Source of the DNA: an uncultured Clostridium sp.
GTDB lineage: Bacteria; Bacillota; Clostridia; Lachnospirales; Lachnospiraceae
DNA: 54,425 bases
Assembly: GCA_947178475.1 (NCBI GenBank)
Contig: CAMWYM010000006.1
Span: 1-54,425, forward strand
Direction: 5' to 3'
Shown here: piece by piece, positions 1-54,425 of the stretch
Numbering within the stretch: the stretch's first letter is position 1
How the letters are laid out: the number at the start of each line of letters is the position of its first letter
Translations under genes and position numbers: made by a program
The notes under the pieces: generated by a model
Told to the model about the DNA's origin: nothing
The model's input: the letters and a program-made list of their open reading frames with translations, nothing else
Database searches by the model: none

Positions 1-12
1 GGATTCTACTGT

Positions 13-2433
13 CTATTCCTTTTGATCAGGAATCACCTTACTCAACACTTTGTACAAGGTATCTACATCCACCGGTTTTCCCAGATGCGCCTGCATTCCT
101 GCCTGCAGAGACTCCTCCACATCTTCATCATAGGTATCTGCCATCAACGCAATGATTGGGATTGTTTCCCCATCCTCCTTACCGGATATGCGAATACATC
201 TTGTCGCTTCTCTTCCGTCCATATATGGCATATGCACATCCATCAACACAGCATCATAGGTAAATGCCGGCTGGGATACAAATTGGATAACTGCCTTTCT
301 CCCGTTATCCACTGCATCAACAGTAAATCCGACTACCTCCAGCACTGCCCGAATGGCATCCCTTCCCATTTCACTATCCTCAGCAAACAGAATACGTCTG
401 CCTTTAAAATTACCTACCGTTGGTATCATCTTTTTCTTTGTCTGTTCACTCTGTACCTCCTCCTGCAATTCAAAAGGAATGGTGAAATAGACCTGAGTTC
501 CATTGGAATTGACATCCATGCCGATCTGACCACCCATTAGCTGAATCAACCGGGAAGCCAGCGACAAATCAAAATGCTGTTCCTCCACCACAGTATTTCC
601 CTCATCCTGAGAAAACCCAAAAATACACTGCTTCATCTTTTCCGTCAGCCCATTACCGGTGTCCTCAAGAATAAATCGTATAAACACTCTTTTGCTATCC
701 ACTGCCACCTGTCTGGCAGTAAGCCTGATTACTCCAGAAATCGGGGTGTAGGAAATGGCATTGTTTATCAGGTAAAGCAACGCCTGCTGCAGCCGAATCT
801 GATCGCCCAACAGTCTGCTGTACCTGCAAAAGGAGTTGACGGTAAACTGTACATTCTTCTTTTCTATTCTCTCTCTCACTGTCACATCGATACGATTCAA
901 GAAAGACTCCAAACGAAACGGCTGCTTTGCAATGGTAATTGCATCGTCGTCTACCCTCATCACCTGTAAAAGGGAATCCATCACCTGCATCATATGTGCC
1001 GCATAATCGTCAATATCCGAAAGACATTCTAAAAGTCTGCTCTCATCCTTGTAGGTCTGCCTTGCTACACTGGACATACTGATAATCCCGCTCATCGGAG
1101 TTCGTATTTCATGGGAGATATTTGCCAGAATCTGCCCTTTAAGCTCCGCTGAGGATTTTGCCGCCATCAGACTCTCTCTCATTTGCCGATATTCTTCAAT
1201 CTGATTGCTTCGCACCTGCTCCACATCCTGAAACAAAATATATGCCATTACCTCTTTGTTAATATTCTGCTCAAATAAAATATTTCCATTCATACAATGA
1301 TATGTACCTTCATGTGTCCGATAGCGGAAATCAATCTCCTTTTTCTGCTCCCCGTTCATGTATGCATTCTGCAAAAAATTGATATCAAAGCACTCCAGAA
1401 ATTTCTGTTTATCATCTAAATGTATCTTAGAAAGCCACTTTAACACAAAGTCCATACTATAGGATCTCTTATTGTCCATATCCTCCTTGAACAAATCATA
1501 AAATGTATCTCTCCGCAGTTCCACCGCAATCATATCTTTAAACAGGCTCTTCATGGCAAAAATGGATTTACGGTCAATGAATCGCCTCTTCTTCAGCTTA
1601 TAGTCTGGAGTATCCATCTGCAGTGTAATAACATAAGCATCCTTATTCTCCTCCGTTTTCACCTTTGTTCCGCTGAAATAAAAGGAATCCTCCAAATATG
1701 GAATATACATATGCCGCTCTGTCATCTCGTGCAGCTTAAGCTTTCGCAACGGACATTCTGCGCACACGGAATCACAGCCCTGTATTACCTGATAGCAGTA
1801 GTCTCCCATCTGAATGTTAGGATACCTCTCTTTTGCATATTGGTTGAGATACAAAATCCTGTACTCCTCGTCCATCATGCACATAATAGTTTTGGTCATA
1901 AGCCCCTCCATCTTAAAGAGCTTCCAATCACTCTCCCCAACGATATCCTTAAAAAACTGTTTTAACAGCATTTCATTCATCAGCTTCATCAGAACATGCA
2001 GAGAATTGATATCCTCGTCCGACAATTGCTTGATATTCTCCCAGCCCGATACAATGTAGCCCACTACATTACCGTGATTCGTCATCCGGTATTCCACAAC
2101 TGCCTCATAACCAATTTTTTGATATATCTGTTTCTCTTCTGACGGCAGTACTGTCGTAGCTCTTGCCACAAACAAATCTTCCTCGTCAAAATGATAATAC
2201 TCTTCTACAAATTTGATATAATCCCCAAGAGAAATGTCTCTTTTCTTTCCCTGGCTTTCCCATTCATAAGTAATCTCCGGCTCCATTATCTCCTCTTCGC
2301 AGTGAATGATATACATACTGTCAATTTCCAACTCATTGATAATATGCTCCATTGTCCGCTCAATTCCCTTAGAAATGGAAGAGCTATGTACTAAATCCTC
2401 AATTACATCTACATTTAATAACCCCATAATCAC
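13..2433 (-). CDS. Hybrid sensor histidine kinase/response regulator, soluble
   Basis: An 806-residue hybrid kinase expected to autophosphorylate and pass phosphate to its own receiver. Residues about 1-155 look like a GAF-type sensor fold; about 165-290 is a PAS-like region with a Cys cluster (GCDSVCAECPL); a second PAS-like segment runs to about 410. The dimerisation/phosphoacceptor motif NISHEIRTPMSG lies near residue 445, followed by a HATPase domain (N-box NNAISYTP, G-box DTGNGL) and a C-terminal receiver with acidic pocket FAEDSE and phosphoacceptor in LMDVHMPYMDG. No membrane segment is visible, so the signal should be cytoplasmic; the Cys cluster might bind metal or sense redox state (inference). 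It is transcribed divergently from potA and no cognate output gene is adjacent. Start is either of two close ATGs (M1 or M3). Confidence 0.9.
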   Translation of the reverse strand: MIMGLLNVDVIEDLVHSSSISKGIERTMEHIINELEIDSMYIIHCEEEIMEPEITYEWESQGKKRDISLGDYIKFVEEYYHFDEEDLFVARATTVLPSEEKQIYQKIGYEAVVEYRMTNHGNVVGYIVSGWENIKQLSDEDINSLHVLMKLMNEMLLKQFFKDIVGESDWKLFKMEGLMTKTIMCMMDEEYRILYLNQYAKERYPNIQMGDYCYQVIQGCDSVCAECPLRKLKLHEMTERHMYIPYLEDSFYFSGTKVKTEENKDAYVITLQMDTPDYKLKKRRFIDRKSIFAMKSLFKDMIAVELRRDTFYDLFKEDMDNKRSYSMDFVLKWLSKIHLDDKQKFLECFDINFLQNAYMNGEQKKEIDFRYRTHEGTYHCMNGNILFEQNINKEVMAYILFQDVEQVRSNQIEEYRQMRESLMAAKSSAELKGQILANISHEIRTPMSGIISMSSVARQTYKDESRLLECLSDIDDYAAHMMQVMDSLLQVMRVDDDAITIAKQPFRLESFLNRIDVTVRERIEKKNVQFTVNSFCRYSRLLGDQIRLQQALLYLINNAISYTPISGVIRLTARQVAVDSKRVFIRFILEDTGNGLTEKMKQCIFGFSQDEGNTVVEEQHFDLSLASRLIQLMGGQIGMDVNSNGTQVYFTIPFELQEEVQSEQTKKKMIPTVGNFKGRRILFAEDSEMGRDAIRAVLEVVGFTVDAVDNGRKAVIQFVSQPAFTYDAVLMDVHMPYMDGREATRCIRISGKEDGETIPIIALMADTYDEDVEESLQAGMQAHLGKPVDVDTLYKVLSKVIPDQKE

Positions 2434-2535
2434 ACAACTTCTTTTCTCTTATTGTATTAAGTCCAAATCTTCAACATCTGTAAGACCTGAATTACAAGGA
2501 TAATTGTACCATATTTTTTTAATTGTGTAAATCGC

Positions 2536-2563
2536 TTGACTTCACTAATAAAATCGGTATAAT
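2536..2563 (+). promoter_or_regulatory. Sigma-A-type promoter of the pot operon
   Basis: TTGACT at 2536-2541 and TATAAT at 2558-2563, spaced by 16 bases, about 45 bases upstream of potA. The potA ribosome site AAAGGAGG lies at 2589-2596. Confidence 0.75.
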
Positions 2564-2606
2564 AGCCTTGTTGTCTATTCTTATTTTTAAAGGAGGACCT
2601 TGATAC

Positions 2607-3680
2607 ATGGCAAACAGACTGATTGATCTTGTGGATATCTCCAAATCCTACAATGATAACCTGGTATTGGATGAGTTTAATTTATATATACGCGAAAATG
2701 AATTTTTAACCCTGCTGGGTCCCTCAGGCTGTGGAAAAACGACAACACTCCGGATTATCGGCGGATTTGAGCAGCCCGATACCGGAAAGGTCATGTTTGA
2801 CGGCAAGGATATTACCTCTCTGCCTCCAAACAAGCGTCAGCTAAATACCGTGTTTCAAAAATACGCTCTCTTTACCCATATGACCATTGCAGAAAATATC
2901 GCCTTTGGGCTTAAATTGAAAAACAAAAGCCGGACATATATTGAGGACAAAATCAAGTACGCACTGAAGCTGGTCAATCTGGACGGCTACGAAGATAGAA
3001 ATCCAGACTCTCTAAGCGGCGGACAGCAGCAGCGGATTGCCATTGCCCGCGCCATAGTGAATGAGCCTAAAATTTTATTATTGGATGAGCCTCTAGGTGC
3101 TCTGGATTTAAAACTCCGTCAGGATATGCAATACGAGTTAATCCGTCTCAAAAATGAGCTGGGCATAACCTTTATCTATGTAACCCATGACCAGGAGGAG
3201 GCCCTTACCATGAGCGATACCATTGTGGTCATGAATCAGGGCTATATCCAGCAGATTGGCACTCCTGAAGACATTTATAACGAGCCACAGAATGCCTTTG
3301 TTGCGGATTTTATCGGCGATAGTAACCTGATTGATGCCGTGATGTTGGAAGACCGTCTGGTTTCTTTTATGGACACAAAATGGCAGTGTGTAGACGAGGG
3401 CTTCGGGAATAACACCCCGGTGGATGTGGTTATCCGCCCGGAGGATGTAGTGTTATGCAAACCAGAAGAGGGGACCATTTCCGGCAAGGTCACCCATGTC
3501 ATCTTTAAGGGAGTCCACTACGAAATGGAAGTCCTGGCAGGTGGTTTTGAGTGGCTGGTACATTCCACCGTCATGCACCCGGTTGGCGAGAAGGTCGGAC
3601 TAACTGTGGATCCTTTTAATATTCAAATAATGAATAAACCGGAATCCGAGGATGAGGAGGCAGCTTACATTGAAGAATAA
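2607..3680 (+). CDS. potA: Spermidine/putrescine ABC transporter, ATP-binding protein
   Basis: ATPase subunit of a polyamine importer. It has Walker A GPSGCGKT (residues 38-45), Q-loop at VFQK (about 82-85), signature LSGGQ (136-140), Walker B LLLDEP (157-162) and switch His in VTHD (H194). Past residue 240 is the regulatory OB-type (TOBE) domain typical of PotA and other CUT1-type ATPases; total length 357 is normal. It begins at ATG 10 bases after a strong AAAGGAGG and ends inside the start region of potB, so translation is probably coupled. Assignment to polyamines rests on the neighbouring PotB- and PotC/PotD-like proteins. Confidence 0.95.
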
Positions 3681-4491
3681 ACGGACGAAATGGCTTGCTA
3701 TGCCTTTTACAATTTGGTCTGTCATTTTTATCCTGATTCCGCTGTTCATGATTTTTTACTACGGCTTTGTGGATTCCTCCGGTCAGGTGACTCTGGAAAA
3801 TATACGTGCCATCACTCAGACAGAACATTTAAAGGCACTGGGACTGTCAATACTGCTCTCTCTGATCGCCACAGTTATCTGTCTGCTTTTGGCGTATCCA
3901 CTGGCAATGATTCTGTCCCGTTTAGGTGTCAACAAGAACAGCTTTATCGTCCTGCTCTTTATTCTCCCTATGTGGATGAATTTTCTGCTGAGAACTCTTG
4001 CATGGCAGACCTTGTTGGAGAAAAACGGTGTGATCAACTCCATTTTATCCTTTTTTCATCTGCCTGCTATTAATATCATTAACACCTCTTATGCTATTGT
4101 GCTGGGCATGGTCTACAATTTTCTACCCTTTATGGTACTGCCCATCTACAATTCTTTAGTAAAGCTGGATAAAGATGTTATCAATGCCGCAAGAGATTTG
4201 GGAGCAAACGGTTTTCAAACCTTTATAAAGGTAATCTTTCCACTGACACTGCCCGGGGTAATAAGTGGAATTACCATGGTATTCATCCCTGCACTCACCA
4301 CCTTTGTTATCTCCAATCTGTTGGGAGGCAGCAAGGTTTTACTGATTGGCAATGTTATCGAGCAGGAATTTACACAGGCGGGTAACTGGAATTTGGGAAG
4401 CGGGCTTTCTCTGGTTATGATGCTCTTTATTGTAATCAGCATGGCTGCCTCCGCTATATTTGATAAGGACGGGGAGGGTAATCTATTCTAA
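3670..4491 (+). CDS. potB: Spermidine/putrescine ABC transporter permease
   Basis: First membrane subunit of the polyamine importer, with about six hydrophobic segments. The permease EAA-type loop appears as [17 protein letters not shown], the segment that contacts the ATPase. I place the start at TTG 3670, because GAGGAGG (3654-3660) sits 9 bases upstream and overlaps the potA tail; an in-frame ATG at 3652 would have no ribosome site. The potA stop (3678-3680) lies just inside, so the two genes overlap by 11 bases. The stop codon shares one base with the potC ATG (TAATG). About 273 residues, normal for the family. Confidence 0.92.
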
Positions 4492-6416
4492 TGAGAAAAT
4501 TTTTTGAACGGTTTTATATTGCAATTATATTTATCTTTCTCTATGCCCCCATTGTCATCCTTATGGTGCTTTCCGTAAACAACAGCCGTACCAGAGTCAA
4601 TTGGGACGGCTTTACCGGCAAATGGTATGTGGCTCTATTTCAGAACGATTCCATTATGCAGGCTCTATATAATACATTATTTATCGCAATCGTATCCTCC
4701 CTGGCAGCCACAGTAATCGGTACCGTCACCTGCATTGCCCTAAACAGCATGAAGGTCCGGCTTCGTACCACTCTGCTTGGCATCAACAACATTCCAATGC
4801 TGAATGCTGATATTGTCACCGGCATCTCTCTTATGCTGCTCTTTATCAGTCTGGGCATCCGACTTGGCATGGGGACAATACTTCTGGCACATATCACCTT
4901 TAATATTCCCTATGTCATTTTAAATGTGATGCCAAAATTCAGACAACTTAATCCAAACACCTACGAAGCTGCACTGGATCTTGGTGCTTCCCCGGTATAT
5001 GCCTTCTTCAAGGTGGTTTTTCCCGACATTCTTCCCGGTGTACTGTCCGGATTTTTAATGGCTTTCACTATGTCAGTAGACGATTTTATCATTACACATT
5101 TTACAAAGGGAGCAGGTGTGGATACCCTTTCAACAAAGATTTATACAGAAGTCCGCAAGGGCATTAAACCGGAAATGTATGCACTGTCCACAATCATTTT
5201 TGCCACCGTATTCGTCCTGCTGATGATTGCAAACCTGATGCCGGCATGGAAGGAGCACCAGACCGCCAGACGGAACCAATCCATTCTCAGACACAAAAAG
5301 GCACATCCGGATGAACACAGGCTGACGAATACTCTCCTACACAACAAAAAGACACGAAAGATTATCCTCTTGTCCCTTACTGCTCTGATTGCCATCGTTA
5401 CCCTGATTGCACGACATCGGATTATCTCTGTAAAAGAAAACAACAATCAGGTCATTGTATATAATTGGGGAGAATATCTGGACCCTGAAATTCTCAAAAT
5501 GTTTACTGAGGAAACAGGAATTGAAGTTATCTACGACGAGTACGAAACCAACGAAACCATGTATCCCAAAATCGAGGCCGGTGCAGCAGAATATGATCTT
5601 GTATGCCCCTCTGATTATACCATTCAAAAAATGATTGAAAAGGACTTGCTGGCAGAAATTAATTTTGACAATATTCCTAACATCAAAAATATTGATGCAA
5701 ATTTTATGCAGCAATCCACGGAATTTGACCCGGGAAACAAATACAGTGTTCCTCACTGTGTCGGCACTGTCGGCATCCTCTATAATAAAACCATGGTGGA
5801 TGAACCCATCGATTCATGGAATGTGCTTTGGGATGAGCGTTATGCTGACAGCATACTGATGCAGGATTCTGTAAGGGATGCATTTATGGTAGCTCTTAAA
5901 CGTCTGGGATACTCGATGAATTCTACAGACGAGCAGGAATTGACTCAGGCACGTGACTCACTAATCGAACAAAAACCATTGACCCAGGCATATGTAGTTG
6001 ATCAGGTCAGGGATAAAATGATTGGAAATGAGGCAGCCATCGGCGTTATATACTCTGGTGAGGCCATCTATGCCCAAAACGAAAATCCCGATTTGGAATA
6101 TGTCATCCCAAAAGAGGGAACCAATGTGTGGATTGACTCCTGGTGCATTTTAAAGGATGCCCCCAACAAGGAAAATGCGGAAAAATTTATCAATTTCCTC
6201 TGTCGTCCGGAAATTGCACTGATGAACTTTGAATACATTACCTATTCCATACCAAATACCGAGGGCCGCAAGTTAATCGAAGACGAAGCTATCCGCAACA
6301 GCGAAATTGCGTTTCCCGATTTGTCTCAATATGAACATCTGGAAACTTTCCAGTACTTAGGCAGCGAGACAGAGAAAATATACAACGCATTTTGGAAAGA
6401 AGTAAAATCAAAGTGA
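4491..6416 (+). CDS. potCD: PotC-PotD fusion: polyamine permease plus substrate-binding domain
   Basis: A 641-residue fusion. Residues 1-255 form a PotC permease with about six membrane segments and an EAA-type loop (EAALDLGASPVYAFFKVVFP). After a Lys/Arg/His-rich cytoplasmic linker, an extra membrane segment at about 290-308 leads to an external PotD domain (about 320-641) starting VIVYNWGEYLDPEI, the usual N-terminus of mature PotD. The binding protein is therefore tethered to the transporter rather than made as a free lipoprotein, and no separate potD is seen. It starts on the last base of potB. Its 3' end overlaps the convergent phosphatase gene by 9 bases. Such fusions exist in some Firmicutes; polyamine specificity is inferred from similarity. 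Confidence 0.93.
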   Translation: MRKFFERFYIAIIFIFLYAPIVILMVLSVNNSRTRVNWDGFTGKWYVALFQNDSIMQALYNTLFIAIVSSLAATVIGTVTCIALNSMKVRLRTTLLGINNIPMLNADIVTGISLMLLFISLGIRLGMGTILLAHITFNIPYVILNVMPKFRQLNPNTYEAALDLGASPVYAFFKVVFPDILPGVLSGFLMAFTMSVDDFIITHFTKGAGVDTLSTKIYTEVRKGIKPEMYALSTIIFATVFVLLMIANLMPAWKEHQTARRNQSILRHKKAHPDEHRLTNTLLHNKKTRKIILLSLTALIAIVTLIARHRIISVKENNNQVIVYNWGEYLDPEILKMFTEETGIEVIYDEYETNETMYPKIEAGAAEYDLVCPSDYTIQKMIEKDLLAEINFDNIPNIKNIDANFMQQSTEFDPGNKYSVPHCVGTVGILYNKTMVDEPIDSWNVLWDERYADSILMQDSVRDAFMVALKRLGYSMNSTDEQELTQARDSLIEQKPLTQAYVVDQVRDKMIGNEAAIGVIYSGEAIYAQNENPDLEYVIPKEGTNVWIDSWCILKDAPNKENAEKFINFLCRPEIALMNFEYITYSIPNTEGRKLIEDEAIRNSEIAFPDLSQYEHLETFQYLGSETEKIYNAFWKEVKSK

Positions 6417-7025
6417 GTAGAATATCTTTGTCTCATCAAGCACCTGGTATCCGCCTTCGTCCAGCCTTACCATAATAACATTGCAGTTTTTCTGCAATCC
6501 TCCTGACCAATATTGGTCAATTCCATGCTGCTTTATATGACACATAATAGCCTTATTCAAAGCTCCGTGAGCAACTATGATAATACGCTCCAGCTCCCTT
6601 GCCTGGGGCTCTACCACCTCTTTCATAAAGTCAGCTGCACGCTCGCAAATATGCTCCAGCGTTTCACCGTTCTCCGGTGCCCGGTATAAATCCGGACGCT
6701 TAAAGAAATGGTGAAACGCATCGCTCTCATCACTCAGCAATTTTGAAAAATTCTTACCCTCATTAACACCAAAGCATAGCTCTCTAAGCCGGTCATCCCT
6801 GATTATCGGAATATTGCGGTGTCCTCGAATCAGGCACGCCGTCTCATAAGCACGAATCAGCGGAGAGCTGTATATTTTGTCAAAATGTACATCCTCCAGA
6901 TTTTCACCGGTTTCCCCAGCCAATGCCCGTCCATTTTCACTCAGTTCAATATCTGCACTTCCCTGCAGCAGCTTATTGGCATTCCATACGGTTTCCCCAT
7001 GTCGTATAATATAAATCTCCATCAT
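6408..7025 (-). CDS. Histidine phosphatase family protein (phosphoglycerate-mutase-like)
   Basis: A 205-residue member of the histidine phosphatase superfamily. The catalytic phospho-His motif IIRHGET is at residues 6-12, the conserved Glu/Arg region appears as LRELCFGVNEG near 82, and the second catalytic His is in IVAHGALN near 150. Substrate cannot be told from sequence; relatives include cofactor-dependent phosphoglycerate mutases, alpha-ribazole phosphatases (CobC) and broad phosphatases. There are no cobalamin genes nearby to favour CobC. The gene is monocistronic in appearance and overlaps the end of potCD tail-to-tail, which may produce convergent transcripts. Confidence 0.9.
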   Translation of the reverse strand: MMEIYIIRHGETVWNANKLLQGSADIELSENGRALAGETGENLEDVHFDKIYSSPLIRAYETACLIRGHRNIPIIRDDRLRELCFGVNEGKNFSKLLSDESDAFHHFFKRPDLYRAPENGETLEHICERAADFMKEVVEPQARELERIIIVAHGALNKAIMCHIKQHGIDQYWSGGLQKNCNVIMVRLDEGGYQVLDETKIFYSL

Positions 7026-7108
7026 TTATTCTCCCAAAAAATTCGGGCAGGCATTTCCAAAAGCCCACCCAAACATAATCCATTCCAAATTAGAGTCCTT
7101 TTTCACTC

Positions 7109-9373
7109 TTACATCTCGTAATACAATAAATTCTCCTTTAAATCCGCTGTAATCTCACCACCGGCCTTTTTGTATTTTTCATATATACTGTTAAATCTCT
7201 GTAGCTTTTTGGCAGCCTCTACCTCGAATTTTGAGATAGATGCCTGATAAACCGGATTGGATTTCAGCCCGTTACGCACAGATTTTGCAAACGGACAATA
7301 GCGAACCAAAATATCCCTGGATACCTTATTTAACCGGAAGCTCCCTCTAGATTCAAATTTAATCCAGCTTATATAATCTTTCATAAATACCTCGCGGTAA
7401 TTATTCTTTGCACGAATCAAATCACTCTTCAGCTTCTCCTTAGCGTCTGCAGACAAATCATGGTTCTTGCGATAAAATTGGAGATAGGTACAATACTCAG
7501 CTGTAAGGGACTTTTCCCGAACATCATTCCAATGTACTCCCTGTATCTTCCGACACATTTCCCAACGGAACCATCCAACAGCATTAAGCATCAGGTCGTC
7601 CATATCCAATGCCGTGAAAATCGGGAACATAATTCTTCCCGGTGTATCACTTTTCACACTGGCCGTCTCCTGCCACATGGTAACTCTGGTTCCCGCATTC
7701 GGCATTAAAATCATATCCGGCAGAACCTCTTTCATTAATCTCTCTACATTGATTCCTCTATCCGGGTCAGAGAACACTACCTCACGGTAAAATGCGGAAT
7801 AGTCAACCTTTCTTATCTCATTGAGCGCATTCTCCAGCTTTTCTGCTGTAACCAGCATTTTATCTATGGTATTCAGCAGGTCACTTTTGCACAGAATAGG
7901 ACAAAATGTGCTTATTTTACCATAGGTTATCTTATTAACGGAAGCAAACATATTCCTGATTTCAAATTCAACCTTCTTTTCTCTGTCCTGCAAATCTTCC
8001 TTAGCCTGCTCCGCCGTGAGTTCACCTCTTTTACACTGGTCGGCAAGAAATGCCGGATAATCCAAATCAAACTCATTCTTAGACGGTTCCTTCCTGCCCT
8101 TATAAATGCACTTCAGCCACCGGTAAATGGTATAAATCCGCTCCGATTGACAGATATCAAGATGGGCAGTCAAATCATACAATGCCTTTGCATTTTCCTC
8201 TCCCACAAAGGAGACATCCATAAATCCAAAATTTAAAAACATTTCCAAAATAGGTGTCAGCGTACTCTCATCCTTCACTGCCCGTATAAATACCTTATAA
8301 TATATGTCATAATAGACCGCTGTTATTTTCTTTCTCATGGCATATGCATCACCGGTAGTGGAGGTCATATCCGGAAGGTCTCTATAGCCCTCAATCATTG
8401 TACACAGATCGTGCGCCTCATCATCACTGTATCCCGCATACTCCAAAATATGTCCGAGGCAATCCTCCTGCATGATGTCGATTTCTTTCCGGGCAGGACT
8501 TATTCCATCAACAGTTCCTCCGCCAAACTCATAATTCTTATATTCGTTATATCTTCTGCTTAATGTCCTTATATTATATATATTTAACTTGTTGGCAGCC
8601 TTGACAATTAAATTGATTTCCTTCGTAACCGGTTCAATATCATATTTCTTGGCATACATTTTTATTGCCAAATCAAAGAAGAGTTCAAACAGATCACTCC
8701 CGGCCTCGGCAATCAATATATCCTTGTTATAGGATAAATATGCTTCCATCTCTCCAATACCCTGAGTAAAACGCCGCATCTGCGCCGCAGCCTCCATAAT
8801 GACACCTACTGTCATACTGTCATCCTTTTCCATCAGCTGCAGATACTCCTGCAGATATCTCTTCACAATACTATTGCTGTTATTTACTTCCCATTCCTCC
8901 GCTCTATGGTGCATCTCTAACGGATTGAAATGCTCCTTCTTGGAAAAACTCTGCTCCTCTACCTTATACTTTGCACAAAAAGTTTTATAGTCATTATAGG
9001 TTGTCTCTACAAAAGTATGGAACTGACTTGCCTTTGCAAACAGATTGGAATACAGACTCAGAAGCTGATGCCGTTGTTCAAGGGCTGAACGAAGAAAAAT
9101 ATTGCGGATCTTCTCCTGTCCGTTGGTAAGAATATTCTTTAAATCCGTCTCACTCTCACAGGTAAATCCGGCTAATACGGTATCCTCCGCTGCCACATAA
9201 TCACACATAAATATATCCTTTTCCAAAATACCGATAATGGCATTCTTACCCAGTGTAATTTCCGAAAAGCCGAAGCGTTGTACCACTACACCCTCCTGTA
9301 CCAGATACCAATATTTTACCTTGTCATTTTTCTTGGCTATAATCCTATCCCGTTGAACTTTTATTATTTCCAT
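7109..9373 (-). CDS. Large protein with cyclic-nucleotide-binding-like N-terminus, function unknown
   Basis: A 754-residue soluble protein. Residues about 1-85 resemble the beta-roll of a Crp/cAMP-binding domain (alternating strands YWYLVQEGVVVQRF, then TLGKNAIIGILE), but I do not see the full phosphate-binding cassette (GE...RAA), so ligand binding may be lost or altered. The remaining about 670 residues are mostly helical and charged and carry no motif I recognise; there is no helix-turn-helix, membrane segment or signal peptide. A clear ribosome site (AAAGGGG) precedes ATG 9373. It lies between a phosphatase gene and ung with no evident functional link. Similar large proteins are, as far as I know, limited to Lachnospiraceae-type clostridia; function is not known. 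Confidence 0.85.
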   Translation of the reverse strand: MEIIKVQRDRIIAKKNDKVKYWYLVQEGVVVQRFGFSEITLGKNAIIGILEKDIFMCDYVAAEDTVLAGFTCESETDLKNILTNGQEKIRNIFLRSALEQRHQLLSLYSNLFAKASQFHTFVETTYNDYKTFCAKYKVEEQSFSKKEHFNPLEMHHRAEEWEVNNSNSIVKRYLQEYLQLMEKDDSMTVGVIMEAAAQMRRFTQGIGEMEAYLSYNKDILIAEAGSDLFELFFDLAIKMYAKKYDIEPVTKEINLIVKAANKLNIYNIRTLSRRYNEYKNYEFGGGTVDGISPARKEIDIMQEDCLGHILEYAGYSDDEAHDLCTMIEGYRDLPDMTSTTGDAYAMRKKITAVYYDIYYKVFIRAVKDESTLTPILEMFLNFGFMDVSFVGEENAKALYDLTAHLDICQSERIYTIYRWLKCIYKGRKEPSKNEFDLDYPAFLADQCKRGELTAEQAKEDLQDREKKVEFEIRNMFASVNKITYGKISTFCPILCKSDLLNTIDKMLVTAEKLENALNEIRKVDYSAFYREVVFSDPDRGINVERLMKEVLPDMILMPNAGTRVTMWQETASVKSDTPGRIMFPIFTALDMDDLMLNAVGWFRWEMCRKIQGVHWNDVREKSLTAEYCTYLQFYRKNHDLSADAKEKLKSDLIRAKNNYREVFMKDYISWIKFESRGSFRLNKVSRDILVRYCPFAKSVRNGLKSNPVYQASISKFEVEAAKKLQRFNSIYEKYKKAGGEITADLKENLLYYEM

Positions 9374-9400
9374 GTCTATTTCCCCTTTCCCAAATCCATA

Positions 9401-10078
9401 TCATACATCCTCTATCTGCCAGTCAATGGGTTCTAAATCATGCTCTTGCAAAAATGCATTTGTCCTGCTAAAATGCCTGCAGCCAAAAAACCCCCTGTAT
9501 GCTGATAATGGACTTGGATGTGGTGCTTTTAATATTAAATGGTTCGGGTTGTTAAGCCGTGCTGCCTTGTTTTGTGCAGGCTTTCCCCATAGCAGAAACA
9601 CAATTGGACGGTTCTGCTCATTCAAAATATCCATAACTGCATCGGTAAACTGCTCCCAGCCGATTCCCTGATGTGAATTGGCCTGATGCGCCCGGACAGT
9701 CAGCACACTGTTTAACAAAAGTACTCCCTGCTCCGCCCATTTCACCAGATATCCATTATTTGGAATAGTACAGCCCAAATCATCATGCAGCTCTTTATAA
9801 ATGTTAACCAGTGACGGTGGAATCTCCACCTCAGGCTTTACGCTAAAGCAAAGTCCATGTGCCTGATTTACGCCATGATATGGGTCCTGTCCGATGATGA
9901 CGCATTTCACAGCACTCAACGGTGTCAAATGAAATGCATTGAAAATATCATCCGCAGGGGGAAAAATTGCCCTCCCGCTGCTATATTCCTGATTCACCTT
10001 TTCATACAGCTTCTTATAATATTCTTTTTTATATTCGGGCTTTAATGACAGCGCCCAATCATTTGTTATCGGTGGCAT
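9401..10078 (-). CDS. ung: Uracil-DNA glycosylase
   Basis: Family 1 uracil-DNA glycosylase, removing uracil from DNA at the start of base excision repair. The catalytic motif GQDPYHG is at residues 63-69 (activating Asp65), the uracil-pocket motif is present in GLCFSV, and the Leu-loop motif APHPSPLSAYRGFFGC is near residue 187. Length 225 is standard. I chose the second ATG (10078) because the AGGGAGG ribosome site abuts the first ATG (10084) with no spacing. It lies 12 bases downstream of the small gene at 10091-10474 and is probably co-transcribed with it. Confidence 0.97.
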   Translation of the reverse strand: MPPITNDWALSLKPEYKKEYYKKLYEKVNQEYSSGRAIFPPADDIFNAFHLTPLSAVKCVIIGQDPYHGVNQAHGLCFSVKPEVEIPPSLVNIYKELHDDLGCTIPNNGYLVKWAEQGVLLLNSVLTVRAHQANSHQGIGWEQFTDAVMDILNEQNRPIVFLLWGKPAQNKAARLNNPNHLILKAPHPSPLSAYRGFFGCRHFSRTNAFLQEHDLEPIDWQIEDV

Positions 10079-10090
10079 ATTCATCCTCCC

Positions 10091-10474
10091 TTATGCGTCA
10101 CTGAGTTTACATAATATATCTCCAGCCTGATAATTTACTTCCTGCTCCCTTGGGTATAAGGCGGCTCTTTTATCCCCACCCTGAAGCTGCTTTACCGAAT
10201 TGTTTTCCAGATACAGCTCCTCCATGGTAATCTCTGCCTTTTGTCTACCATTACAGTCAAAAAGAAGATAAGTATCTTCTAATTTCCCTGTTCCCTTTGC
10301 CACAATGCCCTCCAATTTTATATATGTACTGCCATTATATTTCTCTGGATAAGCATCATTTATATAGCAAAGAAAATCCGCCTGCTGGTGAAGTTCATAT
10401 ACCCTGTCGTATATCTGTTTTCGCCTCTCTCTATCCTGTTGTTTCTTAAGCTTTCTCGTCTGATTCAAAAACAT
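10091..10474 (-). CDS. Hypothetical protein, 127 residues
   Basis: I do not recognise this protein. The first about 30 residues are basic and helical (RKLKKQQDRERRKQIYDRVYEL); the rest is strand-rich with a KLEGIVAKGTGKL stretch that reminds me of the beta-barrel domain 2 of translation factors, but the match is weak. No membrane segment or cysteine cluster is present. It has a plausible ribosome site (GGAG, 6 bases before ATG) and sits directly upstream of ung, 12 bases apart, so it is probably in the same transcript. Confidence 0.7.
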   Translation of the reverse strand: MFLNQTRKLKKQQDRERRKQIYDRVYELHQQADFLCYINDAYPEKYNGSTYIKLEGIVAKGTGKLEDTYLLFDCNGRQKAEITMEELYLENNSVKQLQGGDKRAALYPREQEVNYQAGDILCKLSDA

Positions 10475-10576
10475 CTATACTCCATACCATAAAACAAATT
10501 GTCAAGTCACTGTTATCCTCTATCATACAACAAAAAAGAAAACTTGAAAAGAGGATAATTCAGCCCCTTTTCCCTG

Positions 10577-11185
10577 CTAGGAAATTTCTAATCCCAGATG
10601 TGCCGATAAATCCTCATACCCCTGAAAAAGAATCCCCCGCATTCCCATCTGCACTGCTGCATCTACATTAACCTGCCTGTCATCGATAAAAAGGCATTCC
10701 TCCGGATTCAGTGCATATCGCTGACAAAGAAGACGGTAAATCGCCTTATCAGGTTTCTTTATCTTTTCCACTGCAGACACAACATACCCGTCCACCAGAG
10801 AATAAAAGGCAAAGCCTGGCCAATGAAGCTTATACATCTCTAACGGATAGTTAGACAACAGATACACTCTATAGCCCTTTTGCTTAAGCTCAGTAATCAT
10901 CGGTGCAGCATAGGCATATTCCTGCACAAATTTTTCCGGCTGACTCCAGAATTGTCTCAACTGCTTATCATATTCCGGCATAGCCCTCAAAAACTCACTA
11001 AACGCATCCTCTTCCCTAATAGTCCCTTCATCCATCATATCCCAATACTTGGAACTAATCATATTGACGTCAAATGCCTCAATGACCTCATCATCAAAAC
11101 CCAGATTCATACAGTGCTCACGCCAGCAAAAATCAATCAAAACCATACCTACATCAAATACAATATTTCTAATCCCTTTATCCAT
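10577..11185 (-). CDS. HAD-superfamily hydrolase, subfamily IA
   Basis: A haloacid dehalogenase-type phosphatase. Motif I appears as IVFDVGMVLIDF near residue 10, where a second Asp of the usual DxD is replaced by Gly-Met (DVGMV, as in YihX-like phosphatases); motif II is LLSNYP, the motif III lysine lies in KIKKPDKAIY, and motif IV is FIDDRQVNVDAA. The helical cap between motifs I and II is about 85 residues. Substrate is unknown, possibly a sugar phosphate such as glucose-1-phosphate by analogy with YihX. Start chosen at ATG 11185, 10 bases after AGGAGG; the upstream ATG at 11194 is only one base from that site. A terminator hairpin for the upstream chemoreceptor gene ends right at this ribosome site. 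Confidence 0.88.
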   Translation of the reverse strand: MDKGIRNIVFDVGMVLIDFCWREHCMNLGFDDEVIEAFDVNMISSKYWDMMDEGTIREEDAFSEFLRAMPEYDKQLRQFWSQPEKFVQEYAYAAPMITELKQKGYRVYLLSNYPLEMYKLHWPGFAFYSLVDGYVVSAVEKIKKPDKAIYRLLCQRYALNPEECLFIDDRQVNVDAAVQMGMRGILFQGYEDLSAHLGLEIS

Positions 11186-11201
11186 GACCGCCATTCCTCC
11201 T

Positions 11202-11244
11202 AAAAAGGGCTGCTGTATAAGGTTATCCCCAACACAACAGCCCT
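11202..11244 (-). terminator. Intrinsic terminator after the chemoreceptor gene
   Basis: Inverted repeat AGGGCTGCTGT (11206-11216) with ACAACAGCCCT (11234-11244), one mismatch, followed on the minus strand by a run of five U. It sits only a few bases before the AGGAGG ribosome site of the HAD hydrolase gene. Confidence 0.8.
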
Positions 11245-11263
11245 GTGCCTCTTCTTATGCGTA

Positions 11264-12964
11264 TTATATCTGGAAAATACCAATCTTTTCCTCTAATTCT
11301 TCCGCAATGGAATTCAAGCCCTGTGCCTTTTCGGCAATGTCGTTCACAATGCTTGCGACTTCAACAACCGACGCTGACGTCTCCTCAGTGGCTGCCGCAT
11401 TCTCCTCTGCGATGGAGGTAAGATTATTCACCACATCCACCACATTTACTCTCGCCTGATCCATCTCCTTGGTTTTAGCCGAAATTATCTGCATTCCGGC
11501 AAGTGATGCCGATACGCCCTCCCGAATCTCCGTAAATGCATTATCCGTGCGAATAATATGTTCTGTCTGTAGTCCGATAATTTCCTTTACCTGTGTCATG
11601 GTCTTAACTGCTTTTTCGGAATCCAGCAACAGCATATCAATAATCTGCTGAATTCTCTCCGCAGATTCGGTAGACTGCTCTGCCAGCTTCTGAATCTCAG
11701 AAGCAACCACTGCAAAGCCGCGTCCCTGCTCACCAGCTCTTGCCGCCTCAATAGATGCATTCAACGACAGCAAATTGGTTTCACTGGCAATATCAGTAAT
11801 CAGCCTTGTAGCCTCCCCAATCTTTAACGCAGATTCATTGGTAACCTCTGTCTGTTTTGCAATCACATCAATGTATTCATCTGACTGGCGATTAATTTCT
11901 CTAAGCTCAGCCAAAATTCTCTGTGCATTCTCATTCGCACTCTGCATCTGCTTAGCAGACACCATCAACTCATCCACCGTTTTGCCAGTATCCTTGACCA
12001 TATCTCCAATCACAATGACGTTGCCAGTGGCCTCCTGTGTCTCATCTGCCTGACTGCTTGCTCCATTAGCAATATCATTCACTGCACTTTCCACCTGTTC
12101 CATCGTGTTATTAGTCTCTGTTGCCCCTGTATATAAAGCCTCTGCAGAAGCCGCCAATGCACTACTATTCTCACGTATTGCCAGTACTACATTGATCAGC
12201 TGCTCCCTAAGCGTACTAAGGGCACGGGACATCATGCCAATTTCATCCTTCCGCTGATTTATCTTAGTCTGAGTATCATTTTCCGAGAAATCCATCTGCG
12301 CTACCTTATCTGTCAGCTTGCCGATTTCAAAAATCGGATTAATCACAAGAATCGTAATCAACGCTATCGCAACTCCAAAACATATAACAAAAGAAATCAG
12401 CAACCCTAAGCTTCCTTTTCGATTAATGGAGTCAATGGAATTAAACACCTCATCCTCATCTGCAGTAACCACCAAAATAAACTGCTGACTTTCATTCACG
12501 AAATATGCTGCATATTTATTAGCACCCTTATACTCGTAGCCGATAACCTTATTCTCTACCTTTTTGCCTGCCTGAATATCCGCTGTCACACCCTTCACCA
12601 CTTCATTCTCAACAGGCTGTCCAATCTTTTCGGGCGTGGGATGGTATAACATTGTCCCATCCGGCGCAACAACATATACGTAGCTGCTCTCTACTCCTTC
12701 CAGCCCAACCCCAGCCAGATATTTTGTTAGCTGCTCGCTGCTGAGTGCCTCATCCACTCCTGCAATGTCAATTTCATTGTCAATTACCAAGCCGTAAGCT
12801 ATAGCTAAATCCTTGAGATAATTCTGTGACAACTCAGAAATCTTGTCCTTGACATTTGGTGAATAAATCAAAATCATCATTATCCCCGTCACAACAATCG
12901 CCGCAGCAACCAATGCACTTAATTTTGTGCGGATAGAGTAAATTGTCCCTACTTTCCCTTTCAT
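11264..12964 (-). CDS. Methyl-accepting chemotaxis protein with extracellular Cache-type sensor
   Basis: A transmembrane chemoreceptor of about 566 residues. A first membrane segment ([20 protein letters not shown], near residues 14-33) and a second near 190-212 flank a Cache-like domain of about 150 residues that contains the usual [18 protein letters not shown] signature. A HAMP domain follows, then the long coiled-coil signalling region with the hairpin tip [20 protein letters not shown]. The C-terminus has no CheR-binding pentapeptide. I chose ATG 12964, 7-8 bases after GGAGGAG; the longer frame to 13021 has no ribosome site. No other chemotaxis genes lie in the window, so this is an orphan receptor. 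Ligand unknown; Cache domains usually bind amino acids or other small metabolites. Confidence 0.95.
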
Positions 12965-13082
12965 TCTGTCTTCTCCTCCGTTCATCAAATAGTTAGTGTA
13001 TATTATAACATTTCCCACCATATTTCACAATGTTTTATTTTGGGTAATGTCAATCTTTTCATGACAAACAGTGTGTTTACAA

Positions 13083-13123
13083 ATAAAAAAGGCTCAGCAA
13101 ATCAAGTCACAATTTGCAAAGCC
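13083..13123 (-). terminator. Intrinsic terminator after the C39-like peptidase gene
   Basis: Stem formed by GGCTcaGCAAAT (from 13091) and ATTTGCaaAGCC (to 13123) with a 9-base loop, followed on the minus strand by a run of U (A-run at 13083-13090 on the plus strand). It ends the signalling operon that starts at 16647. Confidence 0.8.
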
Positions 13124-13177
13124 CCCATTTTCAAAATCCAGCTGTTCAATATAGACAATATCACAAGCATCTGGCTA

Positions 13178-14074
13178 TTAATAAATGTACCCCCACATAC
13201 TTCTGATCTGCCCGCTTATAGTATCATAGCTCCATGACCGGCTGCTTCTTATCCGGCTGAAAGGGTCATTGACGAGAAAACCATCCTGGTCATATCCATA
13301 GATAACAATAAAATGTCCACTGGAAGTAAAATCCCCCGGACCCATGGAACAGATTATCATTCCTCCGCCGTCCAGATAACCCTTCATATTCCCCTCACCT
13401 AAAGACAATTCCTCTGTCTTCACTCCGTAATAGGCTGCTGCATCCGTCATCAAGCTCCATGAGGTTCCTTCTCCATAGACATAATATCCGTTGTTCTCGC
13501 TAAACTCTGCAATGACATCAGGTGTGGCATTCTCATTTCCCGTTAGACTGAATATCACCATGGAAAGGCAGGCAGGACCACAGCCGGACAGTCCGACATT
13601 GTCATCCCCGTAAGGTACATAGCCCCATCTTGCATCCCACTGCAGAAACAACGGATACTGCTGTTCTCTTTCCCTTGCGCTGAAGCCTCCTGCCGCCACC
13701 GGCTGGGCATCTGGATAGTTTTTGACAAACTCAACTATTTCCGGATTTTTCTCCAGTGTTTCCAACATGACATCCGGATAAAGTTCCCGGTTTTCAAAAA
13801 CAGACTTCCACATATCCGTCTGTCGTATTTCCTCATGGGTCATCTGAGAAATATCACTGCTCCTGCTTTTCCCGAAAGCAGTCTTCACACGGTCTATGGA
13901 CACATCATTTCCATCCATCTCCGCTAACCATTTTATGCCTATTCCTCCCACCGACAGAAGGATAACAACCACTCCAAAATAAAAGGAAAACTGAAGAAGC
14001 TTTCTTATCCGCCGCTGCTTCGCTCTCCGTCTTCTCCTTTCCATTCTGATTCTGTTCATCTGTACATCAGTCAT
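13178..14074 (-). CDS. Membrane-anchored C39-family cysteine peptidase
   Basis: A 298-residue protein with a basic N-terminus, one membrane segment (about 27-47) and an extracellular papain-like domain of the C39_2 type. The catalytic Cys is in SGCGPAC (C165), the His in SGHFIVIYG (H254) and the third catalytic residue in VNDP (D270). Unlike C39 peptidases fused to bacteriocin exporters, it is free-standing, so cleavage of leader peptides is unlikely; a cell-wall or surface-protein substrate is more probable (inference). It is the last gene of the operon with the VanS/VanR-like pair, 104 bases after the kinase, so it is likely controlled by that system. A terminator follows. Confidence 0.88.
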   Translation of the reverse strand: MTDVQMNRIRMERRRRRAKQRRIRKLLQFSFYFGVVVILLSVGGIGIKWLAEMDGNDVSIDRVKTAFGKSRSSDISQMTHEEIRQTDMWKSVFENRELYPDVMLETLEKNPEIVEFVKNYPDAQPVAAGGFSAREREQQYPLFLQWDARWGYVPYGDDNVGLSGCGPACLSMVIFSLTGNENATPDVIAEFSENNGYYVYGEGTSWSLMTDAAAYYGVKTEELSLGEGNMKGYLDGGGMIICSMGPGDFTSSGHFIVIYGYDQDGFLVNDPFSRIRSSRSWSYDTISGQIRSMWGYIY

Positions 14075-14178
14075 CGTATCATCCGCTCCCTTCCTGTTTC
14101 ATACTTAAATTGTATCAAAACAGAAGGTTTTGGTTTTACGGATTCCATTGGAAAATTATGATATTTTCATTACCAAAT

Positions 14179-15324
14179 TCATACGATTTTCTGACAATCC
14201 ACCGGAAGCTTTACAATGAATACCACACTCTCATTGTCACTTTCCGCCTTAATAGCACCTCCGTGCAGTTCCACAATCTCCTTTGAAATAGCAAGTCCCA
14301 GACCTGTTCCACCAGTGCTTGAGGAACGGGCAGAGTCCACCCGGAAAAATTGCTCAAATATACGTTCCAGCTTATCCTCTGGAATTGTTTTACCATGATT
14401 TTTAACGGAAACCTCCACGTTGTTCTCCGTCGTTTTCAGCGAAAGATAAATATCCGTATCCGGATAGCTGTAGCTCACCGCATTCCGGATAAGATTGTCA
14501 AATACCCGTTCCAGCTTATCAGGATCACAGACAAGCTCTACCCCGGTCTCGATATCCGTACGCCATTCAAGCCCCTTCTCCGTCAGTATAGGATAGAATT
14601 CACTGACAATCTGCTCTAACATCCTGCTCAGATTAACCCTCTCTGCCTCCAGTGTCAGCTTAGACAAATTGAACCGGGTAATCTCAAAAAATTCATTGAT
14701 AAGTTCTTCCAAACGCTCTGCCTTATCCAAGGCAATGCCGGTGTACTTACCTCTCAGTCCCTCCGAAATCTGAGGCTCATCCCTAAGCAGGGTAAGATAT
14801 CCAATCACCGAGGTAATAGGGGTTTTCAAGTCATGGGCAAGGTACGTAACCAAATCATTTTTTCTCTGTTCCGCCTCTCTGGCATTTCTCTCATTATTCA
14901 AAATCTCCACTCTGGTCTGATTCAATCTGTTCTCCACCTCTTTAAGCGGCTCCGGCAGTTCGATCAGACTGCTGTTTTCCCTGTAAAATTCCTCCGTCCC
15001 CCGCACCACCTCCTGAAGATAGTTAAAGGTCCTTCTCCAAAAAAAGTAAAAGATAACGGCAACACCGGATACGGCATACAAAATGAGCACAAGTGTATTG
15101 TTCGTAATATGAAACTCTGCCCAATGAACCAGATAATAAAAAAGTTCATCCCCGTACCACACTCTACCATGATAATACTCATAGAAAAAATAATACAGCA
15201 GCACTCCCAGCGCAGCATAAATTACAATGCTAAACAGAATCTGCAATCTCATACGCTGTCTCATTTTGCCCAAAGACTTCTTAGTTTTCAATGGTATACC
15301 CGACCCCCCAAACCGTTTTGACAT
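14179..15324 (-). CDS. VanS-like membrane sensor histidine kinase
   Basis: A 381-residue kinase with two membrane segments (about 28-48 and 76-96) and only about 27 residues between them outside the cell, a layout typical of VanS and other envelope-stress kinases with tiny sensor loops. The HisKA motif is YLAHDLKTPITSV (H164), the N-box LIRNAVSYSYP, and the G boxes include EQFFRVDSARSSSTGGTGLGLAISKEI. It pairs with the OmpR-type regulator directly upstream and, as annotated, overlaps its 3' end by 44 bases. A start at ATG 15264 (residue 21) would remove the overlap but neither start has a strong ribosome site. No D-Ala-D-Lac ligase genes are nearby, so resistance cannot be inferred. Confidence 0.93.
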   Translation of the reverse strand: MSKRFGGSGIPLKTKKSLGKMRQRMRLQILFSIVIYAALGVLLYYFFYEYYHGRVWYGDELFYYLVHWAEFHITNNTLVLILYAVSGVAVIFYFFWRRTFNYLQEVVRGTEEFYRENSSLIELPEPLKEVENRLNQTRVEILNNERNAREAEQRKNDLVTYLAHDLKTPITSVIGYLTLLRDEPQISEGLRGKYTGIALDKAERLEELINEFFEITRFNLSKLTLEAERVNLSRMLEQIVSEFYPILTEKGLEWRTDIETGVELVCDPDKLERVFDNLIRNAVSYSYPDTDIYLSLKTTENNVEVSVKNHGKTIPEDKLERIFEQFFRVDSARSSSTGGTGLGLAISKEIVELHGGAIKAESDNESVVFIVKLPVDCQKIV

Positions 15325-15979
15325 ATTTAGGCTTTCTTGCCGGTTCCTTCAATTTTTCCCGAAGCCTTGCAATATGTGCCATGACTGTATTGTTATTATC
15401 CAGATATTCCTCACCCCACACACCCTCAAAAAGCTCCTCTGATGACACTACACTGCCTCTGCGTTCACACAGATACCACAAAATATCAAACTCTATCGGA
15501 GTTAACGACAGCTCTTTTCCGTTTAACATGCATTTGTGGCTCTTTTTGGAAATATGTAGTCCCCGGATATCAATTTCCTCTGATTCATGATTTTCCTGCT
15601 CTGACTGATTGTAGCGGGTGTATCTGCGAAGCTGGGTCTTTACCCTCGCCATAAGCTCCAAAGGATTAAACGGCTTCGTCACATAGTCGTCTGCCCCCAG
15701 TGTTAAGCCGGTAATTTTATCTAAATCGTCTACCTTTGCTGTCAACATGATAATGGGAAACAAATACCGCTCCCTGATTTTCTGACACAGGGTAAAGCCA
15801 TCCATATCTGGAAGCATGACATCAAGAATCGCCATATCAAGCTCCTCTTTTGTAACGCATTCCAGCGCATCTGTGGCATTGTAAAACTTATACACCTGAT
15901 AACCATCGTTTTGCAGATAAACCTCTACCAGATCCGCTATTTCCTTTTCATCATCGACAATCATTATCCTTTGTCCCAT
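15281..15979 (-). CDS. VanR-like OmpR/PhoB-family response regulator
   Basis: A 232-residue two-domain regulator. The receiver has the acidic pair VDDE, phosphoacceptor D53 in ILDVMLPDMDG, the switch Thr in MLTAK and the Lys in VTKPF. The C-terminal winged helix ends in the usual YVKTVWGVGYTIEN, which should bind direct repeats. I chose ATG 15979 (MGQRIMIVDDE) because AAAGGA lies about 10 bases upstream; a longer frame starts at 16000 within the stop of the preceding REC-ComFB gene. Its probable target is the pair of 11-base TTACAT repeats at the operon promoter (16731-16752), i.e. autoregulation (inference). Confidence 0.94.
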   Translation of the reverse strand: MGQRIMIVDDEKEIADLVEVYLQNDGYQVYKFYNATDALECVTKEELDMAILDVMLPDMDGFTLCQKIRERYLFPIIMLTAKVDDLDKITGLTLGADDYVTKPFNPLELMARVKTQLRRYTRYNQSEQENHESEEIDIRGLHISKKSHKCMLNGKELSLTPIEFDILWYLCERRGSVVSSEELFEGVWGEEYLDNNNTVMAHIARLREKLKEPARKPKYVKTVWGVGYTIEN

Positions 15980-15999
15980 GACAACAGAATCCTTTCCCA

Positions 16000-16647
16000 T
16001 TATTTGTGACTCGGTCGTTCCTTTACCATCTGTGCATAATAAGTAATATCCGTCAAAAGCTTAATCCGATCACCTCTTGACGTCCTCTGGGCTGCCATTG
16101 CAATGGCAGATCCCTTCTCACTTGTTACATATTTGGGCGGTTCGTTATTCAATGTTAACGTCAGCAAATCCCGCCTGCAGATTAAGCAGGTACACATTCC
16201 CAGATTGTCAATGCACTGTTCCATTTCCTCCCGTATCAGATCCTCCATTACATTGTGAACCATTCTAGTGTTGCCGACACACAGCACATTGTCTACACGC
16301 CGCTTAACAACACTGGGATTTATCGGTTTTAACAGCACATCATCCGCACCCATGGAAATGGCGTATTCCACCTCTTCCGTCTGCTCCGAAGAGGCTAGAA
16401 CCAGTACAGGAATATTCTTATATGCCAGATTACTCTCCATGCATTCTAATATTTCTTTTCCCTTTATCTCCGGTGTCTGCAAATCGATAATGATCAAATC
16501 AATTTCGCCAGCATGCGCTTCCAAATAAGAATATCCTTTTTCTCCATCCGAAACCTTCTCACATACGTAGTCCGTCCCAAGCGAATCCACCAGTACATTA
16601 AAAACCTCATCATCATTGTCCACCAAAAGTATACTATTCTTTCTCAT
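16000..16647 (-). CDS. Response regulator with C-terminal ComFB-like domain
   Basis: A 215-residue protein. Residues 1-122 are a receiver domain with acidic pocket VDNDDE, phosphoacceptor D55 in IIIDLQTPEI and K107 in LLKP. Residues about 128-210 match the pattern of the ComFB family: NVMEDLIREEM, a Cys motif CTCLICRRD (C152, C154, C157) and LTLNNEPPKYVTSEKG. ComFB proteins have been reported as cyclic-dinucleotide receptors in cyanobacteria and Bacillus; whether this one binds such a ligand is an inference. It is the first gene of the operon and abuts the VanR-like regulator, so phosphorylation could come from the VanS-like kinase or another source. Receiver-ComFB fusions are not something I know to be characterised. 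Confidence 0.88.
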   Translation of the reverse strand: MRKNSILLVDNDDEVFNVLVDSLGTDYVCEKVSDGEKGYSYLEAHAGEIDLIIIDLQTPEIKGKEILECMESNLAYKNIPVLVLASSEQTEEVEYAISMGADDVLLKPINPSVVKRRVDNVLCVGNTRMVHNVMEDLIREEMEQCIDNLGMCTCLICRRDLLTLTLNNEPPKYVTSEKGSAIAMAAQRTSRGDRIKLLTDITYYAQMVKERPSHK

Positions 16648-16724
16648 CCTTTGCCCCCTGCTAATTTATTTTTAACAAACCTCTCCGTCGATGCCAATCT
16701 ACTATTGCTATGTTGCTTTTACCA

Positions 16725-16752
16725 ATTATACCACAATGTAACCAAAATGTAA
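16725..16752 (-). promoter_or_regulatory. Operon promoter with tandem 11-base TTACAT repeats
   Basis: On the minus strand two adjacent repeats, TTACATTTTGG (16742-16752) and TTACATTGTGG (16731-16741), sit directly before a -10 TATAAT (16725-16730). No good -35 hexamer is present; the repeats take its place. Direct repeats with an 11-base period are the standard binding arrangement for OmpR/PhoB-family activators, so this is probably where the VanR-like regulator acts. Confidence 0.72.
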
Positions 16753-16827
16753 CTAAGCAATCTCACTTTCGTATTGAGAGTCAAAAACCCCGCCGCTCGC
16801 AGGGATAAACCATAGTGATAACATATC

Positions 16828-16860
16828 AAAAATGGGAAGCCTTGATATTCAAGCTTCCCA
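16828..16860 (-). terminator. Intrinsic terminator after tRNA-Leu
   Basis: TGGGAAGC (16833-16840) pairs with GCTTCCCA (16853-16860), with an inner TTGA/TCAA stem, and on the minus strand is followed by TTTTTGA. It lies 12 bases downstream of the tRNA-Leu 3' end. Confidence 0.85.
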
Positions 16861-16872
16861 AAACTCTCTCAA

Positions 16873-16957
16873 CTGCGGAAGATGGGACTTGAACCCACAC
16901 GGTGTTGCCACCACCAGATCCTTAGTCTGGCCTGTCTGCCAATTCCAGCACTTCCGC
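16873..16957 (-). tRNA. tRNA-Leu, anticodon AAG
   Basis: An 85-base class II tRNA. The acceptor arms GCGGAAG and CTTCCGC pair; the anticodon stem CCAGA/TCTGG encloses loop CTAAGGA, giving anticodon AAG (A34 probably modified to inosine). The long variable arm TGGTGGCAACACC and the T arm GTGGG-TTCAAGT-CCCAT identify it as tRNA-Leu. The discriminator is A and the CCA tail is not encoded. A possible -10 (TATAAT at 16965-16970 on the minus strand) lies so close that the primary transcript would have almost no 5' leader. Confidence 0.95.
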
Positions 16958-17126
16958 ATATTTAATTATATGTCTGGCTTCCTCAATATGTGACACATTC
17001 ACTGTGAGAAAATATCCGTTAAATCAAAAGCCTTGTATAGATTACTACTTTTTCGAAAAAAATGCAACCATAAAGTATAGTTTTTTGAAACTTTTTGCAA
17101 ATCTCCACTTAAACTATAGATATCTG

Positions 17127-17146
17127 CTGCCGGTCTCTACCGGCAG
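17127..17146. other. Short GC-rich hairpin downstream of rplT
   Basis: Perfect 8-base inverted repeat CTGCCGGT-ctct-ACCGGCAG in the 259-base gap between tRNA-Leu and rplT. It lacks a U-run on either strand, so it is not a canonical terminator; it could be a 3'-end stabilising hairpin of the infC-rpmI-rplT transcript. Nothing else is recognised in this gap apart from the possible tRNA promoter. Confidence 0.4.
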
Positions 17147-17216
17147 ACGTTTCCCATGGAACAGTCACAGTCCATTCCGGAAACGCCTCCAAAGACCAAA
17201 TCTCATTTACATTTAA

Positions 17217-17573
17217 TTACGCTAATTTTGCCTTAGCAACCTCTACTAATTTTGAAAAGCCCTCTGCATCAGATACTGCCAACTCAGCAAGCATCTTTCT
17301 GTTCATGTCAACACCAGCCAGTTTCAAACCATACATAAACTTGCTATATGATAAGCCGTTCATTCTTGCTGCTGCATTGATACGTGCAATCCAAAGACGT
17401 CTAAACTGTCTCTTTCTCTGCTTTCTTCCGGCATATGAAGAGGTAAGTGCTCTCATCACTGACTGCTTAGCCACTCTGTACTGCTTAGATCTAGCTCCTC
17501 TATATCCCTTTGCCAGCTTCAATGTTCTATTATGTTTCTTTTTCGCGCCTACGCCGCCTTTAACTCTTGCCAT
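17217..17573 (-). CDS. rplT: Ribosomal protein L20
   Basis: Large-subunit protein L20, 118 residues, the normal length. The N-terminus [16 protein letters not shown] and the Arg/Lys-rich [15 protein letters not shown] are family hallmarks; the globular C-terminal half follows from about residue 60. It is the last gene of infC-rpmI-rplT, 25 bases after rpmI, with TAGGAGG before its ATG. In Bacillus L20 binds the operon leader and causes premature termination; the leader structure upstream of infC here suggests the same control. Confidence 0.98.
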
Positions 17574-17598
17574 TTCAAATTCCTCCTAATTTCCAATC

Positions 17599-17796
17599 TT
17601 ACAGATAAGGTAAAATCTTCTTCATTACCTTCTCGTTTGTCTTATCCATCATGGTTGATTTTCTCAGATTTCTTTTTCTCTTAGCAGTTTTCTTGGTCAG
17701 AATATGGCTCTTGTAAGCTTTATTTCTCTTAAGACCACCTTTTCCCGTTTTCTTAAAACGCTTAGCTGCTGCTCTGTTTGTTTTTAATTTTGGCAT
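17599..17796 (-). CDS. rpmI: Ribosomal protein L35
   Basis: Large-subunit protein L35, 65 residues, full length. The sequence [18 protein letters not shown] and the central [20 protein letters not shown] are typical of the family. It has a strong AAGGAGGAAG ribosome site and lies between infC and rplT, the conserved bacterial order. No oddities. Confidence 0.98.
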
Positions 17797-17906
17797 TATT
17801 ATCTTCCTCCTTCAATATCTCTTATCACCGGAACCATGTTCCTTCATATAATAACTCTGCTATAACAAAGTTACTCTGCACAATCAGCATATCTGCCTCA
17901 TCTGTA

Positions 17907-18413
17907 CTATTTCTTTTCGCTCAAAAACATAATCATGCTTCTGCCCTCAAATTTCGCCGGCTTATCCACTATAGCAATGTCCTCCAACTGCTCAGCGAAC
18001 TGATCTAAAATCACCTTACTCTGGTTCACATGGGCAAGCTCTCTTCCCCGGAATCTCAAGGTAACTTTGACCTTATCACCCTTTGATAAGAACTTTCTCG
18101 CCTGATTTACCTTTGTATTCAAATCATTGGTATCAATGTTTGGAGACAGCCGTACTTCCTTGATATCAATAGTTTTCTGTTTTTTCTTTGCTTCCTTTTC
18201 CTTTCTCGCAAGCTCATAACGGTATTTACCATAATCAATAATCTTACATACCGGTGGCTTTGCATTCGGAGCAATCTTTACCAGATCTAATTCAGCCTCT
18301 CTTGCCAGCCTAAGGGCATCCTTCGTCGGCATAATCCCTAACTGTTCCCCCTCCGTTCCAATCAAACGGACTTCCTTATCACGAATCTGCTCATTGATCA
18401 TTAACTCGCTAAT
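17907..18413 (-). CDS. infC: Translation initiation factor IF-3, AUU start
   Basis: IF-3 prevents premature subunit joining and checks the start codon. The N-domain begins INEQIRDKEVRLIG and the C-domain holds KVTLRFRGRELAHV. I place the start at ATT 18413-18411: AGGAGG lies 9 bases upstream and the next ATG (residue 5, MINEQ) has no ribosome site at the right distance. AUU initiation is established for infC in E. coli and Bacillus relatives and lets IF-3 repress its own translation. The encoded protein is 168 residues, a usual length. It is the first gene of the operon, preceded by a terminator-type hairpin in its leader. Confidence 0.95.
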   Translation of the reverse strand: MSELMINEQIRDKEVRLIGTEGEQLGIMPTKDALRLAREAELDLVKIAPNAKPPVCKIIDYGKYRYELARKEKEAKKKQKTIDIKEVRLSPNIDTNDLNTKVNQARKFLSKGDKVKVTLRFRGRELAHVNQSKVILDQFAEQLEDIAIVDKPAKFEGRSMIMFLSEKK

Positions 18414-18439
18414 GTCCTTGTACCTCCTAATTATTATAT

Positions 18440-18595
18440 AATGAAAAGAAGTGAATAGCATACCTATCCACTTCTATTAGAAAACCTGCATCACAAATTA
18501 AGGCTATTATCTCTAATATTTAACCCGAGCGCCTATTTGCACTAAGGTGAGAGCGGATACTCTGCTTTGTTGTAATGATGTGTCATTCACACAAC
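18440..18595 (-). ncRNA. Candidate L20 leader (ribosomal protein autoregulatory RNA)
   Basis: The about 180-base leader of infC starts with a hairpin (GTTG-TGTG...CACA...CAAC), then the segment AGTATCCGCTCTCACC, which I recall as typical of Firmicute infC leaders, and ends in a terminator-type stem at 18447-18475. Position, operon content and terminator all fit the L20 leader, where L20 binding favours termination. A covariance-model search (Rfam L20_leader) would settle it. Confidence 0.65.
18447..18475 (-). terminator. Leader attenuator hairpin before infC
   Basis: On the minus strand a 12-base-pair stem (AGAAGTGGATAG with CTATTCACTTCT, one G-U pair) with a 5-base loop is followed by UUUUC, about 35 bases before the infC start. 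It fits a regulated terminator inside the leader rather than an operon end. Confidence 0.7.
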
Positions 18596-18601
18596 TCAGA
18601 C

Positions 18602-18630
18602 ATCTTACCATATATATTTATTCAAGTCAA
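18602..18630 (-). promoter_or_regulatory. Promoter of infC-rpmI-rplT
   Basis: On the minus strand TTGACT (18625-18630) and TAAGAT (18602-18607) are separated by exactly 17 bases, giving a transcript start near 18595 and a leader of about 180 bases. Confidence 0.75.
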
Positions 18631-18703
18631 GTAAATTTTATGTCTTTGTATATTTCTTTCCCTATCTCTACATTTTTCTATATTTTGTTATTCCAGCATC
18701 CGT

Positions 18704-20845
18704 CTAACGCATATTTTCACTTGTTGCCGGTTCAAAAACGTGCGTGATATTACCATCATTTTCTGCTGCATAGGCCTTTTCCATTGCCAGTCGGCAAAAT
18801 TCATCCTGAGCTGCAAGCTTCTCCAAGCCCCGTAAATCCTGTTTTGCATACTCCCTGCTGTTGGACAGCATTATATGCGCCTTAAGGGTGTCTGCCAATT
18901 GAAGCTTCAATATTCCGATAACATCTCGCTTAAGCTTTTCATCCTCCACCGGAAAAGTAATTTCCACCCGTTTATCCAGATTACGCGGCATCCAGTCTGC
19001 ACTGCCCATGTACACATCCTCAAATCCGTCGTTATAGAAATAAAAGATTCTGGAATGCTCCAGGAAATTGCCCACAATCGAACGCACTCTGATATTCTCC
19101 GAAACGTCAGGTATTCCGGTCTTCAGGCAACAGATACCACGAATAATCAAGTCAATCTTTACCCCTGCCGCACTTGCCCTATAAAGTGCCTCAATAATTA
19201 CCGGGTCACACAGAGAATTCATCTTGGCAACGATTCTCGCCTCTTTTCCCTTTCTGGCATTATCTGCCTCCCTGTCAATCAGCATCAGGAAACGGTCCTT
19301 CAACCAGATTGGCGCCACCATTAATTTATTCCACGCCGGTGGCTCGGAGTATCCAGACAACATATTAAACACCGCCGTTGCATCCTCACCTATCTCATCA
19401 TCACAGGTCAGCAATCCCATGTCTGTATATAATTTGGCCGTAACATCATTATAGTTACCTGTTCCCAAATGTACGTATCTGCGGATACCCTCCTCCTCTC
19501 TTCTCACCACCAGAGCGATCTTTGAATGCGTCTTAAGTCCTACCAGACCATAAATCACATGGCATCCCGCCTTTTCCAACATCTTCGCCCATCCTATATT
19601 ATTCTCCTCGTCAAATCTTGCCTTGAGCTCCACCAGTACAGTAACCTGTTTACCGTTCTCCGCTGCCCTTGCCAAAGAAGCAACAATCGGCGAATTACCG
19701 CTGACACGGTACAGAGTCTGCTTGATAGCCAAAACATTCGGGTCATTTGCAGCCTGAGAAATAAAATCCACTACCGGTGTAAATTCATAATACGGGTGAT
19801 GCAACAGGATATCATGCTCCCTAATCTGCTCAAAGATTCCTCTCTCTCGGTCCATACCTGGCACCGGCTGCGGCACAAACTTCGGCAGCTTATACTCATC
19901 AAAGCCCTCCAGACCATAGGTCTTCATCAAAAAGGTCAAATCCAGAGGACCCTTAATCTTATACAAATAATTCTCGTCTACATTTAACTGCTCCATCAGC
20001 TTTTTCTGCAGCCGCTTATCCATGGTATTAGCCACCTCAAGACGGATAACTTCCCCCCATTGGCGCTTCTTTATCTGTTTCTCAATCTCCTTCAACAGGT
20101 CTGCCGCATCATCCTCGTCAATCGTCAAATCCGCATTTCTCATCACACGGTATGGATGAGCAGACAAGATAGTATAATTCAAAAACAGCTTATCCAGATT
20201 CCTCTCAATAACTTCCTCCAGCAGAATAACTGTTGTAATATTCTCATCCTGTGACGGAATTTCGATAATTCTCGGCAATACACCAGGTACCTGTACCGTT
20301 GCCACATCCACTACATCTTCATTCTTCTTATCCTGAATCAACGCACCTATATTCAATGACTTATTCTGAATCAACGGAAATGGACGGGACTGGTCCACTG
20401 CCATAGGCGTCAGCACCGGATATATATTTTTCCGAAAATATCCATCCACATAGGACGCCTGCTTCTCCGTCAAATCCTCATGATGGCGGACAATATGGAG
20501 ACCGCATTTATCGAGCAATGGCAGTAAGGAGCGATTCAACGTTTTGTACTGATCTGCCATAAACTCCTTAGCCTCTGGTAAAATAGCATCCAGCTGCTCC
20601 TTAGGTGTCATCCCTGCAATATCGGTCTTCGTATAACCCGCATGCACCATATCCATCAACGAAGCGACACGAATCATAAAAAATTCATCCAGATTGGAGG
20701 CAGTAATACTCAAAAATTTAATCCGTTCAAAGGGAAGAATATTTCTGTCCTTTGCCTCAGCAAGAATACGCTTGTTGAACTGAAGCCAGGAAAGTTCCCG
20801 GTTCTCAATATATTCTGGTTTTAAATATTTGCTCTTTTCTTTCAT
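18704..20845 (-). CDS. ppk: Polyphosphate kinase 1
   Basis: Reversible polymerisation of ATP gamma-phosphate into polyphosphate. The 713-residue protein has the full PPK1 layout: N-terminal IENRELSWLQFNKRIL, head domain, then two phospholipase-D-like catalytic domains. The autophosphorylated His is expected in the LKTHSKIALVVRRE segment (about 436-450), followed by YVHLGTGNYNDVTAKLYTD; the second domain has HSRIFYFYNDG. Its ATG overlaps the stop of the upstream ppx-type gene by four bases, so polymer synthesis and breakdown enzymes are translationally coupled. It is the last gene of the minus-strand run beginning at folC. Confidence 0.97.
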   Translation of the reverse strand: MKEKSKYLKPEYIENRELSWLQFNKRILAEAKDRNILPFERIKFLSITASNLDEFFMIRVASLMDMVHAGYTKTDIAGMTPKEQLDAILPEAKEFMADQYKTLNRSLLPLLDKCGLHIVRHHEDLTEKQASYVDGYFRKNIYPVLTPMAVDQSRPFPLIQNKSLNIGALIQDKKNEDVVDVATVQVPGVLPRIIEIPSQDENITTVILLEEVIERNLDKLFLNYTILSAHPYRVMRNADLTIDEDDAADLLKEIEKQIKKRQWGEVIRLEVANTMDKRLQKKLMEQLNVDENYLYKIKGPLDLTFLMKTYGLEGFDEYKLPKFVPQPVPGMDRERGIFEQIREHDILLHHPYYEFTPVVDFISQAANDPNVLAIKQTLYRVSGNSPIVASLARAAENGKQVTVLVELKARFDEENNIGWAKMLEKAGCHVIYGLVGLKTHSKIALVVRREEEGIRRYVHLGTGNYNDVTAKLYTDMGLLTCDDEIGEDATAVFNMLSGYSEPPAWNKLMVAPIWLKDRFLMLIDREADNARKGKEARIVAKMNSLCDPVIIEALYRASAAGVKIDLIIRGICCLKTGIPDVSENIRVRSIVGNFLEHSRIFYFYNDGFEDVYMGSADWMPRNLDKRVEITFPVEDEKLKRDVIGILKLQLADTLKAHIMLSNSREYAKQDLRGLEKLAAQDEFCRLAMEKAYAAENDGNITHVFEPATSENMR

Positions 20846-22383
20846 TTATATTCCCCTCCCCTTTGCTTTAATACCGGTCTGATTCCATACACCTTTAGGA
20901 AAAAGTCAGCCTTATCATCAAAAAGTCCTCTCTCTAATGCCAAATCATAGAGCGTATCAATGGTAATCACCAGCTGTTTATCCTTCACCACAATATTATA
21001 GGTACTGGCCTTTTGCTTATGGGAACGGTCCATGGCGTTGGCCACCTTTAAAATAGCCACCAGCTTAGCAATCTTCATGTAGTCAGTAGTTCCAAATATC
21101 CCCTGAACCTCCCGGTAATCCGGATACGGAACCGAATTATATCTGACAACATTGGCAATTTCCTCCCGCTCCTTGTGAGAGAGCCCCATAATCTCGGTAG
21201 ACATGATAATGGCATAGGAATTGTCGCCGGCCCTGTTCATATTAATAAATTTACCGCAGTCATGAAGTGTAGCCGCAATTTCCAGCTGCAGGCGTTCCTT
21301 ACTCTGCAGACCGTGAATTTTCTTCGTCTTATCAAATATCTTGCAGGCAATGGCAGACACATTATGATTGTGCTCCTCATTGCACCGATATCTCTTGGCA
21401 ACCTGATAGACAGACGACCGTATATCATCCTCAAAGTTCCGCTTAAAGGAAATGTTTTTGTTTTTCTCCAAAACGTCCACAATAATTCCGTCGCACAAGT
21501 CCACACTAGGCGTCCAGATCAAATCTGCCTTTGCCTGCCGTAGAAAAATCCCGTAAATCATTGCCGCAGGCAAAAGCAGGGTTGCACGCTCATAGGGAAT
21601 CTTATACTCCGATGCCAGCTCCGCTGGACTCTTGGCAAGCAGTCGGTCAAAAATAGCATTCAACTGCTCCTCATTCAGGTGATCTGTAATCTCAAGCTCC
21701 GGTACAATTCGAATCAGATTTCCAATCTCATCACCTATGGCAATAACATTTTTAATTTCCTTCCCCCTCAGATAATGATGGCGGAAGGTATTGATTTCAT
21801 TGGCTATAAATTCCTCCATAACACGTTCCAGATGCATTCTGTCAAACCGAAAGCTCTTTAAACGCTCTCTCACCCGCAATGCACCAATAGGAATATTCTG
21901 TGTAGCAATAAGCCTTCCGTTATTGGTCAGGGAAATCTGTATACTCCCAGCACCGATATCTACAATTGCTGTATTTTTCTCCACAATTTTTTCAAAATTC
22001 TCTGCCTTAACCGCAAGCCCCTTATACATCAAAAAGCGATGCTCTGAATTGTTAAGAATCTTCACCTCTATTCCGGTGCGAAGCTTTAACAAATCCAGCA
22101 CCATCATATTGTTCTTTGCCTCCCTAATCGCACTGGTGGCATAGGCACAGCAATCCGTAGTCCGGTACTCCCTCATTTTTTTTGAAAAACGAATCAAAAT
22201 ATCACACAACCGCTCCACTGATTCCTGTGAAATATATCCATCTTTATAGGTATCTAAGCCAAGCTCCATAATATTGCTGACATAATCCAACTGACGATAG
22301 CCCTTCTTCGCCGTAACCTCAAAAATTTTCATGGTTACATCCGTGGAGCCTACATCAATCGCCGCAAAAGTTCTGTATGCCAT
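20842..22383 (-). CDS. ppx: Ppx/GppA-type phosphatase with C-terminal HD domain
   Basis: A 513-residue exopolyphosphatase or guanosine pentaphosphate phosphatase. The actin-like ATPase fold begins AAIDVGSTDVTMKIFE, with the second phosphate loop AIVDIGAGSIQIS near residue 145. From about 315 is an HD domain with HNHNVSAIACKIFD and LHDCGKFINM. Ppx and GppA cannot be told apart by sequence alone; the overlap with ppk favours polyphosphate as substrate. It lies 38 bases after pheA with a GGAGGG ribosome site. Family members work in the cytoplasm. Confidence 0.9.
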   Translation of the reverse strand: MAYRTFAAIDVGSTDVTMKIFEVTAKKGYRQLDYVSNIMELGLDTYKDGYISQESVERLCDILIRFSKKMREYRTTDCCAYATSAIREAKNNMMVLDLLKLRTGIEVKILNNSEHRFLMYKGLAVKAENFEKIVEKNTAIVDIGAGSIQISLTNNGRLIATQNIPIGALRVRERLKSFRFDRMHLERVMEEFIANEINTFRHHYLRGKEIKNVIAIGDEIGNLIRIVPELEITDHLNEEQLNAIFDRLLAKSPAELASEYKIPYERATLLLPAAMIYGIFLRQAKADLIWTPSVDLCDGIIVDVLEKNKNISFKRNFEDDIRSSVYQVAKRYRCNEEHNHNVSAIACKIFDKTKKIHGLQSKERLQLEIAATLHDCGKFINMNRAGDNSYAIIMSTEIMGLSHKEREEIANVVRYNSVPYPDYREVQGIFGTTDYMKIAKLVAILKVANAMDRSHKQKASTYNIVVKDKQLVITIDTLYDLALERGLFDDKADFFLKVYGIRPVLKQRGGEYK

Positions 22384-22421
22384 TTATTTATCCCTCCTAT
22401 CTCATTCCTTCTCCCTGTTCT

Positions 22422-23567
22422 TTACTCCTGTGAGACAAAGCAACCTAATATTCTAAAATCCTCTGTTTCAGCCATTATGCCCTTTAATGCATTCCTCACA
22501 TCATTATCTCCCAGATTCCCCTCAAAATCCACAAAAAAGCAATACTCCCACTGCCTTCCGGTCAACGGAATAGACTCAATGCTGGTCATATTTACATTAT
22601 TAAAGATAAAATGCGCCAAAATGTTGTAGAGCGTTCCACTCTTATGTGGCAGAGAAAAAGAAATACTGACTCTATTGGCACTCTTCACATATTCCTTTCT
22701 GTTAGAAACAATCACAAATCTGGTGGTATTGCTATCCGACAGATTCAGCTGCGGATTGAGCACAGCAAGATTATATAATTGTGCCGCCCGCTCACTGGCA
22801 ATTGCCACCTGTGTCTTATCCCCATCATCCCATACTTTTTTAGCACTTAATGCTGTATTCGCCATGCTTACCTGCTTCCAGTCCCGCTGCTCCAGAAACT
22901 CCCTTGCCTGCATTAGCCCCTGAGGATGGGAAAAAACGGTTCTCACCTGTTCAAGTTCTGTCCCCGGAATTCCTAAAAGGCACTGATTCACCTTGATTTT
23001 CTGCTCTCCTACAATAGACAATCGGTAACGTTCCAGCAAATCATATATTCCATTCACAAAACCAGCAGAGGAATTTTCAATAGGGAGCACTCCATAATCT
23101 GCCTCCCCCTCTGCCACCATCTTTGCCGTATCGGAAAACTCCTTCACATTGACTGCCGCAATATTCTCTCCAAAATACGTCGTCATGGCCATTTCCGCAA
23201 AAGCACCGGGAACACCGGTATAGACCACCTTCGTATCCTCATGGATATCCAGACTGTCCACAGGAACAAACAGCTTATCAATCTCATGATCCTGATTGCC
23301 CACCACCCGGTACTGGAACCGTCTTGACACGGACATAATCTGCAAAAAAAGCTCCCGTATGCTCCTTGCATTAAACTCATTATCTGCCATAGCACCCAGC
23401 TTGTCCAACTTATCCAGCTCTCTCTCCCTGTCATAAATCGGCTTGCCGGTGGCTATCTTATACTCCGCTACCTTTGCCGCCAGCTCCATTCTTTTTTCTA
23501 ACAACTCAACAATCTGGCTGTCTACTCTGTCAATCTCTTCTCTTGTCACGCTTAAATCCTGTATCAT
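22422..23567 (-). CDS. pheA: Bifunctional chorismate mutase/prephenate dehydratase
   Basis: Makes phenylpyruvate from chorismate for phenylalanine synthesis. Residues 1-90 are an AroQ-type chorismate mutase (REEIDRVDSQIVELLEKRMELAAKVAEYK quoted in part: DSQIVELLEKRMELAAKV). About 112-290 is the dehydratase, with PIENSSAGFV and the NTTRFVIV motif. About 300-381 is an ACT domain for feedback control by phenylalanine; the usual ESRP motif appears as ESIP, so affinity for phenylalanine may differ. It lies 109 bases downstream of folBK and 38 bases before ppx. Chorismate also feeds folate synthesis through p-aminobenzoate, which gives a loose link to the fol genes upstream. Confidence 0.96.
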   Translation of the reverse strand: MIQDLSVTREEIDRVDSQIVELLEKRMELAAKVAEYKIATGKPIYDRERELDKLDKLGAMADNEFNARSIRELFLQIMSVSRRFQYRVVGNQDHEIDKLFVPVDSLDIHEDTKVVYTGVPGAFAEMAMTTYFGENIAAVNVKEFSDTAKMVAEGEADYGVLPIENSSAGFVNGIYDLLERYRLSIVGEQKIKVNQCLLGIPGTELEQVRTVFSHPQGLMQAREFLEQRDWKQVSMANTALSAKKVWDDGDKTQVAIASERAAQLYNLAVLNPQLNLSDSNTTRFVIVSNRKEYVKSANRVSISFSLPHKSGTLYNILAHFIFNNVNMTSIESIPLTGRQWEYCFFVDFEGNLGDNDVRNALKGIMAETEDFRILGCFVSQE

Positions 23568-23676
23568 CTTCTATCTCCCTGTCTCACCTTTAACTATGTA
23601 TATCTGCAGAAATATCCTTTTCGCATTTCTCCATTTTGTCCCCTAAGCTCTCCTACTTTCCTTCACCTTGTACGAA

Positions 23677-24498
23677 TCATTTCTCCCCTCTCAGCTCCTC
23701 AAGCAGCTCGATTATGGATTTGCGATATACCGGATGAATATAATAGGGGGCAATCGTTGAAAGCGGTGCCAGTACAAACTCCCGTTTAGGAATATCCACA
23801 TGGGGAATAATCAGGTTCTCCTCCATAATTATCTCATCATCATAAAATAGAATATCAATATCCAGAGTTCTTGGTCCCCAGTGAATCAGCCGTTCCCGAT
23901 GTGCCTGTGTTTCTATAGCATGAATGGTTTCCAAGAGCTCCTCTGGTGTCTTTAACGTCTTTATCGCCAAAGCACCATTCAAAAAATCATCTTGTTCCAC
24001 ATTGCCATAGGGTTCAGTTTCCAGATAGTCGGAAACCACCGTCACCTTCGTGTCCTCCAAGGCATTTAATTGATCAATGGCAAAATCTAAATACCTTTCC
24101 CTGTCACCTAAATTAGAACCAAGGGACAGATATACCTTGTGCCAGCCTCTCCTGATACACACCGCTGCCGTATCCAGAGTTACCCGTATCGGCGCCCATG
24201 GCTTTTTCACTGTAATCTCCACGCTGTAAAGCTGTGAAAAAGTTAATAGCAGCCGCTCTGCAATCTCCTCTGCCAGCCGTTCAATCAACTGATACCTCTC
24301 CTTCTCCACCAGCCCCTTAATCGCCTGACATGCCTCTCCGTAATCCAGTGATTCCTGTAAATCGTCTGTTCTTCCCGCCTTTCTCGTATCCAGATAAAGT
24401 GTTGCATCCACTATGAATTTCTGTCCAAGAAAGGCCTCTTCCTCAAACACTCCATGATACCCGAAGGTTTCCAAGTTCTTAATGATAATCTTATCCAT
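23677..24498 (-). CDS. folBK: FolB-FolK fusion: dihydroneopterin aldolase/HPPK
   Basis: A 273-residue bifunctional folate enzyme. Residues 1-118 are dihydroneopterin aldolase (IIKNLETFGYHGVFEEE at the N-terminus, SLDYGEACQ near 70), which yields 6-hydroxymethyl-dihydropterin. Residues 122-273 are the pyrophosphokinase, with YLSLGSNLGDRERYL and the WGPRTLDIDILFYDD and IPHVDIPKREFVLAPL motifs. Such fusions are known in streptococci and clostridia. A GGAGAG ribosome site precedes ATG 24498. It follows folP by about 104 bases in the same direction, and its product is the direct substrate for FolP. Confidence 0.96.
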   Translation of the reverse strand: MDKIIIKNLETFGYHGVFEEEAFLGQKFIVDATLYLDTRKAGRTDDLQESLDYGEACQAIKGLVEKERYQLIERLAEEIAERLLLTFSQLYSVEITVKKPWAPIRVTLDTAAVCIRRGWHKVYLSLGSNLGDRERYLDFAIDQLNALEDTKVTVVSDYLETEPYGNVEQDDFLNGALAIKTLKTPEELLETIHAIETQAHRERLIHWGPRTLDIDILFYDDEIIMEENLIIPHVDIPKREFVLAPLSTIAPYYIHPVYRKSIIELLEELRGEK

Positions 24499-24602
24499 TA
24501 TACTCTCCTATATCCGCAGCTTTTCTGCTCTCCCATATCAATTTCTCATCACCTTGTATACCATAATCTTATGTCAACCATTTACCATCTTAATATATTA
24601 TA

Positions 24603-25415
24603 TCAACTTCCTGCCTTCATTATCGCTTCTGCCATTTTCAGTCCTCTGAAATTTGTTCTTACATCATGTACACGAAAGACAGAACAGCCCGCCATCAACC
24701 CCATTACCGAGGTAGCAAGGGTTCCTTCTTCCCTCTCCTCCACCGGCAAATCAAGAGTCAGTCCAATCATTGATTTTCTTGATGTTCCCAACAATACGGG
24801 ATATCCCAGTTCACAAATCCGGCTTAAATGTTTCATCAGCAGCAAATTCTGGTTTACATCCTTAGCAAACCCAATACCAGGATCTAACAGAATGTTCCCA
24901 GCTGCTATTCCCGCCTGCAAAGCCATGTCAATACATTGCTTCAAATCCTCCAGAACATCCTCTACTACATCACGATAAGCTCCATGGCGGCGATTATGCA
25001 TAAGACAACACGGAATATCCGCCTTCGCTATCACTTCCGCCATTGTGCCATCCCATTTCAGCCCCCAGATATCATTTATCATATCTACTCCGGCCTCAAT
25101 TCCTGCCATAGCTACATCCGACTTATAGGTATCTAAAGACACCGGAATATCAAAGCTTTTCTTAATTCTGTTTATTATCGGACAGACCCGTTTAATTTCC
25201 TCTTCAGCAGTAATCTCTATGTACTCCGGTCTGGTGGATTCTCCCCCTATATCCAAGATATCCGCCCCGTCCTCCACAAGCCTTTCCACCTGAAACAGTG
25301 CCTTGTCCATATCGGTGTATCTGCCGCCATCCGAAAACGAATCCGGTGTAACATTTAAAATACCCATGATATAAAAATGATCACCAAAATCAAATTCCTT
25401 TCCGCCGATAATCAT
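24603..25415 (-). CDS. folP: Dihydropteroate synthase
   Basis: Condenses hydroxymethyl-dihydropterin pyrophosphate with p-aminobenzoate; target of sulfonamides. The 270-residue TIM barrel contains the two signature segments: GILNVTPDSFSDGGRY near residue 18 and DIGGESTRPEY near 57. Further conserved parts are NDIWGL, MHNRRH and LLDPGIGF. Start ATG 25415 follows GGAGGAG. It sits 34 bases after the HD-domain gene, in the order folC, HD, folP, folBK. Confidence 0.97.
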   Translation of the reverse strand: MIIGGKEFDFGDHFYIMGILNVTPDSFSDGGRYTDMDKALFQVERLVEDGADILDIGGESTRPEYIEITAEEEIKRVCPIINRIKKSFDIPVSLDTYKSDVAMAGIEAGVDMINDIWGLKWDGTMAEVIAKADIPCCLMHNRRHGAYRDVVEDVLEDLKQCIDMALQAGIAAGNILLDPGIGFAKDVNQNLLLMKHLSRICELGYPVLLGTSRKSMIGLTLDLPVEEREEGTLATSVMGLMAGCSVFRVHDVRTNFRGLKMAEAIMKAGS

Positions 25416-25449
25416 ACCCTACTCCTCCGGTCCTTGCTAACTGCTGCGA

Positions 25450-25944
25450 TTAATACCTTATGGTGTGATTGCGCTGCTCCTCTTTCCAATAACATTCTCC
25501 CTGAGCCTTACAGTCAAAACAATTTCTGCTCAACTTATCCGCCTCATACAAAAGGCTCAGCAAAATATCCTGTCCCGCCATCCTGTCATCCGTCCGTCCG
25601 CATTTATGAGAAATAATGGCACTGCTGATCTGTTCTGCCTCGCTCTCCGTGTATCCACAGTCCGTCAAAATCTCTCTTGCCATTCTTGCCCCCGCCTCAT
25701 GGTGGGGTCTGCTTTCCTCATACTCCACTGCCCTTCCGATATCATGTAAAAGCGCCGTGGCATAAATGATATCCTTGGGCAGGTCTAGCCTCCGTTCCAG
25801 TATCAATATATACAAAATCCTCGCCACATCCAGCGAATGGTCAATTCCATGTCTGCAAAATATCCGCTCCGCCTCTAACTGCTCAATCTTATGACAGTTA
25901 CTCTGATAGAGTGGATGCTTCAAAATCTTTTCTATTCGTTCCAT
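25450..25944 (-). CDS. HD-domain phosphohydrolase in the folate operon
   Basis: A 164-residue HD-superfamily protein. Metal-binding residues appear in order: HGIDHSLDVAR (H33/H37 region), ATALLHDIGRAVEYEE (HD pair) and PHHEAGARMAREIL. The C-terminus has an extra Cys cluster, NCFDCKAQGECYW, unusual for small HD proteins. It lies 9 bases after folC and 34 before folP. The family suggests phosphomonoester or phosphodiester hydrolysis; MptB, an HD enzyme of archaeal pterin synthesis, acts on dihydroneopterin cyclic phosphate. A role in removing phosphate from dihydroneopterin triphosphate, a step whose enzyme varies between bacteria, is my inference from context. Confidence 0.82.
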   Translation of the reverse strand: MERIEKILKHPLYQSNCHKIEQLEAERIFCRHGIDHSLDVARILYILILERRLDLPKDIIYATALLHDIGRAVEYEESRPHHEAGARMAREILTDCGYTESEAEQISSAIISHKCGRTDDRMAGQDILLSLLYEADKLSRNCFDCKAQGECYWKEEQRNHTIRY

Positions 25945-25953
25945 GCCTTATCC

Positions 25954-27204
25954 TCAAATCTGCCCAATATAGGAAAGTGAGCCCCATGCGATAATCGCTG
26001 AAGCTTTTCCCAACTGCTCATACTGCTGGCAATCCTGCTTTGCAGCAGACATAGCCTTTTTTACAGAACTACACGCAGTAACCTGCTTACAATATGGCAG
26101 AATACTTTCCCGGAGTATCGCTGCTGGCAGTCCACGCTGCCCCTCCGGTGTAATGGTATACACCCTGTCCGCTAGTGGACATAAAACTGCCATCATCTTA
26201 TCATACTCTTTATCCTTTAATACTCCTATTATAAAGATTAACTTCTGGTTTGTAAAATGCTTTTGAATACTTTCTCTTAATGCCTTAGCTGCATCTACAT
26301 TATGTGCCCCATCTCTGATCACAACCGGATGGTCGCATACCTTTTCAAACCGCCCAGCCCAGCACGCCTTCTGCAATCCTGATTTGTCCAGCTTCCCATC
26401 CAGCTTAAGCTTTGTCTCAATCGCTGTCACCGCATTATATATCTGATATTCCCCTGCCATAGAGATGGTATATTTTTCCCCTCTGTAGACAAAGGTACTC
26501 TGCTCCAGAGTTTCAGAAAGAATCTGCACATCCGACTTGTCCACTACATACAAATCTTTGTCTCCACCCTTTTCTCGCCTTAATATCTCAATAATCTCCA
26601 TAGAATTGGGATAACTGATCACCGGACATCCCTGTCTGATGATTCCCGCCTTCTCATAGGCTATTTCTTCAATCGTATCGCCAAGCAGCTGCATATGGTC
26701 CATTCCAATTGAGGCAAACACGGTACCTAGAGGTTTGTCCACCACATTAGTAGCATCATTACGCCCTCCCATCCCGGTCTCCAGAACCACAATATCTACA
26801 TTTTCCCTCAAAAAAAACAAAAAGGCAATTGCCGTCTCGATCTCAAATGCTGTGGGAAGCTGTTCTCCGCTGCGTTCCATTACCTCCATAACCGGAATCA
26901 CCTCTTCCAACAGAGCAGCAAACCTGTTCTCCCCCATATATTCTCCGTCAATCTGAAACCGTTCCAGATAACCGTGTAGTGTGGGAGAAATATAACGCCC
27001 CACTCTTTTTCCCTCAGCCCGATAAAGGTATTCCAAAAAAGTACAAATGCTTCCCTTGCCATTGGTCCCCGCTACATGAATCACCTTAAGCCTATTCTGC
27101 GGATTATCCAGCTGCGCCAAAAGGTTCAGCACCGGTTGTAGACCATAAACACTGCCTCTTTTCTGTATTTGTTCCATATATTTCTTAGCTGCTTGATATG
27201 TCAT
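25954..27204 (-). CDS. folC: Folylpolyglutamate synthase/dihydrofolate synthase
   Basis: Adds glutamate to dihydropteroate and to folates. The Mur-ligase-type fold has the P-loop HVAGTNGKGSICTFLE, the flap region RYISPTL, VVLETGMGGRNDATN, and the C-terminal domain with VIRDGAHNVDAA. I place the start at ATG 27204 (MTYQAAKKYMEQI), which matches where the family begins; ATG 27258 and GTG 27273 in the same frame would add an N-terminal extension, and none has a strong ribosome site. It is the first gene of the folate cluster; a 70-base inverted repeat lies in its upstream region. Confidence 0.94.
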   Translation of the reverse strand: MTYQAAKKYMEQIQKRGSVYGLQPVLNLLAQLDNPQNRLKVIHVAGTNGKGSICTFLEYLYRAEGKRVGRYISPTLHGYLERFQIDGEYMGENRFAALLEEVIPVMEVMERSGEQLPTAFEIETAIAFLFFLRENVDIVVLETGMGGRNDATNVVDKPLGTVFASIGMDHMQLLGDTIEEIAYEKAGIIRQGCPVISYPNSMEIIEILRREKGGDKDLYVVDKSDVQILSETLEQSTFVYRGEKYTISMAGEYQIYNAVTAIETKLKLDGKLDKSGLQKACWAGRFEKVCDHPVVIRDGAHNVDAAKALRESIQKHFTNQKLIFIIGVLKDKEYDKMMAVLCPLADRVYTITPEGQRGLPAAILRESILPYCKQVTACSSVKKAMSAAKQDCQQYEQLGKASAIIAWGSLSYIGQI

Positions 27205-27320
27205 GTCCTGTACCTGATTCCCTAGTACACCGACTGGTGCTTTTCCTTCCTTTATCATATCACATCCGGACACAAAAGTTAATACAGATTATCAGAAGTT
27301 TCTTATGATTTTCTCTTTCC

Positions 27321-27390
27321 GTTACCATTCGCAGTTTTTTCTGTATCAGATAAATTCTTGTTATCTGTAGAAAAAACTGCGAACAGTAAC
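27321..27390. repeat. 70-base near-perfect inverted repeat upstream of folC
   Basis: Arms pair as GTTAC/GTAAC, TTCGCAGTTTTTTCT with AGAAAAAACTGCGAA (15 base pairs without mismatch), and CAGATAA with TTATCTG around a 6-base loop; two small internal loops interrupt. It lies between the polysaccharide deacetylase terminator and folC. It is far longer than the terminators in this window and has no trailing U-run. It may be a folded leader, a small RNA or a miniature repeat. Confidence 0.75.
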
Positions 27391-27436
27391 CCCTTTCCCT
27401 CATATAGAAAACATAGCATACGGTAAGTATCCATTA

Positions 27437-27467
27437 AAAAACGGATGACTATACGCCATCCGTTTTT
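27437..27467. terminator. Bidirectional terminator after polysaccharide deacetylase
   Basis: AAAAACGGATG (27437-27447) pairs with CATCCGTTTTT (27457-27467), 11 perfect pairs and a 9-base loop; U-runs on both strands. It ends the minus-strand deacetylase transcript 55 bases past its stop. Confidence 0.88.
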
Positions 27468-27521
27468 ATCCCTCTGCCTCTTACCGATCAGATCTATAAC
27501 CCTTAGTAATTACAAACCACT

Positions 27522-28592
27522 CTATTCTTCCACTGAATTACATGAAACATGCTGAATAAGGGGTGTATTTGCATCAATCGGAAGAATCTCATATCCTCCG
27601 CTCTTTAATGTATCAATCAGAAGCTGCAATGACTCCACTGTAGTATGCACGCTCTGAAGGTCATGCATCAGGACAATGGAATCCCGATTCTTTTCCACAT
27701 CATTCATTACGTTGTCTACCAGCTGTTCTGGAGATAAACCATTAGTAACAGCATCCCCACTTAAAGAATTCCAGTCATAATAATTAATATTATTCTCGTT
27801 CAGATATGCAATATAATTCTGAATTGGAAGCGGTGCTACGCTGTTAGAGCTTCCACCTGGAAACCGAAAAATCAGCGTTCTAGTACCGGTCACATCATAA
27901 ATCAGATCGCTAAGCTTAGTCAATTCCTCCCCAAAGGACTTCTCCGATGCATAAAAATCCTGATATACATGGGAATAGGAGTGCATGCCAATTGTATGTC
28001 CCTCATCCACAATGCGCCTGTAATAATCATAATAATTCTCATCCCTGCCAATCACAAAAAATGTTGCTTTCACATTATTGGCAGCCAGGATATCCAAAAT
28101 CTGTCCGGTATATATGGAAGGTCCGTCATCAAAGGTAAGATACACCCGCTTCACTGCCTTTGAGGATTCCGCCAAAGCCTCCTGCTGGCTCTCCTCATTG
28201 ACTTTCTCCCCATCTGTTGTAGAACTGTCCTCTACTGCTTCTTCTTTTAATCCATCGTTTTCGTTTGGATTTCCGTTCTTCTCTGCATTTTCAGCTTCTT
28301 CCTTCACGTTAGCGCTGCTGAGAACAGTTCGGGTAGAATCCGCAAAAACGCCATCCACTGAATTTGGATTATCCGCAAGCGCTTCCCGACTGGAGCGGAA
28401 CGTCAAATAATCGCCCCCCTCCTCACTTAACGCATAATCTAATTTTTTCTCTAACTGGTTTATACGGTAAAATAGAAAAGCACTGGTTAAGATCGGCAGA
28501 ATTGTCAAGGTCAGATACCCATATATAATTATTTTTTTGTAGAACTCCACCCGCTTTCTTCTGGCAAGCTCTGCTCTGGTTATTTTTGCCAT
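27522..28592 (-). CDS. Membrane-anchored polysaccharide deacetylase
   Basis: A NodB-type carbohydrate esterase family 4 enzyme, probably acting on peptidoglycan or another surface glycan. It has a basic N-terminus, one membrane segment (about residues 19-40), a Ser/Glu/Asn-rich low-complexity linker to about 150, and the catalytic domain: motif 1 YLTFDDGPS, motif 2 HSYSHVYQDF, motif 3 FRFPGGSSN, motif 4 YYDWNSLSGDA and motif 5 VLMHD. I chose ATG 28592 (MAKITRAEL), which has AGGTGG just upstream; a longer frame starts with TTG at 28616. A bidirectional terminator follows. Sharing the region with a VanRS-like system is not close enough to infer joint control. Confidence 0.94.
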   Translation of the reverse strand: MAKITRAELARRKRVEFYKKIIIYGYLTLTILPILTSAFLFYRINQLEKKLDYALSEEGGDYLTFRSSREALADNPNSVDGVFADSTRTVLSSANVKEEAENAEKNGNPNENDGLKEEAVEDSSTTDGEKVNEESQQEALAESSKAVKRVYLTFDDGPSIYTGQILDILAANNVKATFFVIGRDENYYDYYRRIVDEGHTIGMHSYSHVYQDFYASEKSFGEELTKLSDLIYDVTGTRTLIFRFPGGSSNSVAPLPIQNYIAYLNENNINYYDWNSLSGDAVTNGLSPEQLVDNVMNDVEKNRDSIVLMHDLQSVHTTVESLQLLIDTLKSGGYEILPIDANTPLIQHVSCNSVEE

Positions 28593-28794
28593 GTAACCAC
28601 CTGAATTTCCTTTCAATGTAGCTTTTATCTCTAGTATTTTCCAAAGTTTATTTTCTCATTCATTTTCCCGATACAATCTTTACTTTTTAGTAAATTTTAT
28701 TAAGTTTAGTTATTATAAATAAAGAATTTTTTTTCGTCAAGCCACGATTTTACGCAATGTAGGTCATTTTTTATCCTTTTGAATACAATATATT

Positions 28795-28822
28795 ATAGTC
28801 AAAAAGGATGTGAAAAAAATTG
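28795..28822 (+). promoter_or_regulatory. Inverted repeat covering the ribosome site of the ABC ATPase gene
   Basis: TCCTTTTGA (from about 28776) and TCAAAAAGGA (to about 28809) flank an AT-rich stretch and contain the AAGGA ribosome site used by TTG 28820. It could be a repressor site or a hairpin that hides the ribosome site. Start and transcript origin are not clear enough to decide. Confidence 0.35.
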
Positions 28823-29602
28823 GGAATACCACTGCTAGAATTTTTTGATGTAAATTACACTTATCACACAATATCTTGTGAAACTCTTTCTCTTGAAAAT
28901 GTTTCATTTAAACTAGATAAAAATGAATTTATTTCATTTGTAGGACCCAGTGGCTGTGGCAAGACAACACTGCTGAATCTGGTCGCTGGTCTGCTTCCCG
29001 TTTCCTCAGGCAGAATCGAAGTAAACGGCCGCCCCAAGGATGAAGCTGACATCAATATTGGATATATGCTGCAAAAGGACCATTTGCTGGAATGGCGGAC
29101 TATTTATAAAAACCTGACACTTGGATTAGAAATCCAGAAAAAGGCAGACAGTGCACATTTGGAGATCATCGATAATCTGCTAAAAACCTACGGGTTATGG
29201 GAATTCAGAAACGCTTATCCAAGACAGCTGTCCGGAGGAATGCGGCAGCGCGCCGCTCTAATCCGCACACTGGCCCTATCTCCTGAGATTCTGTTACTGG
29301 ATGAACCCTTTAGTGCCTTGGACTATCAGACCAGGCTAAATGTTTCCGACGACATAGGCTCTATTATAAAGGAAAAGGGAATCAGCACTCTGCTGGTAAC
29401 CCATGATTTGTCAGAAGCCATCTCCATGGCTGACCGCGTAATTGTACTGACAAAGCGCCCCTGTACAGTAAAAGCCGTAATTCCTATTGAGCTGAGTATT
29501 CCGAACCGAACTCCGAAAACAGCCAGAAACGCACCGGAATTTAACAAATATTATAATCAGATATGGGAGGCCGTCCGCGATGAAAACGAAGACAACAGAT
29601 AA
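28820..29602 (+). CDS. ABC transporter ATP-binding protein, nitrate/sulfonate/taurine type
   Basis: A 260-residue ATPase of the SsuB/TauB/ThiZ family. Walker A is GPSGCGKTT (about 42-50), signature LSGGMRQR, Walker B LLLDEP and switch His in VTHDL. The start is TTG 28820, about 10 bases after AAAGGA. It overlaps the permease gene by 23 bases. The substrate cannot be told: members import sulfonates, nitrate, bicarbonate, pyrimidine precursors or riboflavin. The solute-binding protein normally encoded with such pairs is missing nearby. Confidence 0.92.
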   Translation: MGIPLLEFFDVNYTYHTISCETLSLENVSFKLDKNEFISFVGPSGCGKTTLLNLVAGLLPVSSGRIEVNGRPKDEADINIGYMLQKDHLLEWRTIYKNLTLGLEIQKKADSAHLEIIDNLLKTYGLWEFRNAYPRQLSGGMRQRAALIRTLALSPEILLLDEPFSALDYQTRLNVSDDIGSIIKEKGISTLLVTHDLSEAISMADRVIVLTKRPCTVKAVIPIELSIPNRTPKTARNAPEFNKYYNQIWEAVRDENEDNR

Positions 29603-30401
29603 CCAAATACCAGTCTCTGACAAACAAAGAGAATATGTACAAAGGATTAAACGAAACAATATAATGATAAGAATCTATCAAGTGCTTATCTGCATCGGTT
29701 TCCTGATTTTATGGGAATACACAGCCAGACATCACATTATAAATGATTTCATTTTCTGCTCTCCGTCCAAACTGTTTGCCACACTGCTATCCATGCTGAA
29801 GGACGGATCATTACTATTTCATATTGGCATTACTCTCTATGAAACCCTATTGGGCTTCGCTATTGTCATTATGGGCAGCCTGATCATTGCTACCCTATTT
29901 TGGTGGAACAGGACGCTGTCCCGTGTAGCAGAGCCTTATCTGGTGATTTTGAACGCACTGCCAAAATCAGCATTGGCACCGGTTTTAATTGTCTGGCTGG
30001 GAGCCAACAAAACCACTATTATCGTCTGTGCCTGTTCCGTTGCTATTTTTGGCAGCATCCTGAACATATACACCGGCTTTGTCAACGTAGACGCAGATAA
30101 AATCAAACTTATCGAGACATTAAAAGGCTCCCGCTTCCAATGTCTCAAGCTGGTGGTGCTTCCCAGCAATATTCCAAATATTATCAGCATTATGAAGGTA
30201 AATATTGGTCTTTGCCTTGTAGGTGTTGTAATCGGTGAATTCCTAGCCGCAAGAGAAGGTCTGGGTTACCTGATTATCTACGGCTCCCAGACCTTCAAAA
30301 TGAGCAATGTTCTGTTATCCATTCTCATTCTCTGCATTATTGCCATGCTCTTATACATGATCCTGCAGCATATCGAGAAAAAACTATCAGATTATTTCTA
30401 A
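29580..30401 (+). CDS. ABC transporter permease, SsuC/TauC type
   Basis: Membrane subunit partner of the preceding ATPase, 273 residues with about six hydrophobic segments after a charged N-terminus of about 35 residues. The ATPase-contacting loop is LIETLKGSRFQCLKLVVLPSN (KIKLIETLKGSRFQCLKLVV in full form is family-typical), and the segment GEFLAAREGLGYLI is highly conserved in this family. It overlaps the ATPase gene, so the two are translated together. Only ATPase plus permease are present; the binding protein must be elsewhere, or the system works with a distant one. Confidence 0.92.
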   Translation: MKTKTTDNQIPVSDKQREYVQRIKRNNIMIRIYQVLICIGFLILWEYTARHHIINDFIFCSPSKLFATLLSMLKDGSLLFHIGITLYETLLGFAIVIMGSLIIATLFWWNRTLSRVAEPYLVILNALPKSALAPVLIVWLGANKTTIIVCACSVAIFGSILNIYTGFVNVDADKIKLIETLKGSRFQCLKLVVLPSNIPNIISIMKVNIGLCLVGVVIGEFLAAREGLGYLIIYGSQTFKMSNVLLSILILCIIAMLLYMILQHIEKKLSDYF

Positions 30402-30453
30402 AGACAGCCGTATCTTCGGACTCTTTCTCTACTTGGTGTACATTTTCTGACGG

Positions 30454-30645
30454 TCAGCCCTCTATAATATCAATAACCGCTACCGGGCAGGCAGACCGTG
30501 CAGACTCTGCGGAAGCATAATTGGAATCATCAATCATTCCGTTTGCTTCCGCCACACCATCCTCATCAAAGGCAAAAACCTCCGGACAGGTGTTGACACA
30601 CAGACCACAACTGATGCAACCATCTTTGTTCACAACTGCTTTCAT
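30454..30645 (-). CDS. Small ferredoxin with a single 4Fe-4S cluster
   Basis: A 63-residue electron carrier. Cysteines 10, 13 and 16 (CISCGLC) plus Cys53 in SACPV fit coordination of one 4Fe-4S cluster; Cys20 in NTCP is extra and could form or miss a disulfide as in Thermotoga-type ferredoxins. The second cluster motif of clostridial 2[4Fe-4S] ferredoxins is lost. It ends tail-to-tail with the ABC permease gene. It stands alone, so the redox partner is not indicated by context. Confidence 0.93.
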   Translation of the reverse strand: MKAVVNKDGCISCGLCVNTCPEVFAFDEDGVAEANGMIDDSNYASAESARSACPVAVIDIIEG

Positions 30646-30742
30646 GCTTGATTACTTCCTTTCCTTCCTAATATTGTATAGCCCTATTGTGTGTCAAAGG
30701 AAGCTTTCTTATGCAGAAAACATATTCTGATATCTAATTTAA

Positions 30743-31519
30743 TCAATCCTTTCTAACAATTACCACCTGTATCGCTGTTGTATATGTATCGGAAAAATCA
30801 GCTAATTCCTTTCTCTCATCTGTGACACTCATAGCAGCAGCACCCACATCCGCATTTCCTCTGTCCAGTGCAGCAATAATAGAATCAAAAGCAATATTTT
30901 CTACCTCCAGCTTCATGTCCAACTCGTCACAGATTGCTTTCATAATATCCACATCTATACCAATAATATCCTCACCATCCTTGCTTTCATAGGGCGGAAA
31001 CTCTGCATTAGTCGCCATAACCAAAGTCCCATTTGCATAGGAATCCTTATCCTGTCCCTGATAAACACCGGTTTTTTCACCATTATATATCCAACCTTCA
31101 AAAATCTCAGCCAATACACCATTTTCTTTAATGGTCCTCAGTGCCTCGTTTATCTTATCCAGCAGCTCCTGATTTCCCTTCTTTACTGCCAGAGCATACT
31201 CCTCCTCCGCAAAAGCCTCGTCTAATATACGAAGAGAATCATTTTGCTCCTTGAAAACGACCGCCGGACCCTCATCCAGTATTACGGCATCTATTTTTCC
31301 CTCTGCAAGCGCATTGACAGCATCCTCTCCCTTGTTAAACCGAACAACCTCTGCGCCCTCAATGTCCGTGGCATAAGCATCCCCTGTTGTCTCCAGCTGA
31401 ACACCAATCTTCTTTCCTGTCAAATCATCAATAGAAAACACCGTATTCTTCGGTACTTTATTACAGCCTCCCAGTAAAAGTAAACCCAACACTGCAATTC
31501 CTAAATAAATTCTTTTCAT
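30743..31519 (-). CDS. Amino-acid-type ABC transporter substrate-binding lipoprotein
   Basis: A family 3 extracellular solute-binding protein of about 258 residues. The N-terminus KRIYLGIAVLGLLLLGGC is a lipoprotein signal with the lipobox LLGGC. Family features include LTGKKIGVQLETTGD, YALAVKKGN, FPPYESKDGEDIIGIDVD and AAMSVTDERKELADFSDTY. I chose ATG 31519 because the GGAGG site touches the earlier ATG (31525). No permease or ATPase of the polar amino acid family is adjacent, so it is an orphan. It does not belong by family to the SsuBC-type pair at 28820-30401. Confidence 0.93.
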   Translation of the reverse strand: MKRIYLGIAVLGLLLLGGCNKVPKNTVFSIDDLTGKKIGVQLETTGDAYATDIEGAEVVRFNKGEDAVNALAEGKIDAVILDEGPAVVFKEQNDSLRILDEAFAEEEYALAVKKGNQELLDKINEALRTIKENGVLAEIFEGWIYNGEKTGVYQGQDKDSYANGTLVMATNAEFPPYESKDGEDIIGIDVDIMKAICDELDMKLEVENIAFDSIIAALDRGNADVGAAAMSVTDERKELADFSDTYTTAIQVVIVRKD

Positions 31520-31587
31520 AATCATCCTCCATTTTACTTTTTGAAATCTATGACTGACTGTTGTTGACTTAAACCCAGTCTACACAA

Positions 31588-32835
31588 TCAGCATACCACC
31601 TGGTTACGTCCTGCCTTTTTGCCCTTATACAGATTATCATCTGCCGCCTTGATAACCTCCTCATATGGAACATCCTTTTCCATCTCTTTAATTCCAAAGG
31701 TCATGGTAATATGAATTGTCTGTTCCTGATAGGTAAATACCTTTTCCCGGAGATCCAAAAGCAGCTTCTCTGTCTTCTCCTTAGCCTCCTGTATCCCGAG
31801 TCTGTATACCAGCAGAAATTCCTCACCGCCCCACCTCGAGGCAAAGCCACAATCCTTCACACTTTCCTGAAGCATTTCCGAGACTCCTACTAATATATAA
31901 TCTCCACACTCATGCCCATATTGGTCATTAATGGATTTAAACCAGTCGATATCACACATAACAAAGGTAACGTCACAATCCTGCTTTATCAATGCCCGCA
32001 GATGATTGTGACAGCTGCGGCGATTATATAGGGAGGTCAACGCATCTAATTCAATAAGATTTTTTAATGCAGAACTTACCTTATCTGCGTATACTCCTAT
32101 TTCTCCCAATTCATCTGTACGGTTCACCACCCGTTCATCTATCGTTATACTTAAATCTCCATCCGATAGAACATGAAGATACTGCTTAATTAGTCCAATA
32201 TCTCCAATCATCTTTTGTGAAAACCGCTTACTGACAACCAGTGCAACCACTATGGCTACTATGGAAAACGCAAGGAAAACCACCATAATATTACCAATTT
32301 GTTGATAAACCATAGATGCTGGCTTGCCGGCAAATACCATTCCCACAATACTGTCATCATCATTTTTGAGCGGTGTATAGTATCCTATGTAGCTGGACCC
32401 ATTAATATTTAACCGATTGGAAAAATAATTCTCTCCGTTTTCCAGTACCCTTTGTTTTACCTCACTATTTGCCTTCGTCTTAATTGCCGACACACCATAT
32501 TCATTTTCTACGGTAGTCAGAATTCTCGTATCTCCCCAAAAAATAGTAGTATCAATGTTGGCATTGTTCTTAACCTGATAAAGCATTGTAGAATCCGTAA
32601 TATTAATGTCACCCTTTTTTAACATCCCATCCTCATAAGAATAATCACCTCTGACTGACAGGTCAAAACATCCCTTTAACAGATATGTAGTTGTTTCAAC
32701 CTCGTTTCGTACAATATTTGATGCAAAACCATATATTAACACTATTCCAAAGAATAGAATACCTAATCCCAGCAGCAGTATTGGAAGCAATACAATCGTC
32801 TGCATCTTCCGACTGATACTTGTCCTCTTTTTCAA
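31588..32835 (-). CDS. Membrane-bound diguanylate cyclase (GGEEF)
   Basis: Makes the second messenger c-di-GMP from two GTP. Two membrane segments (about residues 9-35 and 185-207) flank an extracellular Cache-like domain of about 150 residues (with GYYTPLKNDDDSIVGMVF). A HAMP-like segment follows, then the GGDEF domain with active site RWGGEEF and the conserved DIDWFKSINDQYGHECGD. The product-inhibition I-site (RxxD, nine residues before GGEEF) is degenerate (KDCG), so feedback inhibition is probably lost. Start TTG 32835 is preceded by AGAGGTGA; the longer frame to 32889 has no ribosome site. No phosphodiesterase is encoded in the window. Confidence 0.94.
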   Translation of the reverse strand: MKKRTSISRKMQTIVLLPILLLGLGILFFGIVLIYGFASNIVRNEVETTTYLLKGCFDLSVRGDYSYEDGMLKKGDINITDSTMLYQVKNNANIDTTIFWGDTRILTTVENEYGVSAIKTKANSEVKQRVLENGENYFSNRLNINGSSYIGYYTPLKNDDDSIVGMVFAGKPASMVYQQIGNIMVVFLAFSIVAIVVALVVSKRFSQKMIGDIGLIKQYLHVLSDGDLSITIDERVVNRTDELGEIGVYADKVSSALKNLIELDALTSLYNRRSCHNHLRALIKQDCDVTFVMCDIDWFKSINDQYGHECGDYILVGVSEMLQESVKDCGFASRWGGEEFLLVYRLGIQEAKEKTEKLLLDLREKVFTYQEQTIHITMTFGIKEMEKDVPYEEVIKAADDNLYKGKKAGRNQVVC

Positions 32836-33023
32836 AAAATCACCTCTCAAATCACATTCAAATTTACTTTCTTCGATAGAATACCACATTTTTATATAAC
32901 TTTCAAATACAACTGTATTGATTTTCCAAATCTATGTGGTTAATGCTGACTTTGCTTTTATGGACAATTTCCGTTAATCGTGTTAAACTGTCCATGATTT
33001 GATCACCACCAAGGAGGCCGACT

Positions 33024-33521
33024 ATGCAATCAATTGAAATATCTGACATTAAACCCTTTATGCAGTTATTGTTCCAGACCCACCAGCTGGACTCCTATGA
33101 GCTTGTGTCCGCTGATATCCGTACGGATATGACCTATTCCATCGATGGACATATTCATGCAGCCTTTTTTTCAGCAGACGAGTTATCTGCCTTGTCCTTG
33201 GAGGATAAACAGTACCTTCCCTGGGCTATGGCTAAAGAAAAAATATTTCATATCATTAAAGGAAAGAAAACTCCTTCTATACTAAAGATAGTCCTGCGCG
33301 TTTCCGCCCCACAGGCAGAGCTGCTGATTAATTCAACTAATTCATCACTTAATCCAAACGATATCGATGGTTTTTTTATTAATATACTGTTTCAGGACAG
33401 AAAATTAAATGTGATTTGTGGTATTTCCTATCAAATTTTCACCATGGATAAAGAATTAGAACTGGAATTTTCAGAAAATATCATCGCAATATTAAAATCA
33501 AATTCCATCGCTTGTCAGTGA
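33024..33521 (+). CDS. Conserved hypothetical protein (DUF5721-like)
   Basis: A 165-residue soluble protein without membrane segment or signal peptide. I think it matches DUF5721, a clostridial family of unknown function, but cannot confirm this. It has mixed alpha/beta character, with conserved-looking parts MQSIEISDIKPFMQLLFQ at the N-terminus and FFINILFQDRKLNVICGISY near 120. A strong AAGGAGG site lies 6 bases before ATG. It stands alone between a divergent diguanylate cyclase gene and htpG. No function assigned. Confidence 0.8.
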   Translation: MQSIEISDIKPFMQLLFQTHQLDSYELVSADIRTDMTYSIDGHIHAAFFSADELSALSLEDKQYLPWAMAKEKIFHIIKGKKTPSILKIVLRVSAPQAELLINSTNSSLNPNDIDGFFINILFQDRKLNVICGISYQIFTMDKELELEFSENIIAILKSNSIACQ

Positions 33522-33661
33522 TTTTTTTCACATTTTTATTACCGATATGTCTTTTTTGTTTCAATTTTCTTTATTTTCAATTTATTTCTTCCCTGACATT
33601 GATTTTCTCGTTCTATAAATAATGTGATTTCCAAAAAAATAAATGTGATTCCGCTCATTTG

Positions 33662-33688
33662 TTAGCACTCCTTTTTAACGAGTGCTAA
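33662..33688. promoter_or_regulatory. CIRCE element (HrcA operator) upstream of htpG
   Basis: Perfect consensus inverted repeat TTAGCACTC-N9-GAGTGCTAA at 33662-33670 and 33680-33688. This is the binding site of the heat-shock repressor HrcA, known mainly from groESL and hrcA-dnaK operons. It ends 7 bases before the -35 hexamer of the htpG promoter. Confidence 0.97.
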
Positions 33689-33695
33689 TTTTTTC

Positions 33696-33724
33696 TTGAC
33701 TTTTGCGATTTCATATACTATCAT
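33696..33724 (+). promoter_or_regulatory. htpG promoter
   Basis: TTGACT (33696-33701) and TATCAT (33719-33724) with a 17-base spacer, about 48 bases before the htpG ATG. The rest of the 240-base gap upstream is AT-rich with nothing else recognised. Confidence 0.75.
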
Positions 33725-33771
33725 ATCTTTATACTCAAATTTAAAACAATCAATTTAAGGAGATGTATATT

Positions 33772-35760
33772 ATGGCAAGAAAGAAAAAAGGAAGTTTATC
33801 CATTGATAGCGAAAATATCTTCCCTATTATTAAGAAATGGTTGTATTCTGACCACGACATTTTTATCCGCGAGGTAGTTTCCAATGCCTGTGATGCAGTG
33901 ACTAAGCTGCGCAAGCTGACCCTAATCGGCGAATACGAAGAGACCGAGGATATGCCCTATCGCATTGATGTAATTACCAGTGCCAAGGATAAGACCATTA
34001 CCTTTATTGACAATGGTATCGGTATGACTGCCGACGAGGTAAATGAATATATCAATCAGATTGCGTTCTCAGGAGCATCTGATTTCCTGGAAAAATATAA
34101 GGACAAGGCAACGGACGACCAGATAATCGGTCACTTTGGTCTCGGTTTCTACTCTACCTTCATGGTGGCTGACAAGGTTACCATTGACACGCTTTCCTAT
34201 CAGGAGAACGCAGAACCGGTATTTTGGGAATGTGATGGCGGAACCGACTACACGATGTCCGGCGGCAGCCGGGATATACACGGTACCGAAATTACACTGT
34301 ATCTTAACGAGGACAGCTATGAATTTGCTAACGAGTATCGTGTGAAGGAGGTTCTGGAAAAATATTGCTCCTTCATGCCGGAAGAAATCTATTATACAAA
34401 CGCTGACGAAGCCAAGGAAACCGATGATGAAGTTGTGGACTCTGATGTTGTTGCAGAGCCTTCAGGCAATCCCGCCGATACGGAGGACAGCCAATCGTCA
34501 GAGGAGGGCGATGAAGCTGATTCCGGCAGCACTGCAGATACTGACGACCAAGAGCCTAAGGAAAAACCAATCAATGATACAAAACCACTCTGGACCAAGC
34601 ATCCAAATGATTGCACGGAAGAGGAATACAAGGAATTTTACCGCAAGGTCTTTTTGGATTTTAAAGAGCCACTGTTTTGGATTCACCTAAATATGGATTA
34701 TCCATTTAACCTGAAGGGTATCCTCTATTTCCCGAAATTTAATACGGAATACGACACCTTAGAAGGAACCATCAAGTTATATAACAATCAGGTATTTATT
34801 GCAGATAATATCAAAGAAGTCATTCCTGAGTTTCTTCTATTGCTAAAAGGTGTGATTGACTGTCCAGACCTTCCGCTGAACGTGTCCCGTAGCGCCCTGC
34901 AAAATGATGGTTTCGTGAAGAAAATATCTGACTATATCACTAAGAAGGTAGCTGACAAGCTGGCTGGTATGTTTAAGACCGAAAGGGAGAGCTATGAGGG
35001 CTACTGGGATGATTTAAGTCCGTTTATCAAGTTTGGCTGCCTAAAGGATGACAAATTTGACGATAAAATGAAAGACTATATTCTTTACAAAGATATCGAT
35101 GGCAAATACCTGACACTTAGCGAATATCTGGAGGCAGGAAAGGAGCAATACGAGAACACTATATTCTACACCGATAATGAACAGGTGCAGTCACAATATA
35201 TTAATATGTTCAGAGAACAGAAAATTAATGCTGTTGTGTTGACACACAACATTGACACACCTTTTATCACTCATCAGGAACAGAAAAATGACGGTGTTAA
35301 ATTCGTACGGATTGATTCCGATATCACCAACACCTTCAAGGAAGATGTATCGGAGGAGGAGTTGAAAGAGACTACGGATAAATTATCCGAAATCTTTAAA
35401 AAGGCATTGGATAATGACAAGCTGACAGTTAAAGTAGAAAAGCTTAAAAATCCTGCTATTTCCTCTATGATTACTCTTGCCGAGGAAACCCGGCGAATGC
35501 AGGATATGATGAAAATGTACAGCATGGGTGGCGCAATGGATCCTTCGATGTTTGGCGGAGACAGCCAGACACTGGTACTAAATGCAAACAACAACCTGGT
35601 ACAATATATTCTGGACAATCCAGAAAGTGAAAACACTGATACTGTATGCCAGCAACTCTACGATCTGGCACTGCTTGCCCACGCTCCGTTAAAGGCAGAA
35701 GCTATGACCAAATTTATTGCACGAAGCAACGAAATTCTGACATTTATGACTAAGGGGTGA
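33772..35760 (+). CDS. htpG: Molecular chaperone HtpG (Hsp90) with acidic linker
   Basis: Bacterial Hsp90, an ATP-driven dimeric chaperone. The N-terminal GHKL ATPase has IREVVSNACDAVTKL, DNGIGMT and the lid/phosphate loop IGHFGLGFYSTFMVADKV; the middle domain has LPLNVSRSALQ with the catalytic Arg. Between the two (about residues 212-276) is a roughly 60-residue Asp/Glu/Ser/Thr-rich stretch absent from E. coli-type HtpG and reminiscent of the charged linker of eukaryotic Hsp90; this explains the length of 662 against a usual 620-640. I chose ATG 33772 because AAGGAG is 9 bases upstream of it and touches the earlier in-frame ATG. It is controlled by a CIRCE element. Confidence 0.97.
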   Translation: MARKKKGSLSIDSENIFPIIKKWLYSDHDIFIREVVSNACDAVTKLRKLTLIGEYEETEDMPYRIDVITSAKDKTITFIDNGIGMTADEVNEYINQIAFSGASDFLEKYKDKATDDQIIGHFGLGFYSTFMVADKVTIDTLSYQENAEPVFWECDGGTDYTMSGGSRDIHGTEITLYLNEDSYEFANEYRVKEVLEKYCSFMPEEIYYTNADEAKETDDEVVDSDVVAEPSGNPADTEDSQSSEEGDEADSGSTADTDDQEPKEKPINDTKPLWTKHPNDCTEEEYKEFYRKVFLDFKEPLFWIHLNMDYPFNLKGILYFPKFNTEYDTLEGTIKLYNNQVFIADNIKEVIPEFLLLLKGVIDCPDLPLNVSRSALQNDGFVKKISDYITKKVADKLAGMFKTERESYEGYWDDLSPFIKFGCLKDDKFDDKMKDYILYKDIDGKYLTLSEYLEAGKEQYENTIFYTDNEQVQSQYINMFREQKINAVVLTHNIDTPFITHQEQKNDGVKFVRIDSDITNTFKEDVSEEELKETTDKLSEIFKKALDNDKLTVKVEKLKNPAISSMITLAEETRRMQDMMKMYSMGGAMDPSMFGGDSQTLVLNANNNLVQYILDNPESENTDTVCQQLYDLALLAHAPLKAEAMTKFIARSNEILTFMTKG

Positions 35761-35797
35761 GAAACAGCCCCCTGGCTTCCCTTTCCTTTTACAATTC

Positions 35798-35842
35798 AAA
35801 AGCGGTTCTCTCATTCCCATAAGAAATGAGAGAACCGCTTTT
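35798..35842. terminator. Bidirectional terminator between htpG and the aminopeptidase gene
   Basis: A perfect 18-base-pair stem (35798-35815 with 35825-35842, core AGCGGTTCTCTCATT) with a 9-base loop and A/U-runs on both sides. It can end htpG from the left and the M18 aminopeptidase gene from the right. Confidence 0.93.
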
Positions 35843-35896
35843 TCACTGCAGATAACGATACCCATCAAAATATGTTACTGTATCACTTTAACCTTT

Positions 35897-35950
35897 GTCA
35901 CCAACCGAAGCAAAGCGGAGGTTGATGACCTGCGCGAGCCTCAGCGAGCT
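35897..35950 (+). repeat. Structured intergenic repeat, copy A
   Basis: A 54-base GC-richer element just past the stop of the aminopeptidase gene. It contains a stem GTCACCAACC / GGTTGATGAC and then GCGCGAGCCTCAGCGAGC. It matches the reverse complement of 37496-37548 with about four substitutions and one single-base gap. Base composition differs clearly from the AT-rich surroundings. Confidence 0.85.
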
Positions 35951-35956
35951 ACATTA

Positions 35957-37336
35957 TCATGCATCCTTTAAGAATGCTTTATAGGATTTATACGCTTCAT
36001 ATATATCTGCCTTGCTGGTAATCTCCCATGGTGCATGCATATTTAGAACAGCAACACCACTGTCAATCACGTTCATTCCATATAGTGACAGGATATAGGC
36101 AATGGTACCTCCACCACCAATATCCACTTTTCCAAGCTCCGCTGTCTGAAATGCCACTTTATTATCATCCATGATTTTTCGAAGCTTACCCAGATATTCC
36201 GCATTGGCATCATTAGAACCTGACTTTCCTCTTGAACCGGTAAATTTATTAAACACTACGCCTCTGCCGAGATATGCACAGTTCTTCTTTTCAAAAGAAT
36301 TTGCAAAATTAGGGTCAAAGGCAGCAGACACATCAGAGGATAACATATAAGAAGCTGCCAGACATCTCTTTAATTTGAGTTCAGAATATTCACCCATCAC
36401 ATCCATAAGCTCCGCCACTGTGTTCTCGAAAAATTTGGACTGCATTCCGGTAGCACCCACCGAACCAATTTCCTCTTTATCCACTAACAGACAGCAGGCT
36501 GTTCTTGCCACCTCGGGCATATCAAACATAGCTGCAACGGAAGTATAGGCACACACCCTGTCGTCCTGTCCGTATGCCATAATCATAGACTCATCAAATC
36601 CCATATCCTTTGCCTTTCCTGCCGGAACAATCTCCAGCTCAGCAGACAAAAAGTCTTCCTCCTCTATACCATACTTTTTCTTGAGAATGGAGAGAACCAT
36701 TTTCTTTACCGGTTCTTTTTCCTCCTCGGCAAGCGGCTTACTCCCCACCAAAATATCCAGCTGCTCACCTTCAACTACCTTCGCCGCCTTCTTATCCATC
36801 TGTTCTCCTGCCAAATGAATCAGCAAATCTGTCACACAGAAAACCGGATCCTTGTCAGCTTCACCGATCACAATATCCACCACTTCACCATCTTTCTTTG
36901 CCACTACACCGTGAATAGCAAGGGGAAGTGTAACCCACTGATATTTCTTGATGCCTCCATAATAATGAGTATCCAGATATGCCAGATCTGCCTCCTCATA
37001 AAGAGGATTCTGCTTTACGTCCATTCTGGGAGAATCAATATGAGCTCCTAGAATATTCAACCCATTGGTTATCGGCTCTTTACCAATCTGAAACATGGCT
37101 ATAGCCTTTTTCATGTTGACAGCATACACCTTATCTCCTGCCTTCAATTTCTTCCCTGACTTCTTTATCTCTTCAAAGTCGACATATCCGGCATCCTTTG
37201 CCAGCTCTACAATATATTTCACACACTCCCTCTCCGTTTTTCCTTGGTCCAGAAATTTGCGGTATTCCTTACTAAGCTTTTCCAACTCCTTTAGCTCTTT
37301 CTTGTCATAGTCCTTCCATGCATTTTTTCGCTCCAT
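35957..37336 (-). CDS. M18-family metallo-aminopeptidase
   Basis: A 459-residue aminopeptidase I-type zinc enzyme that removes N-terminal residues from peptides. Metal-binding and catalytic segments are visible: NILGAHIDSPRMD (His and Asp), MAYGQDDRVCAY (bridging Asp), LVDKEEIGSVGATGMQS (catalytic Glu pair), and the C-terminal VLNMHAPWEI with the last His. Length and motif order are typical of the M18 family (ApeA/aspartyl aminopeptidase-like). Ribosome site AAGGAGG precedes ATG. It carries no signal peptide, so it acts in the cytoplasm. Terminator hairpins lie on both sides and a repeat element follows its stop. Confidence 0.95.
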   Translation of the reverse strand: MERKNAWKDYDKKELKELEKLSKEYRKFLDQGKTERECVKYIVELAKDAGYVDFEEIKKSGKKLKAGDKVYAVNMKKAIAMFQIGKEPITNGLNILGAHIDSPRMDVKQNPLYEEADLAYLDTHYYGGIKKYQWVTLPLAIHGVVAKKDGEVVDIVIGEADKDPVFCVTDLLIHLAGEQMDKKAAKVVEGEQLDILVGSKPLAEEEKEPVKKMVLSILKKKYGIEEEDFLSAELEIVPAGKAKDMGFDESMIMAYGQDDRVCAYTSVAAMFDMPEVARTACCLLVDKEEIGSVGATGMQSKFFENTVAELMDVMGEYSELKLKRCLAASYMLSSDVSAAFDPNFANSFEKKNCAYLGRGVVFNKFTGSRGKSGSNDANAEYLGKLRKIMDDNKVAFQTAELGKVDIGGGGTIAYILSLYGMNVIDSGVAVLNMHAPWEITSKADIYEAYKSYKAFLKDA

Positions 37337-37441
37337 GCTATAGCCTCCTTCTATTAAAAGCTTTTATAATTGCCTTCTTTTCTCTTATATTATAGTAGTT
37401 TTTTCCAAATCCGCAAGAGTTATTCCCCGTAAAAACAAAGA

Positions 37442-37488
37442 AAGAAGAAATATCTCACATTCCTCTTTCTTGTGTGATATTTCTTCTT
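37442..37488 (-). terminator. Terminator after clpX
   Basis: AAGAAGAAATATCTCACA (37442-37459) pairs with TGTGTGATATTTCTTCTT (37471-37488), one mismatch, loop of 11; on the minus strand it runs into TTTCTTTGTTTTT. It lies downstream of the clpX-side copy of the intergenic repeat. Confidence 0.82.
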
Positions 37489-37495
37489 ATCATAA

Positions 37496-37548
37496 AGCTC
37501 GCTGATGCTCGCGCAGGTCATCAACCTCGCTTCGCTACGGTTGGTGAC
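37496..37548 (-). repeat. Structured intergenic repeat, copy B
   Basis: A 53-base element 5 bases past the clpX stop, in inverted orientation relative to 35897-35950. Read on the minus strand it starts GTCACCAACCGTAGCGAAGC, then AGGTTGATGACCTGCGCGAG and CATCAGCGAGCT. The two copies flank the aminopeptidase gene as an inverted pair about 1.5 kb apart. Confidence 0.85.
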
Positions 37549-37553
37549 ATATA

Positions 37554-38927
37554 TTATTGCTGTTCTAGGGCTAACACTCCTCGCATCTCCAAAAGCGGAC
37601 CACCTGTCCCCTCTATGTAACTGCCGGTAATTGTCACCCTTCCAATATTATCGTCCTTGGGAATCTGGTACATAATGTCCAGCATAAATTCCTCAATAAT
37701 GGCACGCAATGCCCTTGCACCGGTTTTTTTCTCCATAGCCCTTCTGGCAATAGCGTGGTAGGCACTGTCATCAAAGCGCAAGTCCACCTCATCTAAAGCC
37801 AACAGCCGCTGATACTGCTTAAGTATCGCATTTTTGGGTTCCTTTAAAATCTGTACCATCATGTCCTCATCCAGGCTCTGTAAAGAAAACAGCACCGGAA
37901 GCCGCCCCAAAAACTCCGGAATCATTCCAAACTCCCGTAAATCCTCCACAGTTACCTTCTGAAGCAGATTGGTGTCTTTGTCATATTTATCCTTCAAATC
38001 CGCCTGAAATCCAATAGATGACTGTTTATTGATACGGGCCTTGATAATATCCTCAATATCCGGAAAAGCACCTCCACAGATAAATAAAATATTTTTCGTA
38101 TTAATCGTAGTCAGCGGAACCATGGCATTCTTACTGCCCGAACCCACCGGCACTTCCACTTCAGCACCCTCTAAAATTTTCAACAGTCCCTGCTGTACGG
38201 CTTCTCCACTGACATCACGTGAATTGGTATTGCGCTTCTTGGCAATTTTATCAATCTCATCGATAAACACAATGCCCCGCTCTGCCTTCTCCACATCATT
38301 ATCTGCAGCCGCAAGAAGTTTAGAGAGCACACTCTCCACGTCGTCACCAATATATCCCGCCTCAGTAAGAGTCGTCGCATCCGTTATCGCCAAGGGCACA
38401 TTTAAAATACGGGCAATCGTCTTCACCAGATAGGTCTTACCCGAGCCTGTCGGTCCCACCATCAGCATATTTGATTTTTCAATCTCAATATCTTCTACAC
38501 TGTCAGTCAGGACTCGCTTATAGTGATTATACACGGCAACAGAGATTACCTTCTTTGCATAATCCTGTCCCACCACATATTCATCCAGCTTTCCTTTCAT
38601 CTCATGGGGTGCGGGAATACTACTCAAAGTAAGCTCCGGTTCTTCCTTCTTTGCCTCTTTCTCCTTCTTTTTCTTCACCTTCTGTTTTTTCGGAATGTCA
38701 TCCACCGGCGTAAACTGGTTCATATTCATATTCGGCATATTAGACAAATCCATAAACTGCATACCACCGCCTGAAAAGCTGTCAAAGGTCTTTTGCATGC
38801 AGTCCTGACAAATATTGATATTGTTAGGCATATAAATAAGCTTGCCTACTTTGGACTCCGACCGCCTGCAGAGATAGCAGTATTTTTCATAGCCATCATC
38901 ATGTTTATTATTGTTATTATCTTCCAT
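37554..38927 (-). CDS. clpX: ClpX-type AAA+ unfoldase with extended charged linker
   Basis: ATP-dependent unfoldase that feeds substrates to ClpP. An N-terminal zinc-binding domain has four Cys (C17, C20, C40, C43). AAA+ motifs: Walker A GPTGSGKT, pore loop GYIGDDVES, Walker B IVFIDEID, sensor/Arg-finger region PEFLGRLPV. The ClpP-docking loop is present as SSIGFQ, so partnership with ClpP is likely. Between the zinc domain and the AAA+ core is a longer linker than usual (about residues 48-105), Met/Asn-rich then Lys/Glu-rich (PKKQKVKKKKEKEAKKEEPE), giving 457 residues against about 420. No tig or clpP is adjacent, so this could be a second clpX copy. Confidence 0.92.
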   Translation of the reverse strand: MEDNNNNKHDDGYEKYCYLCRRSESKVGKLIYMPNNINICQDCMQKTFDSFSGGGMQFMDLSNMPNMNMNQFTPVDDIPKKQKVKKKKEKEAKKEEPELTLSSIPAPHEMKGKLDEYVVGQDYAKKVISVAVYNHYKRVLTDSVEDIEIEKSNMLMVGPTGSGKTYLVKTIARILNVPLAITDATTLTEAGYIGDDVESVLSKLLAAADNDVEKAERGIVFIDEIDKIAKKRNTNSRDVSGEAVQQGLLKILEGAEVEVPVGSGSKNAMVPLTTINTKNILFICGGAFPDIEDIIKARINKQSSIGFQADLKDKYDKDTNLLQKVTVEDLREFGMIPEFLGRLPVLFSLQSLDEDMMVQILKEPKNAILKQYQRLLALDEVDLRFDDSAYHAIARRAMEKKTGARALRAIIEEFMLDIMYQIPKDDNIGRVTITGSYIEGTGGPLLEMRGVLALEQQ

Positions 38928-39013
38928 GCTATTCCTCCACTCTTATTAAACCCACTTCTCTATCATAACAAATCTTTTAGAAAAATACCATTGTATATTT
39001 TAGGAAATAATCA

Positions 39014-39790
39014 TCACCCGTCACCTGATGACCCCTCCCCAATAGGTTTCAGTATATACTCCTCTCTAAGCTTTCCCGGTGTCACTCCCATAAACCGTTT
39101 AAATTCTCTCTGAAAATGAGAAGTATCCGAATATCCCAACTGCTGTGCAATACCAGAAAAACTCAAGTCTGGAGAAAGCCTCATCATCTCCACTGCGGAT
39201 AAGAGGCGAATAAACTGACACATCCTCTTAGGTGTACAGCCATACATTTTCCGAAACAACCGCTCCAGCTGTCTTGACGTATAGTGATATTCTGCCGCAA
39301 GATTATCTACAACCACTCTGCCCTGAGCATCCCTAATCTGTTTTAACACACAGTCTGCCAAAAAGACCGTACTGCTTCGCTTAAGCACCTTATCCAGACT
39401 CCGACTGCAAAATGCCGCCCGCTCTGCAAAAAAATCGTATCCTCCCAGCTTTTTCAGCCAGCATTCCAATTCTTCTATATTGTAAGAAGCCTGATATCCG
39501 GAATCAATATGAATCCCCAACAATTTTCCTCCCTGCGGAAGAGGGTACACGCTCCCAAACTCTGCCCTCTGCAGTTCAAAAAGCCCCCCGATCATATCCC
39601 CATGCAGAAAATAAAGCCTTTTTTCCCTGGTATCCCATAGCAGCTCACATCCTCCGTCCGGAATATAGATGGGCGGTAAAAAAGGGGTCATTTCATAATA
39701 CCAGCATTCCTTCCAGCCATCAATCTGTCTCTCCTGATATCGGTTCTGAACAAGTTGAAAAATCGGCTGCTTCACCCGTTTTACCTCCAT
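39014..39790 (-). CDS. AraC-family transcriptional regulator
   Basis: A 258-residue regulator. The C-terminal about 100 residues hold two helix-turn-helix motifs: DNLAAEYHYTSRQLERLFRK and FSGIAQQLGYSDTSHFQREF, followed by FKRFMGVTPGKLREEY, the classic AraC end. The N-terminal about 130 residues form a strand-rich effector-like domain (PPIYIPDGGCELLWD) resembling the DUF6597-type sensor of other AraC regulators; ligand unknown. It is divergent from amt, with 366 bases between, so it might act there, but no direct evidence exists. Downstream is clpX in the same direction. Confidence 0.93.
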   Translation of the reverse strand: MEVKRVKQPIFQLVQNRYQERQIDGWKECWYYEMTPFLPPIYIPDGGCELLWDTREKRLYFLHGDMIGGLFELQRAEFGSVYPLPQGGKLLGIHIDSGYQASYNIEELECWLKKLGGYDFFAERAAFCSRSLDKVLKRSSTVFLADCVLKQIRDAQGRVVVDNLAAEYHYTSRQLERLFRKMYGCTPKRMCQFIRLLSAVEMMRLSPDLSFSGIAQQLGYSDTSHFQREFKRFMGVTPGKLREEYILKPIGEGSSGDG

Positions 39791-39861
39791 GCCGCTTTTA
39801 TTCTATATGCGTTTTACCACAAAAACTCTGCTATTTCCAGTCCTTTTGCCGCAAACTTAAT

Positions 39862-39957
39862 AATCTTAAGTATATTTCACCTATTTCATCGTTTTTTTCA
39901 CATATTTTTCAAAAAATCGCCAATTTAGGTATTGACAATTTAAAAATCTTAAGTATA
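39862..39957. repeat. Two 13-base direct repeats around the amt promoter
   Basis: AATCTTAAGTATA occurs at 39862-39874 and again at 39945-39957, where it overlaps the amt -10 box. The core CTTAAG is itself palindromic. This looks like a pair of operator sites for a regulator of amt and perhaps of the divergent AraC gene. Confidence 0.6.
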
Positions 39958-39959
39958 AT
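39932..39959 (+). promoter_or_regulatory. amt promoter
   Basis: Consensus TTGACA (39932-39937) and TATAAT (39954-39959), 16-base spacer. Transcription should start near 39966, giving a leader of about 200 bases before the amt ATG. Confidence 0.85.
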
Positions 39960-39977
39960 AAGGGAGGTATTGAGAGC

Positions 39978-40013
39978 AAAGGTGCTTCGCAGATAACTGT
40001 GGGGCACCTTTTT
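39978..40013 (+). terminator. Terminator-like hairpin at the 5' end of the amt leader
   Basis: AAAGGTGC (39978-39985) pairs with GCACCTTT, with an inner stem CGCAG-ataa-CTGTG, followed by five T. It starts only about 12 bases after the expected transcription start, so unless it is bypassed only a short RNA of about 48 bases would be made. Confidence 0.8.
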
Positions 40014-40076
40014 GGATTTATACATAAACTCCATTGAACTCTCATTAAATAATCAACAGGGGATATCCCCAATGAC

Positions 40077-40139
40077 AAAGACGTCTGGCACTTTTCTAAA
40101 ACCATCCGGTTTTCTGTAAAAGCTAAGGGCGTCTTTTCT
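40077..40139 (+). terminator. Second leader hairpin immediately before the amt ribosome site
   Basis: Nested stems: AAAGACG (40077-40083) with CGTCTTT (40130-40136), CTTTT with AAAAG, and AAAACC-atcc-GGTTTT (40098-40113). A T-rich stretch follows directly, then AGGAGG at 40152. It could be a terminator or a ligand- or protein-responsive element. A 12-base palindrome GGGGATATCCCC (40059-40070) lies just before it. Confidence 0.6.
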
Positions 40140-40165
40140 ATTTAATTTTTTAGGAGGTGTTGTTT

Positions 40166-41914
40166 ATGGACAAAACAATAGAGGTCATAAACGAACAATT
40201 ATTTGCTGTGTGGTTCCTAATCGGTGCCGCTTTGGTTTTCTGGATGCAGGCAGGCTTTGCCATGGTGGAGGCAGGCTTCACCAGAGCCAAGAACACAGGT
40301 AACATTATCATGAAAAATCTTATGGATTTCTGTATTGGTACTGTAATGTTTATTTTAATCGGTTTCGGACTGCTGCTGGGTGAAGATTTAGTGGGCTTCA
40401 TCGGCAAACCGGGATTTGATATTTTTACGAACTATGCAGAATTTGATTTTTCAAACTTTGTATTTAACCTGGTATTCTGTGCCACTACAGCGACCATTGT
40501 TTCCGGTGCCATGGCTGAACGGACAAAATTTTTATCCTACTGTATTTATTCCGCTATTATTTCTGCTTTGATTTATCCTATCGAAGCACACTGGATTTGG
40601 GGCGGCGGCTGGCTGTCACAAATCGGTTTCCATGATTTTGCCGGCTCCTGTGCAATCCACATGGTAGGAGGTATCTCCGCTTTGATCGGAGCAAAGATTC
40701 TCGGTCCCCGTATCGGGAAATTCACCAAAACAGCGGATGGTAAAATTAAGATTGGGGCCTTTCCAGGACATAATCTGGCAATTGGTGCGCTGGGAGTATT
40801 TATTCTCTGGCTCGGCTGGTATGGCTTCAACGGTGCAGCCGCATCATCCGTCGAACAGCTTGCATCTATATTTGTTACCACAACTATTGCCCCTGCAATT
40901 GCTACAATAGTGTGCATGATATTTACATGGGTAAAATACGGTTATCCCGATGTGTCCATGTGTCTGAATGCTTCTCTTGCCGGTCTGGTGGCAATTACCG
41001 CCTCCTGCGATGTAACCGATGCCGCTGGTGCCATAGTAATCGGTGCCGTTGCCGGACTTTTAGTTGTATTTGGCGTATGGCTCTTAGATTACAAGCTACA
41101 CATTGATGACCCGGTAGGTGCTGTTGCTGTTCACTGCATGAACGGTATCTGGGGTACTCTGGCAGTCGGTTTATTTGCCACACCAACTGCGCCGGAATAT
41201 GCTATCACCGATAAAGCAGGGGACACCATTGTTGGATTGTTCTACGGTGGTGGTCTGGAGCTATTAAAGCTTCAGTTAATCGGTTTCCTTTCCGTAGCCG
41301 TCTGGACAACAGTAACTATCACTATCACTTTCCTCATTATTAAAAAAGTAATAGGAATCCGAGTTACCGCTGAGGAGGAAATTACCGGTCTGGATGCTAC
41401 CGAACATGGTCTGGAAACTGCATATGCCGGATTTCTTACCTATGGCGACCGTATCGGTGGTGCTGCACTGGCTATGGCAGAGGATACAGATGCTGTACCG
41501 GTGGATGATGCCATTCCGGTGCAGGTTGTAGAAAACAGTGGAAATACAGTATCTGACGTAAAGATTTCCAAATTGTCCATTATCTGCCGCCAGAGCAAGT
41601 TCGAGGAGCTTAAAAATGCGCTCAACAGCGTCGGCGTTACCGGTATTACCGTGACACAGGTTCTGGGATGTGGTGCCCAAAAGGGTCAGAGCAAATACTA
41701 CCGTGGTGTAGAGATGGATATGAACCTTCTACCAAAGGTAAAGGTAGAGGTTATTGTCAGCAAGGTTCCTGTTTCCGATGTCGTAAAAGCAGCAAAAAAA
41801 GCGCTCTATACCGGCAAAATCGGTGATGGAAAAATCTTTGTATATGATGTAGAAAACGTAATCCGGGTAAGAACCGGTGAGCAGGGCTTTGATGCTCTGC
41901 AGAGTGAAAACTAA
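40166..41914 (+). CDS. amt: Ammonium transporter fused to a PII regulatory domain
   Basis: A 582-residue fusion. Residues about 1-405 are an Amt channel with some eleven membrane segments and the twin-His pore (His in GSCAIHMVGGI and in VAVHCMNGIWG). After a linker rich in acidic residues, about 465-575 is a complete PII/GlnK domain: KISKLSIICRQSKFEEL, T-loop GAQKGQSKYYRGVE with a Tyr at the expected uridylylation position, B-loop KALYTGKIGDGKIFVY. Normally GlnK is a separate protein that plugs Amt when nitrogen is plentiful; here sensor and channel are one chain. I chose ATG 40166, 8 bases after AGGAGG; GTG 40157 overlaps that site. Confidence 0.96.
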   Translation: MDKTIEVINEQLFAVWFLIGAALVFWMQAGFAMVEAGFTRAKNTGNIIMKNLMDFCIGTVMFILIGFGLLLGEDLVGFIGKPGFDIFTNYAEFDFSNFVFNLVFCATTATIVSGAMAERTKFLSYCIYSAIISALIYPIEAHWIWGGGWLSQIGFHDFAGSCAIHMVGGISALIGAKILGPRIGKFTKTADGKIKIGAFPGHNLAIGALGVFILWLGWYGFNGAAASSVEQLASIFVTTTIAPAIATIVCMIFTWVKYGYPDVSMCLNASLAGLVAITASCDVTDAAGAIVIGAVAGLLVVFGVWLLDYKLHIDDPVGAVAVHCMNGIWGTLAVGLFATPTAPEYAITDKAGDTIVGLFYGGGLELLKLQLIGFLSVAVWTTVTITITFLIIKKVIGIRVTAEEEITGLDATEHGLETAYAGFLTYGDRIGGAALAMAEDTDAVPVDDAIPVQVVENSGNTVSDVKISKLSIICRQSKFEELKNALNSVGVTGITVTQVLGCGAQKGQSKYYRGVEMDMNLLPKVKVEVIVSKVPVSDVVKAAKKALYTGKIGDGKIFVYDVENVIRVRTGEQGFDALQSEN

Positions 41915-41950
41915 GAAAGTCACCTAGCTGTCATTTCCTACAAAAGTAAA

Positions 41951-41977
41951 GAGCAGCCTGAAAATTTCAGGCTGCTC
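41951..41977. terminator. Bidirectional terminator between amt and the AIM24 gene
   Basis: GAGCAGCCTGAAA and TTTCAGGCTGCTC form a near-perfect palindrome (13 pairs around one base), followed by CTTCTT on the plus strand. It separates the convergent genes. Confidence 0.85.
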
Positions 41978-41991
41978 CTTCTTATTATCCC

Positions 41992-42672
41992 TTAGCCTCT
42001 GCTGGGCATCATGGAAATAATCCGTCCGGCAAAATCATTGAAATTCTGTGTCTGTAATACAACACGTCCCGGTCCGGTCAGCTTTGTCAGGAATAATCCC
42101 TCTCCACCGAAGAAAATATTTCCAAGCCCCTTAACGGTTTCCACCTCATACCGCACGGTTTTATCAAAGGCAACCACATTTCCCGTATCCACCTTTATCA
42201 CTTCGCCGGCGGCAAGCTCTTTCACCACCTGGTCACCGTCCACCTCTAAAAAGGCATATCCACTGCCGCTGATATCCTGCAGAATAAAGCCCTCTCCGCC
42301 AAACAAGCCTGAAGAAAACTTCTTTGTAAGGGTAATGGATACGTTTACTCCCTCCTCAGCACACAGAAATGCACGCTTCTGAGCAATAATCCCCGGAGTA
42401 CCGGTCAGATTTACCGGAATAATATCACCCGGAACCGTAGAACCAAAAGCTATCTTCGCACCATCCTGTACAGAGGAATAGGTTGCCATAAATAATGACT
42501 CTCCAGCAAACATTCTTCCGAGTCCCTTCATCAATCCACCCTTTGTATCTGTTTTCATCTCAATGCCTTCTGTCTGCCATACCATACCACCACTCTGGGT
42601 ATACATCGATTCTCCCCTATCCAGTGTCACTTCAACTGCGGGAACAGTTTTTCCTAAAATTTCGTATTTCAT
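41992..42672 (-). CDS. AIM24/TIGR00266-family protein
   Basis: A 226-residue protein of the AIM24 (TIGR00266) family, a beta-rich fold of unknown biochemical function found across bacteria. Recognisable parts: AVEVTLDRGESMYTQSGGMVW, GGLMKGLGRMFAGESLF, FLCAEEGVNVSI and LTGPGRVVLQTQ. It has no membrane segment or catalytic motif I can name. AGAGGAG precedes ATG. It lies 56 bases downstream of proC on the same strand and may be in the same transcript. Confidence 0.92.
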   Translation of the reverse strand: MKYEILGKTVPAVEVTLDRGESMYTQSGGMVWQTEGIEMKTDTKGGLMKGLGRMFAGESLFMATYSSVQDGAKIAFGSTVPGDIIPVNLTGTPGIIAQKRAFLCAEEGVNVSITLTKKFSSGLFGGEGFILQDISGSGYAFLEVDGDQVVKELAAGEVIKVDTGNVVAFDKTVRYEVETVKGLGNIFFGGEGLFLTKLTGPGRVVLQTQNFNDFAGRIISMMPSRG

Positions 42673-42727
42673 AGATACGTACTCCTCTCTTATAATTAAT
42701 TTTGTCTTTTATCTATAAGTTGTTCAC

Positions 42728-43522
42728 TTACATTCCTTTTGACTTCCTCGTGCACGCCTTCATGGCCTCAAAAACCGCACTGCGCATTCCCTTTTCCTCC
42801 AACACACGTACTGCCTCAATGGTAGTGCCCCCGGGTGAACAGACCATATCCTTTAACTCTCCCGGGTGCTTTCCAGTCTCCAATACCATTTTTGCACTTC
42901 CCAGCACAGCCTGAGCTGCAAACCGATATGCCTGTTGACGAGGCATACCATCAGCCACTGCTGCATCCGCCATCGCTTCAATAAACATGAATACATAGGC
43001 TGGAGAGCTTCCGCTGACAGAAGTCACCACGTCCATCAAATGCTCGGAAATCACTTCACACTTTCCGAAGCTCTGTAAAACAGTGACTGCTTTATCCATA
43101 TCCGCCTTTGACACATTAGCGTTTCCGCAGGCTGCAGTGATTCCCTCTCCCACAAGTGCCGGAGTATTTGGCATGGTGCGGACGATTTTTAACGGCTTTC
43201 CAAACTGCTTACCTATCCATTCCAACGTTTTTCCCGGTGCAACAGTAATAATTATCTGTTTATCATTCACCACATCCTTAATCTCTTCAATTACATCCTC
43301 GTAGAACTGCGGCTTGACAGACAAAAAAAGCACTTCCGATTTTGCCGCTGCCTCCCTGTTATCGACAGCCTGCACAATTCCTGTATCTCTTACTATCCGC
43401 TGAAGGCTTTCCGCCGATTTGTCCGCTCCTATAATCTCATCCTTTGATGCAATTTTGTTGTTGATAATTCCTTTTATCATTGCTGCTGCCATATTTCCGC
43501 AGCCGATAAATCCCAGCTTCAT
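42728..43522 (-). CDS. proC: Pyrroline-5-carboxylate reductase
   Basis: Last step of proline synthesis: NAD(P)H reduction of pyrroline-5-carboxylate. The 264-residue protein has the Rossmann motif GFIGCGNMAAAMIKG, the FLSVKPQ segment, RTMPNTPALVGEG and the C-terminal signature SGSSPAYVFMFIEAMADAAV. It has a very strong ribosome site (GAGGAGGAGG). A terminator-like hairpin (43543-43577) sits just before that site. proA and proB are not in the window. Confidence 0.97.
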   Translation of the reverse strand: MKLGFIGCGNMAAAMIKGIINNKIASKDEIIGADKSAESLQRIVRDTGIVQAVDNREAAAKSEVLFLSVKPQFYEDVIEEIKDVVNDKQIIITVAPGKTLEWIGKQFGKPLKIVRTMPNTPALVGEGITAACGNANVSKADMDKAVTVLQSFGKCEVISEHLMDVVTSVSGSSPAYVFMFIEAMADAAVADGMPRQQAYRFAAQAVLGSAKMVLETGKHPGELKDMVCSPGGTTIEAVRVLEEKGMRSAVFEAMKACTRKSKGM

Positions 43523-43537
43523 ATTGACCTCCTCCTC

Positions 43538-43577
43538 AAAAAAAGCATCGAATCAAAAAACGCTCAATTCGATGCTT
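43538..43577 (-). terminator. Terminator-like hairpin abutting the proC ribosome site
   Basis: AAGCATCGAAT (43543-43553) pairs with ATTCGATGCTT (43567-43577), and on the minus strand a run of seven U follows and runs into the GAGGAGGAGG site of proC. It can end the upstream DUF6465 transcript, but any proC promoter further upstream would have to read through it. Confidence 0.78.
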
Positions 43578-43664
43578 CATTTTGTAATTACTGTTGCAAA
43601 TTCTGTTTAAGACTCCCTGCCATCACTCTACAGAATCAATCTGCCCTGTCATGGTCTAAGTATC

Positions 43665-44180
43665 TTATAAATTTACGCTTCCCTGCTCACCATCAGCTGT
43701 GTAATAAATCATGCCTTCTTCAGGCTTAACATAAATATTTAATTCCTTTACAGACTTCTTACCAACTGCCTCGGCAACCTTTGCGGTAATCTCATCAGTT
43801 GTAACCTCATGTCCACAGCACTGAATATATACAGTCTGGGTAAGCTTAGCCGCTGTCTTCTTTGCAGGAGCCTTCTTTGCTGTTGTCTTCTTTGCTGCTG
43901 TCTTTTTAGCAGTTGTTGTCTTCTTAGCCGTTGTCTTCTTCTCTGCTGCAGTCTTAGTTGTAGCTGCTTTCTTTGCAGGAGCCTTCTTCTCTGTTGTTTT
44001 CTTCGCAGTCGTTGTCTTTGTCTCTGCTGCAGTCTTAGCTGCTGTTGTCTTTGTCTCTGTCGCCTTCTTTGCTGCTGTCTTTGTCTCTGCTGCAGTCTTA
44101 GCCGTATCTGCAGCCTTAGCTGCCTCTACCTTTGCCATAGCCGCTGCAACCTGTTCAGCGGTTTTCTTTGATGTTGCCAT
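43665..44180 (-). CDS. Lys/Ala/Thr-rich histone H1-like protein with C-terminal DUF6465-like domain
   Basis: A 171-residue basic protein. After MATSKKTAEQVAAAMAKVEA, residues about 22-110 consist of degenerate repeats of the type KKTTAKKTAAKK and TETKTAAKK, like the tail of eukaryotic histone H1 or of bacterial H1-like proteins (AlgP, Hc2), which bind DNA. The last about 60 residues are a compact domain (QTVYIQCCGHEVTTDEI, then VKELNIYVKPEEGMIYYT) that I think is DUF6465, common in Lachnospiraceae. I chose ATG 44180 because GGAGGAT precedes it. Function is unknown; nucleoid or nucleic-acid binding is an inference from composition. Codon use in the repeats is low-complexity. Confidence 0.88.
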   Translation of the reverse strand: MATSKKTAEQVAAAMAKVEAAKAADTAKTAAETKTAAKKATETKTTAAKTAAETKTTTAKKTTEKKAPAKKAATTKTAAEKKTTAKKTTTAKKTAAKKTTAKKAPAKKTAAKLTQTVYIQCCGHEVTTDEITAKVAEAVGKKSVKELNIYVKPEEGMIYYTADGEQGSVNL

Positions 44181-44446
44181 TTCATATCCTCCATCTTTCA
44201 ATAATAAATTGTATGTAAAAATTTTCAAGCTGTCTATTTCCAATGTTCATACTACTCCAAAAAGAAAAGTTTTGCAACTTTTTAAAACATTTTCTCTAGT
44301 ATTCACCAAGCATTGACTAAAAAATCCATTGTTTGAAGACAAAATGCACAAAGGAATTGCCGTTTTTTCTACTTTGACAAAATAAAGAGGCAGGTCAGAT
44401 TGCTCCAACATGCCCCCTTAAGCTTTAACCTTATCGCTAATTTTAC

Positions 44447-44989
44447 TTAGCCAAAGTATCTCTTCAGCAGTCCCTCAAATGCCTTGCCATGTCTAGCCTC
44501 GTCACGTGCCATTTCATGTACTGTATCATGGATTGCATCCAGCCCTAATTCCTTAGCACGCTTTGCAAGGTCTGTCTTTCCGGCAGTTGCTCCGTTCTCA
44601 GCCTCTACTCTCATCTCAAGATTCTTCTTTGTAGAATCTGTAACAACCTCACCTAGCAGCTCCGCAAACTTAGCAGCATGCTCTGCCTCCTCATAAGCTG
44701 CTTTCTCCCAGTAAAGTCCAATTTCAGGATATCCCTCTCTATAAGCCACTCTTGCCATTGCAAGATACATACCAACCTCTGAACACTCACCGTTGAAATT
44801 AGCTCTCAAATCCTCAATAATGTCCTCTCTAACACCCTTTGCCACACCTACAACGTGCTCTGCTGCCCATGTCTTTCCTTCATCTGACTGAGCGGTAAAC
44901 TTAGATGCCGGAGCATTACACTGTGGACACTTTTCCGGTGCCTCATCTCCTTCGTGAACATAACCACATACCTGACATACATACTTCAT
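44447..44989 (-). CDS. rbr: Reverse rubrerythrin
   Basis: A 180-residue non-haem iron protein. Unlike classical rubrerythrin, the rubredoxin domain is N-terminal: C5, C8, C21 and C24 ([20 protein letters not shown]). The ferritin-like four-helix domain (about 50-180) has the diiron ligands in [31 protein letters not shown] and [11 protein letters not shown]. Reverse rubrerythrins of Clostridium acetobutylicum reduce hydrogen peroxide and oxygen with electrons from NADH via a reductase and rubredoxin. A Fur/PerR-type palindrome overlaps the start of the transcript, suggesting peroxide induction. It is apparently a single-gene transcript. Confidence 0.96.
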
Positions 44990-45035
44990 AATACAATATC
45001 CTCACTTTCTTATCTTATTTTGTAACTGTTTCAAA

Positions 45036-45054
45036 AACAGTAATGATTACTGTT
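45036..45054. promoter_or_regulatory. Fur/PerR-type operator of the rubrerythrin gene
   Basis: Perfect 9-1-9 palindrome AACAGTAATGATTACTGTT with core TAATnATTA, the heart of the PerR/Fur consensus. It lies directly downstream of the -10 box, over the expected transcription start, a position suited to repression. PerR is the likely regulator given the target gene (inference). Confidence 0.75.
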
Positions 45055-45058
45055 AAAA

Positions 45059-45087
45059 ATATTATCATCAATGGAAAAAAGTGTCAA
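45059..45087 (-). promoter_or_regulatory. Rubrerythrin promoter
   Basis: On the minus strand TTGACA (45082-45087) and TAATAT (45059-45064) with a 17-base spacer, followed at once by the palindrome at 45036-45054. Confidence 0.8.
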
Positions 45088-45094
45088 GCCTATT

Positions 45095-46468
45095 TTAATC
45101 TGCCTTTAATATATTGACAACCTCACTTAATTTCATCCCGTTAGAAGCCTTAACCAGCACTACATCCTCTGGTCTGATCGTTGCCACCAGATAAAGACCA
45201 GCCTCCTCATTATCAGAAAAAGTATAGACCTTTATACTGCTGCCACTTGCTTCAAGCACCTGTTTGATATTCTGCGAGAGTTCACCCAGCACCACTACCT
45301 CATCCACAGGTTTATCAAGCAAAAATTCCCCTATTTCCCTATGATATTCGACCTCATTTTCTCCCAATTCAAACATATCGCCCAATACGGCAATTCTGCG
45401 ACCTTTACAGGGCATGTCACAAAGCACATTAATACTGGCTTTCATAGAATCCGGACTTGCATTATAGGTGTCATCAATCAAAAGGCATTTGTTCTCCAGA
45501 TGAATAAACTGCTGCCGCTGACCCTCAAAGTGTGAAAAGCCCTCTGCTGCCACCTTCATGGGAATCCCGTTTTCATTTGCCACCGCAAGAGCAGCAACGC
45601 AGTTGCCCACATTATGCTTTCCAAGTGTATTCAGCAAAACTGCAGTCTCATCATTCCCGTGTACACAGGTAAATGTCGTATAGGATCCATGGTATACAAT
45701 ATCCTTTGCATAGTAATCACACCAGTCCTCTGTACCATAGAATAATGTACGGCAGGTAAGCTTCTCCTCCGACACGGCACATCTCAAAAGGGCATCATCT
45801 CCGTTTAAAAAGAGTGTTCCGCCCTCCCGCATATAATGAACCACCGAAAGCTTCTGTCTCCGGATTTCCTCCTGGGTCTTCATAAATTCAATATGGGCCA
45901 CTCCGATTGTGGTAACCACCGCCATATCTGGCTTCACCATCTTGGACAAAATATCCATCTGCCCTGGCTCACTGATACCTAGCTCCAGCACGGCAATCTC
46001 AGCATTACTGTCCATTCTTGACAGCGTAATAGGAACACCTATCTGGGAATTCAGGTTTTTCTCCGTATGGAATGTCCTCTTTGCAGCGGAAAGTGCGCAG
46101 GTAACCATCTCCCGTGTTGTCGTTTTCCCCACACTTCCGGTAACCGCTATCACCGGTATCTGATACCTCTTCCGAATCGCTGCCCCTATCCTCTGCAGCA
46201 CAACTACCGTATTATCCACCCGAATATATGGCTTCTCCGACAGCACCACACCATTGTGCTGTGAGGTCAGGGTAGCAGCCCCTGTCTCCAGCGCAGACTC
46301 GATAAAACGATGTGCATCTACCTTTTCCCCAATAATCGGCACAAACAAATCTCCCTGCTTGATTTCCTTTGAATTAATACAGATATCAGTCACGGCAGTA
46401 TTTTCATCTCCGCACAGCAGTACGCCTCCCGTCATCTCCACAATATCCTTAATTGTCACATTTTCCAT
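45095..46468 (-). CDS. murF: UDP-N-acetylmuramoyl-tripeptide-D-Ala-D-Ala ligase
   Basis: Adds D-alanyl-D-alanine to UDP-MurNAc-tripeptide, the last cytoplasmic step before membrane-bound peptidoglycan synthesis. 457 residues. ATP-binding loop AVTGSVGKTTTREM, then HTEKNLNSQIGVPITL, ELGISEPGQMD, TTIGVAHIEF, and in the C-terminal domain LIDDTYNASPDSMKASI and LGDMFELGE. The pattern DTYNASPDS is diagnostic of MurF among Mur ligases. It follows the Cof-type phosphatase gene by 12 bases. It is not in a dcw cluster; no ddl is adjacent. Confidence 0.96.
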   Translation of the reverse strand: MENVTIKDIVEMTGGVLLCGDENTAVTDICINSKEIKQGDLFVPIIGEKVDAHRFIESALETGAATLTSQHNGVVLSEKPYIRVDNTVVVLQRIGAAIRKRYQIPVIAVTGSVGKTTTREMVTCALSAAKRTFHTEKNLNSQIGVPITLSRMDSNAEIAVLELGISEPGQMDILSKMVKPDMAVVTTIGVAHIEFMKTQEEIRRQKLSVVHYMREGGTLFLNGDDALLRCAVSEEKLTCRTLFYGTEDWCDYYAKDIVYHGSYTTFTCVHGNDETAVLLNTLGKHNVGNCVAALAVANENGIPMKVAAEGFSHFEGQRQQFIHLENKCLLIDDTYNASPDSMKASINVLCDMPCKGRRIAVLGDMFELGENEVEYHREIGEFLLDKPVDEVVVLGELSQNIKQVLEASGSSIKVYTFSDNEEAGLYLVATIRPEDVVLVKASNGMKLSEVVNILKAD

Positions 46469-46480
46469 AACTGCTCCATT

Positions 46481-47323
46481 CTACTTTTCTAATTTTTCCT
46501 GTTCCATCATCTGTTCAATAAAACGTGCCACACCATCGTCCTCATTAGAAGGAATCACCGAATGTGCCATATTCTGAATCTCCGGATGAGCATTGGCAAC
46601 GGCATAGAAATAATCGCTGGCCTCCAGCAAGGCTTTATCATTCAGGTTATCACCAAAGCTGATAACACTATCATAACATCCTTTCTCCCGCAAATAGCGG
46701 ACTGCTTCCTTTTTTGATGCCGTATCACTGTATATTTCCAGCATATAATACTCTTCATTGTAAACATCAGGATAAAACTCACACGTTACACCCTTAACCA
46801 CGGAAATTTCCCTTCGCAGCTGCTCTAATTTCTCCTTCGACTCCCTGAGCACACAATAAATGATATCATTCCCCGCCACCAGGCTTAAATCCTCCACCTC
46901 AGTAAATTTTTTATCATATTTCATAATTCTCTCGTTGCGGAAATAATTAAGTGATTTGGAATCCACACTGTCGTAATAGGAACAAAAACTGTTGTCCTCC
47001 AATGCATACAAAAAGCAGCTCAGCCCTTTCAATTTAATCATACCAAGCAGGACCATAACCACCATTTCATCCAGCACTGCCTTCTTCAGATACTTGCGCG
47101 ACGCAATATCATATACCAAAACTCCATTCATCATAGTAATCGGCAGCTTAAGCTTCAACGGCTCTATTATTTTCAGCGTTGTGGTTGGTGTGCGGGCAGT
47201 GGAAATCGTGAAATCCAGTCCCTGGTCAATTGCCCTGTTAATCACATCCGCCGTCGTATCACTAATCTCCGCCTTACTGTTTAATAATGTTCCGTCTAAA
47301 TCACTTACATATAATCTTTTCAT
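46481..47323 (-). CDS. Cof-type HAD-IIB hydrolase
   Basis: A 280-residue phosphatase of the HAD superfamily with a C2-type cap. Motif I is YVSDLDGTLLN (residues 5-15), motif II TISTARTPTT, and motifs III/IV lie in KKEAVRYL and SFGDNLNDKALLEAS. The Cof family dephosphorylates sugar phosphates, flavin mononucleotide or pyridoxal phosphate; the substrate here is unknown. AAAGGAG precedes ATG. It is upstream of murF by 12 bases and likely co-transcribed, but a functional link is not evident. Confidence 0.93.
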   Translation of the reverse strand: MKRLYVSDLDGTLLNSKAEISDTTADVINRAIDQGLDFTISTARTPTTTLKIIEPLKLKLPITMMNGVLVYDIASRKYLKKAVLDEMVVMVLLGMIKLKGLSCFLYALEDNSFCSYYDSVDSKSLNYFRNERIMKYDKKFTEVEDLSLVAGNDIIYCVLRESKEKLEQLRREISVVKGVTCEFYPDVYNEEYYMLEIYSDTASKKEAVRYLREKGCYDSVISFGDNLNDKALLEASDYFYAVANAHPEIQNMAHSVIPSNEDDGVARFIEQMMEQEKLEK

Positions 47324-47652
47324 TTATTCTCCTTTATCATTTTGGTAACCAATTCTGCTCCGTTTCAGTATATTTTCATCATATACTTTACACCAGCATA
47401 TCCTTAGTCTCTCAATATCACAGATATAATTTTGATATCCAGCTATGATTTTACTATGTTTGATGAAAAAAAACAATCTTTTCAATCAAATGTTGCTTTT
47501 CTTCTCTTCTTCTACTAAAATATGGATAAACATTTGCGAACCTCTCTATTTCCAGAACTTAATTGTGATTTGTCTATATTATGTAACAGATGTCTGGAAA
47601 AACAGAGTTTTGCAATCACCTATACATTATAACTATGAAAAGGAGAATGATT
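47324..47652. other. Divergent AT-rich intergenic region, nothing recognised
   Basis: About 330 bases between the Cof-type gene (-) and the sulfhydrylase gene (+). I looked for a SAM riboswitch, a T-box and clear promoters because the right-hand gene is in methionine/cysteine metabolism, and saw none with confidence. Promoters for both genes must lie here. Confidence 0.5.
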
Positions 47653-48930
47653 ATGGCACTTAAAAAAAGTTCTATCTGTGTGCAGGGGGGCTGGGAGCCA
47701 AAAAACGGCGAGCCCCGTGTTCTTCCAATTTACCAGAGCACTACGTTCCGGTATGAGACCAGTGAAGAGATGGGGAAATTATTTGATCTGGAAAAGGAGG
47801 GCTATTTTTACACAAGACTGCAGAATCCGACCTGTGACCTTGTAGCCAAAAAAATTTGTGATTTGGAAGGCGGCGCCGCTGCCATGCTCACCTCCTCCGG
47901 TCAGGCGGCTACTATGCTGGCAATCACCAACATCTGTGAGGCAGGAGACCATGTTATCTGCGCTGCCAAGGTATATGGCGGGACCTCTAATCTGCTGTCC
48001 GTCACCCTGAAGCGTTTCGGGATTGATACAACACTTGTTGACCAGGATTTGGCTTCTCAGGATTTGGAACAGTATTTCAAACCCAATACCAAAGCAGTCT
48101 TTGCAGAAACGATATCCAACCCCTCCGGTGTTATACTGGATATCGATAAATTTGTAACACTCGCTCATAAGCACGGGGTACCAATGATTTGTGACAATAC
48201 CTTTGCCACTCCAATCAATTGCCGCCCCTTTGAATTTGGTGCGGATATTGTTGTCCATTCCACCACAAAATACATGGATGGCCATGCCACCTCCACCGGG
48301 GGCTGTATTGTAGACAGCGGAAACTTCAACTGGGATGCCCATGCCGACAAATATCCGGGGCTTACCACTCCGGACGAGTCCTATCACGGAATTATTTATA
48401 CCCAGCGTTTTGGCAAGGGGGCTTATATCACCAAGGCAACAGCCCAGCTCATGCGTGACATGGGCGCATGCCAATCGCCGCAAAATGCTTTCCTTACTAA
48501 CCTCGGCTTGGAAACGCTTCACCTGCGTGTTCCCCGCCACTGTGAGAATGCCCTAAAGGTTGCAAAATATCTGGAAAAGCATGACAAGGTTGACTGGGTA
48601 GAGTATGCAGGACTGGAAAGCAGCAAATACTATCCTTTAGCTCAGAAGTATATGCCAGACGGTGTCTGCGGTGTTCTATGCTTTGGACCAAAGGGCGGCA
48701 AGGAGGGTGCAATGCGTTTTAGCAATGCGCTGAAAATGATTTCCATTGTCACCCATGTGGCAGATGCCCGCTCCTGCGTGCTACACCCTGCCAGCCATAC
48801 CCACCGCCAGCTTAACGACCAGCAATTAGTCGAAGCCGGTGTTCTTCCCGAGCTCATCCGCCTGTCTGTCGGTATTGAGGATGTCGAGGATATCATCGAT
48901 GACCTTGAACAGGCACTGGCTGCCGTATAG
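47653..48930 (+). CDS. O-acetylhomoserine sulfhydrylase
   Basis: A 425-residue PLP enzyme of the Cys/Met metabolism family, converting O-acetylhomoserine and sulfide (or methanethiol) to homocysteine (or methionine). Signatures: LPIYQSTTFRYET, MLTSSGQAATMLAI, MICDNTFATPINCRPFEFGADIV (in part), and the PLP-lysine segment VHSTTKYMDGHATSTGG. The C-terminus has SCVLHPASHTHRQL and RLSVGIEDVEDII. Length near 425 favours O-acetylhomoserine sulfhydrylase over cystathionine gamma-lyases of about 380-400. I chose ATG 47653 because AAAAGGAGA lies about 7 bases upstream. It ends at a bidirectional terminator. Confidence 0.94.
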   Translation: MALKKSSICVQGGWEPKNGEPRVLPIYQSTTFRYETSEEMGKLFDLEKEGYFYTRLQNPTCDLVAKKICDLEGGAAAMLTSSGQAATMLAITNICEAGDHVICAAKVYGGTSNLLSVTLKRFGIDTTLVDQDLASQDLEQYFKPNTKAVFAETISNPSGVILDIDKFVTLAHKHGVPMICDNTFATPINCRPFEFGADIVVHSTTKYMDGHATSTGGCIVDSGNFNWDAHADKYPGLTTPDESYHGIIYTQRFGKGAYITKATAQLMRDMGACQSPQNAFLTNLGLETLHLRVPRHCENALKVAKYLEKHDKVDWVEYAGLESSKYYPLAQKYMPDGVCGVLCFGPKGGKEGAMRFSNALKMISIVTHVADARSCVLHPASHTHRQLNDQQLVEAGVLPELIRLSVGIEDVEDIIDDLEQALAAV

Positions 48931-48937
48931 CGTTAAA

Positions 48938-48980
48938 AATGCCGCATTTGATGAAAAATCATATCATCAAATGCGGCATT
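48938..48980. terminator. Bidirectional terminator between sulfhydrylase and beta-glucosidase genes
   Basis: A perfect 17-base-pair stem AATGCCGCATTTGATGA / TCATCAAATGCGGCATT with a 9-base loop, T-run on the plus strand and A-run before it. It lies between the convergent stops at 48930 and 48985. Confidence 0.93.
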
Positions 48981-48984
48981 TCTT

Positions 48985-50394
48985 TTAATCCAAATTTTCC
49001 CCATTGGTTTCGATTACCTTCTTATACCAGTAGAAAGAATCCTTGCGGTAACGTGCCATGTCCTTCAAATCAAATTCCTCACGATTCACATAGATAAAGC
49101 CATAGCGTTTCACCATTCCCTCATGGGTAGAGATAAGATCAATTGCTGACCATGGGCAGTATCCCATCATCTCTACACCTTCAGAAACAGCAAGTTTAAT
49201 CTGTTCAATATGACGGCGGAGATATTCAATCCGATAATCATCATGTATTCTGCCGTCCTCTGTCAGCTTGTCATAAGCACCTAATCCGTTTTCTGTCACA
49301 ATCATCGGCAGATGGTAACGGCTATACATCTCACGCATGGTAGCCCTAAAGCCCTCCGGGTCAATCTCCCAGCCAAACTCTGTTCGCAGCAGATTGGGAT
49401 TTGCAAAGGTTTTATACATTCCCGGTTCAGAACCACCACTTTGCTGGTCTCCAGAACCAGCCTTTACGCTTCCGTCATCCCACTCCACAGTTGCCGTGGA
49501 ATAGTAATTAAATCCAATAAAATCCGGTTTTCCTTCCTTCATGATATCCATATCACCTTCTTCCATCTGGGGAATGGCATCATGTTCTTCTAAAAATTTC
49601 CATACAAGATTATTGTATCTTCCATATACAGCCATATCCAGATACAGCCAGTTTCTCACCGCATTAAAGTTCTGAGCTGCCAGAATATCCTTGGGTTTAC
49701 AGCTTGCCGGATACACCAGTGAAATATTAGGTGCCGGACCGATTTTGGCTTCCGGCAGCATTTCATGACAAAGCTTCATCGCCTTTGCCTGAGCGAGCAG
49801 CATATGGTGATTTTCCTGATACAGCTTCTTATACTTGTTAGTAACCCCTTCCATATTACAGGTTCCAATCACCTCTCCCACCAGCGTCAACATGTTCTGC
49901 TCATTAATAGTCAGCCAGTACTTCACCCGGTCACCGTAATTTTCATACATGATTCTTGCAAAATCTACAAATTCATCCACACTTTCCCTTCTGGACCAGC
50001 CGCCTTTTTTCTCCAATGCAGCAGGCAAATCAAAGTGGAACATGGTAACAAGCGGTTCTATTCCATACTTCAAGCACTCATCAATCACATCACTGTAAAA
50101 ATCAATTCCCTCCTGATTCACTGCACCGGTTCCCTCTGGCAGGATTCTTGACCATGCAACAGAAAAACGGAAGGTCTTAAATCCCATCTCTGCCATCAGT
50201 GCAATATCTTCTTTATAATGATGGTAGAAATCCGCACATACATCCAGCTCGCTGGTTCCCTCAGGAACCTTCTTGATATCCTGTATGCTGGGTCCTTTGC
50301 CATGAGTCAGATTTGCACCCTCTACCTGATAAGCACTGGTAGATGCCCCCCATAAAAAATTGTCCGGCAACGCTTTATTCTTCGTAATAATCAT
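48985..50394 (-). CDS. 6-phospho-beta-glucosidase (GH1)
   Basis: A 469-residue family 1 glycosidase. Acid/base Glu is in YWLTINEQNML and nucleophile Glu in MIVTENGLG; the N-terminus has NFLWGASTSAYQVEGA. The C-terminal segment STHEGMVKRYGFIY carries the Ser...Lys-x-Tyr pattern that binds the 6-phosphate, in place of the Glu/Trp of non-phosphorylated beta-glucosidases, so a 6-phosphoglucoside substrate is favoured. I chose ATG 50394, with AAGGAGGA upstream; the longer frame to 50439 overlaps the ROK stop. It follows the ROK kinase by 44 bases. No PTS gene is present nearby, so the kinase may supply its substrate. Confidence 0.93.
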   Translation of the reverse strand: MIITKNKALPDNFLWGASTSAYQVEGANLTHGKGPSIQDIKKVPEGTSELDVCADFYHHYKEDIALMAEMGFKTFRFSVAWSRILPEGTGAVNQEGIDFYSDVIDECLKYGIEPLVTMFHFDLPAALEKKGGWSRRESVDEFVDFARIMYENYGDRVKYWLTINEQNMLTLVGEVIGTCNMEGVTNKYKKLYQENHHMLLAQAKAMKLCHEMLPEAKIGPAPNISLVYPASCKPKDILAAQNFNAVRNWLYLDMAVYGRYNNLVWKFLEEHDAIPQMEEGDMDIMKEGKPDFIGFNYYSTATVEWDDGSVKAGSGDQQSGGSEPGMYKTFANPNLLRTEFGWEIDPEGFRATMREMYSRYHLPMIVTENGLGAYDKLTEDGRIHDDYRIEYLRRHIEQIKLAVSEGVEMMGYCPWSAIDLISTHEGMVKRYGFIYVNREEFDLKDMARYRKDSFYWYKKVIETNGENLD

Positions 50395-50438
50395 GTCATA
50401 TCCTCCTTTTCTTATTATATTAAGTAGGTGATCACCCA

Positions 50439-51392
50439 TTAATATATCTGTTTAAAATTATATAATGCCCCCAACAGATTTGAATCATTCCTGTACTTGC
50501 ACACGTCTATTTTTATATCGCGATAAATAATGGAAATTGGCTTCAGCCGTTCAACATAGCGTTTAATCCCCTCCACAAACTGCGGCTCTGCACTTATGCC
50601 GCCTCCTATTAAAATCACCTCCGGATCAAAGGTCGCATAAAGGTTACAGCACTGTTTGGCAATGCTAAAATACATTTCCTCCATTATTTCTTCTGCTTCC
50701 CGGTCTCCCTCCTTTATCCACTGATAGATTTTCCTTCCAGTAACCTCTTCTAACGGAAGGTTTTTCTTTTTGGCAAGCCGATAACAGACCGCACCGGTAG
50801 CTGCATGAGATGCCCAGTAATACGGAATCTTCTCTATAGCTTCATACAAATCCAAATCCTCTATACAATTCAGATTATCTATATCCTCTCTTTTCATCTC
50901 ATCAATCAAAAAAGATACCTCCCCGGCCCGAAGCCCTTTCCCCCGATGTACCTTTCTATCCTTGATAACCGCTCCACCGATTCCTGTTCCAAACACCAGC
51001 ACACAGGCATCCTGTACTTCTTTTGCATTGCCAAGCCATACCTCAGCCAACGCCGCACATTTAGCATCATTCTCTAAAGATACCGGTACATCTCCACAGC
51101 GCTTTGACAGCAAATCTCTAAGCGGCACATTATGCATATATCGCAATCCGCCACCACCATATACGATTCCGTTGTCCACATCAACCTGTCCGGGAAGTCC
51201 CACTGCAATTCCCTCTGGTTTCAGCTTCTGACTGTACCGGTCATAAACCTCCCCTAACGACTCGACAAAATCCTCCAGCCTGTCTCCCGGTCTGTTCTTC
51301 GTGGGAATACTATCCTTTTCTTCAATACTACCCTCACCGGTCATCCATGCATACTTTACAGACGTTGCCCCCACATCAAATACCAGATACAT
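50439..51392 (-). CDS. ROK-family sugar kinase, possible beta-glucoside kinase
   Basis: A 317-residue ROK kinase. ATP-binding motif VFDVGATSVKYAWM is at the N-terminus, the sugar-binding region has SLENDAKCAALAEVWLG with the catalytic Asp, and VLVFGTGIGGAVI follows. The usual ROK zinc-binding Cys cluster (CxCGxxGCxE) is absent. Its partner gene is a 6-phospho-beta-glucosidase, which suggests it acts like BglK, phosphorylating beta-glucosides such as cellobiose with ATP; glucokinase activity is an alternative. Ribosome site AGGAGGTG precedes ATG. The pair forms a likely two-gene operon. Confidence 0.88.
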   Translation of the reverse strand: MYLVFDVGATSVKYAWMTGEGSIEEKDSIPTKNRPGDRLEDFVESLGEVYDRYSQKLKPEGIAVGLPGQVDVDNGIVYGGGGLRYMHNVPLRDLLSKRCGDVPVSLENDAKCAALAEVWLGNAKEVQDACVLVFGTGIGGAVIKDRKVHRGKGLRAGEVSFLIDEMKREDIDNLNCIEDLDLYEAIEKIPYYWASHAATGAVCYRLAKKKNLPLEEVTGRKIYQWIKEGDREAEEIMEEMYFSIAKQCCNLYATFDPEVILIGGGISAEPQFVEGIKRYVERLKPISIIYRDIKIDVCKYRNDSNLLGALYNFKQIY

Positions 51393-51601
51393 ATTTATCC
51401 ACCTCCTGCTCTGCTTTATCCGTCTTATTGCTATTCACAATCCATCCTGTACTGATCCCTCTATCCATATTTTTCCTGCCTCTGATGTAATCAGTATAAC
51501 TGATTCCATAAAAAAATGCTATTAACATTTCATTTTTTTGAAGACATTTGATTACCTTTGTCGTTATAATAAGTGTAAGCACTTAGAGGGGAGGCGATTC
51601 T

Positions 51602-52129
51602 ATTACAGAAAATGAATATTTTGAGTATCTGATTGATACCTATGGCAATCTTATTTATTCTATCTGCTACAGAACCTGCCAAAACCCCTTTGATGCAGAA
51701 GATTTGACTCAGGAGGTGTTTCTTAGTGTCTATCGAGGTCTGAAAAAGTTTGACCGCACCTATGAAAAAGCCTGGGTCTGCAAAATTGCCTCCCGCAAAT
51801 GCCTGGATTTTCTAAAAAATGCCGGAAGACGAATGCTTCCCACAGAGGACAGCTATCTGGATACGGCTGTTGAAACAGAATCCATTGAGGACTCTTATCT
51901 GGAAACCGATACACTAAGGCAGTTAGGTGCCGCCTGCGACCGTTTAAAGCCCCCCTATTCTCTGGTCGCACGGCTTCACTTTTATGAGGAGCGCACAGCA
52001 AATGAGATAGCCGGCATGCTCGGCTCTAACCTCAAAACAATACAGACCCAGATATATAGGGCAAAGGCAATGCTCAAAAAGCAATTACAAAAGGAAATGG
52101 ATATTAAGCCGGAAAGGAGGATACCGTAA
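51602..52129 (+). CDS. ECF-type RNA polymerase sigma factor, apparent AUU start
   Basis: A group IV sigma factor of about 175 residues. Region 2 runs from FEYLIDTYGNLIYSICYRTC through DAEDLTQEVFLSVYRG, and region 4 is ARLHFYEERTANEIAGMLGS followed by LKTIQTQIYRAKAMLKK. In this frame a TAG stop lies at 51584-51586 and there is no ATG, GTG or TTG before the TTG at 51704, which falls inside region 2. ATT 51602 has GGGGAGG (51588-51594) exactly 7 bases upstream, so I take AUU as the start. The next gene starts on the base after its stop. Its neighbours suggest a membrane or envelope stress role. A sequencing error cannot be excluded. Confidence 0.85.
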   Translation: MTENEYFEYLIDTYGNLIYSICYRTCQNPFDAEDLTQEVFLSVYRGLKKFDRTYEKAWVCKIASRKCLDFLKNAGRRMLPTEDSYLDTAVETESIEDSYLETDTLRQLGAACDRLKPPYSLVARLHFYEERTANEIAGMLGSNLKTIQTQIYRAKAMLKKQLQKEMDIKPERRIP

Positions 52130-52636
52130 ATGGATTCAGAGTTTATCAAATTATTAACTGAAATGGCACAGGAACAATTCATTGAGGATAATCCAGCTGC
52201 TGCAGCAGACACTGCAGACAGACTGGAATACCAGACATACCTTGACCTGACAGAACATAATATTTCCCCAGATGTGCAGGGCAGTCCATCCGGCATCCGA
52301 ATGCCGGCCTACCTTAAGGAACAGATCATTACCCGTGCAGCACAGCCAGATATGCAGATTCACTCTGCCCCCAGACGTTTTTCCAAACGCATGGAGCTGT
52401 TTATATACGGCTGTAAGGTTACCGCTGCGGTTGCCGCCTGTCTGGTGATGATAGTGACATTTTCTGCAACACAAAGCCGTTTCCCGTCCCAGTCGGATCA
52501 GACGGGAAGCCTTTTAGAGGCAGACTTTACCGAAAATACACTTAACTCTATTGTAGACCAGTTAAATAACGGAAGCCGGAGTATTACAAGCTGGCTGCAA
52601 AATCTATCCAGTGATATCATGAATAATAAAAAATGA
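52130..52636 (+). CDS. Probable anti-sigma factor, single-pass membrane protein
   Basis: A 168-residue protein starting on the base after the sigma stop. Residues 1-90 are cytoplasmic and acidic then basic (PRRFSKRMELF before the membrane), a single membrane segment spans about 93-113 (YGCKVTAAVAACLVMIVTF), and about 55 residues lie outside. Position and topology fit a membrane anti-sigma factor, but no zinc-binding ZAS motif (HxxxCxxC) is present, so the class is not one I can name. Function inferred from position only. Confidence 0.75.
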   Translation: MDSEFIKLLTEMAQEQFIEDNPAAAADTADRLEYQTYLDLTEHNISPDVQGSPSGIRMPAYLKEQIITRAAQPDMQIHSAPRRFSKRMELFIYGCKVTAAVAACLVMIVTFSATQSRFPSQSDQTGSLLEADFTENTLNSIVDQLNNGSRSITSWLQNLSSDIMNNKK

Positions 52637-52690
52637 TGCACACATCAGTATGTAGTTTAAAATGATAATTAAGAAACGGAGGTCAATTAC

Positions 52691-53344
52691 ATGACAAAAC
52701 AAAAAAAAGGTTTTTGGGTATTTTTCTTCTCCCTGATTCCGGGAGCAGGGGAACTCTATATGGGATTTCAAAAAATGGGACTGAGCATTATGATTCTCTT
52801 CTGGGGCTGCATAGCCTGTGCTGCCCTGCTGGGGTTTAACGCACTTATCTTTCTGCTGCCTATCATCTGGTTTTACAGCTTTTTTAACGTCCACAATCTG
52901 AAATGCCTGACTGAAGAGGAATTTCTTTCTGTTGAAGACCATTCTATCTTTCCTACAGAGGAACTGGCAGCAAACCGTGAAAGCTTTATCCGGCAGTATC
53001 GCAATATTTTAGCTATCCTCTTGATTGTCTTTGGCGTATTCGGACTGTGGAGTAACATTATATCATTGCTGCAATGGCTGCTTCCGGATCCTATGTTCTA
53101 CGTTCTGAACGACATTGGCCAGCAGCTGCCGGGAATCGCCATTTCTATCATTCTGATTGTTATAGGAATCCGGCTGGTAAAGGGAAAGAAGGAAGAATTA
53201 GAATATAGTGAACGAAGCGCAGCAAAAGAACAAACTTCCGACGTGGACACGACCAACAAAAAGGAGATACCCGCTATAGAAAAAAGTCCTTCTGAAGAAT
53301 CAGACGATACCGGAAAGGAGGAGGCAAAAGATGAGAACGCATAG
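52691..53344 (+). CDS. Membrane protein of unknown function in the sigma operon
   Basis: A 217-residue protein with about four hydrophobic segments: two close to the N-terminus (starting KKGFWVFFFSLIPGAGELYM, a TM2/DUF-type pattern with GAG-Y-G) and two at about 100-125 and 140-160. The C-terminal about 50 residues are charged and low in complexity (KEEAKDENA at the end). Good ribosome site (CGGAGG). Its 3' end overlaps the next gene by 14 bases. It may be a membrane sensor or regulator of the sigma system; no specific role is assigned. Confidence 0.75.
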   Translation: MTKQKKGFWVFFFSLIPGAGELYMGFQKMGLSIMILFWGCIACAALLGFNALIFLLPIIWFYSFFNVHNLKCLTEEEFLSVEDHSIFPTEELAANRESFIRQYRNILAILLIVFGVFGLWSNIISLLQWLLPDPMFYVLNDIGQQLPGIAISIILIVIGIRLVKGKKEELEYSERSAAKEQTSDVDTTNKKEIPAIEKSPSEESDDTGKEEAKDENA

Positions 53345-53633
53345 AGTCGGCACTATCACCTTCGGATGCATATTAATCCTGCTGGGCATATTGCTACTGC
53401 TGCACCTGTTTATCCCTGCACTCACCTATTCTGCCATTTTAAATTACTGGCCTGTTATCCTGATTGCATTGGGAATAGAAATACTCATTGCAAACTTTCG
53501 CAGCAGCAAGGTAGTGTTTACCTATGACGGCTGGTCCATATTCCTTATGTTTATGGTTCTTATCTTCACTGCCTGTATGGGAATCCTGGACTGGATACTG
53601 GTTAATTGCCCAGAACATATCTACCACCTTTAA
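53331..53633 (+). CDS. LiaF/DUF5668-like small membrane protein
   Basis: A 100-residue protein with three hydrophobic segments: VGTITFGCILILLGILLLLH, YWPVILIALGIEILIANF and a third near the C-terminus. The G-x-ILI-LGI-LLL...YWPVILI-LGIEIL pattern is that of the membrane part of LiaI/LiaF-type proteins (DUF5668), which act in cell-envelope stress sensing in Bacillus. It overlaps the preceding gene and has AAGGAGGAG upstream. It is the last gene of the sigma operon, followed by a terminator. This supports an envelope role for the sigma factor (inference). Confidence 0.8.
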   Translation: MRTHRVGTITFGCILILLGILLLLHLFIPALTYSAILNYWPVILIALGIEILIANFRSSKVVFTYDGWSIFLMFMVLIFTACMGILDWILVNCPEHIYHL

Positions 53634-53640
53634 AAGCAAA

Positions 53641-53677
53641 AATTGCGAAGCTCCTTTATTCAAGAAGCTTCGCAATT
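53641..53677. terminator. Bidirectional terminator between the sigma operon and trpB
   Basis: AATTGCGAAGCT (53641-53652) pairs with AGCTTCGCAATT (53666-53677), 12 perfect pairs and a 13-base loop; T-rich on the plus strand (CTTTCTTT) and A-rich before. Confidence 0.88.
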
Positions 53678-53685
53678 CTTTCTTT

Positions 53686-53718
53686 AGTCAACAAATGCGA
53701 GCAAGCTTGCACTTGACT
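53686..53718. repeat. Short structured element past the trpB stop
   Basis: AGTCAA (53686-53691) and TTGACT (53713-53718) enclose GCGAGC and the palindrome GCAAGCTTGC. Placement between a minus-strand stop and its terminator mirrors the two repeats at 35897-35950 and 37496-37548, but sequence similarity is slight (GTCA, GCGAGC). Confidence 0.4.
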
Positions 53719-53740
53719 CGTTGCCTTGCGAAAATCAATC

Positions 53741-54425
53741 CTACTGGGAAACCTTTGGCAGCTGACTTATGGATTTTGCCAGATCCTCGTCTGTAGGAAT
53801 ATAATCACTCATCTCACCGTCATTATATCGCTGATATGCCACCATATCAAAATATCCTGTTCCGGTCAGACCAAACACAATATTCTTCTCTTCTCCTGTC
53901 TCCTTACACTTCAGTGCCTCATCAATGGCAACCTTAATCGCATGACTGCTCTCCGGAGCCGGCAGAATACCCTCTACCCTTGCAAAGGTCTCAGCCGCTT
54001 TAAATACCTCTGTCTGCTCAACACTTCTTGCTGTCAGTATTCCCTGATCATAAAGTTCTGAAACCACAGAACTCATTCCATGATAGCGCAGTCCGCCTGC
54101 ATGGTTAGCTGACGGGATAAATCCGCTTCCCAGTGTATACATTTTCGCCAGCGGACAAACCTTACCGGTGTCACAGAAATCATAGGCATAGGTTCCTCTG
54201 GTAAGACTCGGGCAGGAGGCCGGTTCTACTGCGATAATATCATAAGCCGCCTCACCTCTTAAAATCTCTCCTGCAAAGGGGGAAATCAAGCCGCCCAAAT
54301 TGGAGCCTCCCCCGGCACAGCCGATAATCATATCTGCCTTAATTCCATATTTATCCAATGCCGCCTTTGTCTCCAAACCAATAACCGACTGATGAAGCAA
54401 TACCTGGGAAAGCACCGAACCCAGA
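53741..54425 (-). CDS. trpB: TrpB2-type tryptophan synthase beta chain, 5' end outside window
   Basis: C-terminal part of a PLP enzyme that joins indole and serine. The visible about 228 residues include the phosphate-cup segment CAGGGSNLGG, IIAVEPASCPSLTRGTY, and the region SANHAGGLRYHGMSSVVSELYD. The extra elements (TRGTYAYDFCDTGKVCPLAKMYTLG) mark the TrpB2 (TIGR01415) class rather than the classical TrpB1 found with TrpA. No trpA or other trp gene is visible, so the context is that of a stand-alone TrpB2. The PLP lysine and the start lie beyond position 54425. Confidence 0.93.
   Translation of the reverse strand, partial: LGSVLSQVLLHQSVIGLETKAALDKYGIKADMIIGCAGGGSNLGGLISPFAGEILRGEAAYDIIAVEPASCPSLTRGTYAYDFCDTGKVCPLAKMYTLGSGFIPSANHAGGLRYHGMSSVVSELYDQGILTARSVEQTEVFKAAETFARVEGILPAPESSHAIKVAIDEALKCKETGEEKNIVFGLTGTGYFDMVAYQRYNDGEMSDYIPTDEDLAKSISQLPKVSQ

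What the first reader, a model, noticed from the sequence alone, without database searches (positions are those of the whole stretch)
16000..16647. Receiver-ComFB fusion heading a VanRS-like signalling operon
The protein joins a normal-looking receiver (D55, K107) to a ComFB-type domain (C152, C154, C157 and LTLNNEPPKYV). ComFB homologues have been reported as cyclic-dinucleotide receptors. If the domain still binds such a ligand, this protein would combine phosphorylation and second-messenger input, in one operon with a VanR/VanS-like pair and a surface C39-like peptidase. The window also encodes a diguanylate cyclase at 31588-32835. I know of no characterised member.
Basis: partly seen in the sequence, partly recalled or inferred. 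Interest (0 to 1): 0.72.

Follow-up and report, generated by a model that had tools for sequence, protein, structure and literature searches.

The report
Pseudo-receiver fused to ComFB domain
A gut bacterium carries a rare regulator that joins a worn-out phosphorylation switch to a ComFB domain, a fold known in cyanobacteria to bind the signal molecules c-di-GMP and c-di-AMP; its position next to a VanRS-like gene pair looks like coincidence.

The parts
16000..16647 (-). REC-ComFB protein, 215 aa (gene includes stop)
   Evidence: ORF; PF00072 res 6-118 and PF10719 res 131-212; nine-member family
16294..16632 (-). receiver half, classed here as a pseudo-receiver (D10 N11 D55 A85 K107)
   Evidence: PF00072 match; quintet; definition PMC12632262 section 3
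16012..16257 (-). ComFB domain match with C152, C154, C157; the probable fourth zinc ligand H214 lies just after it, at 16006-16008
   Evidence: PF10719; invariance in 9 of 9; model against 4wai and 8hja
16725..16753 (-). promoter-like site (GTTACA-17-TATAAT, TG before second hexamer)
   Evidence: 11 such sites found against 9.0 (sd 3.6) expected in shuffles, so weak
16833..16860 (-). terminator-like hairpin between tRNA-Leu and REC-ComFB
   Evidence: 7 found against 3.0 (sd 2.2) expected
15281..16000 (-). VanR-like response regulator with full quintet (probable start at 15979); neighbour, not part of the family's conserved context
14179..15324 (-). VanS-like sensor kinase; neighbour
13178..14074 (-). 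C39-like peptidase, third gene of the VanR-VanS-C39 trio; neighbour

Best explanation
It is an atypical (pseudo-receiver) response regulator whose output is a ComFB domain. Shown here by computation: a predicted ComFB fold with zinc ligands; a receiver lacking two of five catalytic residues; a family that groups together in both domain trees; a receiver that branches among those of c-di-GMP-turnover enzymes. Inferred: the ComFB half forms the obligate dimer known for ComFB and binds a cyclic dinucleotide, c-di-GMP or c-di-AMP. Inferred: the ligand-free and ligand-bound forms present different surfaces to a partner protein, as CdgR does with DevH in Anabaena. The receiver would then act as a docking or dimer-tuning module, with at most weak phosphorylation at D55. 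Its placement before VanR-VanS-C39 gives possible co-transcription but no conserved functional link.
Against: No ligand binding is shown for a zinc-cysteine-type ComFB in the papers I read; in the aligned stretch CdgR lacks the Cys triad, so transfer of ligand from CdgR is uncertain. The REC-ComFB-only profile finds 8hja only at 0.014, and the window domain alone does not find it at all. I could not see which CdgR residues contact c-di-GMP (the primary paper is not held). D55 and K107 are kept in this protein, so phosphorylation is not excluded. No output partner is known. The nine order receivers in the tree were chosen by similarity, which favours grouping, and two of them (L178, L183) are near-copies; the own-genome REC-HD-GYP receiver L124 falls outside the clade; with a profile of all nine members the own-genome lead of the REC-HD-GYP receiver is slim, 64.4 against 61.4 bits.
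Confidence: 0.5

Rival explanations
1. One reading: VanS phosphorylates REC-ComFB (or acts with it), and the protein integrates phosphorylation with a cyclic dinucleotide to steer the VanR regulon and the C39 peptidase.
For: Adjacency with overlapping ORFs; D55 and K107 kept; PMC12632262 notes that substitutions at DD, T or K need not abolish phosphorylation.
Against: None of the 8 VanRS loci read in relatives has REC-ComFB before VanR; one of those genomes (G021) carries REC-ComFB on another contig. In 8 of 8 other REC-ComFB loci no ORF matches VanS and only the REC-ComFB gene itself weakly matches VanR, and no kinase shows by a crude H-box motif; one locus, L039, is cut by its contig end just upstream. 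N11 and A85 replace catalytic residues.
Confidence: 0.1
2. The ComFB half is only a zinc-stapled dimer or interaction module, or a zinc or redox sensor as proposed for B. subtilis ComFB, and binds no cyclic dinucleotide.
For: Zinc ligands are invariant in the family; B. subtilis ComFB binds zinc with four Cys and its function was unknown in the paper read (PMC4381287); CdgR, the proven receptor, lacks the Cys triad in the aligned stretch.
Against: Fold match to CdgR; receiver kinship to c-di-GMP proteins; residues N132, V133, M134, E135, D160, N167, P171, Y173, G179 shared with CdgR, although these may only be structural.
Confidence: 0.3
3. A decaying gene: a once phospho-gated regulator being lost, with no present function in this lineage.
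For: Patchy presence, 4 of 26 genus genomes; loss of receiver residues; Pfam receiver score falling from 90.8 bits (L040) and 83.6 (L063) to 59.6 (window), 47.9 (L057) and 16.8 (L075, under cut-off).
Against: The reading frame is open in all nine members and the ComFB half is conserved, with the zinc ligands in 9 of 9.
Confidence: 0.1

Closest known systems
CdgR/ComFB of cyanobacteria (Synechocystis Slr1970, Nostoc/Anabaena Alr3277)
   Different: The CdgR aligned stretch lacks the Cys triad; stand-alone as far as I know (recalled); role in pili, competence and cell size; ligand binding is shown there and not here
B. subtilis ComFB (4wai)
   Different: Stand-alone, in comF operon; fourth ligand Cys88 where the window has His214; no receiver
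Atypical response regulators that bind c-di-GMP outside the pseudo-receiver (FleQ, VpsT)
   Same: Pseudo-receiver joined to a part that responds to c-di-GMP (PMC12632262 section 20)
   Different: Their outputs bind DNA (recalled); here the output is ComFB, Pfam finds no DNA-binding domain, and binding of c-di-GMP is unproven
REC-HD-GYP, REC-GGDEF and REC-GGDEF-EAL response regulators
   Same: Closest receivers in tree and search
   Different: They make or break c-di-GMP; the window protein has no enzyme domain by Pfam

Membership tests
Response regulator with true receiver | PF00072 match over cut-off | tested here: met
   59.6 bits, cut-off 30.2
Response regulator with true receiver | Five catalytic residues DD, D, T/S, K (definition in PMC12632262) | tested here: not met
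   D10 N11 D55 A85 K107
Response regulator with true receiver | Partner kinase phosphorylates it | not testable with these tools
   VanS is adjacent in the window only; no VanS match beside the 8 other members
Atypical response regulator (pseudo-receiver) | Receiver by HMM lacking any one of the five residues | tested here: met
ComFB (PF10719) | HMM over cut-off | tested here: met
   54.3 bits, cut-off 25, 82 residues covering profile positions 1-83 of 83
ComFB (PF10719) | Four-ligand zinc site CxCxxC plus C-terminal Cys/His | tested here: met
   C152, C154, C157; H214 lies 57 residues on, against 58 in B. subtilis (C30 to C88); by sequence only, metal not tested
ComFB (PF10719) | ComFB fold | tested here: met
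ComFB (PF10719) | Obligate dimer | not testable with these tools
   Single-chain prediction only
NCBIfam late competence protein ComFB (NF052654) | Score over the curated cut-off | tested here: not met
   42.8 bits, cut-off 120
Cyclic-dinucleotide receptor (CdgR/ComFB type) | Binds c-di-GMP or c-di-AMP | not testable with these tools
   Needs protein; fold similarity alone
VanRS regulatory pair (neighbours) | VanR and VanS family models over cut-off | tested here: met
   NF033117 409.2, cut-off 350; NF033091 401.6, cut-off 400; the narrower vanR-A, -C and -D models are not reached
Vancomycin-resistance operon | Resistance enzyme genes in the cluster | tested here: inconclusive
   Adjacent genes are C39 peptidase, MCP and HAD hydrolase; the rest of the window and genome was not searched for them

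The most novel reading that the evidence does not exclude
A response regulator was made by joining the receiver of a c-di-GMP-turnover enzyme to ComFB, so that a module that once helped set c-di-GMP became part of a protein that reads it. The phospho-switch then decayed in most lineages, leaving a ligand-only reader. The nine proteins would be a natural series from quintet-complete (L040, L063) through half-degraded (window) to aspartate-less (L057, L075), in which the change of input can be measured protein by protein.
Probability: 0.3. Interest if true: 0.6.

Novelty: new variant of a known kind. Interest (0 to 1): 0.42.

Why it matters
A 2025 review says that how bacterial pseudo-receivers are switched remains a mystery (PMC12632262; abstract and sections 3, 4, 7, 20 read). 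ComFB is a recently recognised cyclic-dinucleotide receptor fold, tested only in cyanobacteria in the papers I read. This family links the two and supplies homologues with and without a complete receiver site, so whether a receptor domain can take over from phosphorylation becomes testable. It would also show whether zinc-type ComFB proteins, as in the window's relatives, bind these messengers.

Tried and rejected
VanRS-linked function: rejected as a conserved arrangement. Plasmid-borne origin: no plasmid record matches at 1e-20. Riboswitch for c-di-GMP or c-di-AMP near the gene: Rfam at gathering thresholds finds only the tRNA in the window. Whole-protein fold search: the receiver filled the shown rows, so the ComFB half was predicted alone. 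CdgR ligand residues: the primary paper is not held; passages of PMC13075795, PMC10519070 and PMC13001216 gave none. Literature on a REC-ComFB fusion: searches with ComFB plus response regulator plus c-di-GMP, ComFB alone (20 papers listed, of which I read parts of two), PF10719/REC-ComFB/ComFB domain/ComFB-like, and ComFB plus receiver domain showed no paper on it in the held library.

Limits: the genome-contig scan used two short patterns and did not return L063, L057 or L075; one search scored only 7 candidates per genome; searches drew about 400 genomes from larger groups.

Rows dropped: 4 of 74 own-genome receiver matches (partial); 4 more partial or short ones, and the duplicate of the window receiver; 6 of 29 stand-alone ComFB loci by a motif filter; 2 of 40 fetched long-frame loci (L065, L084) gave no ComFB ORF in my gene list. 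Of the ComFB hits, those with frames under 146 aa were not fetched and are taken as stand-alone; G040 (159 aa) was not fetched anew, and its locus L022 shows a ComFB frame beside a ParA-like ORF, without a receiver.

Mended: the tree outlier L124, the near-copies L178/L183, the size of the VanR control gap, the position three before the Lys, and the VanRS counts.

Full report
What is there. The minus strand of 16647-16000 encodes 215 aa. Pfam finds a receiver (residues 6-118, 4.1e-16, 59.6 bits) and ComFB (residues 131-212, 1.4e-14, 54.3 bits), both over cut-off. It is the only PF10719 match in the 3.12 Mb, 90%-complete assembly. Next on the same strand come a VanR-like regulator and a VanS-like kinase that pass NCBIfam's curated cut-offs, a C39_2 peptidase and an MCP. 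Upstream lie a tRNA-Leu and a terminator-like hairpin; a promoter-like site lies about 80 nt before the ORF, but such sites are about as common as in shuffles.

The receiver is not normal. PF00072 has 74 matches in the genome. I aligned 70 of them (4 partial ones dropped) with nine REC-ComFB receivers. Of the 69 that are not the window protein, 63 keep all five catalytic residues; three of the six exceptions are truncated matches. The window protein reads D10 N11 D55 A85 K107: the residue that holds the metal directly and the Thr/Ser switch are replaced. The column is supported by the closest homologue (L033), which has Thr at the same place. The position three before the Lys, aromatic (Y or F) in 60 of the 69 own receivers, is V104 here and non-aromatic in 9 of 9 REC-ComFB, the two quintet-complete ones included; the aromatic-switch route may thus be missing from the whole family. 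Bourret and colleagues define a receiver lacking any of the five residues as a pseudo-receiver, put these at about 6% of bacterial receivers, and note that such substitutions need not abolish phosphorylation entirely (PMC12632262, abstract and sections 3, 4, 7, 20 read).

The family. PF10719 is in 4 of 26 genus genomes, the window's included, all four as REC-ComFB, and in 71 of 396 family genomes drawn. Of the 40 long-frame loci fetched from that list, three are REC-ComFB (L057, L063, L075), 34 carry another N-terminal extension, one is short, and two gave no ComFB ORF in my gene list. Among 392 order genomes three gave a full-length match, with only 7 candidates scored per genome. That makes nine members. 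The unnamed hosts lie in the window's own family; of five named records three are titled Lachnospiraceae, one Clostridium sp. and one Bacteroidales, the last probably mislabelled. The nine group together in a ComFB tree of 69 rows (99/97) and in a receiver tree of 83 rows (98/85), which fits a single fusion. Both trees are short alignments with unsettled bootstraps.

Origin and decay of the receiver. In the receiver tree the nine lie inside a clade (99/96) with 10 of 11 receivers of REC-HD-GYP, REC-GGDEF and REC-GGDEF-EAL proteins and with none of 63 other own-genome receivers; the eleventh, L124 of the own genome, lies outside. The REC-only matches over threshold in the order search were 9 of 9 such proteins, with HHExxDGxGYP in 7 of 7 HD proteins checked. 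These nine were picked by similarity, which helps them group, and L178 and L183 are near-copies. A separate check scored own-genome receivers with a profile of the two quintet-complete members: the best two were REC-HD-GYP proteins, 86.3 and 71.3 bits, against 67.7 for the next. With all nine members the lead is slim (64.4 against 61.4) and L124 drops to ninth. L040 and L063 have complete quintets and branch first in the receiver tree; in the ComFB tree L057 branches first and most others are unresolved, so the order of losses is not settled. The other seven are incomplete; L057 and L075 lack the Asp, L039 and L075 lack the Lys. Across 36 pairs the ComFB half is always more alike than the receiver half (means 55% and 34%). 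In five VanR orthologues the quintet is intact in 5 of 5; their output domain too is more alike than the receiver in 5 of 5, but by only about 3 to 11 points, at much higher overall identity.

The VanRS neighbourhood. VanS and C39 relatives were sought in the 26 genus genomes, and the regions of all eight other VanS hits were read. VanR-VanS-C39 stands as a trio in G021, G023, G024 and G020, and with an insert in G015; G002, G014 and G018 have VanR-VanS without a C39 match beside it. REC-ComFB precedes VanR in none of the eight; the gene before VanR varies (G024 and G020 share one). G021 has REC-ComFB on another contig. Named by eye, the other REC-ComFB genes lie by uvrB and an ECF sigma factor (the latter by Pfam), by uvrA, by a PLP-enzyme gene, by proS (L040, L063) and by other genes. 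In those eight loci no ORF matches VanS, and only REC-ComFB itself weakly matches VanR; L039 is cut by its contig end 187 nt upstream of the gene. VanR orthologues mostly begin at the window protein's second Met, so the TAATG overlap may not be a real coupling.

What it probably does. [quoted passage not shown]). [quoted passage not shown]). The window genome has 16 GGDEF, 1 DAC and 3 PilZ matches and 3 T2SSE-type ATPase matches over cut-off, two of them adjacent and PilB/PilT-like by my naming. I therefore favour a dimeric cyclic-dinucleotide receptor whose receiver is now a protein-interaction module. Shown: domains, fold prediction, residue status, kinship, lack of conserved VanRS linkage in the relatives read. 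Inferred: ligand, dimer, output. FleQ and VpsT are precedents for pseudo-receiver proteins that sense c-di-GMP elsewhere in the chain.

Verdict. A real, rare domain combination with a degenerate receiver, not found described in the held library.

Noticed in passing
36 loci of relatives, e.g. L034:4935-5846, L035:4313-5191, L061:4984-5775: Other ComFB proteins with an N-terminal extension: 30 of 36 begin with an NKTxHVLNLL-like motif, most followed by a low-complexity linker; 34 of 36 have a ParA/MinD-like ORF within 300 nt and 21 of 36 fetched stretches show flagellar-motif ORFs. I did not search the literature for this pairing.
   Followed up: partly
window 13178-16000 and L094-L098: VanR-VanS-C39 peptidase trio in several genomes of the genus; in G021 (L094) the C39 reading frame is split into two ORFs.
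   Followed up: partly
L184 (G000 contig C58): Cluster with CheB/CheR-like genes (named by eye) and two REC-HD-GYP genes on either side of a histidine kinase.
   Followed up: partly
L037 (JAMPFJ010000033.1): Record titled Bacteroidales, but the contig has the same length as one of a genome placed in the window's own genus (G009); the title is probably wrong.
   Followed up: no
G056:C17:81816-82365 and G397:C13:17078-17645: Two ComFB matches in tandem in relatives.
   Followed up: no
window 43-393: A receiver inside the hybrid-kinase-like ORF 13-2433 (minus strand) has Met at the Thr position (EDDMK).
   Followed up: no
L049:6001-6747 (Treponema): ComFB with a C-terminal extension of about 139 aa that no Pfam model matches at 0.01.
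   Followed up: partly
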